Source: Immundisolibacter sp.
GTDB lineage: Bacteria; Pseudomonadota; Gammaproteobacteria; Immundisolibacterales; Immundisolibacteraceae
Assembly: GCF_014359565.1 (NCBI RefSeq)
Contig: NZ_JACIZD010000010.1
Span: forward strand, 1 to 64,000
Length of the DNA stretch: 64,000 bases
Reading direction: 5' to 3'
The notes below the pieces were generated by a model. It had not been told where the DNA came from and ran no database searches. It saw only the letters and a program-made list of their open reading frames with translations. The translations under genes and the position numbers were made by a program. Positions 1 to 64,000 of this stretch are shown piece by piece. The first letter of the stretch is position 1, and each line of letters starts with the position of its first letter.

Positions 1-378
1 TGCGGCGCCGATGCCGCGCTGGAAGGCTTCACGCGGCAAATGAAGAAGCTGCCGGCGTTTTTGCGCCAAAGCCTGACCTACGATCGCGGCAGCGAGATGG
101 CCCGTCACGCCGAGCTGGCCGAGCGCTTGAAGATCGACATCTGGTTTGCCGACCCGTACGCGCCCTGGCAGCGCGGCAGCAACGAAAACACCAACGGCCT
201 GCTGCGCCAATTCCTGCCCAAGGGCACGGACCTGTCCGAGGTCAGCCAGACCGCGCTCAACGACATCGCCCGGCTGCTGAACGGCCGTCCTCGAAAAACC
301 TTGGACTGGAGAACACCGGACGAAGCCATGGCCGAAGAAATCGCCAATTTCTCAAATCGTGTTGCACTTGATTCTTGA
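1..378 (+). CDS. IS30-family transposase, C-terminal part
   Basis: This is the C-terminal 125 residues of a DDE transposase that would move its own IS element. The frame is open from base 1, so the start lies upstream; the internal ATG at 40 is not a real start. Two pieces of the IS30 catalytic core are visible: YDRGSEMARH, carrying the second Asp of the DDE triad, and NENTNGLLRQFLPKG, carrying the Glu. The following stretch (TALNDIARLLNGRPRKTLDW) is the usual IS30 C-terminal signature. Nothing in the visible part is broken. It could be active if the missing N-terminal DNA-binding part is intact. Family assignment is firm. Confidence 0.9.
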   Translation, partial: CGADAALEGFTRQMKKLPAFLRQSLTYDRGSEMARHAELAERLKIDIWFADPYAPWQRGSNENTNGLLRQFLPKGTDLSEVSQTALNDIARLLNGRPRKTLDWRTPDEAMAEEIANFSNRVALDS

Positions 379-386
379 ATCCAAGC
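1..386 (+). mobile_element. Right end of an IS30-family insertion sequence (truncated by window edge)
   Basis: The transposase reading frame is already open at base 1 and stops at 376-378. Short sequence after it resembles the T-rich ends of IS30-family elements, whose right inverted repeat usually overlaps or follows the transposase stop, so I place the boundary near 380-386. The left end lies outside the window, so the inverted repeat and any target duplication cannot be confirmed. The element abuts the truncated 3' end of an hsdR gene on the other strand. Confidence 0.6.
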
Positions 387-390
387 ATCA

Positions 391-1566
391 GCCTGGCCCA
401 GCCGTAGCGGGCAGCGAGTAGCGGAAGGTCGGCTGGCCGGATTCGCAGCCGAAGGTGCGGTAGGTGTCCAGCAGCAGGCGGCGTTCGGCCTCGCGCGGAT
501 CGCGGCTGCCCGGTTTGGCGCTGTCGAAACGGCGCAGGTAGTCGCGCGGGGTGGCGGTGAGGCCGAGCTTGTCGCCGACGAAGTAATCGAACACGGCGCG
601 GGCGTTGCCGCCGATGGAGCGGTGCGCCTCGTCCGAGATCACCAGATCGAAGTCGGTCGGCGAGAACAGGCGCTGGTACTTGTTGTTGAACAGCAGCGAC
701 TGCACGGTGGTGACGACGATCTCGGCGCGGCGCCAGTCGTCGCGGTTTTCTTTATAGATGACAGTCTGGAAGTCGGCGGACAACAGGCCCGCAAAGGCCT
801 TTTTGGCCTGGTCTTCGAGTTCGAGGCGATCGACCAGAAACAGCACCCGCCGGGCGTTGCCGGAGCGCAGGTACAGCTTGATGATGGCGGCGGCGGTGAG
901 GGTCTTGCCGGTGCCGGTGGCCATCTCGAACAGGAAGCGGTCCTTGCCCTCGCCGACCGCCCGTTGCAGGGCATGGATGGCCTGGAGCTGGTAGGGCCGC
1001 AGGAAGCGCAGCTTGTTGGCCTGGATGTAGGCCGGGCGCTCGGCCGCGTTCTTCCAGCCGGCATCAAGAGCGTAAGTTGGGCGCTGGGTCAGGACGATGT
1101 AGTCGTCGCCGACTTTTTCGTCCGTCAGCCGCGCCTGGTTCGGCGTGACCTTCTGGTAGCCGACCACCGACTCCGGGGTGGGAAAGGCGGTGATGACGTA
1201 GGGGTTGCCGCGCTCCAGATCCCAGAAGTAATGCAGGTTGCCGTTGGAGAGGATGACGAAGCGGCAGTTCTGCGCGCGGGCGTATTTGCGGGCCTGCTCC
1301 TTGCCGACCAGCGGGTTCTTGTCCTCGGCCTTGGCCTCCAGCACCAGCAGCGGAAAGCCCTTGGCATCCAGCAGCAGGAAATCGACGTAGCCCTTGCCGG
1401 TGGTCTCGAAGTCGTTGCCCAGCGCGTCGAGGTCGTGGGATTTGAGCGCGACGCCGGGTTCCAGGCGAATGTTGGCCGCCAGCGCGCCGTCGGCGAAGAA
1501 CCGTCAGCCGGCCGCTTCCAGCAGCCGGTTGATCTTGATGCGGGCGGTGGCTTCTTTTTCAGGCAT
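391..1566 (-). pseudogene. hsdR: hsdR fragment, type I restriction enzyme R subunit (nonsense codon plus 3' truncation)
   Basis: Reading from an ATG at 1566, codon 21 is TGA (1506-1504), in the context LLEAAG-stop-RFF where relatives normally carry Trp; a single G-to-A change explains it. The frame then stays open to 388. It shows the restriction-nuclease fold (FLLLDAKGFPLLVLEAKAED), Walker A (FEMATGTGKTLTAAAII), the DEAH box (VISDEAH) and the TATP helicase motif. Homology stops after QPTFRYSL near 412, and seven unrelated residues precede a stop. The remaining helicase and C-terminal half is missing, replaced by the IS30-family end. No hsdM or hsdS is nearby. The fragment is very unlikely to cut DNA. 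The longest uninterrupted ORF (388-1344) is only part of it. Confidence 0.85.
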
Positions 1567-1633
1567 TGCGATTCCGGCGCTGCGCGATGTGGGTTTTTAC
1601 CCCATAACGAAGAGTCTCGCGCCGCGCCGTCTA

Positions 1634-2260
1634 TTACCGCAGGCTGTCGATAGCCTCGTCGAGCACGCGCTGCCAGTCGGGTCCGGTCAGGCGACGGTAG
1701 CCGTCCGGATCACGGGCCGCGGACGACAGCACCACGTCCGGCGCCGGATCGCGCAGCAGCTCCAGGCTTTGCCGCAGGGTGTCGCGCTGCGCAGCGGCGA
1801 CGTAGGTGCCCCAGCCGGCGCCGTCCGGAAACAGCGTGTCGCCGGTGAACAGGTACGTTGGTCCGTGCGCCGAGCGAACGCGGTAACAAGTGCTGCCGGG
1901 CGTGTGGCCGGGCGTGGGGATCACATCCAGGCCGGCCAGTGGTGTGTGCGCTGCATCGAAGGCGACGTCCACCGGCGAGATTCGGCCGGCGAAGGGTGCC
2001 TCCAGCGCATGACAGCACAGCCTGGCGCCAAAGCGCTGGCGGATGTCGGCCAGGCTGGGCGCCACTTCGTCGCGGTGGCTCAGGTACTGCCAGGCAACGC
2101 CGCCCAGGTGCTCGATGGCGTCCAGTTCCGCCGCCAGGCCGGTGTTGTAGAACAGCACGTTGCCGTCCGCGCGCAGCCACAGGTAGGCGTGGGTGGTCAC
2201 GGCGGGACCGAACGGGTATTGCGCGGCGGTTTGCCACAGGTCCGGGAACAGCTGCTGCAT
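1634..2260 (-). CDS. Metallo-beta-lactamase-fold hydrolase with a degenerate metal site
   Basis: This 208-residue protein has the length and pattern of a small MBL-fold hydrolase. The ATG at 2260 is preceded by a good Shine-Dalgarno (GGAGG, about 8 bases upstream); an upstream in-frame start at 2335 has none. The canonical HxHxDH metal motif is replaced by LSHRDEV at about residues 61-67. The later TPGHTPGS and FTGDTLF motifs are retained, and the final metal His is not obvious (VVLSSAARDP). A related group of MBL proteins carries a THxDD-like variant, so the protein may bind a single metal or use another chemistry. No signal peptide is seen. It is divergent from the Ntn-hydrolase gene, 86 bases away. 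Substrate unknown. Confidence 0.75.
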   Translation of the reverse strand: MQQLFPDLWQTAAQYPFGPAVTTHAYLWLRADGNVLFYNTGLAAELDAIEHLGGVAWQYLSHRDEVAPSLADIRQRFGARLCCHALEAPFAGRISPVDVAFDAAHTPLAGLDVIPTPGHTPGSTCYRVRSAHGPTYLFTGDTLFPDGAGWGTYVAAAQRDTLRQSLELLRDPAPDVVLSSAARDPDGYRRLTGPDWQRVLDEAIDSLR

Positions 2261-2346
2261 GGTGGTTTCCTCCGGTTTGATGGGCCACAGCGGCGTCGGG
2301 CGGGCGGCTGATAGCATTGCCGCACCTGTCCTCAAGATGTACTGCC

Positions 2347-2943
2347 ATGACCATAGCCGTTGCCGTGCGCAAGGGTGGCGAAATCGTGATCGCCGCCGAC
2401 ACGCAGAACAATTTCGGCCACAACCGGGCGCCGATTGCCAACCACCGCACGCAGAAAATCCTGACCGTGGGCGGCAATCACCTGGCCACCAGCGGCTGGG
2501 GGCTGTACGCGAACATCCTGGACGATTTCCTGGCCCGCAAGCGGGCGCCCAAGCTCGACACCGAGCGCGACGTGTTCCGGTTTTTCCAGACCTTCTGGAA
2601 GGCGCTGCACGAGCACTATTCGCTGGTCAACGATCAGTGCCAGCACGAGGAGGAGCGCTCGCCGTTCGGTGACCTCGACGCCTCGTTCCTGCTGGTCAAC
2701 GGCGGCGGCATCTTTTTCGTGTCGTCCGACACCAGCGTGACGGCCTTCGAGCAGTACTACGCGGTCGGCTCCGGGGCGGAGTTTGCGCTGGGGGCGCTGC
2801 ATGCCCTGTACGACTGCGACCTGGATGCCGAGACGCTGGCCCGGCGCGCCTGCGCCGCAGCCATGGCCTTCAACGTCTACTGCGGCGGGGACATCGACGT
2901 GTGCCGGATCACGGACACCGCCGCCGCTGCCCGGGTGCCGTGA
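2347..2943 (+). CDS. HslV-like Ntn-hydrolase (proteasome beta-subunit fold)
   Basis: The 198-residue product begins MTIAVAVRKGGEIVIAADTQ, which parallels the start of HslV. After Met removal Thr1 would be the N-terminal nucleophile. Asp17 and a Lys near position 36 fall close to the HslV catalytic Asp17 and Lys33. The chain is longer than HslV (about 175 residues) and no HslU ATPase is nearby, so it is probably not HslV itself. ATPase-independent bacterial proteasome relatives such as Anbu or the betaproteobacterial homologue BPH are the nearest comparisons I can offer. I chose the ATG at 2347 because it puts Thr at position 2. The stop codon overlaps the GTG start of the next gene, so the two are translated together. 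Substrates are unknown. Confidence 0.75.
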   Translation: MTIAVAVRKGGEIVIAADTQNNFGHNRAPIANHRTQKILTVGGNHLATSGWGLYANILDDFLARKRAPKLDTERDVFRFFQTFWKALHEHYSLVNDQCQHEEERSPFGDLDASFLLVNGGGIFFVSSDTSVTAFEQYYAVGSGAEFALGALHALYDCDLDAETLARRACAAAMAFNVYCGGDIDVCRITDTAAAARVP

Positions 2944-4373
2944 ACGGGGCTGATCGGGCAGGTCTTCTGGCGCGCCTGGCGGTCACGCCGGGCTGCGACT
3001 GGCGCACCGATGCCGATGCCATGGCGCCGTACCTGGCCGAGCAGCGCGGCCTGTACCGCGGCGCGGCGCTGGCGGTAGCGCTGCCGCAGGACACCGCGGC
3101 CGTGTCGGCACTGGTGCGGGCCTGCGCGCGGTTCGATCTGGCGCTGGTGCCGCAGGGCGGCAATACCGGCCTGTGCGGTGGCGCTGTGGCGCAGGACGCG
3201 GCGCGGCAGGTGGTCGTCAGCCTGGAGCGTCTGGACCGGATCAGGGCTATCGATGCGGCCAATTTCACCCTCACGGCGGAGGCCGGCTGCATCGTGCAAC
3301 GGGTGCGGGAGGCGGCGGCTGACGAAAATCGACTCTTTCCGCTCAGCTTCGGCGCCGACGCCAGCGCCCGCCTGGGCGGGGCGCTGAGCACCAACGCCGG
3401 CGGCACCAACGTGCTGCGCTACGGCAACGCGCGCGAGCTGACGCTGGGCCTGGAGGTGGTGCTGGCCGACGGGCAGGTGTGGGACGGCCTCACGGCGCTG
3501 CGCAAGGACAACACCGGCTACGACCTGAAGCAGCTGTTCATCGGCGCCGAGGGCACGCTGGGCATCATCACCGCGGCGGTGGTCAAGCTGTTTCCGCTGC
3601 CGCGCGAGACGGTCACCGCCTGGCTGGCCTGCCCGTCGGTGGAGGCCTGCGTGGCGGTTTTCGGCCGGCTGCGGGACGCCAGCGGCGACGCCGTGACGGG
3701 CTGTGAGCTGCTGTCGCGCACGGCGCTCGAGTTCGTGCTGCGCCACCTGCCGGGCGCGCGCGATCCGCTGGGTGCCCCGGCGCCCTGGTATCTGCTGGTG
3801 GAACTGACCAGCTCCAGCGCTAGTGCCGGATTGGCGACGGCGCTCGAAAGCGTGCTCGAACAGTGCCTCGGCAGCGGCGAGATCAGCGACGCCGCCGTGG
3901 CTGCCAGTGCGCGCCAGGCGGCGGACTTCTGGCGCCTGCGCGAGGGCGTGGCCGAGGTGCAGCGCCACGAGGGCGCCAGCATCAAGAACGACGTGGCGGT
4001 GCCGGTGTCGGCGGTGCCGGCCTTCGTTGCCGAGGCCAGTGCGGCGGTGCAGGCCGCCTGTCCGGGGCTGCGCGTGTGCGCCTTCGGCCACATCGGCGAC
4101 GGCAACCTGCATTTCAACCTGTCGCAGCCGGTGGACATGCCGGCCGGACAGTTCCTTGCGCAGTGGGACACCCTGAGCGGCCTGGTCAATGCCGTGGTTG
4201 CCCGGCATCGCGGTTCCATCTCGGCCGAGCACGGCATCGGCCTGCTCAAGCGGGATGCGCTGGCGCAGCATGAATCGGCCGTGGCCATCGATCTGATGCG
4301 TCGCGTCAAGGCGGCTCTGGACCCACAGGGCCGTCTGAATCCGGGCAAGCTGCTGCCGCCGACGCAGGAGTGA
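2940..4373 (+). CDS. FAD-linked 2-hydroxyacid dehydrogenase (GlcD / D-2-hydroxyglutarate dehydrogenase family)
   Basis: The 477-residue protein would oxidise a D-2-hydroxyacid to the 2-oxoacid with bound FAD. The PCMH-type FAD domain covers about residues 40-215, with the pyrophosphate-binding loop VPQGGNTGLCGG and the STNAGGTNVLRYGNARE segment typical of the GlcD/D2HGDH group. The C-terminal FAD-oxidase domain contains the metal-site motifs GHIGDGNLHFN and SAEHGIGLLK. The start is GTG at 2940, which overlaps the upstream Ntn-hydrolase stop (GTGA), implying translational coupling. No glcE/glcF subunits follow, so it is likely a stand-alone D2HGDH-like or D-lactate-type enzyme. The exact substrate cannot be read from the sequence. 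Confidence 0.88.
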   Translation: MNGADRAGLLARLAVTPGCDWRTDADAMAPYLAEQRGLYRGAALAVALPQDTAAVSALVRACARFDLALVPQGGNTGLCGGAVAQDAARQVVVSLERLDRIRAIDAANFTLTAEAGCIVQRVREAAADENRLFPLSFGADASARLGGALSTNAGGTNVLRYGNARELTLGLEVVLADGQVWDGLTALRKDNTGYDLKQLFIGAEGTLGIITAAVVKLFPLPRETVTAWLACPSVEACVAVFGRLRDASGDAVTGCELLSRTALEFVLRHLPGARDPLGAPAPWYLLVELTSSSASAGLATALESVLEQCLGSGEISDAAVAASARQAADFWRLREGVAEVQRHEGASIKNDVAVPVSAVPAFVAEASAAVQAACPGLRVCAFGHIGDGNLHFNLSQPVDMPAGQFLAQWDTLSGLVNAVVARHRGSISAEHGIGLLKRDALAQHESAVAIDLMRRVKAALDPQGRLNPGKLLPPTQE

Positions 4374-4418
4374 CGCCGCCGGCGCCTGCTGGCCTGCGCG
4401 CGGCTGACAGGCGGCTGC

Positions 4419-4432
4419 TTGATCAAGATCAC
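4419..4432. promoter_or_regulatory. FNR-type binding site upstream of the cytochrome genes
   Basis: TTGAT-CAAG-ATCAC matches the FNR consensus TTGAT-N4-ATCAA at 9 of 10 positions. Its centre is 4425.5. A possible -10 (TTAGGC, 4455-4460) would put a start site near 4467, about 41.5 bases from the centre, the usual class II activator spacing. The first cytochrome begins at 4518. Oxygen-responsive control of both cytochromes is inferred, not shown. Confidence 0.55.
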
Positions 4433-4517
4433 GGCCCATCCCGGCGCGGCCACGTTAGGCTGTGGCCCGTTTACCAAAACACCGTCCAGTGGACGCACAA
4501 CAAGAGGAGTTCCGCCG

Positions 4518-4958
4518 ATGCAAACCGCACGCAGATTTGTGAGCCCGTTTCGCGCCGCTGCCATGGCTGCCACGGGCATGATCGCCATACTGTCCGCCGC
4601 CAGTGCGCCGGTCCTGGCGGCGACCGATGGCACCCAGCAGCAGGCCAGACGCGACTACCAGAAATATTGCGCGTCCTGTCACGGAGCCGAGGGGCGGGGC
4701 GATGGCCCGGTGGCGCAGGCGATGAAGGCCATGCCTGCCGATCTGACCCTGCTGAGCATGAACAACGACGGCAAGTATCCCGCCGACAAGGTGCGCGAGA
4801 TCATCGACGGCCGCGCCGATGTGAAGGCGCACGGCCCGCGCGCCATGCCGGTGTGGGGCAAGGAGTTTTATGTGTCGGCCGAAGGCGTCGGCCAGCGTCA
4901 GGCCCATGACCGTATCGAAGGGCTGACCGAATACCTGCGGCGCATGCAGAAGCAGTAA
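4518..4958 (+). CDS. Small c-type cytochrome (class I), periplasmic
   Basis: The 146-residue precursor has a twin-basic start, a hydrophobic segment (about residues 12-33) ending ...SAPVLAA, and then a single haem-binding motif CASCH at about residues 51-55. A distal Met ligand is likely in AMPVWGKEF. It is a mono-haem electron carrier exported to the periplasm. The ATG at 4518 follows AGAGGAG. It lies behind an FNR-type box and 72 bases before a second, clearly related cytochrome, sharing CASCHG, GRGDGPVA, REIIDGR-like and MPVWG segments. The redox partner is not encoded nearby. A thiosulfate or nitrogen-oxide role is possible but not supported by the sequence. Confidence 0.88.
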   Translation: MQTARRFVSPFRAAAMAATGMIAILSAASAPVLAATDGTQQQARRDYQKYCASCHGAEGRGDGPVAQAMKAMPADLTLLSMNNDGKYPADKVREIIDGRADVKAHGPRAMPVWGKEFYVSAEGVGQRQAHDRIEGLTEYLRRMQKQ

Positions 4959-5030
4959 TCGGCGTCGCAGCGCCGGCTTGGCGCGGCAGCCGATGGAATG
5001 GCGTTTTTTGAACCCAAGGGAGGGAGTGTC

Positions 5031-5453
5031 GTGTCGGACATCAAGACAAACCGCAAGCGCGTCCGTTTTGTGCTCTCGGCTGCGTTGCCGCTGGTGCTGG
5101 CCAGTGGTGCCACGCTGGCTGCCAGCCAGATCAGTGAAATGCAGCGGGAGGATTTTTTTGCCTACTGCGCATCCTGTCACGGCCCTTCCGGGCGTGGTGA
5201 CGGGCCGGTAGCAAGCGAGCTGAAAAAGCGGCCGACGGATCTGACGCAGCTTGCCAAGAACAACAACGGTAGTTTTCCGTATGCCCGCGTGCGCGCCATC
5301 ATCGACGGTCGCGGTCAGGCGCTCGGCATCCACGGTCCGGCGGAGATGCCCGTGTGGGGCGAACGCTTTGGCCGGGAAAGCGAGACCGACATGCAGGTAC
5401 GGGGAAAAATTCTCAGCATCGTCGATTACCTGGTCAGCATCCAGGAAAAATAG
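5031..5453 (+). CDS. Second small c-type cytochrome, paralogue of the upstream gene
   Basis: The 140-residue precursor starts at GTG 5031, seven or so bases after a strong AGGGAGGGAG ribosome-binding site; the upstream ATG at 4998 has none. A basic N-terminus and hydrophobic stretch (VRFVLSAALPLVLASGATLA) form the signal peptide. The haem motif is CASCHGPSGRGDGPVA and the probable axial Met lies in EMPVWGERFG. Its similarity to the preceding cytochrome over the whole mature region indicates tandem duplication. Both are probably co-transcribed from the FNR-linked promoter and could act as a pair of electron shuttles with different potentials. The gene is convergent with the trehalose operon. 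Confidence 0.87.
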   Translation: MSDIKTNRKRVRFVLSAALPLVLASGATLAASQISEMQREDFFAYCASCHGPSGRGDGPVASELKKRPTDLTQLAKNNNGSFPYARVRAIIDGRGQALGIHGPAEMPVWGERFGRESETDMQVRGKILSIVDYLVSIQEK

Positions 5454-5460
5454 GGCACCA

Positions 5461-5481
5461 GGCCGCCGCGTGCGGGCGGCC
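5461..5481. terminator. GC-rich hairpin between convergent cytochrome and malQ-treY genes
   Basis: GGCCGCC (5461-5467) pairs perfectly with GGCGGCC (5475-5481) around a 7-base loop, 8 bases after the cytochrome stop. There is no T-run, so it may only pause or protect the transcript end. Confidence 0.35.
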
Positions 5482-5610
5482 ACAAGTCGCAGACGCGCTC
5501 AGCGCCTGGCCGTGGGTTGCCCCGCCGCACCGCCGGGAATCCGCGCCGGGGCGGTTAGTGATGTCGATGGAGTCGCCGGGTGACTTCGGTGTTCTCCCCG
5601 GCCAGCAGCG

Positions 5611-8600
5611 TCATGCGGGAACTCCCGGGTCGGTGCATTGGTCGGTGCATTCGAGCAGAGCCAGCGGGAACCCGGCGAGCAGTTCCTCAAGTGACAGCGC
5701 GCCGCCGGCCACCGTTCGGCCGGTGAATACCTCGTGCCAGCTGCGCCCGGCCGGCATGTCCACCCAGGTCTCCGCCCACGCAGCGCCGACCGGCCAGCGC
5801 GTGCCCGTGGCGGTCAGCTCCAGGATCAGCCGGGGCACGATCACGACTACATCGTCGCCGCGCTGGAAGGCCAGCACGCGCGCCGCGTGCGTGCCGTGCA
5901 TGGCGAGCGCACGGTATGCGCCGCCGGCAAGGCTTTCCGCCCGGCGCGCGCGCAGGCCGAGCGCGCGCCGCACAAGCTGCAGCTTGGCCTGGCCGGGGTT
6001 GTCGAGCAGCGCGGCGAGGGTGGCCACCGGCGCCGCCAGGGCGGTGGTGAGCGCGGCGTAATCCACCGGGCGGCGGTTGTCCGGGTCCACCAGCGTCAGG
6101 TGCTCGCCCTCGCTGCCTTGGTAGAGGTCCGGAATGCCCGGCACGGTCAGCGCGAGCAGGCTGTGGGCCAGGGCGTTGACCGTGGCGGCAGGCGCAATGG
6201 TGGCGATGAAACGCGCCAGCGTGTCCAGCAGCGGGCGGCTGAGGTGCGGGTCCAGCGCGCGCCGGATGTAGCGCTCGAGCGCCCCTTCATAGGCAACATC
6301 GGGGCTGGCCCAGCTGGTGCGCTCGCCCGACTCGCGCCCGGCCTTGACCACGTGCGCCAGCAGCCGCGCCAGGTAGGCTTCCCAGTCCATGCCGTCGGGA
6401 GCGCCAGGCCAGGTGCCGACCACGGTCTGGTACAGGTACCACTCGTCGTGTCGGGTGATCTGCGGGCCGGCGGCGCGGCGTGCCGGACCGGCCATGCGCG
6501 TCAGGCGCGACAGGCAGCGCGCCCAGCCGCGTGGGTCCTCGCTGAGCACCGCCAGGCGCGCGCGCACGTCCGCGCTGCGCTTGGTGTCGTGCGTGGTGAC
6601 GGGGCTGAGTGCGTGCGGGTGGCTATGGCCGCGCGCCGCGACCGCGCGGTGAAAGGCATCGGGCGCCAGCGCGCCCTGCGTCGGCTCGGCACCGACCTCG
6701 TTCATCGCCAGCAGCGGCACGTAGCGGTAAAAGGCGGTGTCTTCGATGGCCTTGGCGGCTACCGGCGCGGTGTATTGCTGGAACTTCATCGCCAGTTGCA
6801 CCGTGAGTTCGCGCGGCCAGCGGCGCGCGCCCTCGTGCGGCAGTTCGGCGGCGAGGGCCGCGCGAAGGAACGCGAAGATGCCCGTTTCGGCCAGGCGCCG
6901 GTTGCGCCGCGCGAGTCCCACCGACCAGTCGAGGTGCTGACGATCCGTGTCGGTCGCGCCGGCCGCGGTGACGTAGGTGCGATACACCGGAAAGCCGGCC
7001 ACGATTTCGGTCAGCGCGCGCAGCATCGCGGCGCGCGTGTAATCGCGGCTGGCCGGATTCTGCTCGGCGAGCCGGTCGGCCAGCGTGGCCAGCACGGCCA
7101 GTTCGCCGCCCAGTTCCTCCTCCATCACCTCGCGCCGGCAGGCGCGGGCGATGTCGGCGAAGGCGCGCGGGTCCGCGGTGTAGCGCCGATACAGCCGCGT
7201 GATGGCGGCCAGGCCCGCGCTGTCCACCTGCACGCCGGTGAGCTGCGCGATCAGTTCGTAGCCGGTGGTGCCGGCCACCGGCCAGGTAGGCGGCAGTGCC
7301 TCGTGCGCGGCGAGGATTTTCTCCACCCACAGCCACGGCCGCCCGTGGGTGCCGGGCCCGGCCGCGCGGGTGAGCTGTTCCAGATAGCCGGCCGGGTCGT
7401 ACAGGCCGTCCACATGGTCGATGCGCAGGCCCTGGATGGCGCCGCTGCGCAGCAGTTCCAGCATCCGGGCGTGGGTCGCCTCGAACACCGGCGGGTGCTC
7501 CTGGCGGATGCCGGCGAGTTCGTTGATCTGAAAGAAACGCCGGTAGTTGATCTCGTCCGCCGCCACCTGCCAGAACGCGGGGCGGTAGTGCTGGTGTTCG
7601 ATGAGCCGATGCAGGCGCGCGCGTCCGACGTCGTCCGGACTGGCGTAGGCACCGAGGGCCTGCTCCAGAAGCGCGGCTGCGCCAGCGCCTGTCGAGCACA
7701 TTTCGGTGAGCGTGGCTTTCAGTGCAGTGCCTGCCGCGCGGCTGCGCTGCGGGTCGGTACCCGCGACAGTGCGCGCGCTGCCGGCCAGCGCGTGGAATTG
7801 GCGGGTCAGCTCGTCGTCGCGCGCCCGGCGCGCCAGCGCGGCGGCTCGCTGCAGCAGCGGCCGGTAACTGGCCGGGTGCAGCGGAAAGCGGTGCGGCCCA
7901 TACCACAGGCTGATGCTGCCTTCGTGCGGGTCCAGGCGCAGTTCCAGCGCGCCGGATTCCAGCACCGCGCCGTAGTGGTCGCCCAGAAACGGCAGCAGCA
8001 CGCGCCCGTGCAGTTCCGGCTTGGCCGGATCCCAGTCGATGTCGAAGGCCGGCGCGTGGGGTGAGGCGCGGCCCCACTCGAGCACGTCCAGCCACCACGG
8101 GTTGTCGGCCTGGCCCACGCCCATGTGGTTGGGGACGTGGTCGGCGATGATGCCAAGGCCGTGGCGGCGTGCTGCGGCCACAAGCGCGGCAAAGCCGGCG
8201 TCGCCGCCCAGTTCGGGATTGAGTGAGCCGAAGTCGGCGACGTCGTAGCCGTGCGTGCTGCCGGCCCGCGCGCGGGTGATGGGCGAGGTATAGAGGTGGC
8301 TGATGCCCAGCGCGGCGAGGTAGGGCACCGCGCGCGCGGCGTCGTAGAAACCGAAGCCGGCGTGCAGTTGCAGGCGATAGGTGGCGCGCGGCACCGCGGG
8401 GACCGTCGACGCGGCAGGCGGCGGGCGCTGCGCGGCAATCGCCTGGGCGACGGGCTCGGCGGCCTGCGCGATCTGCGCGATGGACGCCGGCAGGCGCAGT
8501 GTCCAGTTGGAGCACCCGGTGCTGGTGCCCGGCACGTTGACGGGCTCTTGCACGCCCAGTATGTCTTCGGGCTGCACCAGCGTGAGCAGCGCTGGCGTGG

Positions 8601-10506
8601 CGGCAAGGTGCGAATAGACCGACCGCGCAATTTCCGGGCTCGGAGCATGCATCGGCATGTCGGCGAGCGCGCTGATGCGCTCGAGGTCGGCCTCCCGGTC
8701 GGCCTCGTCTTGCGCCTCAAGCTGCGGCGTGGGGTAAAGACCCAACGTGCGCTTGAGGTACTGATCGTGCCCGCTCAGCCAGCCGGCCAGCGGCGGCAAG
8801 TCGTGCGTGGAAATGCCGACCGCGGACAGCGCAGGATAGTCCCCCGGCGCGGCGAAATCGCCCGTGGCACCGCGCTCGAAATAGAACAGACGCGTGGACA
8901 GTACTGCCTCGCGGGCCAGCGTCTCGCGCAGGCCATCCGGCACCGTGCCCAGGTCCTCGCCGACCACCATGCAGTGCGCGCGGTGGCTTTCCAGGGCCAG
9001 CACCGCCAGCAGTTCATCGAGTGGGTAGCGCACGTAGCCGCCGTGCGTGGCCGGCGCGCCGTCCGGCACCCAGAACAGCCGCGCCAGGCCGAGCACGTGG
9101 TCGATGCGCAGCGCGCCGGCGTGGCGCATGTTGGCGCGCAGTTCCGCGGCGAAGGGCTGGTGGCCGAGCGCGCGCGAGCGGCCCGGCAGCGGCGGCGGAA
9201 AGCCCCAGCACTGACCGTTGAGGTTCCAGGCGTCCGGCGGCGCGCCGGTGCCAAAGCCGTGCGCGTACAGCTGCGGCGCGGCCCAGGCCTGGGCACCGGC
9301 ACGGTCCACGCCCACGGCCAGATCCCGGTACAGGCCGACCGGCATGGCGGCGGCGCGTGCGCACTGCGCGGCATCGGCGAGTTGGCAGTCGGCCAGCCAC
9401 TGCAGGTATTGGTGAAAGGACACGCGCCGGGCGTGGCGCGCGGCGAAGGCCGCCACCGCCGGACTGCCTGCATCGCGGTGTTCGCTCGGCCAGTCACGCC
9501 AGTCGGGTGTGCCGGCGGCGGCGTGGAGTTCGCGCAGCGCCTCGAAGGTGGCGAAGCTCCGCAGCGCCGCGCCGCCCTGGTCCGCGAAGGCCCGGAAGGC
9601 GGCAGCACGCACACTGCTCGCTGCCAGCTCGGTGGCTTCGAACGCGTCGTACAGGTGTTCGAAGGCAGCCAGGCGCAGCCGCGCCACGCCGCCGTAATCC
9701 ACGTGCGCGGCGGCGCACAGGCGTTCGAGCGTGCCGTCCGCCTGCGCGGCGTCGAATACCTGCCGGGCCGGTGCGCTGGCGGCGTATTCCGGCACCGCGC
9801 GCGGGTCCACGTACAGCACGTTCAGGTAGGTGCGGCTGGACGGCGCGTACGGGCTTGCCTGCCCCGGCCGGTCGGGAAACAGCGCGTGCAGGGGATTGAT
9901 GCCGACGATGCCGGCGCCCAGCCGCGCGCTGGCCTGCGTGAGTTCGGCCAGCGCCGTGAAATCGCCCATGCCGGTGTCGGCGGCCCCGCGCAGGCCGTAC
10001 AGCTGCGCGGTGAAGCCCCAGGTGCGCTCGCCGAGCGCCAGTGCCGGCGGCAGGTAGCAGCGGGCGGGCGCGACGATCACGGCTGCGCTGGCGTGGCGCC
10101 GGCCGGAACGCACCTCGATGCGGTGATAGCCGTCCGGCAGCACGCCCACTATCAGCACGGCGCCCTGCGCACTGCGCGGTAGCTCCGCGCTGGCAAAACC
10201 GCCCTCGCGTACGCTGCCGTCCTCGAGTTGCAGCCGCCATTGGCCGCGCCCGCCGAGCACGCCGCCCAGCACCACGCGCAGCGGCGCGCCGGCACGCGCC
10301 ACGCTCACGGCCGGCAGCAGGGGTGGGTTGTTTTGTAGGTTCGCCAGCGTGCGCGCGGCGCTGGCGTCATCGGCAGCGGGCAGCTCGAGCGCGCCGAGCA
10401 GGGCGCGCACGGTCGATTCGGGCACGTCCACATGCCGGCCCCACGGGTTGGTGTAACCGGCTTCGATACCGGCCGCGCGCGCCAGCTGCGCCAGGGCCGG
10501 GTTCAA
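5611..10506 (-). CDS. MalQ-TreY fusion: 4-alpha-glucanotransferase plus malto-oligosyltrehalose synthase
   Basis: The 1631-residue protein joins two GH enzymes. Residues about 1-690 are a GH77 4-alpha-glucanotransferase: nucleophile D469 in ALRIDHVLG, acid/base in VVGEDLGTVP, and ISTHDLPPLAG. Residues about 710-1631 are a GH13 TreY: STHGYDVADF, GIIADHVPNHMG, nucleophile D1030 in GLRIDHVDG, acid/base in WVEKILAA, and VTTHDTKRSADVRAR. TreY turns the reducing end of maltodextrins into a trehalosyl end; MalQ would resize maltodextrins to feed it. The start is probably TTG at 10506, overlapping the treZ stop as TTGA; an ATG at 10572 would give a 66-base overlap and a tail unlike MalQ. It is the last gene of the glucan operon. 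Confidence 0.88.
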   Translation of the reverse strand: MNPALAQLARAAGIEAGYTNPWGRHVDVPESTVRALLGALELPAADDASAARTLANLQNNPPLLPAVSVARAGAPLRVVLGGVLGGRGQWRLQLEDGSVREGGFASAELPRSAQGAVLIVGVLPDGYHRIEVRSGRRHASAAVIVAPARCYLPPALALGERTWGFTAQLYGLRGAADTGMGDFTALAELTQASARLGAGIVGINPLHALFPDRPGQASPYAPSSRTYLNVLYVDPRAVPEYAASAPARQVFDAAQADGTLERLCAAAHVDYGGVARLRLAAFEHLYDAFEATELAASSVRAAAFRAFADQGGAALRSFATFEALRELHAAAGTPDWRDWPSEHRDAGSPAVAAFAARHARRVSFHQYLQWLADCQLADAAQCARAAAMPVGLYRDLAVGVDRAGAQAWAAPQLYAHGFGTGAPPDAWNLNGQCWGFPPPLPGRSRALGHQPFAAELRANMRHAGALRIDHVLGLARLFWVPDGAPATHGGYVRYPLDELLAVLALESHRAHCMVVGEDLGTVPDGLRETLAREAVLSTRLFYFERGATGDFAAPGDYPALSAVGISTHDLPPLAGWLSGHDQYLKRTLGLYPTPQLEAQDEADREADLERISALADMPMHAPSPEIARSVYSHLAATPALLTLVQPEDILGVQEPVNVPGTSTGCSNWTLRLPASIAQIAQAAEPVAQAIAAQRPPPAASTVPAVPRATYRLQLHAGFGFYDAARAVPYLAALGISHLYTSPITRARAGSTHGYDVADFGSLNPELGGDAGFAALVAAARRHGLGIIADHVPNHMGVGQADNPWWLDVLEWGRASPHAPAFDIDWDPAKPELHGRVLLPFLGDHYGAVLESGALELRLDPHEGSISLWYGPHRFPLHPASYRPLLQRAAALARRARDDELTRQFHALAGSARTVAGTDPQRSRAAGTALKATLTEMCSTGAGAAALLEQALGAYASPDDVGRARLHRLIEHQHYRPAFWQVAADEINYRRFFQINELAGIRQEHPPVFEATHARMLELLRSGAIQGLRIDHVDGLYDPAGYLEQLTRAAGPGTHGRPWLWVEKILAAHEALPPTWPVAGTTGYELIAQLTGVQVDSAGLAAITRLYRRYTADPRAFADIARACRREVMEEELGGELAVLATLADRLAEQNPASRDYTRAAMLRALTEIVAGFPVYRTYVTAAGATDTDRQHLDWSVGLARRNRRLAETGIFAFLRAALAAELPHEGARRWPRELTVQLAMKFQQYTAPVAAKAIEDTAFYRYVPLLAMNEVGAEPTQGALAPDAFHRAVAARGHSHPHALSPVTTHDTKRSADVRARLAVLSEDPRGWARCLSRLTRMAGPARRAAGPQITRHDEWYLYQTVVGTWPGAPDGMDWEAYLARLLAHVVKAGRESGERTSWASPDVAYEGALERYIRRALDPHLSRPLLDTLARFIATIAPAATVNALAHSLLALTVPGIPDLYQGSEGEHLTLVDPDNRRPVDYAALTTALAAPVATLAALLDNPGQAKLQLVRRALGLRARRAESLAGGAYRALAMHGTHAARVLAFQRGDDVVVIVPRLILELTATGTRWPVGAAWAETWVDMPAGRSWHEVFTGRTVAGGALSLEELLAGFPLALLECTDQCTDPGVPA

Positions 10507-12311
10507 GTGCCGTCCGTCAGCCAGAAGGCTGCGCTCCACGGTTCGGGTTGCACGGTTCCGGCTTGTTCGCACAGCGCCCCGGTGCAGCGCAGCAGCGTGC
10601 CCGGCGGGCGGGGCAGGACGGCCGTGGAGCCGGGGGTGGCCAGCAGCGCCGTCAGCACGCGGCCGTGCGCGAGCTTCCAGCGCACCCGCAGCACGGCCGG
10701 CTCGGGCAGTTCGAAATCGCCGGCGCCACCGTCGGCACTAGCCAGCAGGGGGGTGATCACGCGGGCCCGCAGCGCGAGCAGGCCGGCGTAAAACGCCAGC
10801 CAGTCGCGGCCTTCCGGCGCTGCGCGCGCGCCGTGATCCAGGCGTGAGGCGGCGAAGGTTGACGCGGCGGTGGGGTCCGGAATGCGTGCGCGCGCCGCCG
10901 GGTCCGCAAAGGCCGGAAAAGCGGCGAACTCGCGTCGCCGCCCGTCGCGCACCGCATCGCGCAGCTGCGGCCCAAGGTCGCAGAAAAACAGGAACGGCTC
11001 GCGCGCGCCCCATTCCTCGCCCATGAACAGCATGGGGATGTGCGGGGCCAGCACGAGCATCGTCGCCAGTGCGCGCAGCGCGCGCGGCTCGGCCAGGGTG
11101 GTGAGGCGTTCGCCCAGCGCCCGGTTGCCGATCTGGTCGTGGTTCTGCAAAAAGGCGACGAAGCGAGTCGGCGGCAGGTGCGCGCTGGGTTCCCCGCGCG
11201 GCGCGTTGCGAAACGGCGATTGTTCGCCCTGCCAGGCAAAGCCCTGCGCCAGGCAGCGTCCCAGATGCGCCAGCGGCCAGTCGGCGTAGTCGGCGTAATA
11301 GCCGTGCATCTCGCCGGTGAGCAGCACATGCGCGCCGTGGTGCCAGTCGTCGCTCCACTGCGCGTCGTAGCCGCCGGGGGCGGCGCCCAGAAAGCGCGCC
11401 TGGTTGGCGTCGTTTTCCAGCACCAGGTGCACGTGCCGCCCGGCACATTGCGCACGGGCGCGCTGGGCGAGTTCATCCAGCACATGCACCGCCGAGTCGT
11501 CGCGGACGGCATGCACGGCATCCAGGCGCAGGCCGTCGAAGTGGTACTCGGTTAGCCAATACAGTGCGTTGTGGATGAAGAACTCGCGCACCGCGGCGTT
11601 GTGCGGCCCGTCGAAGTTGATGGCCGCGCCCCACGGCGTGTGATGGGCGGGGTTGAAGAACTCCGGGGCGTAGGCGTGCAGGTAGTTCCCCTCCGGGCCG
11701 AAGTGGTTGTAGACCACGTCCAGAAACACCATCAGGCGGTGGCCGTGGGCGGCGTCGATCAGGGCCTTGATGTCGTCCGGACTGCCGTAGCGGGAATGGG
11801 GCGCAAACGGCAGCACGCCGTCGTAGCCCCAGCCGCGCGCGCCGGGAAAATCCGCCACCGGCATCAGCTCGATGGCCGTCACGCCCAGCGCGGCGAGCTC
11901 GGGCAGGTGCGCGATCAGGGCCCGAAAGGTGCCGTCCGCGGTGTAGGTGCCGACGTGCAGTTCGTAAACCACTGCCTCGTGCCAGGGCCGGCCGCGCCAG
12001 GCGCCGTCCTGCCAGGGATGGCCGGCGGGGTCCACCACCGCACTGGGGCCGTGCACGCCGTCCGGCTGAAAGCGCGAGGCCGGGTCCGGCACGGTCAGCC
12101 CATCCACCTCGAAGCGGTAGCGGGCGCCGGCCGTCACGCCGGGCACATGGTCGTGCCAGTAGCCGTTCTCGTCGCGCGCCATGGGGTGGGCGCGCAGCCC
12201 TTCAACGTGCAGGCTCACCTCGCGCGCCGAGGGCGCCCACAGCCGGAACGCGACGCCGTCCGGCTCGACCTGCGCCCCGAAGGGCATGTGGTGCACGTGC
12301 GTCCTGGTCAT
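10503..12311 (-). CDS. treZ: Malto-oligosyltrehalose trehalohydrolase
   Basis: The 602-residue GH13 enzyme releases trehalose from the maltooligosyltrehalose made by TreY. An N-terminal E-set domain (PFGAQVEPDGVAFRLWAP) precedes the barrel. Catalytic residues are D264 (GLRLDAVHAV), E299 (LVLENDAN) and the Asp of LQNHDQIGNRALGERL. The TreZ hallmarks YELHVGTYTADGTF and NHFGPEGNYL are present. Length is normal for the family. The ATG at 12311 overlaps the glgX stop (ATGA), and its own stop overlaps the probable TTG start of malQ-treY, so the three genes are translationally coupled. Together with TreY it forms the glucan-to-trehalose arm of the locus. Confidence 0.93.
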   Translation of the reverse strand: MTRTHVHHMPFGAQVEPDGVAFRLWAPSAREVSLHVEGLRAHPMARDENGYWHDHVPGVTAGARYRFEVDGLTVPDPASRFQPDGVHGPSAVVDPAGHPWQDGAWRGRPWHEAVVYELHVGTYTADGTFRALIAHLPELAALGVTAIELMPVADFPGARGWGYDGVLPFAPHSRYGSPDDIKALIDAAHGHRLMVFLDVVYNHFGPEGNYLHAYAPEFFNPAHHTPWGAAINFDGPHNAAVREFFIHNALYWLTEYHFDGLRLDAVHAVRDDSAVHVLDELAQRARAQCAGRHVHLVLENDANQARFLGAAPGGYDAQWSDDWHHGAHVLLTGEMHGYYADYADWPLAHLGRCLAQGFAWQGEQSPFRNAPRGEPSAHLPPTRFVAFLQNHDQIGNRALGERLTTLAEPRALRALATMLVLAPHIPMLFMGEEWGAREPFLFFCDLGPQLRDAVRDGRRREFAAFPAFADPAARARIPDPTAASTFAASRLDHGARAAPEGRDWLAFYAGLLALRARVITPLLASADGGAGDFELPEPAVLRVRWKLAHGRVLTALLATPGSTAVLPRPPGTLLRCTGALCEQAGTVQPEPWSAAFWLTDGT

Positions 12312-14494
12312 GCCGGCGCCGGACCTCCTGGCGGCGGGGTTTCGACCAGCACCGCGAGGGCGTGCGCTTCGAGCGTATAGATGGACCCGGCGGCCAGCGC
12401 CGGTCCGCCGCCAAACGGGTCCGCCTGCGCGGTATCCAGTACCGGGCGCCAGGCCTGCACCGCGGCGTGGGGCGGCAGACAGAAGCCGGCCGGCTCGCCG
12501 GCCGCATTCATCAGCACCAGGAAGGTCTCGTCGGGTTCCGGCTCGCCGGCCGCGGTGAGATGGTGATGGCCGGCATCGCCGGACAGCACGAAGGCGAGGC
12601 GGTGCGGATCGCGCCCGGCCCAGTCGGCGGCATCCTTCTCGGTTCCGTCGGTGTTCAGCCAGACGATGTCCTTCACGTCGGTGCCGGGAATGGCGCGACC
12701 CTCGAAAAAGCGTGCGCGGCGGAACACGATGTGCCGGCGGCGCAGGTCGATCAGCTGGCGCGTGAAGGCGACCAGATCCTGCGCAGAGGCGGTGTTGGCG
12801 TGTTCCCAGTCCAGCCAGGAGATTTCGCTGTCCTGGCAGTAGGCGTTGTTGTTGCCGTGCTGGGTGCGGTCCAGTTCGTCACCACCGAGCAGCATCGGTG
12901 TGCCCTGCGAGAGCAGCAGCGTGGCCAGCAGGTTGCGCTGCTGGCGGGCGCGAAGAGCATTGACGGCCGGATCGTCGGTCGGGCCTTCTGCGCCGCAGTT
13001 CCACGACCAGTTGGCGTCGGTGCCGTCGCGCCCGTCCTCGCCGTTGGCCTCGTTGTGCTTGCCGTTGTAGGACACCAGGTCGCGCAGCGTGAAGCCGTCG
13101 TGCGCGGTGATGAAGTTCACGCTCGCCTGGGGCCGGCGGCCGTGGTGGCCGAAGATGTCCGCCGAACCGGTGATCCGCGAGGCCAGCGCACCGAGCTGGT
13201 CCGGATCGCCACGCCAGAAGCGGCGCACGACGTCGCGGTACTGATCGTTCCATTCCGACCACCCGGGCGGAAACCCGCCCAGCCGATAGCCCCCAGGACC
13301 GACGTCCCAGGGTTCGGCGATCAGCTTCACGCGCTGCAGCAGCGGATCTTGCAGCACCGCCTCGAGGAACCCCGCCTGGGGGTCGAAGTCCTGCCATTCG
13401 CGCGCCAGCGTGGTGGCCAGATCGAAGCGGAACCCGTCGACGTGCATTTCCTGCACCCAGTAGCGCAGCGAGTCGGTCACCAGCTGCATCACTCGCGGTT
13501 GGTGCAGGTTCAGCGCGTTGCCACAGCCGGTGAAGTCCATGTAATGGCGCCAGTCACCGGGCACCAGGCGGTAGTACGAAAGATTGTCGATGCCGCGCCA
13601 CGACAGTGTCGGCCCGAGCTGGTTGCCCTCGGCGGTGTGGTTGTAGACGACGTCGAGCAGCACCTCGATGCCGGCGTCGTGCATGACCTGCACAAAGGTC
13701 TTGAACTCGCCCAATTCCCCGCTGGCCAGATAGCGCTGCATTGGCGCGAAGAACGCCAGCGTGTTGTAGCCCCAGTAATTGGCCAAGCCGGCGTCGGTCA
13801 GGCGGCGCTCTTCCGCAAAGGCGTGTACCGGCAGGATTTCGACCGCGGTGACGCCAAGGTTGCGCAGATGCTGCACCACCTGTGGCTGGACCATGCCGCC
13901 GAAGGTGCCGCGCAAGGGTTCCGGCACGTCCGGGTGGCGGCGGGTGTACCCGGCCACATGCAGTTCGCAGATCACCGATTCCGACCAGGCACGCTGCGGC
14001 GCGGCATCCCGTCCCCAGGTATGCGCGGTGTCCACCACCACGGACTTGGGCACGTAGGCGGCGCTGTCGCGGCGGTCGAAGGACAGGTCGCCCGCCGGGT
14101 CGCCGACCCGGTAGCCGTGGATGGCGTCGTGCCAGACCAGCGGGCCGCTCAGGCGCTTCGCGTAGGGGTCGATGAGCAGCTTGTGCGAATTGAAACGATG
14201 GCCCTGTTCCGGCGCATAGGGCCCATACACGCGATACCCGTAACGCTGCGCCGGGCGCACGTCCGGGAGGTAGCCGTGCCAGGTCTGGTTGGTGTATTCC
14301 GGTAGCACCACGCGGGCGGTTTCCCGCCGCCCGCCGGCATCGAACAGGCACAGCTCCACGCGTTCGGCATGCAGCGAGAACAGCGCGAAGTTGACGCCGC
14401 GTCCGTCCCAGGTGGCGCCCAGCGGGTAGGGGTTGCCGGGCCAGACCCGCATGCTGCCGGCGATCGAGCCCGAACTGATGGATCGTCTTGCCAT
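12308..14494 (-). CDS. glgX: Glycogen debranching enzyme GlgX (isoamylase type)
   Basis: The 728-residue GH13 protein cleaves alpha-1,6 branches, supplying linear maltodextrins for MalQ and TreY. An N-terminal CBM48 domain (GRGVNFALFSLHAERVEL) is followed by the barrel with nucleophile D358 (DGFRFDLATT), acid/base E394 (LIAEPWDVG) and FITAHDGFTLRDLVSYN, all typical of GlgX/TreX. I start at ATG 14494, which overlaps the glgB stop as ATGA; 17 further codons upstream (to 14545) lie inside glgB and look like read-through. Length fits the family. TreX-type enzymes usually accompany TreYZ, and the neighbours treZ and malQ-treY agree with that. Confidence 0.93.
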   Translation of the reverse strand: MARRSISSGSIAGSMRVWPGNPYPLGATWDGRGVNFALFSLHAERVELCLFDAGGRRETARVVLPEYTNQTWHGYLPDVRPAQRYGYRVYGPYAPEQGHRFNSHKLLIDPYAKRLSGPLVWHDAIHGYRVGDPAGDLSFDRRDSAAYVPKSVVVDTAHTWGRDAAPQRAWSESVICELHVAGYTRRHPDVPEPLRGTFGGMVQPQVVQHLRNLGVTAVEILPVHAFAEERRLTDAGLANYWGYNTLAFFAPMQRYLASGELGEFKTFVQVMHDAGIEVLLDVVYNHTAEGNQLGPTLSWRGIDNLSYYRLVPGDWRHYMDFTGCGNALNLHQPRVMQLVTDSLRYWVQEMHVDGFRFDLATTLAREWQDFDPQAGFLEAVLQDPLLQRVKLIAEPWDVGPGGYRLGGFPPGWSEWNDQYRDVVRRFWRGDPDQLGALASRITGSADIFGHHGRRPQASVNFITAHDGFTLRDLVSYNGKHNEANGEDGRDGTDANWSWNCGAEGPTDDPAVNALRARQQRNLLATLLLSQGTPMLLGGDELDRTQHGNNNAYCQDSEISWLDWEHANTASAQDLVAFTRQLIDLRRRHIVFRRARFFEGRAIPGTDVKDIVWLNTDGTEKDAADWAGRDPHRLAFVLSGDAGHHHLTAAGEPEPDETFLVLMNAAGEPAGFCLPPHAAVQAWRPVLDTAQADPFGGGPALAAGSIYTLEAHALAVLVETPPPGGPAPA

Positions 14495-16673
14495 CAGGCC
14501 TCCGGCGCCAGGATGACGGTCGCCAGGGGCGGTAGGGTCAGGCACACCGACTGCGCGTGCCCGTGCCAGGGCACCGGCTCACTCGCCACGCCGCCCTGGT
14601 TGCCAACCCCGCTGCCGGCATAGCAGCTGGCGTCGGTGTTGATGTGTTCGCGCCACCACCCGGGCCGGGGCACGCCCACCCGGTAGCGTTCGCGCACCAC
14701 CGGGGTGAAGTTGCAGACGGTTACGGCGAGCGCCTGCGGTTCGCTGCCCCGGCGCAGGTAACTGAGCACGCTTTGGTCGGGATCGTTCGCATCCAGCCAG
14801 GCGAAGCCGGCCGGGTCGCAGTCTTTCTCGTGCAGCGCGGGCAGGGCGCGGTACACCGTGTTGAGGTCGCGCACCAGGCGCTGCATGCCGGCGTGCTCGG
14901 GCTGGTCGAGCAGGTGCCAATCCAGGCTGCGCTGGTGGCTCCACTCGCGTTCATGGGCGAACTCGCCGCCCATGAACAGCAGCTTCTTGCCCGGGTGCGT
15001 CCACATGAAGCCGTAATACGCGCGCAGGTTGGCGAACTGCTGCCAGCGGTCGCCGGGCATGCGCGTGAGCAGCGAACCCTTGCCGTGCACAACCTCGTCG
15101 TGCGAGAGCGGCAGGATGAAGTTCTCCGAGAACGCGTACAGCAGGCCGAAGGTGAGGCGGTCATGGTGAAAGCGCCGGTGGATGGGATCCTTGGCCATGT
15201 AATCGAGGGTGTCGTGCATCCAGCCCATGTTCCACTTGTAGCCGAAGCCCAGGCCGCCCAGATAGGTAGGACGCGACACCGCCGGCCAGGCCGTGGACTC
15301 CTCGGCCACGGTGATGGCGCCGGGGTGGGTGCCGTAGCAGGTTTCGTTCAGGCGCCGCAGGAAATCCACCGCCTCGAGGTTCTCGTTGCCGCCGTGGCGG
15401 TTGGGCACCCATTCGCCGGCCTTGCGGCTGTAGTCGAGGTACAGCATCGAGGCCACCGCATCCACGCGCAGCCCGTCAATGCGGTACTGCCCCAGCCAGT
15501 ACAGCGCGCTGCCGAGCAGGAAGTTGGCGACCTCGGCGCGCCCGAAGTTGTAGATCAGCGTGTTCCAGTCCGGGTGAAAGCCCTGGCGCGGGTCGTGGTG
15601 TTCGTAAAGGTGCGTGCCATCGAACTGCGCCAGACCGTGCGCGTCGTTCGGAAAATGGCCGGGCACCCAATCCATCAGCACGCCGATGCCGACCTCATGG
15701 CAGCGCTGCACGAAATGGGCGAAGTCGTCCGGCGTACCGTGGCGCGAGGTGGGCGCGTAAAGCCCGGTGGGCTGATAGCCCCAGGAACCTTCGAAGGGGT
15801 GTTCGGTGATCGGCAGCAGTTCGATGTGCGTGAAACCCAGGTCGCGCACGTAATCCACCAGTTGGCCCGCTAGATCCCGGTAGCTGAGGTGGCTGTCCCC
15901 GGTCGGCCCTGCGCGCCGCCACGAGCCCAGGTGCACCTCGTAGATGCTGATCGGCGCCTGGCGGGCCTGGCGCGCGGCGCGGTGGGTGTCCCAGTCCGCC
16001 ACGGCTTTCGGCGCGGTCACCTGCGCGACGATGGATGACGTGGCCGGCGGGTGCTCGCTGGCGAACGCGAACGGGTCGGCCTTGAGCGGCAGGGGCGCCC
16101 AGTCCGGCCCCAGCAGTTCGTACTTGTACAGCGTGCCGGCGCCAAGGCCGGGCACGAAGATTTCCCACACGCCGCACTCGGCGCGCGCCCGCATTACGTG
16201 CACGCGCCCGTCCCAGCCGTTGAACGGACCGACCACACTCACGCGGCGCGCGTTGGGCGCCCACACGGCAAAGCTCACGCCGGCCACGCCGTCCATGTTG
16301 CGCGGATGCGCGCCCAGAACCTCCCACACGCGTCGGTGATCGCCGCGCGCCAGCAGGTAGCTGTCGAGCTCGCCCAGCACCGGGCCGAAGCGGTACGGGT
16401 CCTCGCACTCGCGCGAACCGGTGTCGTCGGTCACGCGCAGGCGGTAGCACAGGGGCAGGGTCCGAGCGGGCAGGGTGGCCGCATACAGGCCTCCGCGCTG
16501 TTCGACCCGCAGCGCGGTTTCCGCGCCGGAGGCCTCGATGAGCGTGACCGCCTGCGCCTGCGGCGCAAACACCCGCACCGTGACCCCGCCGGGCGTCGCG
16601 TGCGGGCCGAGCAGCGCAAATGGATCGGCGCAGCGGCCGGTGACGATCTCCTGCAGGTCCCGGGCGGGTGCGT

Positions 16674-16677
<4 letters not shown>
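14494..16677 (-). CDS. glgB: 1,4-alpha-glucan branching enzyme
   Basis: The 727-residue GH13 enzyme adds alpha-1,6 branches to linear glucan, here probably that made by GlgE. It has an N-terminal domain plus CBM48 ([15 protein letters not shown]), then the barrel with nucleophile D406 ([15 protein letters not shown]), acid/base E459 ([12 protein letters not shown]) and [16 protein letters not shown]. These numbers differ by one from E. coli GlgB, and the length is almost identical. The ATG at 16677 overlaps the treS-mak stop (ATGA), and its TGA overlaps the glgX ATG. The reading frame stays open far upstream inside treS, but that part has no GlgB similarity. Confidence 0.95.
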
Positions 16678-19998
<3,321 letters not shown>

Positions 19999-20009
<11 letters not shown>

Positions 20010-22011
20010 CCGGGCCCTCGCCGGTGCCGGGCCGCAGGATCCACGCCGGTTGCTCGGGCGTGAGGTGCACCCACTGGCGCGGGCCACTCCACTGATGGCG
20101 CGTGCCGGTCATGAGCTCCTGCATCGTGTAGTAGCCGGGGTCCACGCGCAGCGCGTCGAGCGGCAGCTCGATCTCGCAGTCGATGGTCTGGTGCGGGTCC
20201 AGGCTCACGGCGATCACCAGGGGTTGATCGCCCTGGGCGGTGGTCTTGAGGTGGCACAGCACGCCGTCGTGGTAGCCCGGCAGGAAGCGCAGGTGCCACC
20301 AGTCGTGCAGCGCCGGGTTGGCGCGGCGCACCCGATTCAGGCGCGTCAGGTAGTCCTTGATGTGGCCCGGCCGGTCCCAATCCCACACCTTGTATTGGTA
20401 TTTCTCGGAATCCTGATATTCCTCCGTGCCGGGGACGGCGCGCCCCTCGCACAGCTCGAAGCCGTTGTAGATGCCGTAAACCGACGACAGCGTGGCCGCC
20501 AGCACCGCACGGATGCGAAACGCGCCCGGCCCGCCATGCTGCAGGATCGGCGGCAGGATGTCCGGCGTGTTGGCGAAGAAGTTCGGGCGCAGGTACTCGC
20601 GACACTCGGTCTGCGTGAGCTCGGTGAGGTACTCGGTGAGTTCCTGCTTGCTGTTGCGCCAGGTGAAGTAGGTGTAGGACTGCGTGAAGCCGACGCGCGC
20701 CAGGGTCTTGAGCATCGGCGGGCGGGTGAACGCCTCGGCGAGGAACACCACCTCCGGGTGGCGGGCGCGGATGGTGCCGATCAGCCACTCCCAGAACGCC
20801 ACCGGCTTGGTATGCGGGTTGTCCACGCGGAAGGTCTTGACGCCCTGGGCGATCCAGAACTCGATGACCTCGCGCAGCGCGTCCCAGATCGCCGCGCGGT
20901 GCGGGCCGGTCATATCCAGGTTGACGATGTCCTGGTATTTCTTGGGCGGGTTCTCGGCGTAGCGGATGCTGCCGTCCGGCCGGAAGCTGAACCACTCGGG
21001 ATGCTCGCGCACCCACGGGTGGTCCGGCGCGCACTGGATGGCGAAATCGAGCGCCACTTCCATGCCCAGCTCACCGGCGCGCGCGACGAAGGCGCGGAAA
21101 TCGTCCAGCGTGCCCAGGGCCGGGTGCACGGCGTCGTGCCCGCCTTCGTCGGCGCCGATGGCATAGGGGCTGCCCGGATCGTCCGGGCCGGGGTTCAGCG
21201 AGTTGTTCGACCCCTTGCGGTGGATGCGCCCGATGGGGTGGATGGGCACCAGATACACCACGTCGAAGCCCATGTGGGCGATTTCCGGCAGGCGCGCAGC
21301 GCATTCGGCAAACGTGGCGCTGCGCGTGGGGTCAGTGCCCTGCGAGCGCGGGAACATCTCGTACCAGGCGGCAAAGCGCGCCCGCTCGCGGTCGACCACC
21401 ACCTCGAGTTCGGGTGCGTAGACGGTGGCCTCGCTGCGGTCCGGGCAGCGGCGCGCCAGGGCAAGGGTGTCGTCGGCGAGCAGCACCGCGAGTGCGTCAT
21501 CGCCGCTCGTCAGGCGCTCCAGCACCGTGCGCAGCGCCGCCGCGTCTGCGTCTTTCGCGCGTGCGGCGATGGTCTCGAGCAGGGCGCGACCTTCCAGCGC
21601 TTCGAGCCCCAGATCCTGGCCTGCCTCGAGTTTCTTGAGGGTGTCCGCACGCCAGCTTCCATAGGCGTCGGGCCAGGCCTCGAGGGTGTAGCGGTAGGTG
21701 GTATTGCGAGCCAGCTCGACCTCCGCTTCCCAGCGATCGAGGCCGGGGTTGACCGAGGTGAGCGGGATTTCCTGCCACTGCTGCGCGTCGGCCGGGCGCA
21801 GCTTGAGCACCCCGGCAATGAGGTCGTGCCCGTCGCGGAAGATCTCCGCCGACACGCGCAACCGGTCGCCGGCCACGCGCTTGACCGGATAGCGGCCGCA
21901 CTCGATGCGAGGCTGCACGTCGCGGATCACGACCCACCTTGCCTGCTGTGCGGGGTGTGCCGGGGTGGCGGCATGCGACGGTGGGGCAGGGGTGGGCTTG
22001 CGCTCTTTCAA
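19999..22011 (-). CDS. glgE: Alpha-1,4-glucan:maltose-1-phosphate maltosyltransferase
   Basis: The 670-residue GH13_3 enzyme extends alpha-1,4-glucan using maltose 1-phosphate. The N-terminal domain is followed by EMFPRSQG, the barrel motif IHPIGRIHRKG, nucleophile D397 (FRVDNPHTKP) and acid/base E426 (FLAEAFTRPPM); both numbers are within a few residues of characterised GlgE enzymes. It is the first gene of the six-gene overlapping operon, and its product joins directly to TreS-Mak and GlgB function. The start is uncertain: TTG at 22011 is the annotated choice, there is no good Shine-Dalgarno, an in-frame stop lies just upstream, and the first conserved residues begin only near residue 26. 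A downstream GTG (in WVVIRDV) is an alternative. Confidence 0.93.
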
Positions 22012-22187
22012 CAGGTCGTCATCCAGGGCGGCGCGGCGGGTCGCTGGTTAGAGGCAGGGATCAGACGGAAGTTCCGGCAGCCCCGAGCGTGCCTTTCGCA
22101 GCGCGCACGCCTGGTGCACCGGGGCTCGGGAACCGCCTCGGTCCCTGACCAAGGCCAGCAAAAAGCGTTCCACACGGTGGCCCCTTC
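22012..22187 (-). promoter_or_regulatory. Leader region of the glgE operon, with inverted repeat
   Basis: This 176-base gap between the kinase stop and glgE must hold the operon promoter unless glgE is read through from the kinase gene. GCTCGGG (22124-22130) and CCCGAGC (22082-22088) form an inverted repeat with nested GTGC/GCAC arms, a structure that could form in the 5' leader. I could not identify convincing -35 and -10 boxes. Confidence 0.3.
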
Positions 22188-23312
22188 CTATGCATCACTC
22201 CGCCGGCGGCCATCCAGTGTCCCGACCGGGCCGACGGGCGATGCTTCACCCGCGTCGGGCAGGAAGCCTTGGCCGATGCGGGCCAGTTCAGTTGCCTCGT
22301 CCACTGAAAACTCCCATACGGCGCAGGCTGAGCCGGCGGCGCTGATGCGCGTGGGCGGGCCGCTTGCCGCCGCGTTGGCAGCGGCGTCGAGGCGGATGCC
22401 CAGCCACTCCATGCCAGTCAGGATGCCGGCGCGCACCGCGGGCGCGTGCTCGCCCACGCCGCCGCCGAACACGACCCCGTCCAGCCCGCCCAGCACGGCG
22501 GCGTAGGCGCCGATGTACTTGCGCACGCGGTGGCAGTAGACGTCGATTGCGTGGGCCGCGGCGGGGGAGGGGTCGGCCAGCAGGCTGCGCATGTCGGCAC
22601 TGCCGGCCAGGCCGAGCAGGCCGCTTTGCTCGGTGAGCATCCGCTCCAGCTGCGTCGCGTCCATGCTGCCGGTGCGCAGCAGGTGCAGCAGCAGGCCCGG
22701 ATCCACGTCACCGCTGCGGGTGGCCATGACCAGGCCTTCCAGTGGCGTGAAGCCCATCGAGGTGTCCAGCGGCCTGCCGTCGGCGATGGCTGCCGCCGAG
22801 CAGCCGGCGCCCAATTGCAGGGTCACGATCCGCCCGCTGCGGCCTGTGTGTTCCTGCCAGGCACGCCACAGCGCCTGGTGGGCGAGTCCGTGAAAGCCGT
22901 AGCGGCGGATGGCGTGCTTCTCGATCAGCTCGCGCGGCAAGGCATAGTCGCGCGCCGCCGGTGGCAGGTCTGCGAAGAATGCCGTGTCGAACACCGCCAC
23001 CTGCGCGATGCCATCGCCAAAGCGCTGGCGGCAGGCGCGGATCATGGCCAGCGCGGGCGGATTGTGCAGAGGTGCCAGCGGCGCGCAGGCATCGATCTGC
23101 GCCTCGACCGCGGCGTCGATGCGTACCGGATGCGCCAGCGCACCGCCGTGTACCACGCGATGCACGATCAGTTCCGGAATCGGCACGCCGCCCAGCGCCT
23201 CGTCGCCCGGCGCGGGGCGCAGCGCCGCGATGTGTCGGGGCGGGCTCGTGCGGCCGTCGAAGCGGTCCAGCTTGACCGACGAACTGCCCACGTTGACGGT
23301 AAGGATTTCCAC
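22188..23312 (-). CDS. ackA: Acetate/propionate kinase family protein
   Basis: The 374-residue ASKHA-fold kinase transfers phosphate between ATP and a short-chain carboxylate. The N-terminal NVGSSSVKL, HRVVHGG, YGFHGLAHQ, the phosphate loop LGAGCSAAAI, the signature TSMGFTPLEGLVMATRSGD and GGVGEHAP are all present in family order. It is about 25 residues shorter than E. coli AckA, with shorter connecting segments. The start is GTG at 23312. It reads in the same direction as the glucan operon, 176 bases upstream of glgE, and is divergent from recC. No pta or phosphoketolase gene is in the window. A link to the glucan cycle, for example ATP balance, is only suggested by position. Confidence 0.88.
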   Translation of the reverse strand: MEILTVNVGSSSVKLDRFDGRTSPPRHIAALRPAPGDEALGGVPIPELIVHRVVHGGALAHPVRIDAAVEAQIDACAPLAPLHNPPALAMIRACRQRFGDGIAQVAVFDTAFFADLPPAARDYALPRELIEKHAIRRYGFHGLAHQALWRAWQEHTGRSGRIVTLQLGAGCSAAAIADGRPLDTSMGFTPLEGLVMATRSGDVDPGLLLHLLRTGSMDATQLERMLTEQSGLLGLAGSADMRSLLADPSPAAAHAIDVYCHRVRKYIGAYAAVLGGLDGVVFGGGVGEHAPAVRAGILTGMEWLGIRLDAAANAAASGPPTRISAAGSACAVWEFSVDEATELARIGQGFLPDAGEASPVGPVGTLDGRRRSDA

Positions 23313-23525
23313 GCGCTGCAGCCCTCATGCGCCAGTGGCACGTTATCGTTTGGTCTGCACAAGGCTACCGTAAGCTGTCGCCCGTGCTGGCGACTGCGCG
23401 AGCGGTATGCGAGCGGCGCCGACAGGTCCGCATAATCCACGCTGCCGATCGGCGTTCGATCAGCATCCCGACGCCGCCGCTGCGCCTTATTGCATCGTCT
23501 CTTTCAGCACCGTTCCGCGCCCTGA

Positions 23526-26500
23526 ATGCTCCATATCCACCACAGCAATCGCCTGGAGCGCCTAGCCGACCGGTTGTGCGAGGTGATTGCCACGCCGCTG
23601 GGCGCGCCGCTGGCCCCGGAAACCATCCTGGTGCCCAACCCCGGCATGGCGCGCTGGCTGTCGCTGGCAGTGGCGCAGCGCCTGGGCGTGGCGGCGAATC
23701 TGGATTGCGTGTTCCCGGCCGCCTTCGTGTGGCGGGTGCTGCGCGCGCAGGACGCGGACCTGCCGCCGACGCCGCCGGCCGAGCAGGGGCCGTTGCTGTT
23801 CGGGCTGCTGGCGGCCTTCGCCGGCCCTGACCGGCCGGCCGAAGTAGAGCGCTACCTGGCCGCCGACGATGGCCTGAAGGCCTGGCAGCTGGCCCGCCGC
23901 CTGGCCGACTGTTACCAGCGCTATCAGGTGTTCCGGCCGGACTGGCTGGCGGCCTGGGAGGCGGGCGCGGACGCCGGCTGGGACGCCCGATTGTGGCGGC
24001 AGGTGGCGGCCGGGCGGCCGCATCAGGGCCGGCTGCTGATCGATCTGGCGCAGCGCGTGCGCGGCGGGCGGCTTGCCGTGGACGGCCTGCCGGCGCGCCT
24101 GTCGGTGTTCGGCCTGTCGGCGCTGGCGCCGGCCTATCTGCAGCTGTTGCAGGCGCTGGCCGGGCACATGCACGTGCATGTGCATTTTCTGGATCCCTGC
24201 GCCGCCTACTGGCACGACCTGCAGGCGCCGCGCGTGGCGGCGCGGCGACGGCGCAAGTGGGCGCAGCAGGCGGCCGATGCGCCGGAACAGATGGATGAAT
24301 CCGCCGACAGTCATCCGCTGCTGGCCGCCTGGGGTCAGGCGGGACGCGAGTTTGCCGGCCAGTTGCTCGACTGTCAGGCGCTGGAAACCGAGGACTACGA
24401 GGACCCCGGCGCTGCCAGCCTGCTGCGGCGCCTGCAGCGCGACATCCTGTTTCTGGAGCCGCCCGTCGCACAGGCCCCGGCCGAGGATGACCGCTCGCTC
24501 GAAATCCACATCTGCCACAGCCCGCTGCGCGAGGTGCAGGTACTGCATGACCGTCTGCTCGGATTGTTCGAGGCGCACCCGGACCTGACGCCGCGCGACT
24601 GCGTGGTGATGGCGCCGGACATCGAGGCCTACGCACCGCACATCACGGCCGTGTTCGGCGCCGCGCCGGCCGGTCGGCGCATTCCGTTTGCCATCGCCGA
24701 CCGCGCGCCGCGGGCGCAGCAACCGCTGGCGGCGGCCTTTCTGGAACTGCTCGACCTGCCGCAAAGCCGCCTGCCGGCCTCGCAGGTGCTCTCGCTGCTG
24801 GAGCTGCCGGCGCTGCGCGCTGCCTTTGGCATCGACGAGCCCAGCCTGCCGCGCCTGCGCGCCCTGGTGCAGGACAGCGGCGTGCGCTTTGCCTACGACG
24901 CCGCGGCGCGGGCCGGCCTGGATCTGCCGCCCAGCGACGAGCACACCTGGCGCGCCGGCCTGGACCGCCTGCTGCTGGGCCACGCCACCGACGCCGCGGC
25001 GCTGGATGAGGTGCTGCCTCTGCCGGCCGGTGGCAGCGAGCTGGCGCAGGCGGTCGGCGCGCTGGCCGAGCTGCTGCGCCGCCTGCACGCGCTGCAGGCC
25101 GATCTGGCCGGCCCGCACCCGCCGGCCGAGTGGACGCGGCGCCTGCTGATGGCGCTGACGCTGTTCGAGGCCGTTGACGAGGACGAGGCCGACACGCTCG
25201 CGCTGCTGCGCGGCGCGCTGCTGCGTCTGGCGCAGGAGGCGCAGGCCGGCGGCTGCGCGGTGCCGCTTCCGCGGGCAGTGGTCAAGGCGCAGCTGTCGGG
25301 CGTGCTGGACGAGGCCGGCCCGGCACGCGCCTTCATCACCGGTGCGCTGACCTGCTGCGCGCTGTCGCCGATGCGGGCGATACCGTTTCGGGTGGTGTGC
25401 GTGCTGGGCTTGGGCGACCGGGAGTTTCCGCGCCGCCGGCGGCCGGCCGAGTTCGACCGCCTGGCCGACGATCACCGCCCCGGCGACCGGGTGGCGCGCG
25501 ACGAGGACCGCTACCTGATGCTCGATGCGCTGCTGGCGGCGCGCGATTGCCTGCACCTGAGCTACGTCGGCCGGCGCCAGAGCGACAACGCGCCGCTGCC
25601 GCCCTCGGCACTGCTGAGCGAGCTGCTGGACGTGGCCGGGCGCATGACCGGTGACGCCAGCCGCCTGCTGGTCGAGCACCCGCTGCAGCCGTTCAGCGAC
25701 TGCTACGGCCACGACGCGCGGCGGGTCACCTATGCCGTTGAGTGGTTCCAGCCGGCGCAGCCGACACCGCCGTTTGCCGCCGCGCCGCTGCCGTCCTCCG
25801 TGCCCGCATCGGAGGAATGGACGCTGGAGGATCTGACTGGCTTCGTGCGCTCGCCGGCGCGCTGGTTCCTGCGCGAGCGGCTGGGCATCCGTCTGTACCG
25901 GGCGGACGACGCGCTGGCCGACGAGGAGCCGTTTTATCTGGACAATCTCGCCAACCACGCCATTGGCCAGCGGCTGGTGGCGGCGCATTTGAGTGGGGAC
26001 GATACGGACGCGGCCTATCGGCGTTTGCGCAGCGAAGGTGTGCTGCCGGCGGCGGCCGCCGGCCGGCGGCTGTTCGAGCAGTCCTGGCGCGACACGGCGG
26101 CCTTTGCCGCGCGCCTGGTGCCCTTTCTGGCCACGCCGCGGGCGGATCTGTTGCTGGATGTGGATATTGCCGGTGCCCGTCTGACCGGCCGCCTGCGCGG
26201 GCTGACCGACCAGGGCCTGGTGGAGTACCGCTATGCGAAGCGGCGCGCACGCAATTTGCTCGAACTGTGGGTGCGCCACCTGGCGATCAACGCGGTCCGG
26301 GCAGCGACGCCAACGCGCTACGTGCTGCGCGATGAAACCGTGTTGCTGCAACCGCCGGCCGATGCGCACGCCCTGCTGGCGGACATCCTGGCTCTGGCCA
26401 GCCAGGGCCGCGGCGAGGCGCTGCCGCTGTTGCCGGAATGCGCGTTTGCATATGCCACGGCCAAGGATCACGCCAGCGGCCTGAACGCCGCGCGCAAGGC

Positions 26501-26657
26501 CTGGGAGGGCAATTCCTACCGCGAATCGCCCGGCGAGGGCGACGACGCGGACGTACAGGTCGCCTTCCGGGGTCGCGACCCGGTGTCCGAGCCGGCCTTT
26601 GTCGAGTTGGCACAGCGCCTGTGCGGCCCGCTGCTGGCCGCGATGGAGCGCGCATGA
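23526..26657 (+). CDS. recC: Exodeoxyribonuclease V gamma subunit
   Basis: The 1043-residue subunit of RecBCD holds the nuclease-helicase together and recognises Chi. The N-terminus (LHIHHSNRLERLADRL, then VPNPGMARWL) is the RecC start signature; the inactive helicase-like domains and C-terminal nuclease-like domain follow (EEWTLEDLTGFVRSPARWFL near residue 760). Length is slightly below E. coli RecC (1122). The ATG at 23526 has only a weak ribosome-binding site. The stop overlaps the recB ATG (ATGA). The order recC-recB-recD without ptrA between recC and recB differs from E. coli. The Chi sequence recognised cannot be read from this. Confidence 0.94.
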   Translation: MLHIHHSNRLERLADRLCEVIATPLGAPLAPETILVPNPGMARWLSLAVAQRLGVAANLDCVFPAAFVWRVLRAQDADLPPTPPAEQGPLLFGLLAAFAGPDRPAEVERYLAADDGLKAWQLARRLADCYQRYQVFRPDWLAAWEAGADAGWDARLWRQVAAGRPHQGRLLIDLAQRVRGGRLAVDGLPARLSVFGLSALAPAYLQLLQALAGHMHVHVHFLDPCAAYWHDLQAPRVAARRRRKWAQQAADAPEQMDESADSHPLLAAWGQAGREFAGQLLDCQALETEDYEDPGAASLLRRLQRDILFLEPPVAQAPAEDDRSLEIHICHSPLREVQVLHDRLLGLFEAHPDLTPRDCVVMAPDIEAYAPHITAVFGAAPAGRRIPFAIADRAPRAQQPLAAAFLELLDLPQSRLPASQVLSLLELPALRAAFGIDEPSLPRLRALVQDSGVRFAYDAAARAGLDLPPSDEHTWRAGLDRLLLGHATDAAALDEVLPLPAGGSELAQAVGALAELLRRLHALQADLAGPHPPAEWTRRLLMALTLFEAVDEDEADTLALLRGALLRLAQEAQAGGCAVPLPRAVVKAQLSGVLDEAGPARAFITGALTCCALSPMRAIPFRVVCVLGLGDREFPRRRRPAEFDRLADDHRPGDRVARDEDRYLMLDALLAARDCLHLSYVGRRQSDNAPLPPSALLSELLDVAGRMTGDASRLLVEHPLQPFSDCYGHDARRVTYAVEWFQPAQPTPPFAAAPLPSSVPASEEWTLEDLTGFVRSPARWFLRERLGIRLYRADDALADEEPFYLDNLANHAIGQRLVAAHLSGDDTDAAYRRLRSEGVLPAAAAGRRLFEQSWRDTAAFAARLVPFLATPRADLLLDVDIAGARLTGRLRGLTDQGLVEYRYAKRRARNLLELWVRHLAINAVRAATPTRYVLRDETVLLQPPADAHALLADILALASQGRGEALPLLPECAFAYATAKDHASGLNAARKAWEGNSYRESPGEGDDADVQVAFRGRDPVSEPAFVELAQRLCGPLLAAMERA

Positions 26658-29600
26658 GCACGCCGCTCGATCCGCTGACCCTGCCGCTGGCCGGCCGGCA
26701 TTTGATCGAGGCCAGCGCCGGCACCGGCAAGACCTGGACCATCGCCGCGCTGTACCTGCGTCAGTTGCTGCAGAACCGGCGCGAGCCGGGGCAGATGCTG
26801 GTGGTCACCTTCACCGAGGCGGCCGCCGCCGAGCTGCGCGAGCGCATCGCCGCGCGGCTGTTCGAGGCGCGAGGCGTCCTGGACGGCTTGCCGCCCAAGG
26901 ACGAGAACGACGCCTTTCTGCCCACGCTGGTCGGCAGTCTGCCGGACCACGCTGCCGCCAAGGCGCATCTGGACGATGCGCTGCTGCGCCTGGACGAGCT
27001 GGCCGTGCACACCATCCACGGCTTTTGCGGGCGGGTGCTGGCCGAGCATGCCTTCAGCGCCGGCAGCCGTTTCGAGGCCGACATCGAAACCGACATCCGC
27101 CCGCTGACGGCGGAAATCCTGGGCGATTTCTGGCGCCGGCGGTGCGCGGTTGCCGATGCGGTGCTGCTGGATGCGCTGTATCGCTTGTGGCCGCACGGTC
27201 CGGAAAGCCTGGCTGGCGCGCTGAAGAGCCTGTCCGGCCGGCTGGGCCTGCGCCTATTGCCGCCTGCGTCTGAGGTCGATCCAGCGGCGGGGCAAGCGGC
27301 GCTGGATACGGCCGTGCAGGACTTCGTCGCCGTCTGGTCGGCTGGGCGGGATGACGCGCTGGCTTTGCTGCTGGGGCACCAAGGACTCAGCCGCGACAAG
27401 AAAAAGGGCTATCCGAAAGATCAACTGTCCGCGTTGTTTGACGCCATCGACGCCTGGGCCGCGCAGCCGCAGGGCTTGCCACCCGCGGGCATCGAGCGCC
27501 TCAGCCCGGCCGTGCTCGATGAGGCGCTGACCCCCGGTGCCCGCAAGAAAGGCGTCGCTGCGCCGACGCACCCGTTGCTGGATGCCGCCGCCGCCCTGAC
27601 GGTGGCCGGCGCGGCGCTCACGCACGCGCTGCATGTGCAAACCGTGCACGCGGCGCTGGCGTACCTGCGTGCGCAAAGCGAGGCGCGCCTGCTGGCCGGC
27701 GGCCGGCGCGGCTTCGACAGCCTGCTGCAGGAGCTGGCCGCGGCGCTGGATGGCCCCGGCGGGCCCGCGCTGGCGAGCACCCTTGCCGGTCGCTACCCGG
27801 TGGTCATGATCGACGAGTTCCAGGACACCGACCCGCTCCAGTACAGCCTGTTTGACCGCATGCACCGGGCCGCCGCGAACGGTTTCGGCCTGTACCTGAT
27901 CGGCGACCCCAAGCAGGCCATTTACCAGTTTCGCGGCGCGGACGTGTTCGCGTATCTGGCCGTTCGCAATAGCGTGCCGCCGGCCCAGCGCCACACGCTG
28001 ACCACCAACCAGCGCTCCACCGGCCGGCTGGTGCGGGCCGTGAATGCGCTGTTTGGAGGCCACCCGCGGCCGTTTGTGCTCGACGCGCCCGGGCAGGAGA
28101 TCGAGTTCCACGCGGTCGACGCCGCTGGCCGGCGCGAGCAGGCGCCACTGTTGGTGGACGGCGAGGCGCTGCCGGCCTTTGAGGTGTGGTGGCTGGCGCG
28201 TGGCGAAACGGGCAAGCCGCTGAGCAAGGACAGCGCAGACGGGCAGGCGCTGGCCGCCACTGCCGCGCGGGTGGCGCAGCTGCTCGCGCTGGGCGCGGCG
28301 GGTCAGGCGCGGGTAGGTGCAGACGAGCTCGCCGGTCGCCACATCGGCATCCTGGTCAAGACCAACCGGCAGGCGGGTCAGATGCAGGCGCAGCTGCGCC
28401 GGGCCGGCGTCGACAGCGTCTGCCTTCGAGAAGACAGCGTTTACCAGAGCCCCGAGGCGGTGGCGCTGGAGCGGATTCTGCAAGCGGCGCTCGATCCGGC
28501 CGCCAGCGGCACGCTGCGGGCTGCTCTTGCCACGCACTTGCTGGGCGCCACGGCCGCCGACATCGCCGCGCTCGACGGCGACGAGGCGGCCTGGGAACGC
28601 TGGGTCATCCTGTTCCACAACGCCCGCCGGCGCTGGTTCACGGCAGGTCCGCTGCCCATGCTGCTGGGGCTGATGGAGGAGGCCGGCATCATCGGCCGCC
28701 TGCATGCGAGTCCCGACGGCGCGCGGGCGCTGACCAACCTGATTCACCTGGGCGAATTGCTGCAGGCGCAGGCCGCCAGCCGGTCCGGCCTGGATGCGCA
28801 GCTGCGCTTCCTGCGCGATGCCATCGCCAGTATCGACGGCGTGGCCGAGAACCAGCAGCTGCGCCTGGAAAGCGACGCCAACCTGGTGCAGATCGTCACC
28901 GTGCACAAGGCCAAGGGGCTGGAGTGGGAAATCGTGTTCCTGCCCTTCGCGTGGAACGAGAAAACACCCAACGACCAGCCTCCGTTCGAATTTCACGACC
29001 CACTGGATCTCGCATTCACGGCCGATCTGGACCCCGCCAGCCCGCACGCGCAGCTAGCGCAAAAGGAGGCGCTGGCCGAGCGCGTGCGCCTACTGTACGT
29101 GGCCCTGACGCGGGCGCGCCAGCACTGCGCCCTGCCGTTTGGCGTCATCAATCAGGCGGAGTGGGGCGCGCTGGCGTGGCTGCTGTACGGCGGAGAAGGC
29201 CTGAGCGCCCTCGGTGATGCCGCCGCCCGCGCGCCGTGGCAGGCGCTGGCCGCTGCCAGCGACGGCGCGCTCGTGCTGACCGAGCCGCCGACGGCTGCCC
29301 AGTACTCGCCCGGCGCTGCGCCGCCGGCCGGGCAGGCCAGCATCTTCACCGGCCGCATCGACAGCCGCTGGCGGGTGACCAGCTACTCGGCGCTGGCCGC
29401 CGGCGCGCTGGGCACCGACCGGCCGGACTACGATGCGGTCGATGCCGGCACGCTCGCCGAGCCGCAGGTCGCGCTGCCGGCGGCGCCGGACGTATCCGCC
29501 GAGCGTGGCGGCCCGCCGCCGATCGCCCGCTTTCCGCGTGGCGCGGCGGCCGGCACCAGTCTGCACGGCCTGTTCGAGGCGCTGGATTTTCCGCACGCCC

Positions 29601-30232
29601 ACGGCCCGGCGCTGGGCGAGGCGGTGGCGCAGACGCTGGCTCGCGCCGGCTATCCGCCTCTGTGGCAGCCGACGCTGGAACGGCTGGTGGCGGACGTGCT
29701 CGAAACGCCGCTGGACGGCCAGGCGCTGCGCCTGCGGGACATCGGCCGCGCGCAGCGCCGCGACGAGCTGGAGTTCTACTTTCCGCTGGCGCGCATCGAG
29801 GCGGCCACGCTGAACCGCCTGCTGGAGGCCACCGCCGTGGCGGCCGAGGCCGCGGCGCTGCGCTTCGACGCCGTGGAAGGCGTGCTCAAGGGCTACATCG
29901 ATCTGGTGTTCGAGCACGCCGGGCGGTTTTATCTGGCCGACTACAAGTCGAACTGGCTCGGCGCGACCGCGGCGGACTACGCGCCGGCGGCGCTGCGCGC
30001 GGCGATGGCCGAGCACCGCTACGACCTGCAGTACCTGGTCTACACGGTGGCGCTGCACCGCTATTTGCGCCTGCGCGTGCCGGATTACGACTACGAGCGC
30101 CACTTCGGCGGCGTCTATTACCTGTTCCTGCGCGGCATGGCGCCGGGGCAGGGCGACGCCGGCATTTACTTCGACCGGCCGCCCGCCAGCCTGGTGCGCG
30201 CGCTCGAAGCTGCCCTGTGCGGGGGCGCCTGA
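26654..30232 (+). CDS. recB: Exodeoxyribonuclease V beta subunit (helicase-nuclease)
   Basis: The 1192-residue SF1A helicase-nuclease moves 3' to 5' and carries the single nuclease site of RecBCD. Walker A is ASAGTGKTWT (K26). The UvrD-type motifs IDEFQDTDPLQYSLF, LIGDPKQAIYQFRGAD and VHKAKGLEWEIVFLPF follow in order. The nuclease domain has GYIDLVF (D1083) and DYKSNWLG (D1096, K1098), the same spacing as D1067, D1080 and K1082 of E. coli RecB. All key residues are intact, so the enzyme should be active. The ATG at 26654 overlaps the recC stop, and the TGA overlaps the recD ATG (TGATG). Confidence 0.96.
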   Translation: MSTPLDPLTLPLAGRHLIEASAGTGKTWTIAALYLRQLLQNRREPGQMLVVTFTEAAAAELRERIAARLFEARGVLDGLPPKDENDAFLPTLVGSLPDHAAAKAHLDDALLRLDELAVHTIHGFCGRVLAEHAFSAGSRFEADIETDIRPLTAEILGDFWRRRCAVADAVLLDALYRLWPHGPESLAGALKSLSGRLGLRLLPPASEVDPAAGQAALDTAVQDFVAVWSAGRDDALALLLGHQGLSRDKKKGYPKDQLSALFDAIDAWAAQPQGLPPAGIERLSPAVLDEALTPGARKKGVAAPTHPLLDAAAALTVAGAALTHALHVQTVHAALAYLRAQSEARLLAGGRRGFDSLLQELAAALDGPGGPALASTLAGRYPVVMIDEFQDTDPLQYSLFDRMHRAAANGFGLYLIGDPKQAIYQFRGADVFAYLAVRNSVPPAQRHTLTTNQRSTGRLVRAVNALFGGHPRPFVLDAPGQEIEFHAVDAAGRREQAPLLVDGEALPAFEVWWLARGETGKPLSKDSADGQALAATAARVAQLLALGAAGQARVGADELAGRHIGILVKTNRQAGQMQAQLRRAGVDSVCLREDSVYQSPEAVALERILQAALDPAASGTLRAALATHLLGATAADIAALDGDEAAWERWVILFHNARRRWFTAGPLPMLLGLMEEAGIIGRLHASPDGARALTNLIHLGELLQAQAASRSGLDAQLRFLRDAIASIDGVAENQQLRLESDANLVQIVTVHKAKGLEWEIVFLPFAWNEKTPNDQPPFEFHDPLDLAFTADLDPASPHAQLAQKEALAERVRLLYVALTRARQHCALPFGVINQAEWGALAWLLYGGEGLSALGDAAARAPWQALAAASDGALVLTEPPTAAQYSPGAAPPAGQASIFTGRIDSRWRVTSYSALAAGALGTDRPDYDAVDAGTLAEPQVALPAAPDVSAERGGPPPIARFPRGAAAGTSLHGLFEALDFPHAHGPALGEAVAQTLARAGYPPLWQPTLERLVADVLETPLDGQALRLRDIGRAQRRDELEFYFPLARIEAATLNRLLEATAVAAEAAALRFDAVEGVLKGYIDLVFEHAGRFYLADYKSNWLGATAADYAPAALRAAMAEHRYDLQYLVYTVALHRYLRLRVPDYDYERHFGGVYYLFLRGMAPGQGDAGIYFDRPPASLVRALEAALCGGA

Positions 30233-32013
30233 TGGACGCGCGCCTGCTGGCCCTGCAACAGGCCCGCGCGCTACGCCCGCTGGATGCGCACTTCGCCGAC
30301 CTGCTGCTGCGCCACGCCGCAAGGCCGTCGCCGGAACTGGCGCTGGCCGCCGCGCTGGTCAGCCGTCATACCGGCGAGGGTCACGTGTGCCTGCCGCTGG
30401 GACGCTTCGCTGGCCGGGCGCCGTTCGACGAACAGCCTTGGCGCGCGCCGCCGCTGGCCGAATGGCGCGAGGCACTGCTGGGCAGTGGTGTGGTCGGCGA
30501 GCCGGGCGCAGGTACGCCGCTGATCCTGGATTCGGTCGGCCGGCTGTACCTGCATCGCCTGTGGCGGGATGAGGCCGAGGTGGCGCGCGATCTGCTGCGG
30601 CGCGCCGCGCCACGGGCGGATGTCGATCCGGCCGCTTTGCACGCCCCGCTGCGTCGCCTCTTTCCGGATACCGATCCGGGCAGCGTCGGCCAGCGCCGCG
30701 CCGCTGCGGTGGCGGCCCTGCATGGCCTGGGCATCCTGTGCGGCGGCCCCGGCACCGGCAAGACGCACACCGTGGCGCGCCTGCTGGCGCTGCTGATGGA
30801 GCTGTCCGGCGAGCGGCCGCTGCGCCTGGCACTGGCCGCGCCGACCGGCAAGGCGGCGCAGCGCCTGGCCGAGAGCCTGCGCAAGGCAGCGGACGTGTTG
30901 CCGGCCGGCTTCGCGCTGCCGGCATCCATTCCGACCCTGCACCGCCTGCTCGGCCTGCGCCCGGACGGCAGCGCCCGCCACGATGCCGATCATCCGCTCC
31001 GCTGCGACCTGCTGCTGATCGACGAGGCGTCGATGGTCGACCTGCCGCTGCTGGCGCGCACCCTGCGCGCGCTGCCGCCCGCGGCGCGGCTGATCCTGCT
31101 CGGCGATCCGAACCAGCTGGCCTCGGTGGAGGCGGGCGCCGTGCTCGGCGAGCTGTGCGCCGGTGCCGGCGCCTACAGCCCGGCCGCCGCGGCGCGCATC
31201 GAGGCGGCCAGTGGGGATGCCATCCCCGGCGGTGGGCCGGGCGGCATCGGCGATGCCGTGGCGAAGCTCGAACACAGCTACCGCTTCGCCGGTGGGGGCG
31301 CCATTGGCCGCCTGGCGGCAGCGGTCAACGCCGGCGACGCGCAAGGCGCGCTGGAACTGCTTCGCAGCGGCGGCGCGGTGCGCTTCGAGGCGGTGGATAC
31401 GCCGGCCCGACTCGTCGCGCGTCTTGCAACGGAAGTCGGCCCGGCGCTGCAGCCGCTGTTCGAGACCGTCGACCCGGCGACCGCGCTGGCGCGCCTGGGT
31501 GAATTCCAGATGCTGACGGCGCTGCGCGAGGGCGCCTTCGGCGTCAGCGGCGTGAACGCCGTCATCGAGCGCGCGCTGCAGCGGCGCGGGCTGATCCGCG
31601 CTCAGGCCGCGCACTACCCCGGCCGGCCGCTGCTGATCGGCAGCAACGACTACGCGCTCGGGCTGTTCAACGGCGATCTTGGCCTGCTGCTGCTGGACCC
31701 GGCCGGCGCGCTGCGCGCCTGGTTTGCCGGCCCCGAGGGCACGCCGCGGGCGCTGGCACCCAGCCGCCTGCCGGCGCACGAATCCGCCTACGCGCTGACC
31801 GTGCACAAGAGTCAGGGCAGCGAATTCACGCGCGTGCTGCTGATCCTGCCGCCGCAGCCGAGCCCGCTGCTCACGCGCGAGCTGATCTACACCGCGCTGA
31901 CCCGAGCGCGCGAGGGCGTGACCGTGTGGGGCAGCGAGGCGACGCTTGCCGCCGCCATCGGCCGGCGCCTGGAGCGTGACTCGGGTCTGGGCGATGCGCT
32001 GCGGATGGGTTAA
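30232..32013 (+). CDS. recD: Exodeoxyribonuclease V alpha subunit (5'-3' helicase)
   Basis: The 593-residue SF1B helicase is the fast 5'-3' motor of RecBCD. The N-terminal RecB-interacting domain precedes Walker A GGPGTGKTHT (171-180), LLIDEASMVDLPLL (motif II), LGDPNQLASVEAGAVLGE (motif III) and, near the C-terminus, YALTVHKSQGSEF and TRELIYTALTRAREGV (motifs V and VI). Length is normal. The ATG at 30232 overlaps the recB stop, completing a translationally coupled recCBD operon. The frame is open far upstream inside recB, but similarity begins only here. Confidence 0.95.
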   Translation: MDARLLALQQARALRPLDAHFADLLLRHAARPSPELALAAALVSRHTGEGHVCLPLGRFAGRAPFDEQPWRAPPLAEWREALLGSGVVGEPGAGTPLILDSVGRLYLHRLWRDEAEVARDLLRRAAPRADVDPAALHAPLRRLFPDTDPGSVGQRRAAAVAALHGLGILCGGPGTGKTHTVARLLALLMELSGERPLRLALAAPTGKAAQRLAESLRKAADVLPAGFALPASIPTLHRLLGLRPDGSARHDADHPLRCDLLLIDEASMVDLPLLARTLRALPPAARLILLGDPNQLASVEAGAVLGELCAGAGAYSPAAAARIEAASGDAIPGGGPGGIGDAVAKLEHSYRFAGGGAIGRLAAAVNAGDAQGALELLRSGGAVRFEAVDTPARLVARLATEVGPALQPLFETVDPATALARLGEFQMLTALREGAFGVSGVNAVIERALQRRGLIRAQAAHYPGRPLLIGSNDYALGLFNGDLGLLLLDPAGALRAWFAGPEGTPRALAPSRLPAHESAYALTVHKSQGSEFTRVLLILPPQPSPLLTRELIYTALTRAREGVTVWGSEATLAAAIGRRLERDSGLGDALRMG

Positions 32014-32293
32014 TCGGCACCGGCAATCAGCTAGGCAGCGTAGATTGGGCTGACACTGGAAGCCCAACATAACGACATGCAAGCCATGCGCTACCGGCAG
32101 TCGGGCGTCACAGGCAGGACGTTCTTGTGCACCGTCAACCGGCCGATCGGAATGCGGAGCCCCGGGCGCAGCGTATCGCCATCACACCACCGCTCACGGC
32201 TGGCCTGGGATGAGAAATGAATTTTTTCAGGGACGACCGAATACGAACTTGCGCGGCAAGGGACTCGTGGCATGGAATCAGGTGACGGTGGAG
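32014..32293. other. Intergenic region after recD; inverted repeat and no convincing gene
   Basis: The 280-base gap between recD and the convergent J-domain gene contains the inverted repeat TTGGGCT (32045-32051) / AGCCCAA (32061-32067), 9-base loop. It resembles dispersed GGGCT...AGCCC hairpins common in high-GC proteobacteria, and it could serve as the recCBD terminator, although there is no T-run. A 70-codon ORF on the minus strand (32091-32303) matches nothing I know. Confidence 0.4.
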
Positions 32294-33493
32294 TCAGAAC
32301 CACAGGTCCGGTTCGTCGAAGGCGTCCAAGGCTTCCTGCATTTTTTGCCGGTGGCGCTCGGCCTTGATCCAGCCCTTGAGGGCAGCCGGGTCGGCGCGCA
32401 GGACGTCGAGCTCCCTGCGTAGTTGCAGGCTCTGGTACTGGAGGGATTGCAGGTGCGCGCGCAGCTCGCGCATCAGGCTGGCGGGTTTAAGGCCGGGGCG
32501 CGGCTCGAGGCCGGACTGCATCGCGAACTGCAGTTGCTGGTCACGCACTTCCTGCTGAAGCTCTTCGAGCTGGTCGGCCAGCACCCGGTTGTAGTGCCTC
32601 AGGCGCTCGTCGCTGAGGCCGGCGATGTGGGCGGTGTCGATCTGCTCGACCTCCAGCTGCAGCTGCAGCAGATCGAGCAGATTGTTGGCCGCATAGGCTT
32701 CGTTCACCCGCTGCATGAGGGTCGTTTTGCGCTCGCGCTCGGCGGGGTCGGATTCGCGGTCGGGGTGCAGCCGGCTGGCGAGCTTGCGGTAGATTTCGCG
32801 CACCGATTGCGTGGCCTGCGCGGCAGCCTCTTGCGCTTTGCGCTCGCGGGCGCCGGGCTTGCGCGCGCGCGTGGCCTCACGCTCTTGTTCGGCCTGCGCC
32901 CGGCTGGCCTGGATCTGCTCGTGCAGGCGGCGCAGGAGTTCGTCCGGCGAATCCATGTCCACGTCTTGCAGGTCCAGATCCACACCAAAGAAGTCGTGCA
33001 CCATGGCCTGCGCCATCTCGCGGGCGATTTCGTGGCCCTCGGCTGCTTCGGCGTCGTAGTCGCTGCCGCTGTGGCGGTTGTAGATCTCCTTGAGGCGCTC
33101 GCGCATGGCCTCGTCGGGGACGACGTCGATCAGCGGGGCGAGTCGGCTGGTGATGGCCTCGCTGAGGGTACGGCGATCGGTCTTGGCGAGTTTTTTGCGG
33201 TCGCTGGCCGTATCCAGCCACAGGACCAGATCGACCGTCAGCGCCTGCAAGCTGTTCTGCAACGGCACGATTTCGCGCGCCTGACGCTCGTGGTAGTCGG
33301 CGATGGCTTGCTGCCACTGGGCCAGCAGCTTGCGCTGCTGCGCGATGCGCTCGATGTGGCGGTTGAACTTCTGCTGCTGCGCCGTCAGCGGCGTGCCCGC
33401 CGATGCGCCGTGGATACGCACCGCAACGGGGAGGGATGCGCGGTCGTCAGCGCCCGTGAGGTCCGTTGGGTGCGTGCGGCGTTTCGGGGACAT
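32294..33493 (-). CDS. J-domain protein with coiled-coil flanks
   Basis: The 399-residue soluble protein has a J-domain-like module in the middle (about residues 240-300): SVREIYRKLASRLHPDRES carries the HPD motif that stimulates DnaK-type ATPases, and RVNEAYAANNLLDLLQLQ gives the closing helix. Both flanks are long, charged helical segments (QQQKFNRHIERIAQQRK; EELQQEVRDQQLQFAM) likely to form coiled coils. It lacks the Gly/Phe, zinc and C-terminal domains of DnaJ or CbpA, so it is a specialised J-protein, perhaps delivering one client to DnaK. I start at ATG 33493; the longer frame to 33721 runs through a dispersed repeat. The function beyond the J-domain is unknown. Convergent with recD. 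Confidence 0.75.
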   Translation of the reverse strand: MSPKRRTHPTDLTGADDRASLPVAVRIHGASAGTPLTAQQQKFNRHIERIAQQRKLLAQWQQAIADYHERQAREIVPLQNSLQALTVDLVLWLDTASDRKKLAKTDRRTLSEAITSRLAPLIDVVPDEAMRERLKEIYNRHSGSDYDAEAAEGHEIAREMAQAMVHDFFGVDLDLQDVDMDSPDELLRRLHEQIQASRAQAEQEREATRARKPGARERKAQEAAAQATQSVREIYRKLASRLHPDRESDPAERERKTTLMQRVNEAYAANNLLDLLQLQLEVEQIDTAHIAGLSDERLRHYNRVLADQLEELQQEVRDQQLQFAMQSGLEPRPGLKPASLMRELRAHLQSLQYQSLQLRRELDVLRADPAALKGWIKAERHRQKMQEALDAFDEPDLWF

Positions 33494-33560
33494 GGGGCCA
33501 TTGTGCCCAAGCCCCTCCTGCATGGCCAGCCGGTGTGGGCGTCCACCGTCTTTGGCACTC

Positions 33561-33588
33561 GGGTGGGCAAAGCGTAGCGTGCCTACCC
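33561..33588. repeat. Dispersed hairpin repeat between the J-domain gene and gluQ
   Basis: GGGTGGGCA (33561-33569) pairs with TGCCTACCC (33580-33588) with one G-T-type mismatch around the 10-base loop AAGCGTAGCG. The surrounding text (33494-33654) looks non-coding and repetitive, and resembles dispersed GGTGGGCA-type repeats. It lies upstream of the J-domain gene and downstream of gluQ, both on the minus strand. Confidence 0.5.
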
Positions 33589-33654
33589 ACTTCGCTTGGG
33601 TGATGCCCTGCGGGTCGTGGCCGCCCGCGCCTGGGCGGTGCGAAGCGCCTTGGG

Positions 33655-34993
<1,339 letters not shown>

Positions 34994-35289
34994 GCGCAGC
35001 TGCGCGTTTCCGCAAGGTCCGTGTATCCATGCCGTCCGCTGGCAGGGCGGCGGCCAGGCTGCCTGATGTTGCAGGGTATCGGTGCGCTGATCGGCCTGAG
35101 CGTGCGCGCTGGCTGCCGGCCTCGACCTCAGTCAGCGCGCGGAACGCGGCGAAGACTGTAGTGGCCAGAAGCCCGCCATCGGCACGTTGACAGCCTCGAC
35201 GGCGGGCCAGAACAATCACCGGCTTGGCGCGGGAACCGGCGGCCCGCACGGAGCCCTTGTCTGCCCTTTCTATTTTTGGAGATCGTGAC
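34994..35289. other. Intergenic region after glnB, holding the promoter of the next operon
   Basis: The 296-base gap has a perfect 12-base palindrome GCGCAGCTGCGC (34994-35005) directly after the glnB stop, which may act as a weak terminator. A sigma70-like promoter lies at 35187-35216. I see no gene in between. Confidence 0.4.
35187..35216 (+). promoter_or_regulatory. Candidate sigma70 promoter for the reductase-dehydrogenase-serS run
   Basis: A perfect -35 box TTGACA (35187-35192) is followed after 18 bases by AACAAT (35211-35216), matching TATAAT at 4 of 6 positions. Transcription would start near 35223, giving a leader of about 67 bases before the ATG at 35290. Confidence 0.45.
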
Positions 35290-36300
35290 ATGCGCGTGTG
35301 CATCCTGGGGGCCGGCGGTCTCGGTTCGGTGATCGGCGGCTACTTGGCCAAAACCGGCGTCGACACCACCCTGATCGCCCGCCCGGCGCATGCCGAGGCC
35401 ATCACCCGCGATGGCCTGCGCATCGAGGGCGTACGCGGCGAACACTTGATCCACGAGAATCTGACGGCCATCAGCAACCCGGCCGAGGCCACGGGCGAAT
35501 TCGATTACCTGATCCTGGCCACCAAGGCCAAGGACAGCGACACGGCGTTGGCCTCGGCCGATTGCCTGCGCGACCGGGTGCGGACGGCTTGCTCCATCCA
35601 GAACACTATCGTCAAGGAACAGGTGCTGACGGACTGGATTGGCGACCCGGCGCGCGTGATGGGCGCCTCGACCATCGAGGGCGGCTCGCTGGAGGCGCCA
35701 GGTTTCGTCAAGAACCACGTCACGGTGCCCACCACGGCCTATTTCGGCGAGATCGACGGCACCATCAGCCCGCGCGCGCAGGCGCTGGCCGACGCCTTCA
35801 ACAAGGCCGGTCTAGGAGCCAAGGCGGTTGACTGTATCCAGCAGGTGCTGTGGGAAAAGCTGGCGCAGATCTGCAACGCGTCGGCCTGGTCGGTGAGCAC
35901 GCTGGCCGGCAACAACGACCTCACCTTCGTGGACGGCATGGCGCTGCGCGAGGGCGCCGAGCACTACGTGGCCATTTCCCTGGAGCTGCTGGCGGTCTAC
36001 ACGGCGCTGGGCTACACGCCGCAGAACTTCTACGCGCCGCTGTCGCGCCTGAAGGACGTATACGAGTGCAAGACCGAAGAAGACGCCGTGCAGCTGATCC
36101 TGGGTTTTGGCGAACGCATGAAGCAGCAGAACTACGTCGGGCGCACCTCCATGCACGAGGACGTCGTGCGTGGCAAGAAAACCGAGGTCGACTACATCGT
36201 CAAGCCCTTCGTGGACAAGGGCCGCGAGCTGGGCATCCCGGTGCCGACCGTGACGGCGGCGTATCGCATCATCAAGGTGCTGGACCACTACCTGGCCTGA
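35290..36300 (+). CDS. 2-dehydropantoate 2-reductase family protein
   Basis: The 336-residue ApbA/PanE-type protein reduces a 2-oxo acid with NADPH. The N-terminal Rossmann motif is ILGAGGLGSVIGGYLAKTG; the KxxxN region (ILATKAKD and SIQNTIVKEQ) and the catalytic-domain Lys in LWEKLAQICNASAWS follow, as in ketopantoate reductases. It is longer than E. coli PanE (303), so it may act on another 2-oxo acid. The ATG at 35290 has GGAGAT upstream. It is followed after 7 bases by a D-3-phosphoglycerate dehydrogenase-like gene, so the two are likely to share a pathway that I cannot specify. Confidence 0.82.
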   Translation: MRVCILGAGGLGSVIGGYLAKTGVDTTLIARPAHAEAITRDGLRIEGVRGEHLIHENLTAISNPAEATGEFDYLILATKAKDSDTALASADCLRDRVRTACSIQNTIVKEQVLTDWIGDPARVMGASTIEGGSLEAPGFVKNHVTVPTTAYFGEIDGTISPRAQALADAFNKAGLGAKAVDCIQQVLWEKLAQICNASAWSVSTLAGNNDLTFVDGMALREGAEHYVAISLELLAVYTALGYTPQNFYAPLSRLKDVYECKTEEDAVQLILGFGERMKQQNYVGRTSMHEDVVRGKKTEVDYIVKPFVDKGRELGIPVPTVTAAYRIIKVLDHYLA

Positions 36301-36307
36301 GCAACAC

Positions 36308-37234
36308 ATGAGCAGCAAAAAACGCGTTCTGGTGGCGGAAACCCTGGAGCAGGCCGGCATCGACCTGCTGCGCGAGCACTTCGACGTCGACGTGCGCGAG
36401 CGCACCGACGAGGCCGAACTGGCACGCATCATCGGCGATTACGACGGCCTGATGATCAAGACCTACACGCGGGTCTCGAAGCAGGTCATCGACAACGCCA
36501 CGAAACTGAAGATCGTCGCCCGCGCCGGCAGTGGCCTGGACAAGGTGGACCTCGCCTACGCCAAGGAAAAGGGCCTGCCGGTGCGCAACACGCCGCAGGC
36601 CAACGTGGTGTCGGTGGCTGAGCTGGTGTTCGGGCTGATGCTGGCGGTGTCGCGCAAGTTGGCCGCGGCCGACCGCTACGTGCGCAGCCGCGAGGGTTGG
36701 GACCGCGACCGCTTCACCGGCGTGGAGCTGGCCGGCAAGACGCTGGGCATCGTCGGTTTTGGCAACATCGGCAAGCTGGTGGCCAGGCGCGCGCTGGCCT
36801 TCGACATGCAGGTGGTCGGCTACGACCCGTTCATCGATGCGGCGGCCATGGCCGAGCACGGCGTGCGCAAGGTCGAGACGGTCGATGACGTCATCGACGT
36901 CGCCGACTACATCACCGTGCACGTGCCGCTGCTGGACTCGACCCGCAACCTGTTCAGCACCGAGCAGTTTGGGCGCATGAAATCGACCGCCATCCTGATC
37001 AACACCGCCCGCGGCGAGGTGGTGGACGAGCCGGCGCTGATCGCGGCCCTGCAAACGGGCCAGATTGCCGGCGCCGGGCTCGACGTCTACGAGGCCGAGC
37101 CGCCGAACCATCCGGAGCTGCTGGCGTTGGACAACGTGGTGCTGTGCCCGCACATCGGCGCCGCCACGCGCGAGGCGCTGAACCGCATGACGGTACAGGC
37201 GGCGCAGATGATCATCGAAGCACTCGAGGGCTGA
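36308..37234 (+). CDS. D-2-hydroxyacid dehydrogenase, phosphoglycerate-dehydrogenase type
   Basis: The 308-residue NAD-dependent enzyme has the Rossmann motif LGIVGFGNIGKLVARRAL and the family catalytic triad: Arg in NTARGEVVDE, Glu in DVYEAEPP and His in LCPHIGAATREA. It lacks the C-terminal ACT and intervening domains of full-length SerA, so it is the short form. It could oxidise 3-phosphoglycerate for serine synthesis (serS follows after 3 bases) or another D-hydroxyacid together with the upstream reductase. The ATG at 36308 has a weak ribosome-binding site overlapping the preceding stop. Confidence 0.85.
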   Translation: MSSKKRVLVAETLEQAGIDLLREHFDVDVRERTDEAELARIIGDYDGLMIKTYTRVSKQVIDNATKLKIVARAGSGLDKVDLAYAKEKGLPVRNTPQANVVSVAELVFGLMLAVSRKLAAADRYVRSREGWDRDRFTGVELAGKTLGIVGFGNIGKLVARRALAFDMQVVGYDPFIDAAAMAEHGVRKVETVDDVIDVADYITVHVPLLDSTRNLFSTEQFGRMKSTAILINTARGEVVDEPALIAALQTGQIAGAGLDVYEAEPPNHPELLALDNVVLCPHIGAATREALNRMTVQAAQMIIEALEG

Positions 37235-38512
<1,278 letters not shown>

Positions 38513-38545
38513 GCGGGTTTGTTCCTGAGGACGCCCGCGCAGGTG

Positions 38546-38609
38546 TGTCGGGAGGCCCGCCGAGGGCCGAATGGGCGGCTGGAAGATTCGCGGCGGGGCG
38601 CCGCACCAC
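38546..38609. repeat. Dispersed palindromic repeat, copy 1
   Basis: The palindromic core GGCCCGCCGAGGGCCG (38554-38569) is followed by GAATG...CTGGAAGATTCG and then ATTCGCGGCGGGGCGCCGC (from 38586). The whole unit recurs about 90 bases downstream in a diverged form. Confidence 0.65.
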
Positions 38610-38635
38610 AAGGCCTTACACACAGCGGTTCTCCG

Positions 38636-38695
38636 CTGTGGGAGGCCCGCCCTCGGGCCGAATGCTTGACTGAAAGATTCGTAGGGAGCGTGTCT
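38636..38695. repeat. Dispersed palindromic repeat, copy 2
   Basis: GTGGGAG precedes a perfect palindromic core GGCCCG-CCCT-CGGGCC (38644-38659), then GAATG...CTGAAAGATTCG. It shares the order of blocks with copy 1, so the two form a head-to-tail pair with a 90-base period. A third copy lies at 50323-50383. Confidence 0.65.
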
Positions 38696-38814
38696 TTGCC
38701 GGGTACCGCGGGGGCAGTTGCAGCCGCCGGTTCGGGTGCGCGGTCCGGCCTTGTCGTGCGCCGGCGACGGGCGCAGGATTGACCGGCCGACAAAAACCGC
38801 AGGAGGAGCGAGCG

Positions 38815-39189
38815 ATGCTGTATGTGGTCATTTCCCGTTTCGACGAGGCCGCCGTGGCGCGCCTGCGCAGCGAACTGCCGCCGGCGGCCTTCGCCTATAT
38901 CGACGAGGCCATCCACCACCAGCGCGTGCCCAGTCAGGTCGACATCGAGGCGCAGGGTGTGCCGGCCAGCCTGGCCAGCGTTCTGGCGGCGCATCTGGCG
39001 CACCTGACCGAACTGCGCGGCAGCGGCAAGCTGGTCAGCGGCGGGCCCTGCGCGGGTTTCGTCAACGCCATCAATATCTTCGAGGCCGGCTCCGCCGACG
39101 AAGCGCGGACGCTGCACGACGCGGATCCGCTGGCCCGGCACGGCTACTTCGCGGTCGAGACCATCTATCCCTGGCAGCGGGTGTTCTGA
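38815..39189 (+). CDS. YciI-like protein (EthD/YCII dimeric alpha-beta barrel)
   Basis: The 124-residue protein begins MLYVVISRFDE and contains GPCAGFVNAINIFEAGSADEA and ADPLARHGYFAVETIYPW, the pattern of YciI-related small proteins that use an Asp-His pair. The YciI family has no settled physiological reaction. The ATG at 38815 follows GGAGGAG by a good distance. It ends 2 bases before the GST gene, so the two are co-transcribed. No signal peptide. A role in handling a small reactive compound together with the GST is possible. Confidence 0.75.
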   Translation: MLYVVISRFDEAAVARLRSELPPAAFAYIDEAIHHQRVPSQVDIEAQGVPASLASVLAAHLAHLTELRGSGKLVSGGPCAGFVNAINIFEAGSADEARTLHDADPLARHGYFAVETIYPWQRVF

Positions 39190-39191
39190 AC

Positions 39192-39827
39192 ATGCTGCGC
39201 CTGTACCACATCCTGCCGCGCGCCGATCATCCCGGCTCGCACAACGCGCTCAAGGTGGCCGTGCTGCTGCGCGAGCTGGGTCTTGAGTTCGAGCTGATCG
39301 ACGTCGATCCGGCCCGCGAGCTGCGGCCAGCGGAGGCACCGCTGCGGCGCCTGAACCCGAACGGCCTGACGCCGATCCTGGACGACGACGGGTTCATTCT
39401 GTGGGAGTCGTCGGCCATCCTGCAGTACCTGTGCGACAGCCGCGGCCCGGCGCCGTTGCTGCCGATCGAGCCTCAGCACCGGGCGCGCGTGCTGCAGTGG
39501 CTCGGTTGGGAGGCGAGCACGTTCATCCCGGCCCTGATGGCGCTGTACATGGCGCATGTCGGTGGGGGCGAGGAGGCCGCCGCCGCGGCACGGGTCGATT
39601 TTCTGCTCGGCATGCTGGAACAGCAGCTGAGCGGCCGGGACTGGGTGGCCGACGCCTATTCCATCGCCGACATTGCGCTTGGCGCCGGCGTGCCGGCGCT
39701 GCTGCCGCTGGGCGTCGATTTCGCGTCCTACCCGGCGCTGCGGCACTGGCTGGCTGCCCTGCGCCAGCGGCCGGCCTGGCGGGACGAGATTTTTCTGGCG
39801 GATTTGCGCGCCGGCAACCTGGCCTGA
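39192..39827 (+). CDS. Glutathione S-transferase family protein
   Basis: The 211-residue protein has an N-terminal thioredoxin-like domain (LYHILPRADHPGSHNALKVA; NPNGLTPILDDDGFILWESS, containing the cis-Pro and the ES pair that binds the glutathione gamma-glutamyl group) and an alpha-helical C-terminal domain (YSIADIALGAGVPALLPLG with the N-capping Asp). Ser16 in GSHN is the likely thiol-activating residue. It resembles the bacterial theta/beta-like GSTs. It is transcribed with the YciI-like gene. The substrate is unknown. Confidence 0.85.
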   Translation: MLRLYHILPRADHPGSHNALKVAVLLRELGLEFELIDVDPARELRPAEAPLRRLNPNGLTPILDDDGFILWESSAILQYLCDSRGPAPLLPIEPQHRARVLQWLGWEASTFIPALMALYMAHVGGGEEAAAAARVDFLLGMLEQQLSGRDWVADAYSIADIALGAGVPALLPLGVDFASYPALRHWLAALRQRPAWRDEIFLADLRAGNLA

Positions 39828-39910
39828 TTCGGCATGCGTGGCGGGCGGGGTGTTGGCTCGATTTGCTAGACTTCGCGGCTATTTGGCCGCACAAGAGAGA
39901 GTCCCCGCGC

Positions 39911-40894
39911 GTGCATTCCCCCCATACCTGGCTACGTCCCATGCTGGCGGCCCTTGCCGTGACGCCGCTGGCCGCGGTAGCCGAGACTGTCCCCCTGCCG
40001 CCCTCGGACGTGGACCTGGTCGGTCAGGTGCGGGTGGTGGCAGCGCGTCACGAGGACACCCTGCTGGACATAGCCCGCCGCGGTGGGCTTGGCTATACCG
40101 AGATCAAGATGGCCAACCGCGGCCTGGATCCGTGGATGCCGGGCGAGGGCGTGCAGGTGGTACTGCCCACCCGGCACATCCTGCCGCAGGCGCCGCGCGA
40201 GGGCATCGTCATTAACCTGCCCGAGATGCGCCTGTACTACTACCTGCCGGCGAAAGGGGATTTTTCGCAGGTGGTGACCTATCCGATCAGCATCGGTCGT
40301 TTCGACTGGCGCACGCCGCTGGGCGTGACCAGGATCACGCAGAAGGTGCCCAACCCGAGCTGGACGCCGCCGGAATCGATTCGCATCGAGCATGCCGCCA
40401 AGGGCGACATCCTGCCGCCGGTGGTGCCTGCCGGGCCGGACAATCCGCTCGGTCAGTTCGCGCTGCGGCTGGGCGTGCCGGGATATTTGATCCATGGCAC
40501 CAACAAGCCCTACGGAATCGGCATGCGAGTGACGCATGGTTGTCTGCGTCTGTATCCGGAAGATATCGCTGCCTTGTTCCAGCAGGTTGCGCCGGGCGTG
40601 GCGGTCAATTTTGTCAGTCAGCCGTACAAGATCGGACAGGCCTTTGGCATCACCTATCTGGAAGTGCACCACCCGTTGAAGGAAGAAAAAGGCCGCAAGG
40701 AAGGGGCGCTTGGCGAGATTGCTCGTCTGCTAGCGAACCGCGGCGTGGCCACGGCCGACGTGGACTGGGTGCTGGTGCGGCGCGAGCTAGCCAAGCCAAC
40801 CGGGATGCCGGTGGCTATCAGCCGGTCGGATGAGGTGATGCTGCTGGACGCGAATGTTGACGATATGGGTGCGCAGGTGGCAGTCCAGCACTGA
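39911..40894 (+). CDS. L,D-transpeptidase (YkuD domain), periplasmic
   Basis: The 327-residue precursor has a signal peptide (MLAALAVTPLAAVA core) and a LysM-like segment (DTLLDIARRGGLGYTEIKMA) before a YkuD catalytic domain. The active-site signature is visible as IHGTNKPYGIGMRVTHGCLR, with the nucleophilic Cys. ErfK/YbiS-type enzymes of this layout cross-link peptidoglycan or attach Lpp-type lipoprotein to it. The start is GTG at 39911 after AAGAGAGAG; ATG 39941 is an alternative still leaving a short signal. An Lpp-like lipoprotein gene lies immediately opposite, across a shared terminator, so this enzyme is a plausible Lpp-attaching transpeptidase. Confidence 0.9.
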   Translation: MHSPHTWLRPMLAALAVTPLAAVAETVPLPPSDVDLVGQVRVVAARHEDTLLDIARRGGLGYTEIKMANRGLDPWMPGEGVQVVLPTRHILPQAPREGIVINLPEMRLYYYLPAKGDFSQVVTYPISIGRFDWRTPLGVTRITQKVPNPSWTPPESIRIEHAAKGDILPPVVPAGPDNPLGQFALRLGVPGYLIHGTNKPYGIGMRVTHGCLRLYPEDIAALFQQVAPGVAVNFVSQPYKIGQAFGITYLEVHHPLKEEKGRKEGALGEIARLLANRGVATADVDWVLVRRELAKPTGMPVAISRSDEVMLLDANVDDMGAQVAVQH

Positions 40895-40917
40895 CACAGC
40901 ACGCGCTCCGGACGTAA

Positions 40918-40952
40918 AAAAAGCGGGGCCAGCCTGGCTGACCCCGCTTTTT
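40918..40952. terminator. Bidirectional terminator between the L,D-transpeptidase and Lpp-like genes
   Basis: AAAAAGCGGGG (40918-40928) pairs perfectly with CCCCGCTTTTT (40942-40952), with CAGCC/GGCTG extending the stem inwards. The T-tract on one side and A-tract on the other make it a rho-independent terminator in both directions, serving the two convergent genes. Confidence 0.9.
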
Positions 40953-40974
40953 CAACGCCTGGAGAAGCGGATGC

Positions 40975-41253
40975 TTACTTCAGCATCGACTTCTTGAACA
41001 TGCGGTCGATCTTCTCGTTGGTGTCCACGCAGCACTGCTGGGCAGCCTGGGCAGCAGCCAGGGCCTCGCTGGCCTTGGCACTGGCAGCATCGGCCTTGGA
41101 AGAAGCGGCGCTGGCGGTGGCCTGGGCGCTGTCGGCAGCCGACTTGGCCTGAGCAATCTGCTCGTTCACATAGCCCTTGGTGGCGCAACCGGCGGAAAGG
41201 GTGGCCAGCAGCGCGACGGCCGCAAGCTTGCCAATAATCAATTTGTTCTGCAT
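40975..41253 (-). CDS. lpp: Lpp/OprI-type outer-membrane lipoprotein
   Basis: The 92-residue precursor has a lipoprotein signal with lipobox LSAGC, so Cys is residue 23 and becomes lipidated. The mature part is an alanine-rich heptad zipper (AKSAADSAQATASAASSKADAASAKASEALAAA region, about residues 35-70) that should trimerise, ending in ...KKSMLK with a C-terminal Lys for attachment to peptidoglycan, as in OprI and Lpp. An unusual internal Cys pair (QQCCVDTN) near residue 73 could form disulfides between chains. The ATG at 41253 follows AGGGG. A TATAAT box lies upstream and a terminator directly downstream, so it is a single-gene transcript. Confidence 0.87.
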   Translation of the reverse strand: MQNKLIIGKLAAVALLATLSAGCATKGYVNEQIAQAKSAADSAQATASAASSKADAASAKASEALAAAQAAQQCCVDTNEKIDRMFKKSMLK

Positions 41254-41292
41254 ATGAGAGCCCCTGAAAAGCTGAGGTAACTGAAACCAACC

Positions 41293-41313
41293 AGTGCGGC
41301 GCGGGTCCGCACT
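41293..41313 (-). promoter_or_regulatory. Hairpin in the 5' leader of the Lpp-like gene
   Basis: AGTGCGG (41293-41299) and CCGCACT (41307-41313) form a perfect 7-base stem with a 7-base loop, within the roughly 75-base leader. It could stabilise the abundant lipoprotein mRNA. Confidence 0.4.
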
Positions 41314-41334
41314 ACAAACATCAACACGGCCGGA

Positions 41335-41363
41335 ATTATAGGCAGGCGCTGCAAAAAAGCAAA
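41335..41363 (-). promoter_or_regulatory. Candidate promoter of the Lpp-like gene
   Basis: A perfect -10 box TATAAT is read on the minus strand at 41340-41335. The -35 region (TTGCTT at 41362-41357, 16-base spacing) matches only half of TTGACA. Transcription would start near 41328, 75 bases before the ATG. Confidence 0.55.
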
Positions 41364-41371
41364 AGCGGCGC

Positions 41372-41385
41372 CTGATCGCGATCAA
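41372..41385. promoter_or_regulatory. FNR-like site between lpp and ppsA
   Basis: CTGAT-CGCG-ATCAA matches the FNR consensus at 9 of 10 positions. Its centre is about 50 bases from the predicted lpp start site, which is not one of the standard activator positions, and it could equally act on the divergent ppsA. A chance match is possible. Confidence 0.3.
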
Positions 41386-41573
41386 GCAATGCCTGGCCAG
41401 GGGCATGGGTGCGTGATCAGCCATAATCCGGATTGGGGGCGAGGTCGGGGCTGGGTCTGGCAAAATGGCGTTCCCCATTACCTGACCGAAACTGCGTTTC
41501 CGTGCGAAGCGTTTCCGGGTTGCCGGCCGGTGGGCGCTGCGATGTTTGCTGTCTCAACTTCCTGGAGTGCCAC

Positions 41574-43946
41574 ATGGCCGAATATCTGCGTTGGTTCGAT
41601 ACCCTGGGCATGCACGATGTCGAGATCGTGGGGGGCAAAAACGCGTCGCTGGGCGAGATGATCAGCCACCTCCTGCCGCTGGGTGTGCGGGTGCCGGGCG
41701 GGTTTGCCACCACCGCGCAGGCCTATCGTGATTTCCTGGCCCACGCGCAGCTGGCAGACCGGATCAACGCCGAGCTGGACGCGCTGGACGTGGAGGATGT
41801 TGCGGCCCTGGCGCGCGCGGGCGAGAAAATCCGCGGCTGGATACTGGAACAGCCGTTTCCGGACGGACTCGAACAGGCCATCGTCGAGGCCTACGGACGT
41901 CTGTGCGAGGGGCACGATGCGGTGGCGGTGGCGGTGCGCTCGTCTGCCACGGCCGAAGACCTGCCCGACGCCTCCTTCGCCGGCCAGCAGGAAACCTTTC
42001 TGAACATCCGCGGTGCCGAGCATGTTCTGCATGCGGTGCGCCACGTGTTTGCCTCGCTGTTCAACGATCGCGCCATTTCGTACCGCGTGCATCAAGGCTT
42101 CGCCCATGGGCATGTAGCCCTGTCGGCCGGCATCCAGCGCATGGTGCGCGCCGATACCGGCGCCAGCGGCGTGATGTTCACGCTGGACACCGAGTCCGGT
42201 TTCCGCGACGTGGTGTTCGTGACCGCCTCCTACGGCCTGGGCGAAACGGTGGTGCAGGGCACGGTCAACCCGGACGAGTTCTACGTGCACAAGCCGACGC
42301 TGCGCGCTGGCCGGCCGGCTGTGATTTCGCGCCATCGCGGCAGCAAATTGATCAAGATGATCTATACCGACGCGGTTTCGGCCGGCAGGTCGACCACCAC
42401 GGTGGACGTCCCACAGGCGGACCAACGTCGGTTCTGCCTGACCGACGCCGAGGTCGAGGAGCTGGCACGCCAGGCGCTGACCATCGAGGACCACTACGGC
42501 CGGCCGATGGATATCGAGTGGGGCAAGGACGGTGAGGATGGCCAGTTGTACATCCTGCAGGCGCGGCCGGAGACGGTGAAGGCGCGCGGCGACTCACAGG
42601 TGCTGCGCCGCTATCAGCTGAAAGAGAAATCCAAGGTTCTGGTCACCGGCCGCAGCGTCGGGCAGGGCATCGGCGTCGGTAACGTACGGGTTGTCGACAG
42701 CCCGGCCCGCATGGGCGAGCTGCAACCGGGCGAAGTGCTGGTGGCCGACATGACCGATCCGGACTGGGAGCCGGTGATGAAGCGGGCCTCGGCCATCGTC
42801 ACCAACCGCGGCGGGCGTACCTGTCACGCCGCCATCATTGCCCGCGAGCTGGGCATCCCGGCCGTGGTCGGCTGCGGCGATGCCACCGATCACCTGCGCA
42901 CCGGGCAGGCGGTGACCGTGTCCTGCGCCGAGGGCGACACCGGCTTCATCTACGAGGGCGCGCTCAAGAACGAAGTCAGCGAGGTACGCCTGGACAGCAT
43001 GCCGACGCCGCCGACCAAGATCATGATGAACATCGGCAACCCGGACCGCGCCTTCGACTTTGCCAGCCTGCCCAATGCCGGCGTCGGCCTGGCGCGGCTG
43101 GAGTTCCTGATCAACCGCGGCATCGGCGTGCACCCCAAGGCGCTGATCAACTACGCGACGCTGGGCGCCGACCTGCGCAGCACCATCGACGAGATAATCG
43201 CCGGCTACGCGGATCCGCAGACCTTTTTCGTCGAAAAGCTGGTTGAGGGCATCGCCACGCTGGGTGCGGCCTTCTGGCCCAAGAAAGTCATCGTGCGCAT
43301 GTCCGATTTCAAGAGCAACGAGTATGCGAACCTGCTCGGTGGCGACCTGTACGAGCCGCACGAGGAGAACCCGATGCTGGGCTTTCGCGGCGCCTCGCGC
43401 TACATCGCCGACAGCTTCCGTGACTGCTTTGCGCTGGAGTGCCGGGCGCTGAAGAAAGTCCGCGACGACATGGGCCTGACCAACGTCGAGATCATGATCC
43501 CGTTCGTGCGCACCCTGACCGAGGCGCGCCAGGTCACCGAATTGCTGGCCGAGCAGGGCCTCAAGCGCGGCGAGAATGGCCTGCGCCTGATCATGATGTG
43601 CGAGCTGCCGTCGAATGCCGTGCTGGCGGACCGGTTCCTGGAGTACTTCGACGGCTTCTCGATCGGCTCGAACGACCTGACCCAGCTGACGCTGGGCCTG
43701 GACCGCGACTCCGGCCTGGTGGCCGGCGAGTTCGACGAGCGCGACGAGGCGGTCAAGGCGCTGATGAAGCTCGCCATCGACGCCTGTCAGCGCGCCGGCA
43801 AGTACGTCGGCATTTGCGGCCAGGGGCCGTCGGATCATCCCGACCTGGCGCAGTGGCTGGTCGAGCAGGGCATCGAGAGCGTGTCGCTGAACCCCGACAC
43901 GGTGGTCGCCACCTGGCTGGCACTGTCCGGCGACCAGGCGCATTGA
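41574..43946 (+). CDS. ppsA: Phosphoenolpyruvate synthase
   Basis: The 790-residue enzyme converts pyruvate, ATP and water to PEP, AMP and phosphate for gluconeogenesis. The N-terminal ATP-binding domain ([31 protein letters not shown]) precedes the swivelling phosphohistidine domain with catalytic H418 in [15 protein letters not shown] and the C-terminal PEP/pyruvate barrel ([32 protein letters not shown] with the catalytic Cys). H418 is close to H421 of E. coli PpsA and the length is the same. The ATG at 41574 follows GGAG. No ppsR regulator is adjacent. It could feed the glucan locus with carbon under gluconeogenic growth. Confidence 0.95.
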
Positions 43947-43987
43947 GCCATCCGGCCCCGCGGCGGGGGTTCGGATAACCCCGATCA

Positions 43988-44017
43988 GGGCACCTCGAAA
44001 AACCTTTCGAGGTGCCC
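43988..44017. terminator. Long perfect hairpin after ppsA
   Basis: GGGCACCTCGAAA (43988-44000) pairs perfectly over 13 bases with TTTCGAGGTGCCC (44005-44017), loop AACC. No T-run follows, so it may be a rho-independent variant, a processing site, or a mobile repeat. A second short palindrome GGGGCATGGATGCCCC follows at 44021-44036. Confidence 0.5.
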
Positions 44018-44118
44018 GGCGGGGCATGGATGCCCCAACGCATCAATCGCGAGAGCAATTCAGATAGCGTGCCCGTCAGACCGCGGGCCAGATGCCGATC
44101 GCTGCGGGCCGCAGGCCC

Positions 44119-44538
44119 TCAGGGCAGAAGCACCGGCGCTGCGGGCGCCCAGCCGGCCATCCGGTGCTCGGCCACGACGCTGGTGTAAATGCCGCCGCGC
44201 ACGAGGAATTCGGCCGTCACGCGCAGGAAGCGCGGCGCCATGGCGCCGACCAGATCGTCCAGGATGCGGCCGGTGACGGCCTCGTGGAACGCGCCCTGGT
44301 CGCGGAATGACCACAGATATAATTTCAGGGACTTGAGCTCCACGCACAGCCGGTCCGGCACGAACTCGATGTGGATGGTGGCAAAGTCCGGCTGGCCGGT
44401 TTTCGGGCACAGGCAGGTGAATTCCGGGCAGCGCATGCGCACCGTGTAGTCCCGCCCAGGGTGGGGATTGGCGAAGGTTTCGAGCGCGCTGCCGACGGCT
44501 GGCGGCTTTTTCGAGCGAACGGGACGCGAACTGGCCAC
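44119..44538 (-). CDS. queF: NADPH-dependent 7-cyano-7-deazaguanine reductase
   Basis: The 139-residue T-fold enzyme reduces preQ0 to preQ1 in queuosine synthesis. The QueF motif is [17 protein letters not shown]: Cys44, just before PKT, forms the thioimide with preQ0, and Asp51 assists. E in [16 protein letters not shown] and H in GAFHEAV belong to the substrate and NADPH sites. It is the short, unimodular (YkvM-like) type. I prefer GTG at 44538 because GGAG precedes it; ATG at 44571 adds 11 residues without a ribosome-binding site. It is divergent from smc. With gluQ in the same window it supports tRNA Q-modification. Confidence 0.9.
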
Positions 44539-44634
44539 GCAGGTCTCCGGGTCGGGTTGTGGGGCGCGCATTATCCGGTCGCCGCGCGCGCGCCCACAAC
44601 GACCAACCGGGCGCCTTCAGGAATACCGTCAGGC

Positions 44635-50236
<5,602 letters not shown>

Positions 50237-50494
50237 TGCGGCCGCGCTACGGGGTACGCGCCTTGAGCCGACGAAGTCGTCTGTTCGGCAGCAGCGGGGC
50301 CGTGCCCGCAACCGGCCTGGGCATTCGCGGCGGGGTGCCGCTCCCACGGGTCTTTTGCGTGGGAGGCCCACCCTCGGGCCGAACAGCCCCGGAACTTATT
50401 GCATGCGCTGCGAGTCTCATGCGGCAGCCGCCACGGCCCGCGTGTCGGCTGGCCGCAATCCAATGCTGAAACCCTGGCCTCTACTGGAGTCTGT
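50237..50494. other. Intergenic region between ligA and the protease, with a repeat
   Basis: The 258-base gap contains the third copy of the dispersed repeat (50323-50383). The rest shows no gene; a long frame in it is simply the in-frame extension of the protease. The protease start has a plausible TGGAGT ribosome-binding site. Confidence 0.45.
50323..50383. repeat. Dispersed palindromic repeat, copy 3 (bipartite)
   Basis: ATTCGCGGCGGGGTGCCGC (50323-50341) then CTCCCAC (50341-50347), a 12-base spacer, and GTGGGAG (50359-50365) running into GGCCCACCCTCGGGCC. CTCCCAC and GTGGGAG form an inverted repeat. The two blocks occur in the same order at 38586-38663, about 11.7 kb away. Confidence 0.65.
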
Positions 50495-51892
50495 ATGACC
50501 GCGTTACGCGCTGTTTTCGCCGTGCTGCTGCTGTGGACTCCGTGGTGGTCCAGCGTCCATGCGGCGCTGCCGGAATTCACTCAATTGGTGAAGGACGTCG
50601 GCCCGTCCGTGGTCAATATTTCGACCACGCAGAAGGCCCGCACGCAGGAGCTGTTTCCGGGCATGCCGATGGATCCGAACGATCCGCGCAGCGAGTTTTT
50701 CCGGCGCTTTTTCGGCCAGCCGCCGGGCGGACAGCGGCAGGCCCGATCGCTGGGCTCGGGCTTCATCATTTCCTCTGACGGGACCATCCTGACCAACGCG
50801 CACGTGGTCAAGGACGCCGACGAGATTCTGGTCAAGCTGTCCGATCACCGCGAGGAGCCGGCCGAACTGGTCGGCCTGGACGAGCGCACCGACGTGGCGG
50901 TGCTGCGCATCAAGGCCAAGGACCTGCCGGTGGTGAAGATCGGCGACTCGGACCGGCTGGAGGTGGGCGAGTGGGTGCTGGCGATCGGCTCGCCGTTCGG
51001 GCTGGAGTACACGGCCACGGCGGGTATCGTCAGCGCGGTCGGCCGCACCCTGCCCAGCGACGCCTACGTGCCGTTCATCCAGACCGATGCGGCAGTCAAC
51101 CCGGGCAACTCCGGCGGGCCGCTGTTCAATACCGATGGCGAAGTCATCGGCATCAACTCGCAGATCTACAGCCGCTCTGGCGGCTATATGGGGCTGTCGT
51201 TCGCCATTCCGATCAAGGTGGCGATGCGCGCCGCCGGGCAGATACAGAAAACCGGCCACGCCTCGCACGGCTATCTTGGCGTGACCGTGCAGCCGGTGAC
51301 GCCAGCCTTGGCGCAATCCTTCGGTCTCGACAAGGCGCGCGGGGCACTGGTGGCGGATGTAACGGCGGGCAGCCCGGCCGCCACGGCCGGCATCAAGGCC
51401 GGCGACGTGATTCTGGCCTTCAACGGGCGGGCGCTGGCCGATGCCGGCGACCTGCCGCCCCTGGTGGGCAATACCGAAGTCGGTGACAAGGTGTCCCTGA
51501 CCGTGCTTCGGGACGGCAAGGAACGCACGGTATCGGCGACGGTCGGCGCGCTTTCGGATAGCGACGAGGCTGGCGGCCCGGCGTCCAAGCCGGCCGATCA
51601 GGCCCAGGGTGGCCGGCTGAAGCTGGCGGTCGCCGACCTCGACGCGGCGCAACGTGAGCAGCTCGATGTACCCAAAGGTGGCGTGCTGGTCATGGCGGTG
51701 GGCGACGGGCCGGCGGCGCGGGCGGGACTGACTCGCGGCGACGTGATCCTGCGCGTGGGCGACAGCGAGGTGAAGGACGTGGCGCACTTCAAGACCCTGG
51801 TTGGCAAGTTGCCGGCCGGACGGGCGGTGCCGCTGCTGATACAGCGACGCGGCAATCCGTTGTTCCTGGCGCTGACCGTGCCCAAGGAATAG
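50495..51892 (+). CDS. degQ: DegQ/DegP-type periplasmic serine protease
   Basis: The 465-residue precursor has a signal peptide (AVFAVLLLWTPWWSSVHA) and a trypsin-like domain with the triad H103 (LTNAHVVKDA), D133 (DERTDVAVL) and S206 (NPGNSGGPLF). Two PDZ domains follow (about residues 255-350 and 375-465) for substrate and trimer contacts. It is a Do-family quality-control protease and chaperone of the periplasm. Two PDZ domains and no long Q-linker favour DegQ/MucD-type over DegP. The ATG at 50495 fits the signal peptide; the frame upstream is repeat DNA. The next gene starts 2 bases after its stop. Confidence 0.93.
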   Translation: MTALRAVFAVLLLWTPWWSSVHAALPEFTQLVKDVGPSVVNISTTQKARTQELFPGMPMDPNDPRSEFFRRFFGQPPGGQRQARSLGSGFIISSDGTILTNAHVVKDADEILVKLSDHREEPAELVGLDERTDVAVLRIKAKDLPVVKIGDSDRLEVGEWVLAIGSPFGLEYTATAGIVSAVGRTLPSDAYVPFIQTDAAVNPGNSGGPLFNTDGEVIGINSQIYSRSGGYMGLSFAIPIKVAMRAAGQIQKTGHASHGYLGVTVQPVTPALAQSFGLDKARGALVADVTAGSPAATAGIKAGDVILAFNGRALADAGDLPPLVGNTEVGDKVSLTVLRDGKERTVSATVGALSDSDEAGGPASKPADQAQGGRLKLAVADLDAAQREQLDVPKGGVLVMAVGDGPAARAGLTRGDVILRVGDSEVKDVAHFKTLVGKLPAGRAVPLLIQRRGNPLFLALTVPKE

Positions 51893-51894
51893 CC

Positions 51895-52545
51895 ATGGCG
51901 CGCTTACTGGTCGTTTCCTGCACACCCAAGGGACCGCTGTCGCGCACGCGCCGGCTGCTGGATGCCTGGCTCGCCAAACGGCGTACGGCGGATCCGGCAC
52001 TGGCCGTGGACGAGGTCGATCTGGTCGATACCGAACTGCCGCTGGTCGACGGGCCGGTGGCCCTGGCCAAGGGCAGCGTGGCGGCCGGGTCGCAGCTGAC
52101 GCCGACGCAGCAGCGGGCCTGGGAGGCCATCGTGCCGTGGGCAAGGGAGTTCCTGGCGGCCGACGAGGTGGTCATCGCCGCGCCGATGTGGAATTTCAGC
52201 CTGCCGTATCCGGTCAAGCACTACCTGGACGTGGTGGTGCAGCCGGGTTTGCTTTTTCGTTATACCGCGCAGGGGCCGCATGGCCTGTGCGGTGGCAAGC
52301 CGCTGACGCTGGTCACCACCCGCGGCAGCGCTTACGCCGATCTGCCGCAGGTAAATTTCCAGACCAGTTACCTGCGCTGGTTGTGCGAGTTCATCGACTG
52401 CCGCTACAGCGAAGTCGTTGCCGAGGGACTGGATGCCCGCGGTCCGGAAGCCGGCGAGAAGATCCTGACCGAGGTCATCGATCGGCTGCAGAGCCCACCG
52501 CAAGCTGTCGTCCGGTCGGGCGGGACTGGATCAGGCAATGCCTGA
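51895..52545 (+). CDS. FMN-dependent NADH:quinone reductase / azoreductase family
   Basis: The 216-residue flavodoxin-fold protein begins LLVVSCTPKGPLSRTRRLLDA, the FMN phosphate-binding loop, and contains PMWNFSLPYPVKHYLD, the AzoR signature that contacts the flavin and NADH. A ...GLCGGKPLTLVTTRGSAY segment completes the FMN site. Such enzymes reduce quinones and azo or nitro compounds by two-electron transfer, typically for protection. The ATG at 51895 is 2 bases after the protease stop. The C-terminal tail (QAVVRSGGTGSGNA) is low complexity. Confidence 0.87.
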   Translation: MARLLVVSCTPKGPLSRTRRLLDAWLAKRRTADPALAVDEVDLVDTELPLVDGPVALAKGSVAAGSQLTPTQQRAWEAIVPWAREFLAADEVVIAAPMWNFSLPYPVKHYLDVVVQPGLLFRYTAQGPHGLCGGKPLTLVTTRGSAYADLPQVNFQTSYLRWLCEFIDCRYSEVVAEGLDARGPEAGEKILTEVIDRLQSPPQAVVRSGGTGSGNA

Positions 52546-52599
52546 AGCCCTCGACATCCCGCAGGCGCCGCGCACGCGGCGCACGTCCCGGAGGTGTGC

Positions 52600-53235
52600 A
52601 TGTTCAAGGATCGCGACCAAGCCGCCACTGAGCTGGCGGCGCGCCTGGCTCATCTGCGTGGCCAGCGCCCGCTGATTCTGGCGGTGCCGCGCGGGGCGGT
52701 GCCCATGGGCGTGATTCTGGCCACGGCTCTCGAAGGCGACCTGGACCTGATCCTGGTGCGCAAGCTGGGGGCACCCGGCAATCCCGAGTACGCCATCGGT
52801 GCGGTCGACGAGGCTGGGCATGTCTATGTCAACCCGGATGTTGCCGCTGACCTGGATGCGCAGTACCTGGCCGAGGAAACGGCCCGTCAGCAGGCCGTCA
52901 TCAGGCGCCGGCGCGCGCAGTACGGCGCGCAGCAGGTCGATCCGGCCGGCCGGCTGGTGGTGGTGGTGGATGACGGCGTCGCCACCGGCGCCACGCTGAT
53001 CGCCGCCCTGGATGCGCTGCGCGCCCGGCGCCCGGCGCGGCTGGTGGTGGCCGTCGGCGTGGCGCCGCCGGATGCACTGAGCCGATTGCGCGCCCATGCC
53101 GACCAGGTCGTGTGCCTGCTGACGCCGGTCGATTTCGGCGCCGTTGGCCAGTTCTATCGCGATTTCGGGCCGGTCAGCGATGCCGAGGTCACGGCCTTGC
53201 TGAGCGCCTGGCGCGATCGCCATTCCGCCGCCTAG
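52600..53235 (+). CDS. Phosphoribosyltransferase family protein
   Basis: The 211-residue protein has the PRTase fold, with LAVPRGAVPMG near the N-terminus and the PRPP-binding signature VVDDGVATGATL at about residues 126-137. The hood and base specificity segments do not match Hpt, Apt or Upp. Many genomes have this uncharacterised type near stress genes. I start at ATG 52600 with GGAGGT five bases upstream; an in-frame GTG at 52594 sits inside that ribosome-binding site. The substrate base is unknown. Confidence 0.8.
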   Translation: MFKDRDQAATELAARLAHLRGQRPLILAVPRGAVPMGVILATALEGDLDLILVRKLGAPGNPEYAIGAVDEAGHVYVNPDVAADLDAQYLAEETARQQAVIRRRRAQYGAQQVDPAGRLVVVVDDGVATGATLIAALDALRARRPARLVVAVGVAPPDALSRLRAHADQVVCLLTPVDFGAVGQFYRDFGPVSDAEVTALLSAWRDRHSAA

Positions 53236-53417
53236 CCGGTCTGAAGAACGCCCGCCGGGCGTCGTAGCGCCGGCCTCTGGCCGTTCCGGCCGAATGTTTT
53301 TTTACGCAGCGCTTCATTTTTTTCCGCGCCCGCCGATGTAGTCATCGTGCCCTGCACTGATGCGGGTGGTCGTTGCGCGCAGCAACGGCTGCCAGCCGCA
53401 CCGGGCGATTACGGGAA
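53236..53417. other. Intergenic region with candidate terminator
   Basis: GGCCG (53279-53283) and CGGCC (53287-53291) form a short hairpin with a T7 run at 53297-53303, five bases beyond the stem, which could end transcription of the phosphoribosyltransferase gene. The preceding GCCCGCCGGGC is also palindromic. No gene is visible. Confidence 0.4.
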
Positions 53418-54578
53418 ATGAGCATCGACCCGATGAATGAAGCCGCGGCCCGGATATTGATCGTCGACGACCAGCCGGACAACCTCCTGATCCTGGAGGA
53501 CCTGCTTGGCCGGCACTACACGGTGCATGCCGCCTGTGACGGGGAGGAGGCGCTGACACGTCTTGCGGATGGCGATCGGCCGGACCTGATGCTGCTGGAC
53601 GTCGTCATGCCGGGCATGGACGGCTTTGAGGTGTGCCGGCGGGTCAAGGCATCGCCCGGCTTGCGCGACATGCCGGTGCTGCTGCTCACCAGCCTGGACA
53701 GCGCGGCCGACGAGGAATACGGCCTGTCGCTGGGGGCGGACGATTTCATCCACAAGCCCTACTCGCCGCCGGTCGTGCTGGCGCGGGTCAACAACCACCT
53801 GAAGCTGGCCCGCGCCAGCCGCCAGCTGCGGGATCGCAACGAGGACCTGGAGCGGCTGGTGGCCGAGCGCACGCGCGAGATCCTGCGTCAGTCCGAGCAG
53901 CTGATACGCAGCAAGCAGGAAGTCATCGCCTCGCAGGGGGCGACCATCACCGCCCTGTGCTCGCTGACCGAAGTGCGCGACAACGAGACCGGTGGCCACA
54001 TTCGCCGAACCCAGCATTACGTGCGGGTCCTGGCCGAGCGCTTGCGGGACCACCCGCGCTTTCGCCATGAACTGAACGACGAGACCATCGACATGATGTT
54101 CAGGTCGGCGCCCCTGCACGACGTCGGCAAGGTGGCCATTCCGGACGCAATCCTGCTCAAGCAGGGCAAGCTGACGCCGGCCGAATGGGAAATCATGAAG
54201 CGGCACCCCACCCATGGCCGGGATGCGATTGCCCAGGCCGAACTCGAGTTGGGCGATCAGGGTGGCTCATTCTTGCGCTTCGCGCGCGAAATCGCGCACT
54301 GCCATCACGAGAAGTGGGACGGTTCCGGTTATCCGCAGGGCCTGGCCGGCGATGACATTCCCATCTCCGCACGCCTGATGGCGGCGGCCGATGTCTACGA
54401 TGCCCTCATGTCGCGCCGTACCTACAAGGAGGCCTATTCCCACGAGCGTGCGATGGAGATGATTCAGGCCGAGCGCGGTCGGCACTTCGATCCCGATGTG
54501 GTGGATGCCCTGCAGGGTCTGGCCGAAACCTGCCGCGACATCGCCCGGCGGTATCGCGATGGCAATGATCCGCAGTAG
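53418..54578 (+). CDS. HD-GYP response regulator, probable c-di-GMP phosphodiesterase
   Basis: The 386-residue protein has a receiver domain (about residues 12-125; acidic DD17-18, phosphoacceptor D61 in [11 protein letters not shown], Lys113 in HKPYSPP), a coiled-coil linker (134-170) and an HD-GYP domain (180-380). The metal and catalytic residues are present: HD at 234-235 ([13 protein letters not shown]) and [11 protein letters not shown] at 296-306, so it should hydrolyse c-di-GMP to GMP. The ATG at 53418 has GGGA upstream; ATG 53433 is an alternative. It is 47 bases upstream of a hybrid histidine kinase that is its likely phosphodonor. Confidence 0.92.
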
Positions 54579-54625
54579 GCCGTTCAGGCAGCGGCGACGC
54601 ACTCGCAGCAGGCTGGTGTGATGCC

Positions 54626-58078
<3,453 letters not shown>

Positions 58079-58151
58079 GGCGGACTGTGCTGCCGGGCCA
58101 TTGCGACTGAAGCCGCTCACTCGAGCGCGGATGGCCTTACCCGATTGATGT

Positions 58152-58169
58152 GCCGACTACGCGGTCGGC
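58152..58169. terminator. Hairpin between convergent kinase and CoA-transferase genes
   Basis: GCCGAC (58152-58157) and GTCGGC (58164-58169) form a 6-base stem between two genes that converge here. No T-run, so termination is uncertain. Confidence 0.3.
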
Positions 58170-58184
58170 CGGCAGGGCGCCCAC

Positions 58185-59345
58185 CTACGGCGCATCCGGC
58201 ACATCAACCCGACAGGCGAGTTCTCCCAGGATTTCCGAGGTGTGTTCGCCCAGCATCGGCGGCGGCCGGCGCACGGCGCCCGGTGTGCCCGCCAGGTGCA
58301 GCGGAATGCCGGGCACTTCGAGGCGGCCGTGAGCGGTGTGCTCGACCGGCACGAACATGCCGTTGTGGCGCAGTTGCGGGTCGGCGGTGGCGGCCGGGTA
58401 ATCATTGACCGGTGCGGCCACCACATCCGCGTGCTCCAGGCGGGCCATCAGTTCGGCGCGTGGATAGCGCGCGCAGCAGGCGGCGATTTCGGCGTCCAGG
58501 GCGTCACGGTGTTCCAGGCGCAAGGCGGGGCTGGCGAAGCGCGGGTCCTCGAGCAACTGCGGCGCGTCAAGGGCCCGGCACAGGTTGCGGTAGAACTTGT
58601 CGTTGAAGGCCGCCAGGTGGACCTCGCCGCCGTCCGCGCAGCGGTAGCTGTTGTAGGGCGCATAGAACGGGCTGCGGTTGCCGACCCGCGGCGGTGGACT
58701 GCCGGTCAGCAGGTACTCGCCCAGTTGCACGCCCTGCAGGTGCACCACGCCGTCGATCAGCGCCACCTCGGCCGCCTGACCCTGGCCGTCGCGGGCGCGC
58801 GCCCACAGGGCCAGCATGGCCGCGTACGAGACCAGCGTGGCAGCGGTCACGTCGGCGACCGCGGCGCCGGCCTTGAGCGCCGGACCGCCCGGCTCGCCGG
58901 TGCCGGCCATCAGGCCGCCCAGTGCCTGGGCGGATGGGTCAATGCCTGGCCGCCCGGCGTAGGGGCCGCTCTCGCCGTAGGTGCTGACGGTGATCAGGAT
59001 GATGTCCGGCCGGATGGCGGCCAGCGCGGCGTAATCCAGGCCCAGCCGCTCGCGGGCCGGGCTGCGCTGGTTGTGGATCACGATGTCGGTCTGCTGCACC
59101 AGCCGGCGCAGCACCTCCCGGCCGGGTGGCTCGGTCAGGTCCAGCACCATGCCGCGCTTGTTGCGGTTCACGCCGACGTAGAGCCCGGTGTCGTCGCCGC
59201 GGCGTGGGCCGACCCGGCGGCCTTCCTCGCCGCCGGGTGGCTCGATCTTGATGACGTCGGCGCCCATGTCGCCCAGCAGTGTGGCGCCCAGCGGGGCCGC
59301 CACCATGCTGCCCAGTTCCAGGACGCGGATGCCGGTCAGCGGCAT
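58185..59345 (-). CDS. Class III (CaiB/BaiF, Frc-type) CoA-transferase
   Basis: The 386-residue enzyme moves CoA between acids via an enzyme-bound acyl-Asp intermediate. The N-terminus LTGIRVLELGSMVAAPLGAT, GADVIKIEPPGGEEGR and LYVGVNRNKRGMVLDL are family signatures; the catalytic Asp is in AVADVTAATLVSYAAM. Length (formyl-CoA transferase 428, others about 390) is usual. The start ATG at 59345 fits. The ferredoxin ends 18 bases upstream, so they are likely co-transcribed. The CoA donor and acid are unknown; members serve carnitine, oxalate, bile acid and aromatic acid routes. Confidence 0.9.
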   Translation of the reverse strand: MPLTGIRVLELGSMVAAPLGATLLGDMGADVIKIEPPGGEEGRRVGPRRGDDTGLYVGVNRNKRGMVLDLTEPPGREVLRRLVQQTDIVIHNQRSPARERLGLDYAALAAIRPDIILITVSTYGESGPYAGRPGIDPSAQALGGLMAGTGEPGGPALKAGAAVADVTAATLVSYAAMLALWARARDGQGQAAEVALIDGVVHLQGVQLGEYLLTGSPPPRVGNRSPFYAPYNSYRCADGGEVHLAAFNDKFYRNLCRALDAPQLLEDPRFASPALRLEHRDALDAEIAACCARYPRAELMARLEHADVVAAPVNDYPAATADPQLRHNGMFVPVEHTAHGRLEVPGIPLHLAGTPGAVRRPPPMLGEHTSEILGELACRVDVPDAP

Positions 59346-59363
59346 GAGCAGGCCGCCGCTGGC

Positions 59364-59666
59364 TTAGCGCGGCACGACCTGAATGGCGTCTTCCGGGCAG
59401 GCCGCCACGCAGCGCAGGCAGTTGCGGCAGTCTTGCTCGTTATCGGCGAAAGCCTGGCGGCGGCCGTGGGCGCGGACCTTCAGGCGCGGCAGAAAGCCTT
59501 TCACGTGGGTGTTGAATTCATCGTCCGTGAGGCGGCGGATGCCGAACACACCCTCCGGGCACACCTGCGCGCATTTTTCCTTGCCCTCGCAACGGTTGCG
59601 GTCGATCAGTACCTTCCACTTGCCGGCGATTTCCTCGCACTGGTCGAGCGCGCTGCTTAGGGTCAT
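59364..59666 (-). CDS. Two-cluster 4Fe-4S ferredoxin
   Basis: The 100-residue protein carries two cluster motifs: CEGKEKCAQVCPEGVF near residue 26 (Cys spacing C-x5-C-x3-CP, an atypical first spacing) and CRNCLRCVAACPEDAI near the C-terminus (canonical C-x2-C-x2-C-x3-CP). The roughly 40 residues between them are longer than in bacterial 2[4Fe-4S] ferredoxins. It probably transfers electrons to or from an oxidoreductase; the nitronate monooxygenase-like gene is upstream and the CoA-transferase downstream, all in one direction. The start ATG at 59666 is well placed. Confidence 0.85.
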   Translation of the reverse strand: MTLSSALDQCEEIAGKWKVLIDRNRCEGKEKCAQVCPEGVFGIRRLTDDEFNTHVKGFLPRLKVRAHGRRQAFADNEQDCRNCLRCVAACPEDAIQVVPR

Positions 59667-59694
59667 GTTCGGTCTCCCGTGGGGTTGTCGAAAT

Positions 59695-60690
59695 TCAGGC
59701 CCGGCCCAGGCGCGCCAGTGTCGCCTGCGCCTCGTTCACGATGTTGCGCACGATCTGGCCGGCTGGCAGCACCTCGCGGATCATGCCGGACACCTGGCCG
59801 GCCGGCAGGCCGCCGTCGTCCACGGCGCCCTCGTAACGGGCGCGCCGCGCAGCGTCGCGCCCGACCGCGATGTGCTGGGCCGGGAAGGGCAGGATGTCCA
59901 GCGGGCGGGCGTCCCAGTGCTCGGTGAATGCGTTTTTGACCAGCCGGCAAGGCTTGCCGCTGTGGGCGCGGGTGACGACCGTGCCTTCCTCGTCGATGGC
60001 GACGATTTTCTGTTTGTAGGCCTCGTGCGCGTGGGCCTCGGCGGCGGCGACGAAGCGCGTGCCCAGCCACACTCCGCAAGCGCCCAGCGCCAGCGCCGCC
60101 ACCAAACCGCGCCCGTCGCCGATGCCACCGGCCGCCAGTACCGGCACGTCGACCGCGTCCACCACCTGCGGCAGCAGAGTGAAGGTGCCGATGCGCCCGG
60201 TGTGGCCGCCGGCCTCGTGGCCCTGCGCGATCAGCATGTCCACGCCCGCGGCGGCCAGGCGCGTGGCCTGGCGCACGTTGCCGATCACGGACATGACCGT
60301 CATGCCCCGCGCGTGGGCGGCGTCCAGCACGCCGGCCGGCGAACCCAGGCCCGAGATCAGCACCGGCACGCGCGCTTCCAGCACCACGTCGATCTGGCGC
60401 TGCACCTCGGCCGAATACTCGACTACCGCGTCGCTGCGCTCGCTCTTGACCTGCCCGAACAGGATGTCGACGCCGAACGGGCGGTCCGTGAGCGCGCGCA
60501 CCTTGGCGATCTCGGCTTCCAACTCGTGCGCAGAAAGCCCCTCCGCACCGAGCACACCCAATCCTCCCGCGGCCGACACCGCAGCGGCCAGCTCGCCACG
60601 GGCAATGAAACCCATGCCGGCCTGACAGATCGGGTAGGCGATGTCCAGGCGCTCGGTGAGCGCCGTCGACAGCGGGTTGGTTTGGTTCAT
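59695..60690 (-). CDS. Nitronate monooxygenase / FabK-like FMN enzyme
   Basis: The 331-residue TIM-barrel flavoprotein belongs to the 2-nitropropane dioxygenase family. FMN-site segments are visible: AYPICQAGMGFIARGELAAA, IAQGHEAGGHTGR (the catalytic His in this family) and VLAAGGIGDGRGLVAALALG with LGTRFVAAAEAHAHEAYKQ. It could oxidise alkyl nitronates or reduce enoyl substrates; the family is mixed. I start at ATG 60690; an upstream in-frame start at 60750 has no support. It heads a three-gene minus-strand group with ferredoxin and CoA-transferase, a layout suggesting acyl-CoA or aromatic/steroid catabolism. Confidence 0.85.
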   Translation of the reverse strand: MNQTNPLSTALTERLDIAYPICQAGMGFIARGELAAAVSAAGGLGVLGAEGLSAHELEAEIAKVRALTDRPFGVDILFGQVKSERSDAVVEYSAEVQRQIDVVLEARVPVLISGLGSPAGVLDAAHARGMTVMSVIGNVRQATRLAAAGVDMLIAQGHEAGGHTGRIGTFTLLPQVVDAVDVPVLAAGGIGDGRGLVAALALGACGVWLGTRFVAAAEAHAHEAYKQKIVAIDEEGTVVTRAHSGKPCRLVKNAFTEHWDARPLDILPFPAQHIAVGRDAARRARYEGAVDDGGLPAGQVSGMIREVLPAGQIVRNIVNEAQATLARLGRA

Positions 60691-60831
60691 GGTTCGGGCG
60701 GTTTGGTGAAATTCCGCCAAAGCATAACGGCCGTTCGGGTTGCCGCGCACCTTGGGGTCGCGTGGCGGCAGTGCCTAGGGAGCTGTTGTTTCTACGCGGC
60801 GTCACCCGACGAAGGGCCACGGCCCGATTTT

Positions 60832-61149
60832 CTAAGCCTTTTCGCGCGAGGGGACGCCGTCGACCTCAGCGTGCAGTTTTAGCCCGAGTGCGCCGATGAC
60901 TTTCAGAATGGTGTCGAAGCTCGGGCTCCGCTCGCCGGAAAGCGCCTTGTAAAGACTTTCGCGGGATAAGCCGGCATCCCGGGCCACCTGCGCCATCCCC
61001 TTGGCACGCGCGATATCGCCGAGGGCTTTGGCAATGAAAGCGGCATCCCCGTCGGCTTCTTCGAGGCAGGCTTCCAGGTAAGCGGCCATTTCCTCGGGAG
61101 TTCTGAGGTGCTCGGCGACGTCGTAGTGAGTAGTTACGGTTGTGCTCAT
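60832..61149 (-). CDS. Antitoxin of a RelE/ParE-superfamily pair (XRE-type HTH)
   Basis: The 105-residue protein has a C-terminal helix-turn-helix (AQVARDAGLSRESLYKALSG, about residues 53-72) like the HigA-type addiction-module antidote family (COG3636). It should neutralise the toxin and bind the operator in the pair's promoter. The ATG at 61149 is 2 bases after the toxin stop, so toxin precedes antitoxin, which is the HigBA-like order. No extra C-terminal domain is seen. Confidence 0.85.
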   Translation of the reverse strand: MSTTVTTHYDVAEHLRTPEEMAAYLEACLEEADGDAAFIAKALGDIARAKGMAQVARDAGLSRESLYKALSGERSPSFDTILKVIGALGLKLHAEVDGVPSREKA

Positions 61150-61151
61150 TG

Positions 61152-61451
61152 TCAGTGCTCCGAAAGGTTATGGGCCAGGCGTAAGGCGGTCTTGATGTCT
61201 CTGGCCTGGGTACTCTTGTCCCCACCGGCCAGCAAAATGACCAGCTCCGGGCCTCGCTGCTTGAAATACACCCGGTAACCGGGGCCGTAGTTGATTCGCA
61301 ACTCTGAGACACCTTCGCCAACCGGCTCGACATCGCCGGGATTTCCAGCAGAGAGCCTTTCGATCCTTGCCTGGATTCGTGCTCTGGCGCGCAGGTCGCG
61401 CAGCGCGTCCAGCCACTGCGCAAAAAGATCGGTTTTTCGAATTTCGATCAT
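61152..61451 (-). CDS. Toxin of the pair (RelE/ParE superfamily, COG3657 type)
   Basis: The 99-residue protein begins IEIRKTDLFAQWLDALRDLR, and includes RIERLSAGNPGDVEPVGEGV and YGPGYRVYFKQRG, the characteristic signature of the phage-Gp49-like addiction-module killer family. Relatives act as ribosome-dependent mRNA nucleases, but RelE catalytic residues are not fully recognisable by eye. The ATG at 61451 lacks any Shine-Dalgarno and sits at the predicted transcription start, implying a leaderless mRNA. It is followed by the antitoxin. Confidence 0.87.
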   Translation of the reverse strand: MIEIRKTDLFAQWLDALRDLRARARIQARIERLSAGNPGDVEPVGEGVSELRINYGPGYRVYFKQRGPELVILLAGGDKSTQARDIKTALRLAHNLSEH

Positions 61452-61457
61452 GGCGCC

Positions 61458-61486
61458 AATGTAGCCGCGAGGCTACAAGAGGTCAA
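61458..61486 (-). promoter_or_regulatory. Promoter and palindromic operator of the toxin-antitoxin pair
   Basis: On the minus strand, TTGACC (61486-61481), a 17-base spacer and TACATT (61463-61458) form a sigma70-type promoter (5 of 6 and 4 of 6 matches). Within the spacer and overlapping the -10 is a perfect inverted repeat GTAGCC-TCGC-GGCTAC (61461-61476), the likely antitoxin operator. The toxin ATG begins 7 bases after the -10 box. Confidence 0.65.
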
Positions 61487-61616
61487 CGCGGTGCGCACCG
61501 TTTCGAGGGACCGTGCGGCACGACGTGGGTCGTGGCGTCCTGCTCCGGTATCGATGGCCAGCCACATGGTTGGTTTACGATGCGGCGCCTTCGTCGGGCA
61601 GTCAGGAAATCCATCG

Positions 61617-61633
61617 CCCGGCGTCGCCGGGCT
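61617..61633. terminator. Hairpin downstream of the ABC-F gene
   Basis: GCCCGGC and GCCGGGC, separated by GTC (approximately 61617-61633), lie about 30 bases beyond the ABC-F stop codon on the minus strand. A T-run is absent in that direction, so the role is uncertain. Confidence 0.35.
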
Positions 61634-61663
61634 TTCCTACCGGGACAGGAGGCTGTGAGCGGC

Positions 61664-63583
61664 TCAGCCGCCCAGGCTTTCCAGCTCCGTCTGCTGCTCC
61701 AGCCACTCGGCTTCGAGCTGTTTGAGCTCCTTGACCTGCGTCGCCTGTTCGAACAGGCGTGCCTTGAGGGTGTCCTTCTGATCGTCGGCGTAGAGCGCCG
61801 GGTCGCTGAGCAGGGTTTGCAGCTCGGCGGCGCGGGCGGTGTGGCGCTGAATCTGGGTTTCCAGGCGCCGGATGCGCGCTTCGATGGGCTTTCGCTGGTC
61901 GGACAGGTGTTGGCGGGCGGCGGCGCTGTGGCGCTTGTGTTCCTTGCGATCGGCGGGCGCGGGCGCCGCGGCGGTGTCCGTGCGCTTGCCAAGTTTGGTC
62001 TTGAACAGCCAGTCGCGGTAGTCGTCCAGATCGCCGTCGAAGGGTTTGAGGCTGCCGTCGGCGACGATCATGAATTCTTCGGTCGTGGCGCGCAGCAGGT
62101 GCCGGTCGTGCGACACCAGCACCAGTGTGCCTTCGAACTGCGCCAGGGCGACGGTGAGCGCCTCGCGGGTTTCAAGGTCCAGGTGATTCGTCGGTTCGTC
62201 CAGCACCAGCAGGTTGGGGCGTTGCCAGACGATCAGCGCCAGCACCAGGCGCGCCTTCTCGCCGCCGGAGAAGGTGTCGACCTTGGTCGTGGCCATCTCG
62301 CCGATGAAGTTGAAGCCGCCCAGGAAACTGCGCAGTTGCTGTTCGCGCACGTTGGGCGCCAGCCTGGCCAAATGCCACAGCGGCGTCTGGTCCAGGCGCA
62401 GCATTTCGATCTGATGCTGGGCGAAGTAGCCGATCGACAGGCCCTTGTTCAGGTTGACGCTGCCGGCCAGCGGCGGCAGTTCGCCGACCAGGGTCTTGAT
62501 CAGCGTGGACTTGCCGGCGCCGTTGACGCCCAAAAGGCCAATGCGCTGCTCGGCCTGCAGGATCAGGTTCAGCCGCGACAGGATGACCTTCGCCTGGCCG
62601 CCCGGCTGCTCGGACGGATAGCCGGCGACGGCGTCTTCCAGTACCAGCAGCGGATTGGGGGCGCGTTCCGGTTCGCGAAACTCGAAGCTGAAGGCGGCGG
62701 TGGCGTGGATCGGCGCCAGTTCCTCCATCTTGGCCAGCATCTTCATGCGCGACTGCGCCTGGCGGGCCTTGCTGGCCTTGGCCTTGAAGCGGTCGATGAA
62801 GGACTTCAGGTGCGCCCGCTCGCGCGACTGCTTTTCGAACGCCGCCTGCCCGACGGAGAGGTTGATGGCGCGCTGCTTCTCGAAGGCCGAGTAGTTGCCG
62901 CCGTAGCGTTTGAGCTTGGTTTCGAACAGGTGCGCGATGACGTTGGTCACGCCGTCCAGAAAATCGCGGTCGTGCGAGATCACGATCAGCGTGCCGGGAT
63001 AGCGCTTGAGCCAGTCTTCCAGCCACAGGATGGCGTCGAGGTCCAGATGGTTGGTCGGCTCGTCCAGCAGCAGCAGGTCGGACGGGCTCATCAGGGCCTG
63101 CGCCAGGTTGAGGCGCATGCGCCAGCCGCCGGAGAAGCTGGCGACCGGGTCCATCATCTGCGACTGCGCGAAACCCAGACCCGCCAGCAGGATTTCCGCC
63201 CGCGAGCGCACGGTGTAGGCGTCGGCATCGGCCAGCGCGGCGTGCAGGTAGCCGATGCGCTCGCCGTCGTGGGCGGCTTCGGCGGCGGCCAGTTGGGCCT
63301 CCAGATCGCGCAGCACGCCGTCGCCGTCGATGACGTACTCCAGTGCCGGCCGGTCCAGGGCCGGGGTTTCCTGGGCCACGTGCGAGATGCGCCAGGTGGC
63401 GGGGAAATCGACCGCGCCGCCGTCGGCCGTGAGTTCCCCGCGCAGCAGCGCGAACAGGCTGGATTTGCCCGAGCCGTTGGCGCCGATCAGGCCGACTTTC
63501 TCGCCGGGGTTGAGTGTGAGGTCGGCGCCGTCCAGCAGAGGCTTGGTGCCGCGTGTGAGGGAGAGTTTTTGCAGGCGGATCAT
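61664..63583 (-). CDS. ABC-F family ATPase, YheS-like
   Basis: The 639-residue soluble protein has two ABC modules without membrane domains. The first has Walker A GANGSGKSSL (about 34-43), signature SFSGGWRMRL and Walker B LLLLDEPTNHLDLDA; the second has GVNGAGKSTL, TFSGGEKARL and LLVLDEPTNHLDLETRE. The interdomain linker (about 240-300, basic and helical) is the ABC-F ribosome-interaction region. A charged C-terminal coiled coil (540-639: RRLETQIQRHTARAAELQ) matches the YheS extension. ABC-F proteins act on translating ribosomes. The ATG at 63583 fits the family N-terminus MIRLQKLSLTRG. Confidence 0.93.
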   Translation of the reverse strand: MIRLQKLSLTRGTKPLLDGADLTLNPGEKVGLIGANGSGKSSLFALLRGELTADGGAVDFPATWRISHVAQETPALDRPALEYVIDGDGVLRDLEAQLAAAEAAHDGERIGYLHAALADADAYTVRSRAEILLAGLGFAQSQMMDPVASFSGGWRMRLNLAQALMSPSDLLLLDEPTNHLDLDAILWLEDWLKRYPGTLIVISHDRDFLDGVTNVIAHLFETKLKRYGGNYSAFEKQRAINLSVGQAAFEKQSRERAHLKSFIDRFKAKASKARQAQSRMKMLAKMEELAPIHATAAFSFEFREPERAPNPLLVLEDAVAGYPSEQPGGQAKVILSRLNLILQAEQRIGLLGVNGAGKSTLIKTLVGELPPLAGSVNLNKGLSIGYFAQHQIEMLRLDQTPLWHLARLAPNVREQQLRSFLGGFNFIGEMATTKVDTFSGGEKARLVLALIVWQRPNLLVLDEPTNHLDLETREALTVALAQFEGTLVLVSHDRHLLRATTEEFMIVADGSLKPFDGDLDDYRDWLFKTKLGKRTDTAAAPAPADRKEHKRHSAAARQHLSDQRKPIEARIRRLETQIQRHTARAAELQTLLSDPALYADDQKDTLKARLFEQATQVKELKQLEAEWLEQQTELESLGG

Positions 63584-63652
63584 GGGCGCGATTATCGCCG
63601 ATTGCCGCCAACAGCCGTCGTGGGCGGTCTGCCATCGGCGGCCGCGCTGTGC

Positions 63653-64000
63653 TCAGGCCATGTTTGCGGCCACCGGGTCCAGCAGGCCGTGCGGCTGTTC
63701 GCCGCGCAGGTAGCGGGCGATGTTGTCGCAGGCGCGCTCGGCCGACACCTTGCCGCCACCCGGGGCGCGCGGCGAGTTGTGCGGCGAGCCGATCACGTTG
63801 GGCAGGTCCAGAAACGGGTAGTCCATGCGGAACTCGCCATGGCGGAACGGCTCCACCCACCAGGCGTCGATGCCGGCACTGGCCTGCGGGTTGGCGACCA
63901 GGAATTCGTACAGGGCGCGCTGATCGATGATCTCGCCGCGGGCGACGTTGATAAGCATGGCGTCCGGCTTGAGCCACCCCAGCTCCCGCGCGCCGATCAG
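63653..64000 (-). CDS. D-2-hydroxyacid dehydrogenase, C-terminal part (cut by window edge)
   Basis: The frame is open to base 64000: [27 protein letters not shown] contains the catalytic Arg region and continues through [12 protein letters not shown] (with the Glu) to SPHNSPRA (with the His), typical of NAD-dependent D-isomer 2-hydroxyacid dehydrogenases. The nearest internal ATG (63958) is not the start. The N-terminus lies beyond the window. It runs in the same direction as the ABC-F gene, which follows after 69 bases. The substrate cannot be specified from this part. Confidence 0.85.

Follow-up and report, generated by a model that had tools for sequence, protein, structure and literature searches.

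The gene at positions 2347 to 2943 on the forward strand of the window, the 64,000-nucleotide stretch of DNA that we analysed, encodes a BPH-family proteasome-like Ntn-hydrolase (bph, 198 aa). Its coupling to a downstream dehydrogenase gene is real but restricted to one genus in the loci examined. We put a probability of about 0.82 on the product being a BPH protease subunit whose pairing with the dehydrogenase reflects operon placement at the genus level, as seen in two genomes of the window's genus, and not a protease and its substrate. BPH, the Betaproteobacteria proteasome homologue (PMC5777263), is a structurally solved proteasome relative without a known substrate or partner. It is a known but poorly understood family that repeatedly settles inside different metabolic operons.

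The window protein is a BPH and not an HslV

The original prediction described an HslV-like Ntn-hydrolase with Thr2, Asp and Lys at HslV-like positions. These residues are present (Thr2, Asp18 and Lys37) and the protein is of the proteasome type, with a match to PF00227 above the cut-off, but its family is BPH and not an unplaced HslV-like one. In a phmmer search against the PDB, the top matches were BPH structures (5ovu, 6.9e-26; 5ovs, 4.4e-24), with the best proteasome beta subunit at 3.4e-6 and the best HslV (4hnz) at 1e-3. A comparison of the predicted structure with HslV and BPH, which had been suggested as a check, gave the same answer. The AlphaFold2 model (pLDDT 85.8, pTM 0.84, 20 sequences) was nearer to BPH in Foldseek, where ranks 1-6 were all BPH (5ovs: TM 0.83, rmsd 2.4) and the best-ranked HslV (1g3i) reached TM 0.66. 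The protein scored 36.7 bits against the NCBIfam HslV model, which has a cut-off of 157.75, and fell far under the cut-off of the proteasome-beta model. Elsewhere in the same genome, on another contig, a canonical hslV (C4:144275-144787) adjoins hslU (C4:142910-144235). Because of the PDB and fold matches, the scores below the HslV and proteasome-beta cut-offs, and the separate hslV-hslU pair, we assign the protein to the named BPH family, two members of which have solved structures, and reject an orphan HslV.

The protein is 33-34% identical to the BPHs of Thiobacillus denitrificans and Cupriavidus metallidurans (5ovs, 5ovt and 5ovu; TM 0.79-0.84 on the query). It shares with them the catalytic residues, the lack of a propeptide, the lack of an adjoining ATPase and a place in a metabolic operon, but it belongs to a separate clade (support 100/100) and its operon partner is a D2HGDH-like enzyme in place of argG, PDC or hsp33. 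With HslV it shares the Thr1-Asp-Lys set, a similar size and the proteasome-beta fold, whereas its operon lacks hslU. The group I proteasome-like homologues AAH, CPH and PPH, which radiate from the BPH cluster according to the accessible text of PMC8665760, are related to the window protein by that published description and not by side-by-side comparison of sequences. A viral scan returned 32 loci encoding related phage homologues that are 25-33% identical to the window BPH.

Catalytic residues, pore loop and clade

The window BPH carries Thr2 (Thr1 after Met removal), Asp18, Lys37, Gly50 and Ser142. It falls within a clade of 20 named loci (45-56% identity to the window BPH; support 100/100 in the careful tree) from gammaproteobacteria, Myxococcota, Planctomycetota and 'UASB270'. 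The careful tree excluded L008 and L033, which have long branches, and both trees excluded L005, L018 and L019, which are copies of L075, L058 and L069. In the quick tree, L008 stood beside the window clade on a very long branch.

In the alignments, the common features of the clade were W51, Y54, H88, a Cys179-Gly pair and a loop signature, NDQ...SPFGDLD with small variations, that stands where other BPHs have their long stretch of Asp and Glu. Cys179 was invariant among the aligned clade members. We rejected pore-loop Cys98 as an invariant residue; it held in five sequences and failed across the full clade. The pore loop of the window BPH (residues 92-112, positions 2620 to 2682, + strand; SLVNDQCQHEEERSPFGDLDA) has 21 residues, six of them acidic, and a longest acidic run of 3. 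The longest run averaged 1.64 in the window clade (22 proteins) versus 3.79 in the other BPHs (48 proteins, with runs of up to 5), while total acidity was alike (4.91 and 5.46 acidic residues, respectively). The clade's loop has no long acidic run and therefore its substrates may differ from those of other BPHs. Model confidence was low in this region, with a mean pLDDT of 61 for block 91-100 and 56 for block 101-110.

The nucleophile of the clade is Ser in 20 of 22 proteins and Thr only in the window's genus, which corresponds to a single Ser-to-Thr change on the tree. According to the available text of PMC5777263, the nucleophile is Ser in every BPH from outside Betaproteobacteria. Loci from the order of genome G703 carry the published betaproteobacterial BPH contexts. 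The window genome is probably an exception to the Ser-only rule because it is not shown to lie within that order.

We asked whether the protein might not be a protease at all but an amidohydrolase or a ligase built on a proteasome scaffold in the manner of connectase, or a binding shell. The accessible text of PMC5777263, which gives no activity for BPH, reports that neither Cm-BPH nor Td-BPH acted on standard peptides or casein, in favour of such a reading. Four Planctomycetota clade members (L071-L074) have Cys or Trp at the equivalent of Ser142, and these are possibly inactive or altered enzymes. Set against this, Asp18, Lys37 and Gly50 were kept in all 70 BPH proteins compared, position 2 was Ser or Thr in every one of them, and epoxomicin modifies Thr1 of BPH (PMC5777263). 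Considering both sides, we regard a role other than proteolysis as unlikely.

The gene pair in the window

The bph reading frame opens with an ATG immediately before the Thr codon (N-terminus MTIAVAVRKGG...). Translation is unlikely to start at the TTG further upstream (2317) because homologues start at the ATG. Downstream lies a gene for a D2HGDH-like FAD-linked 2-hydroxyacid dehydrogenase (positions 2940 to 4373, + strand; 477 aa) that starts with GTG and encodes FAD_binding_4 (PF01565) and FAD-oxidase_C (PF02913) domains. Its product matched 3pm9 (2.9e-139), human D2HGDH 6lpn (1.9e-89) and D-lactate dehydrogenase (7.6e-51), so that by sequence D2HGDH is its closest relative among named enzymes. 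The match to D-2-hydroxyglutarate dehydrogenase (6lpn and 3pm9) is almost full-length. One difference from that enzyme is that the window gene is followed by two genes for small c-type cytochromes, at 4518 to 4958 (+ strand; PF13442, 2.6e-07) and at 4998 to 5453 (+ strand; PF13442, 4.9e-05, under the family cut-off). Upstream, bph is divergent from a gene for a metallo-beta-lactamase-fold hydrolase (positions 1634 to 2260, - strand; PF00753, 2.6e-08), and the stretch between the two genes is likely the promoter region. A scan of the window against Rfam gave no match.

As originally described, the bph stop codon overlaps the GTG start of the flavoprotein gene: TGA (2941-2943) and GTG (2940-2942) share four nucleotides, GTGA. 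The same overlap occurs in G002, the only further genome of the genus that is complete, where BPH is 98% and the dehydrogenase 96% identical to the window proteins. In a third genome of the genus (G001) a contig end cuts through the dehydrogenase gene, which leaves the pairing out of view. Four-nucleotide overlaps were found in 4 of 25 co-directional neighbour pairs in the window. This base rate is approximate: the gene call behind it is a rough, composition-based one, and one or more of its ORFs are probably spurious, such as the one at 4455-5483 (- strand) that lies across the cytochrome genes. Since such overlaps are frequent in the window, the overlap alone tells little beyond co-expression, and we rejected it as special evidence for a link between bph and the dehydrogenase.

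In the loci surveyed, the pairing is confined to one genus

To this point the pair could represent a functional unit in which BPH takes the dehydrogenase, or a damaged form of it, as a substrate for processing or degradation, or in which both handle a shared substrate, as the original prediction proposed. In favour of this idea, the overlap is preserved wherever the junction can be read in the genus, in two genomes, and the pair forms its own short + strand unit, divergent from the gene upstream. A conserved neighbourhood across genera was the criterion set beforehand, and we surveyed BPH loci accordingly. In the class survey, 44 of 369 genomes had a BPH (E-value of 1e-12 or lower), and all 44 loci were inspected. 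The phylum survey found it in 12 of 398 genomes, 9 of them new, and named genomes added 20 loci. Within the order of G703, BPH was present in 115 of 300 genomes at 117 places, of which we inspected 50 (20 picked to spread over families), plus four from the phylum survey. In total, 123 loci were tested, corresponding to 118 distinct loci after subtracting five repeats (L005/L075, L018/L058, L019/L069, L043/L146 and L048/L154). Flanks of approximately 1.5-2 kb were tested per locus, extended to 6 kb in most of those from named genomes, and some stopped at contig ends.

The dehydrogenase adjoined BPH in 2 of the 118 distinct loci, the window and G002, and a conserved BPH-dehydrogenase unit was rejected as a general feature. 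Orthologues of the dehydrogenase in the sister genus, which is of the same family (50-53% identical; G003, G004 and G005) have no BPH beside them. In G004 and G005 the genes ahead of the orthologue resemble exbB/exbD by eye. In addition, Cm-BPH pulldowns recovered no partner, operon-mates and HslU included, according to the available text of PMC5777263. The functional-unit reading fails because the pair is restricted to one genus in the survey, and together with the sister-genus orthologues that lack BPH, the pulldowns and the commonness of such overlaps this makes it very unlikely that either partner acts on the other or on a shared substrate. The coupling itself matters little because it is seen in one genus only.

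Operon contexts across the BPH family

Across the loci inspected, the operon placement of BPH varied between BPH clades and was stable within each. Three published contexts (argG, PDC and hsp33) were used in the gene-context partner search. Among the 50 loci from the order of G703, hsp33 stood beside BPH in 20, argG in 12 and PDC (aceF-BPH-lpd) in 4, leaving 14 loci without any reference gene beside it. Ten of these 14 were listed, and by eye a gene for an S4-domain Hsp15-like protein adjoins BPH in five of the ten; Pfam confirmed the S4 domain in two loci. Two genomes had two BPH copies, namely G890 and G853, in the latter of which one copy (L180) is beside argG and the other (L181) is not.

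The commonest context in the class survey was nrdR-ribD-BPH-ribE-ribBA, found in 29 of 44 BPH genomes from 13 family codes. Some of these loci hold fewer than all five genes, and the upstream side of L034 is cut by a contig end. The identities of ribD, ribE and ribBA were checked with Pfam on L024. The remaining 15 genomes comprised 2 with D2HGDH (the window's genus), 3 with a PF10023 aminopeptidase, 3 with GDPD, 2 in which nrdR was the sole tested gene present and 5 singles. Operon contexts fit the BPH tree with a minimum of 5 changes. The rib loci lie on one side of a branch (99/94), and the PDC loci likewise (100/99).

In ten Planctomycetota loci, a SIS+CBS gene (kdsD-like) was upstream of BPH in 9 and a HAD gene (kdsC-like) downstream in 8, with both in 7. 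The BPHs beside them (L061, L063-L066, L068 and L071-L074) are of the window clade, and an LptA/LptD_N-like protein comes next in eight of these loci, one representative of which gave a weak Pfam match. In the gammaproteobacterial clade loci L005/L075, L019/L069, L057 and L018/L058, a gene for a PF10023 putative aminopeptidase follows BPH, and mnmE precedes it in three of the four. The aminopeptidase of L075 has a lipobox-like N-terminus.

To the three published operon types, our survey adds ribD-BPH-ribE, which is very stable, and the Planctomycetota arrangement of kdsD-like gene, BPH and kdsC-like gene. It also delimits a clade whose pore loop differs and in which the nucleophile changed from Ser to Thr in the window's genus. 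Neither context was found in the available text of PMC5777263 and PMC8665760, and a literature search on proteasome homologues in riboflavin operons yielded one paper, which concerns nickel resistance. The words riboflavin, ribD and flavin are absent from the main text of the former, and the latter gives, in its accessible parts, no telling gene contexts for its new homologues. The rib context may nonetheless have been noticed in earlier work. Together, the rib and kds contexts and this clade provide concrete candidates for a BPH substrate search.

The gene immediately after BPH encodes riboflavin synthase in the rib operon of gammaproteobacteria, the FAD-containing E3 in the PDC operon of the beta type and an FAD dehydrogenase in the window. 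This pattern would suit an operon-resident quality-control protease that has changed partners from lineage to lineage and prefers enzymes that handle flavins, with apo- or photo- or oxidatively damaged flavoproteins of its own operon as substrates. Flavin genes made up 3 of approximately 17 kinds of downstream neighbour by hand count (p ~ 0.02, post hoc and uncorrected), given that they account for at most 3.5% of genes. The kdsD/kdsC, argG, hsp33 and aminopeptidase contexts run against a preference for flavin enzymes, which we consider a long shot.

Proposed mode of action

Under our preferred reading of a BPH protease subunit placed in a metabolic operon, bph and the dehydrogenase would most likely share one short transcript, on which ribosomes translate BPH and then re-initiate at the dehydrogenase. 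This placement would most likely put BPH expression under the control of a housekeeping metabolic promoter. Removal of Met would, by homology, leave Thr1 as the nucleophile acting with Asp17 and Lys36. Published BPH forms a closed double ring with an epoxomicin-reactive Thr1 and no known unfoldase, as described in the available text of PMC5777263. By analogy with the solved BPHs, we infer ring assembly and proteolytic activity for the window protein, which would form a closed homo-oligomeric double ring, heptameric as is characteristic of BPH, with its active sites inside. Entry would be governed by the pore loop with no ATPase involved, and the ring would act independently, without ATP, on peptides or unfolded proteins.

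The absence of HslU or another ATPase partner near bph, as originally noted, held up: among the neighbour genes scanned, which are part of the window's genes, there was no AAA+ unfoldase, and the ATPase-type genes were a ResIII/DEAD-helicase ORF (388-1344, - strand) and an SMC protein 40 kb off. A second HslV borrowing the genome's HslU would fit the descent of BPH from HslV (available text of PMC5777263) but is scarcely credible, as the hslU gene already adjoins the canonical hslV, HslU was absent from the Cm-BPH pulldowns in that text, and the window protein is far from HslV in sequence and set apart from it in trees.

Two further features of the window are of note. Positions 5611 to 10572 (- strand) encode a 1653-aa fusion of a MalQ-type 4-alpha-glucanotransferase to an alpha-amylase-family domain that by eye is a maltooligosyltrehalose synthase, in the setting of a glucan/trehalose gene cluster. 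Within positions 40 to 1344, a short ORF resembles the end of an IS30-type transposase by eye (no match in Pfam), and the adjoining ResIII/DEAD-helicase ORF may be a truncated restriction subunit.
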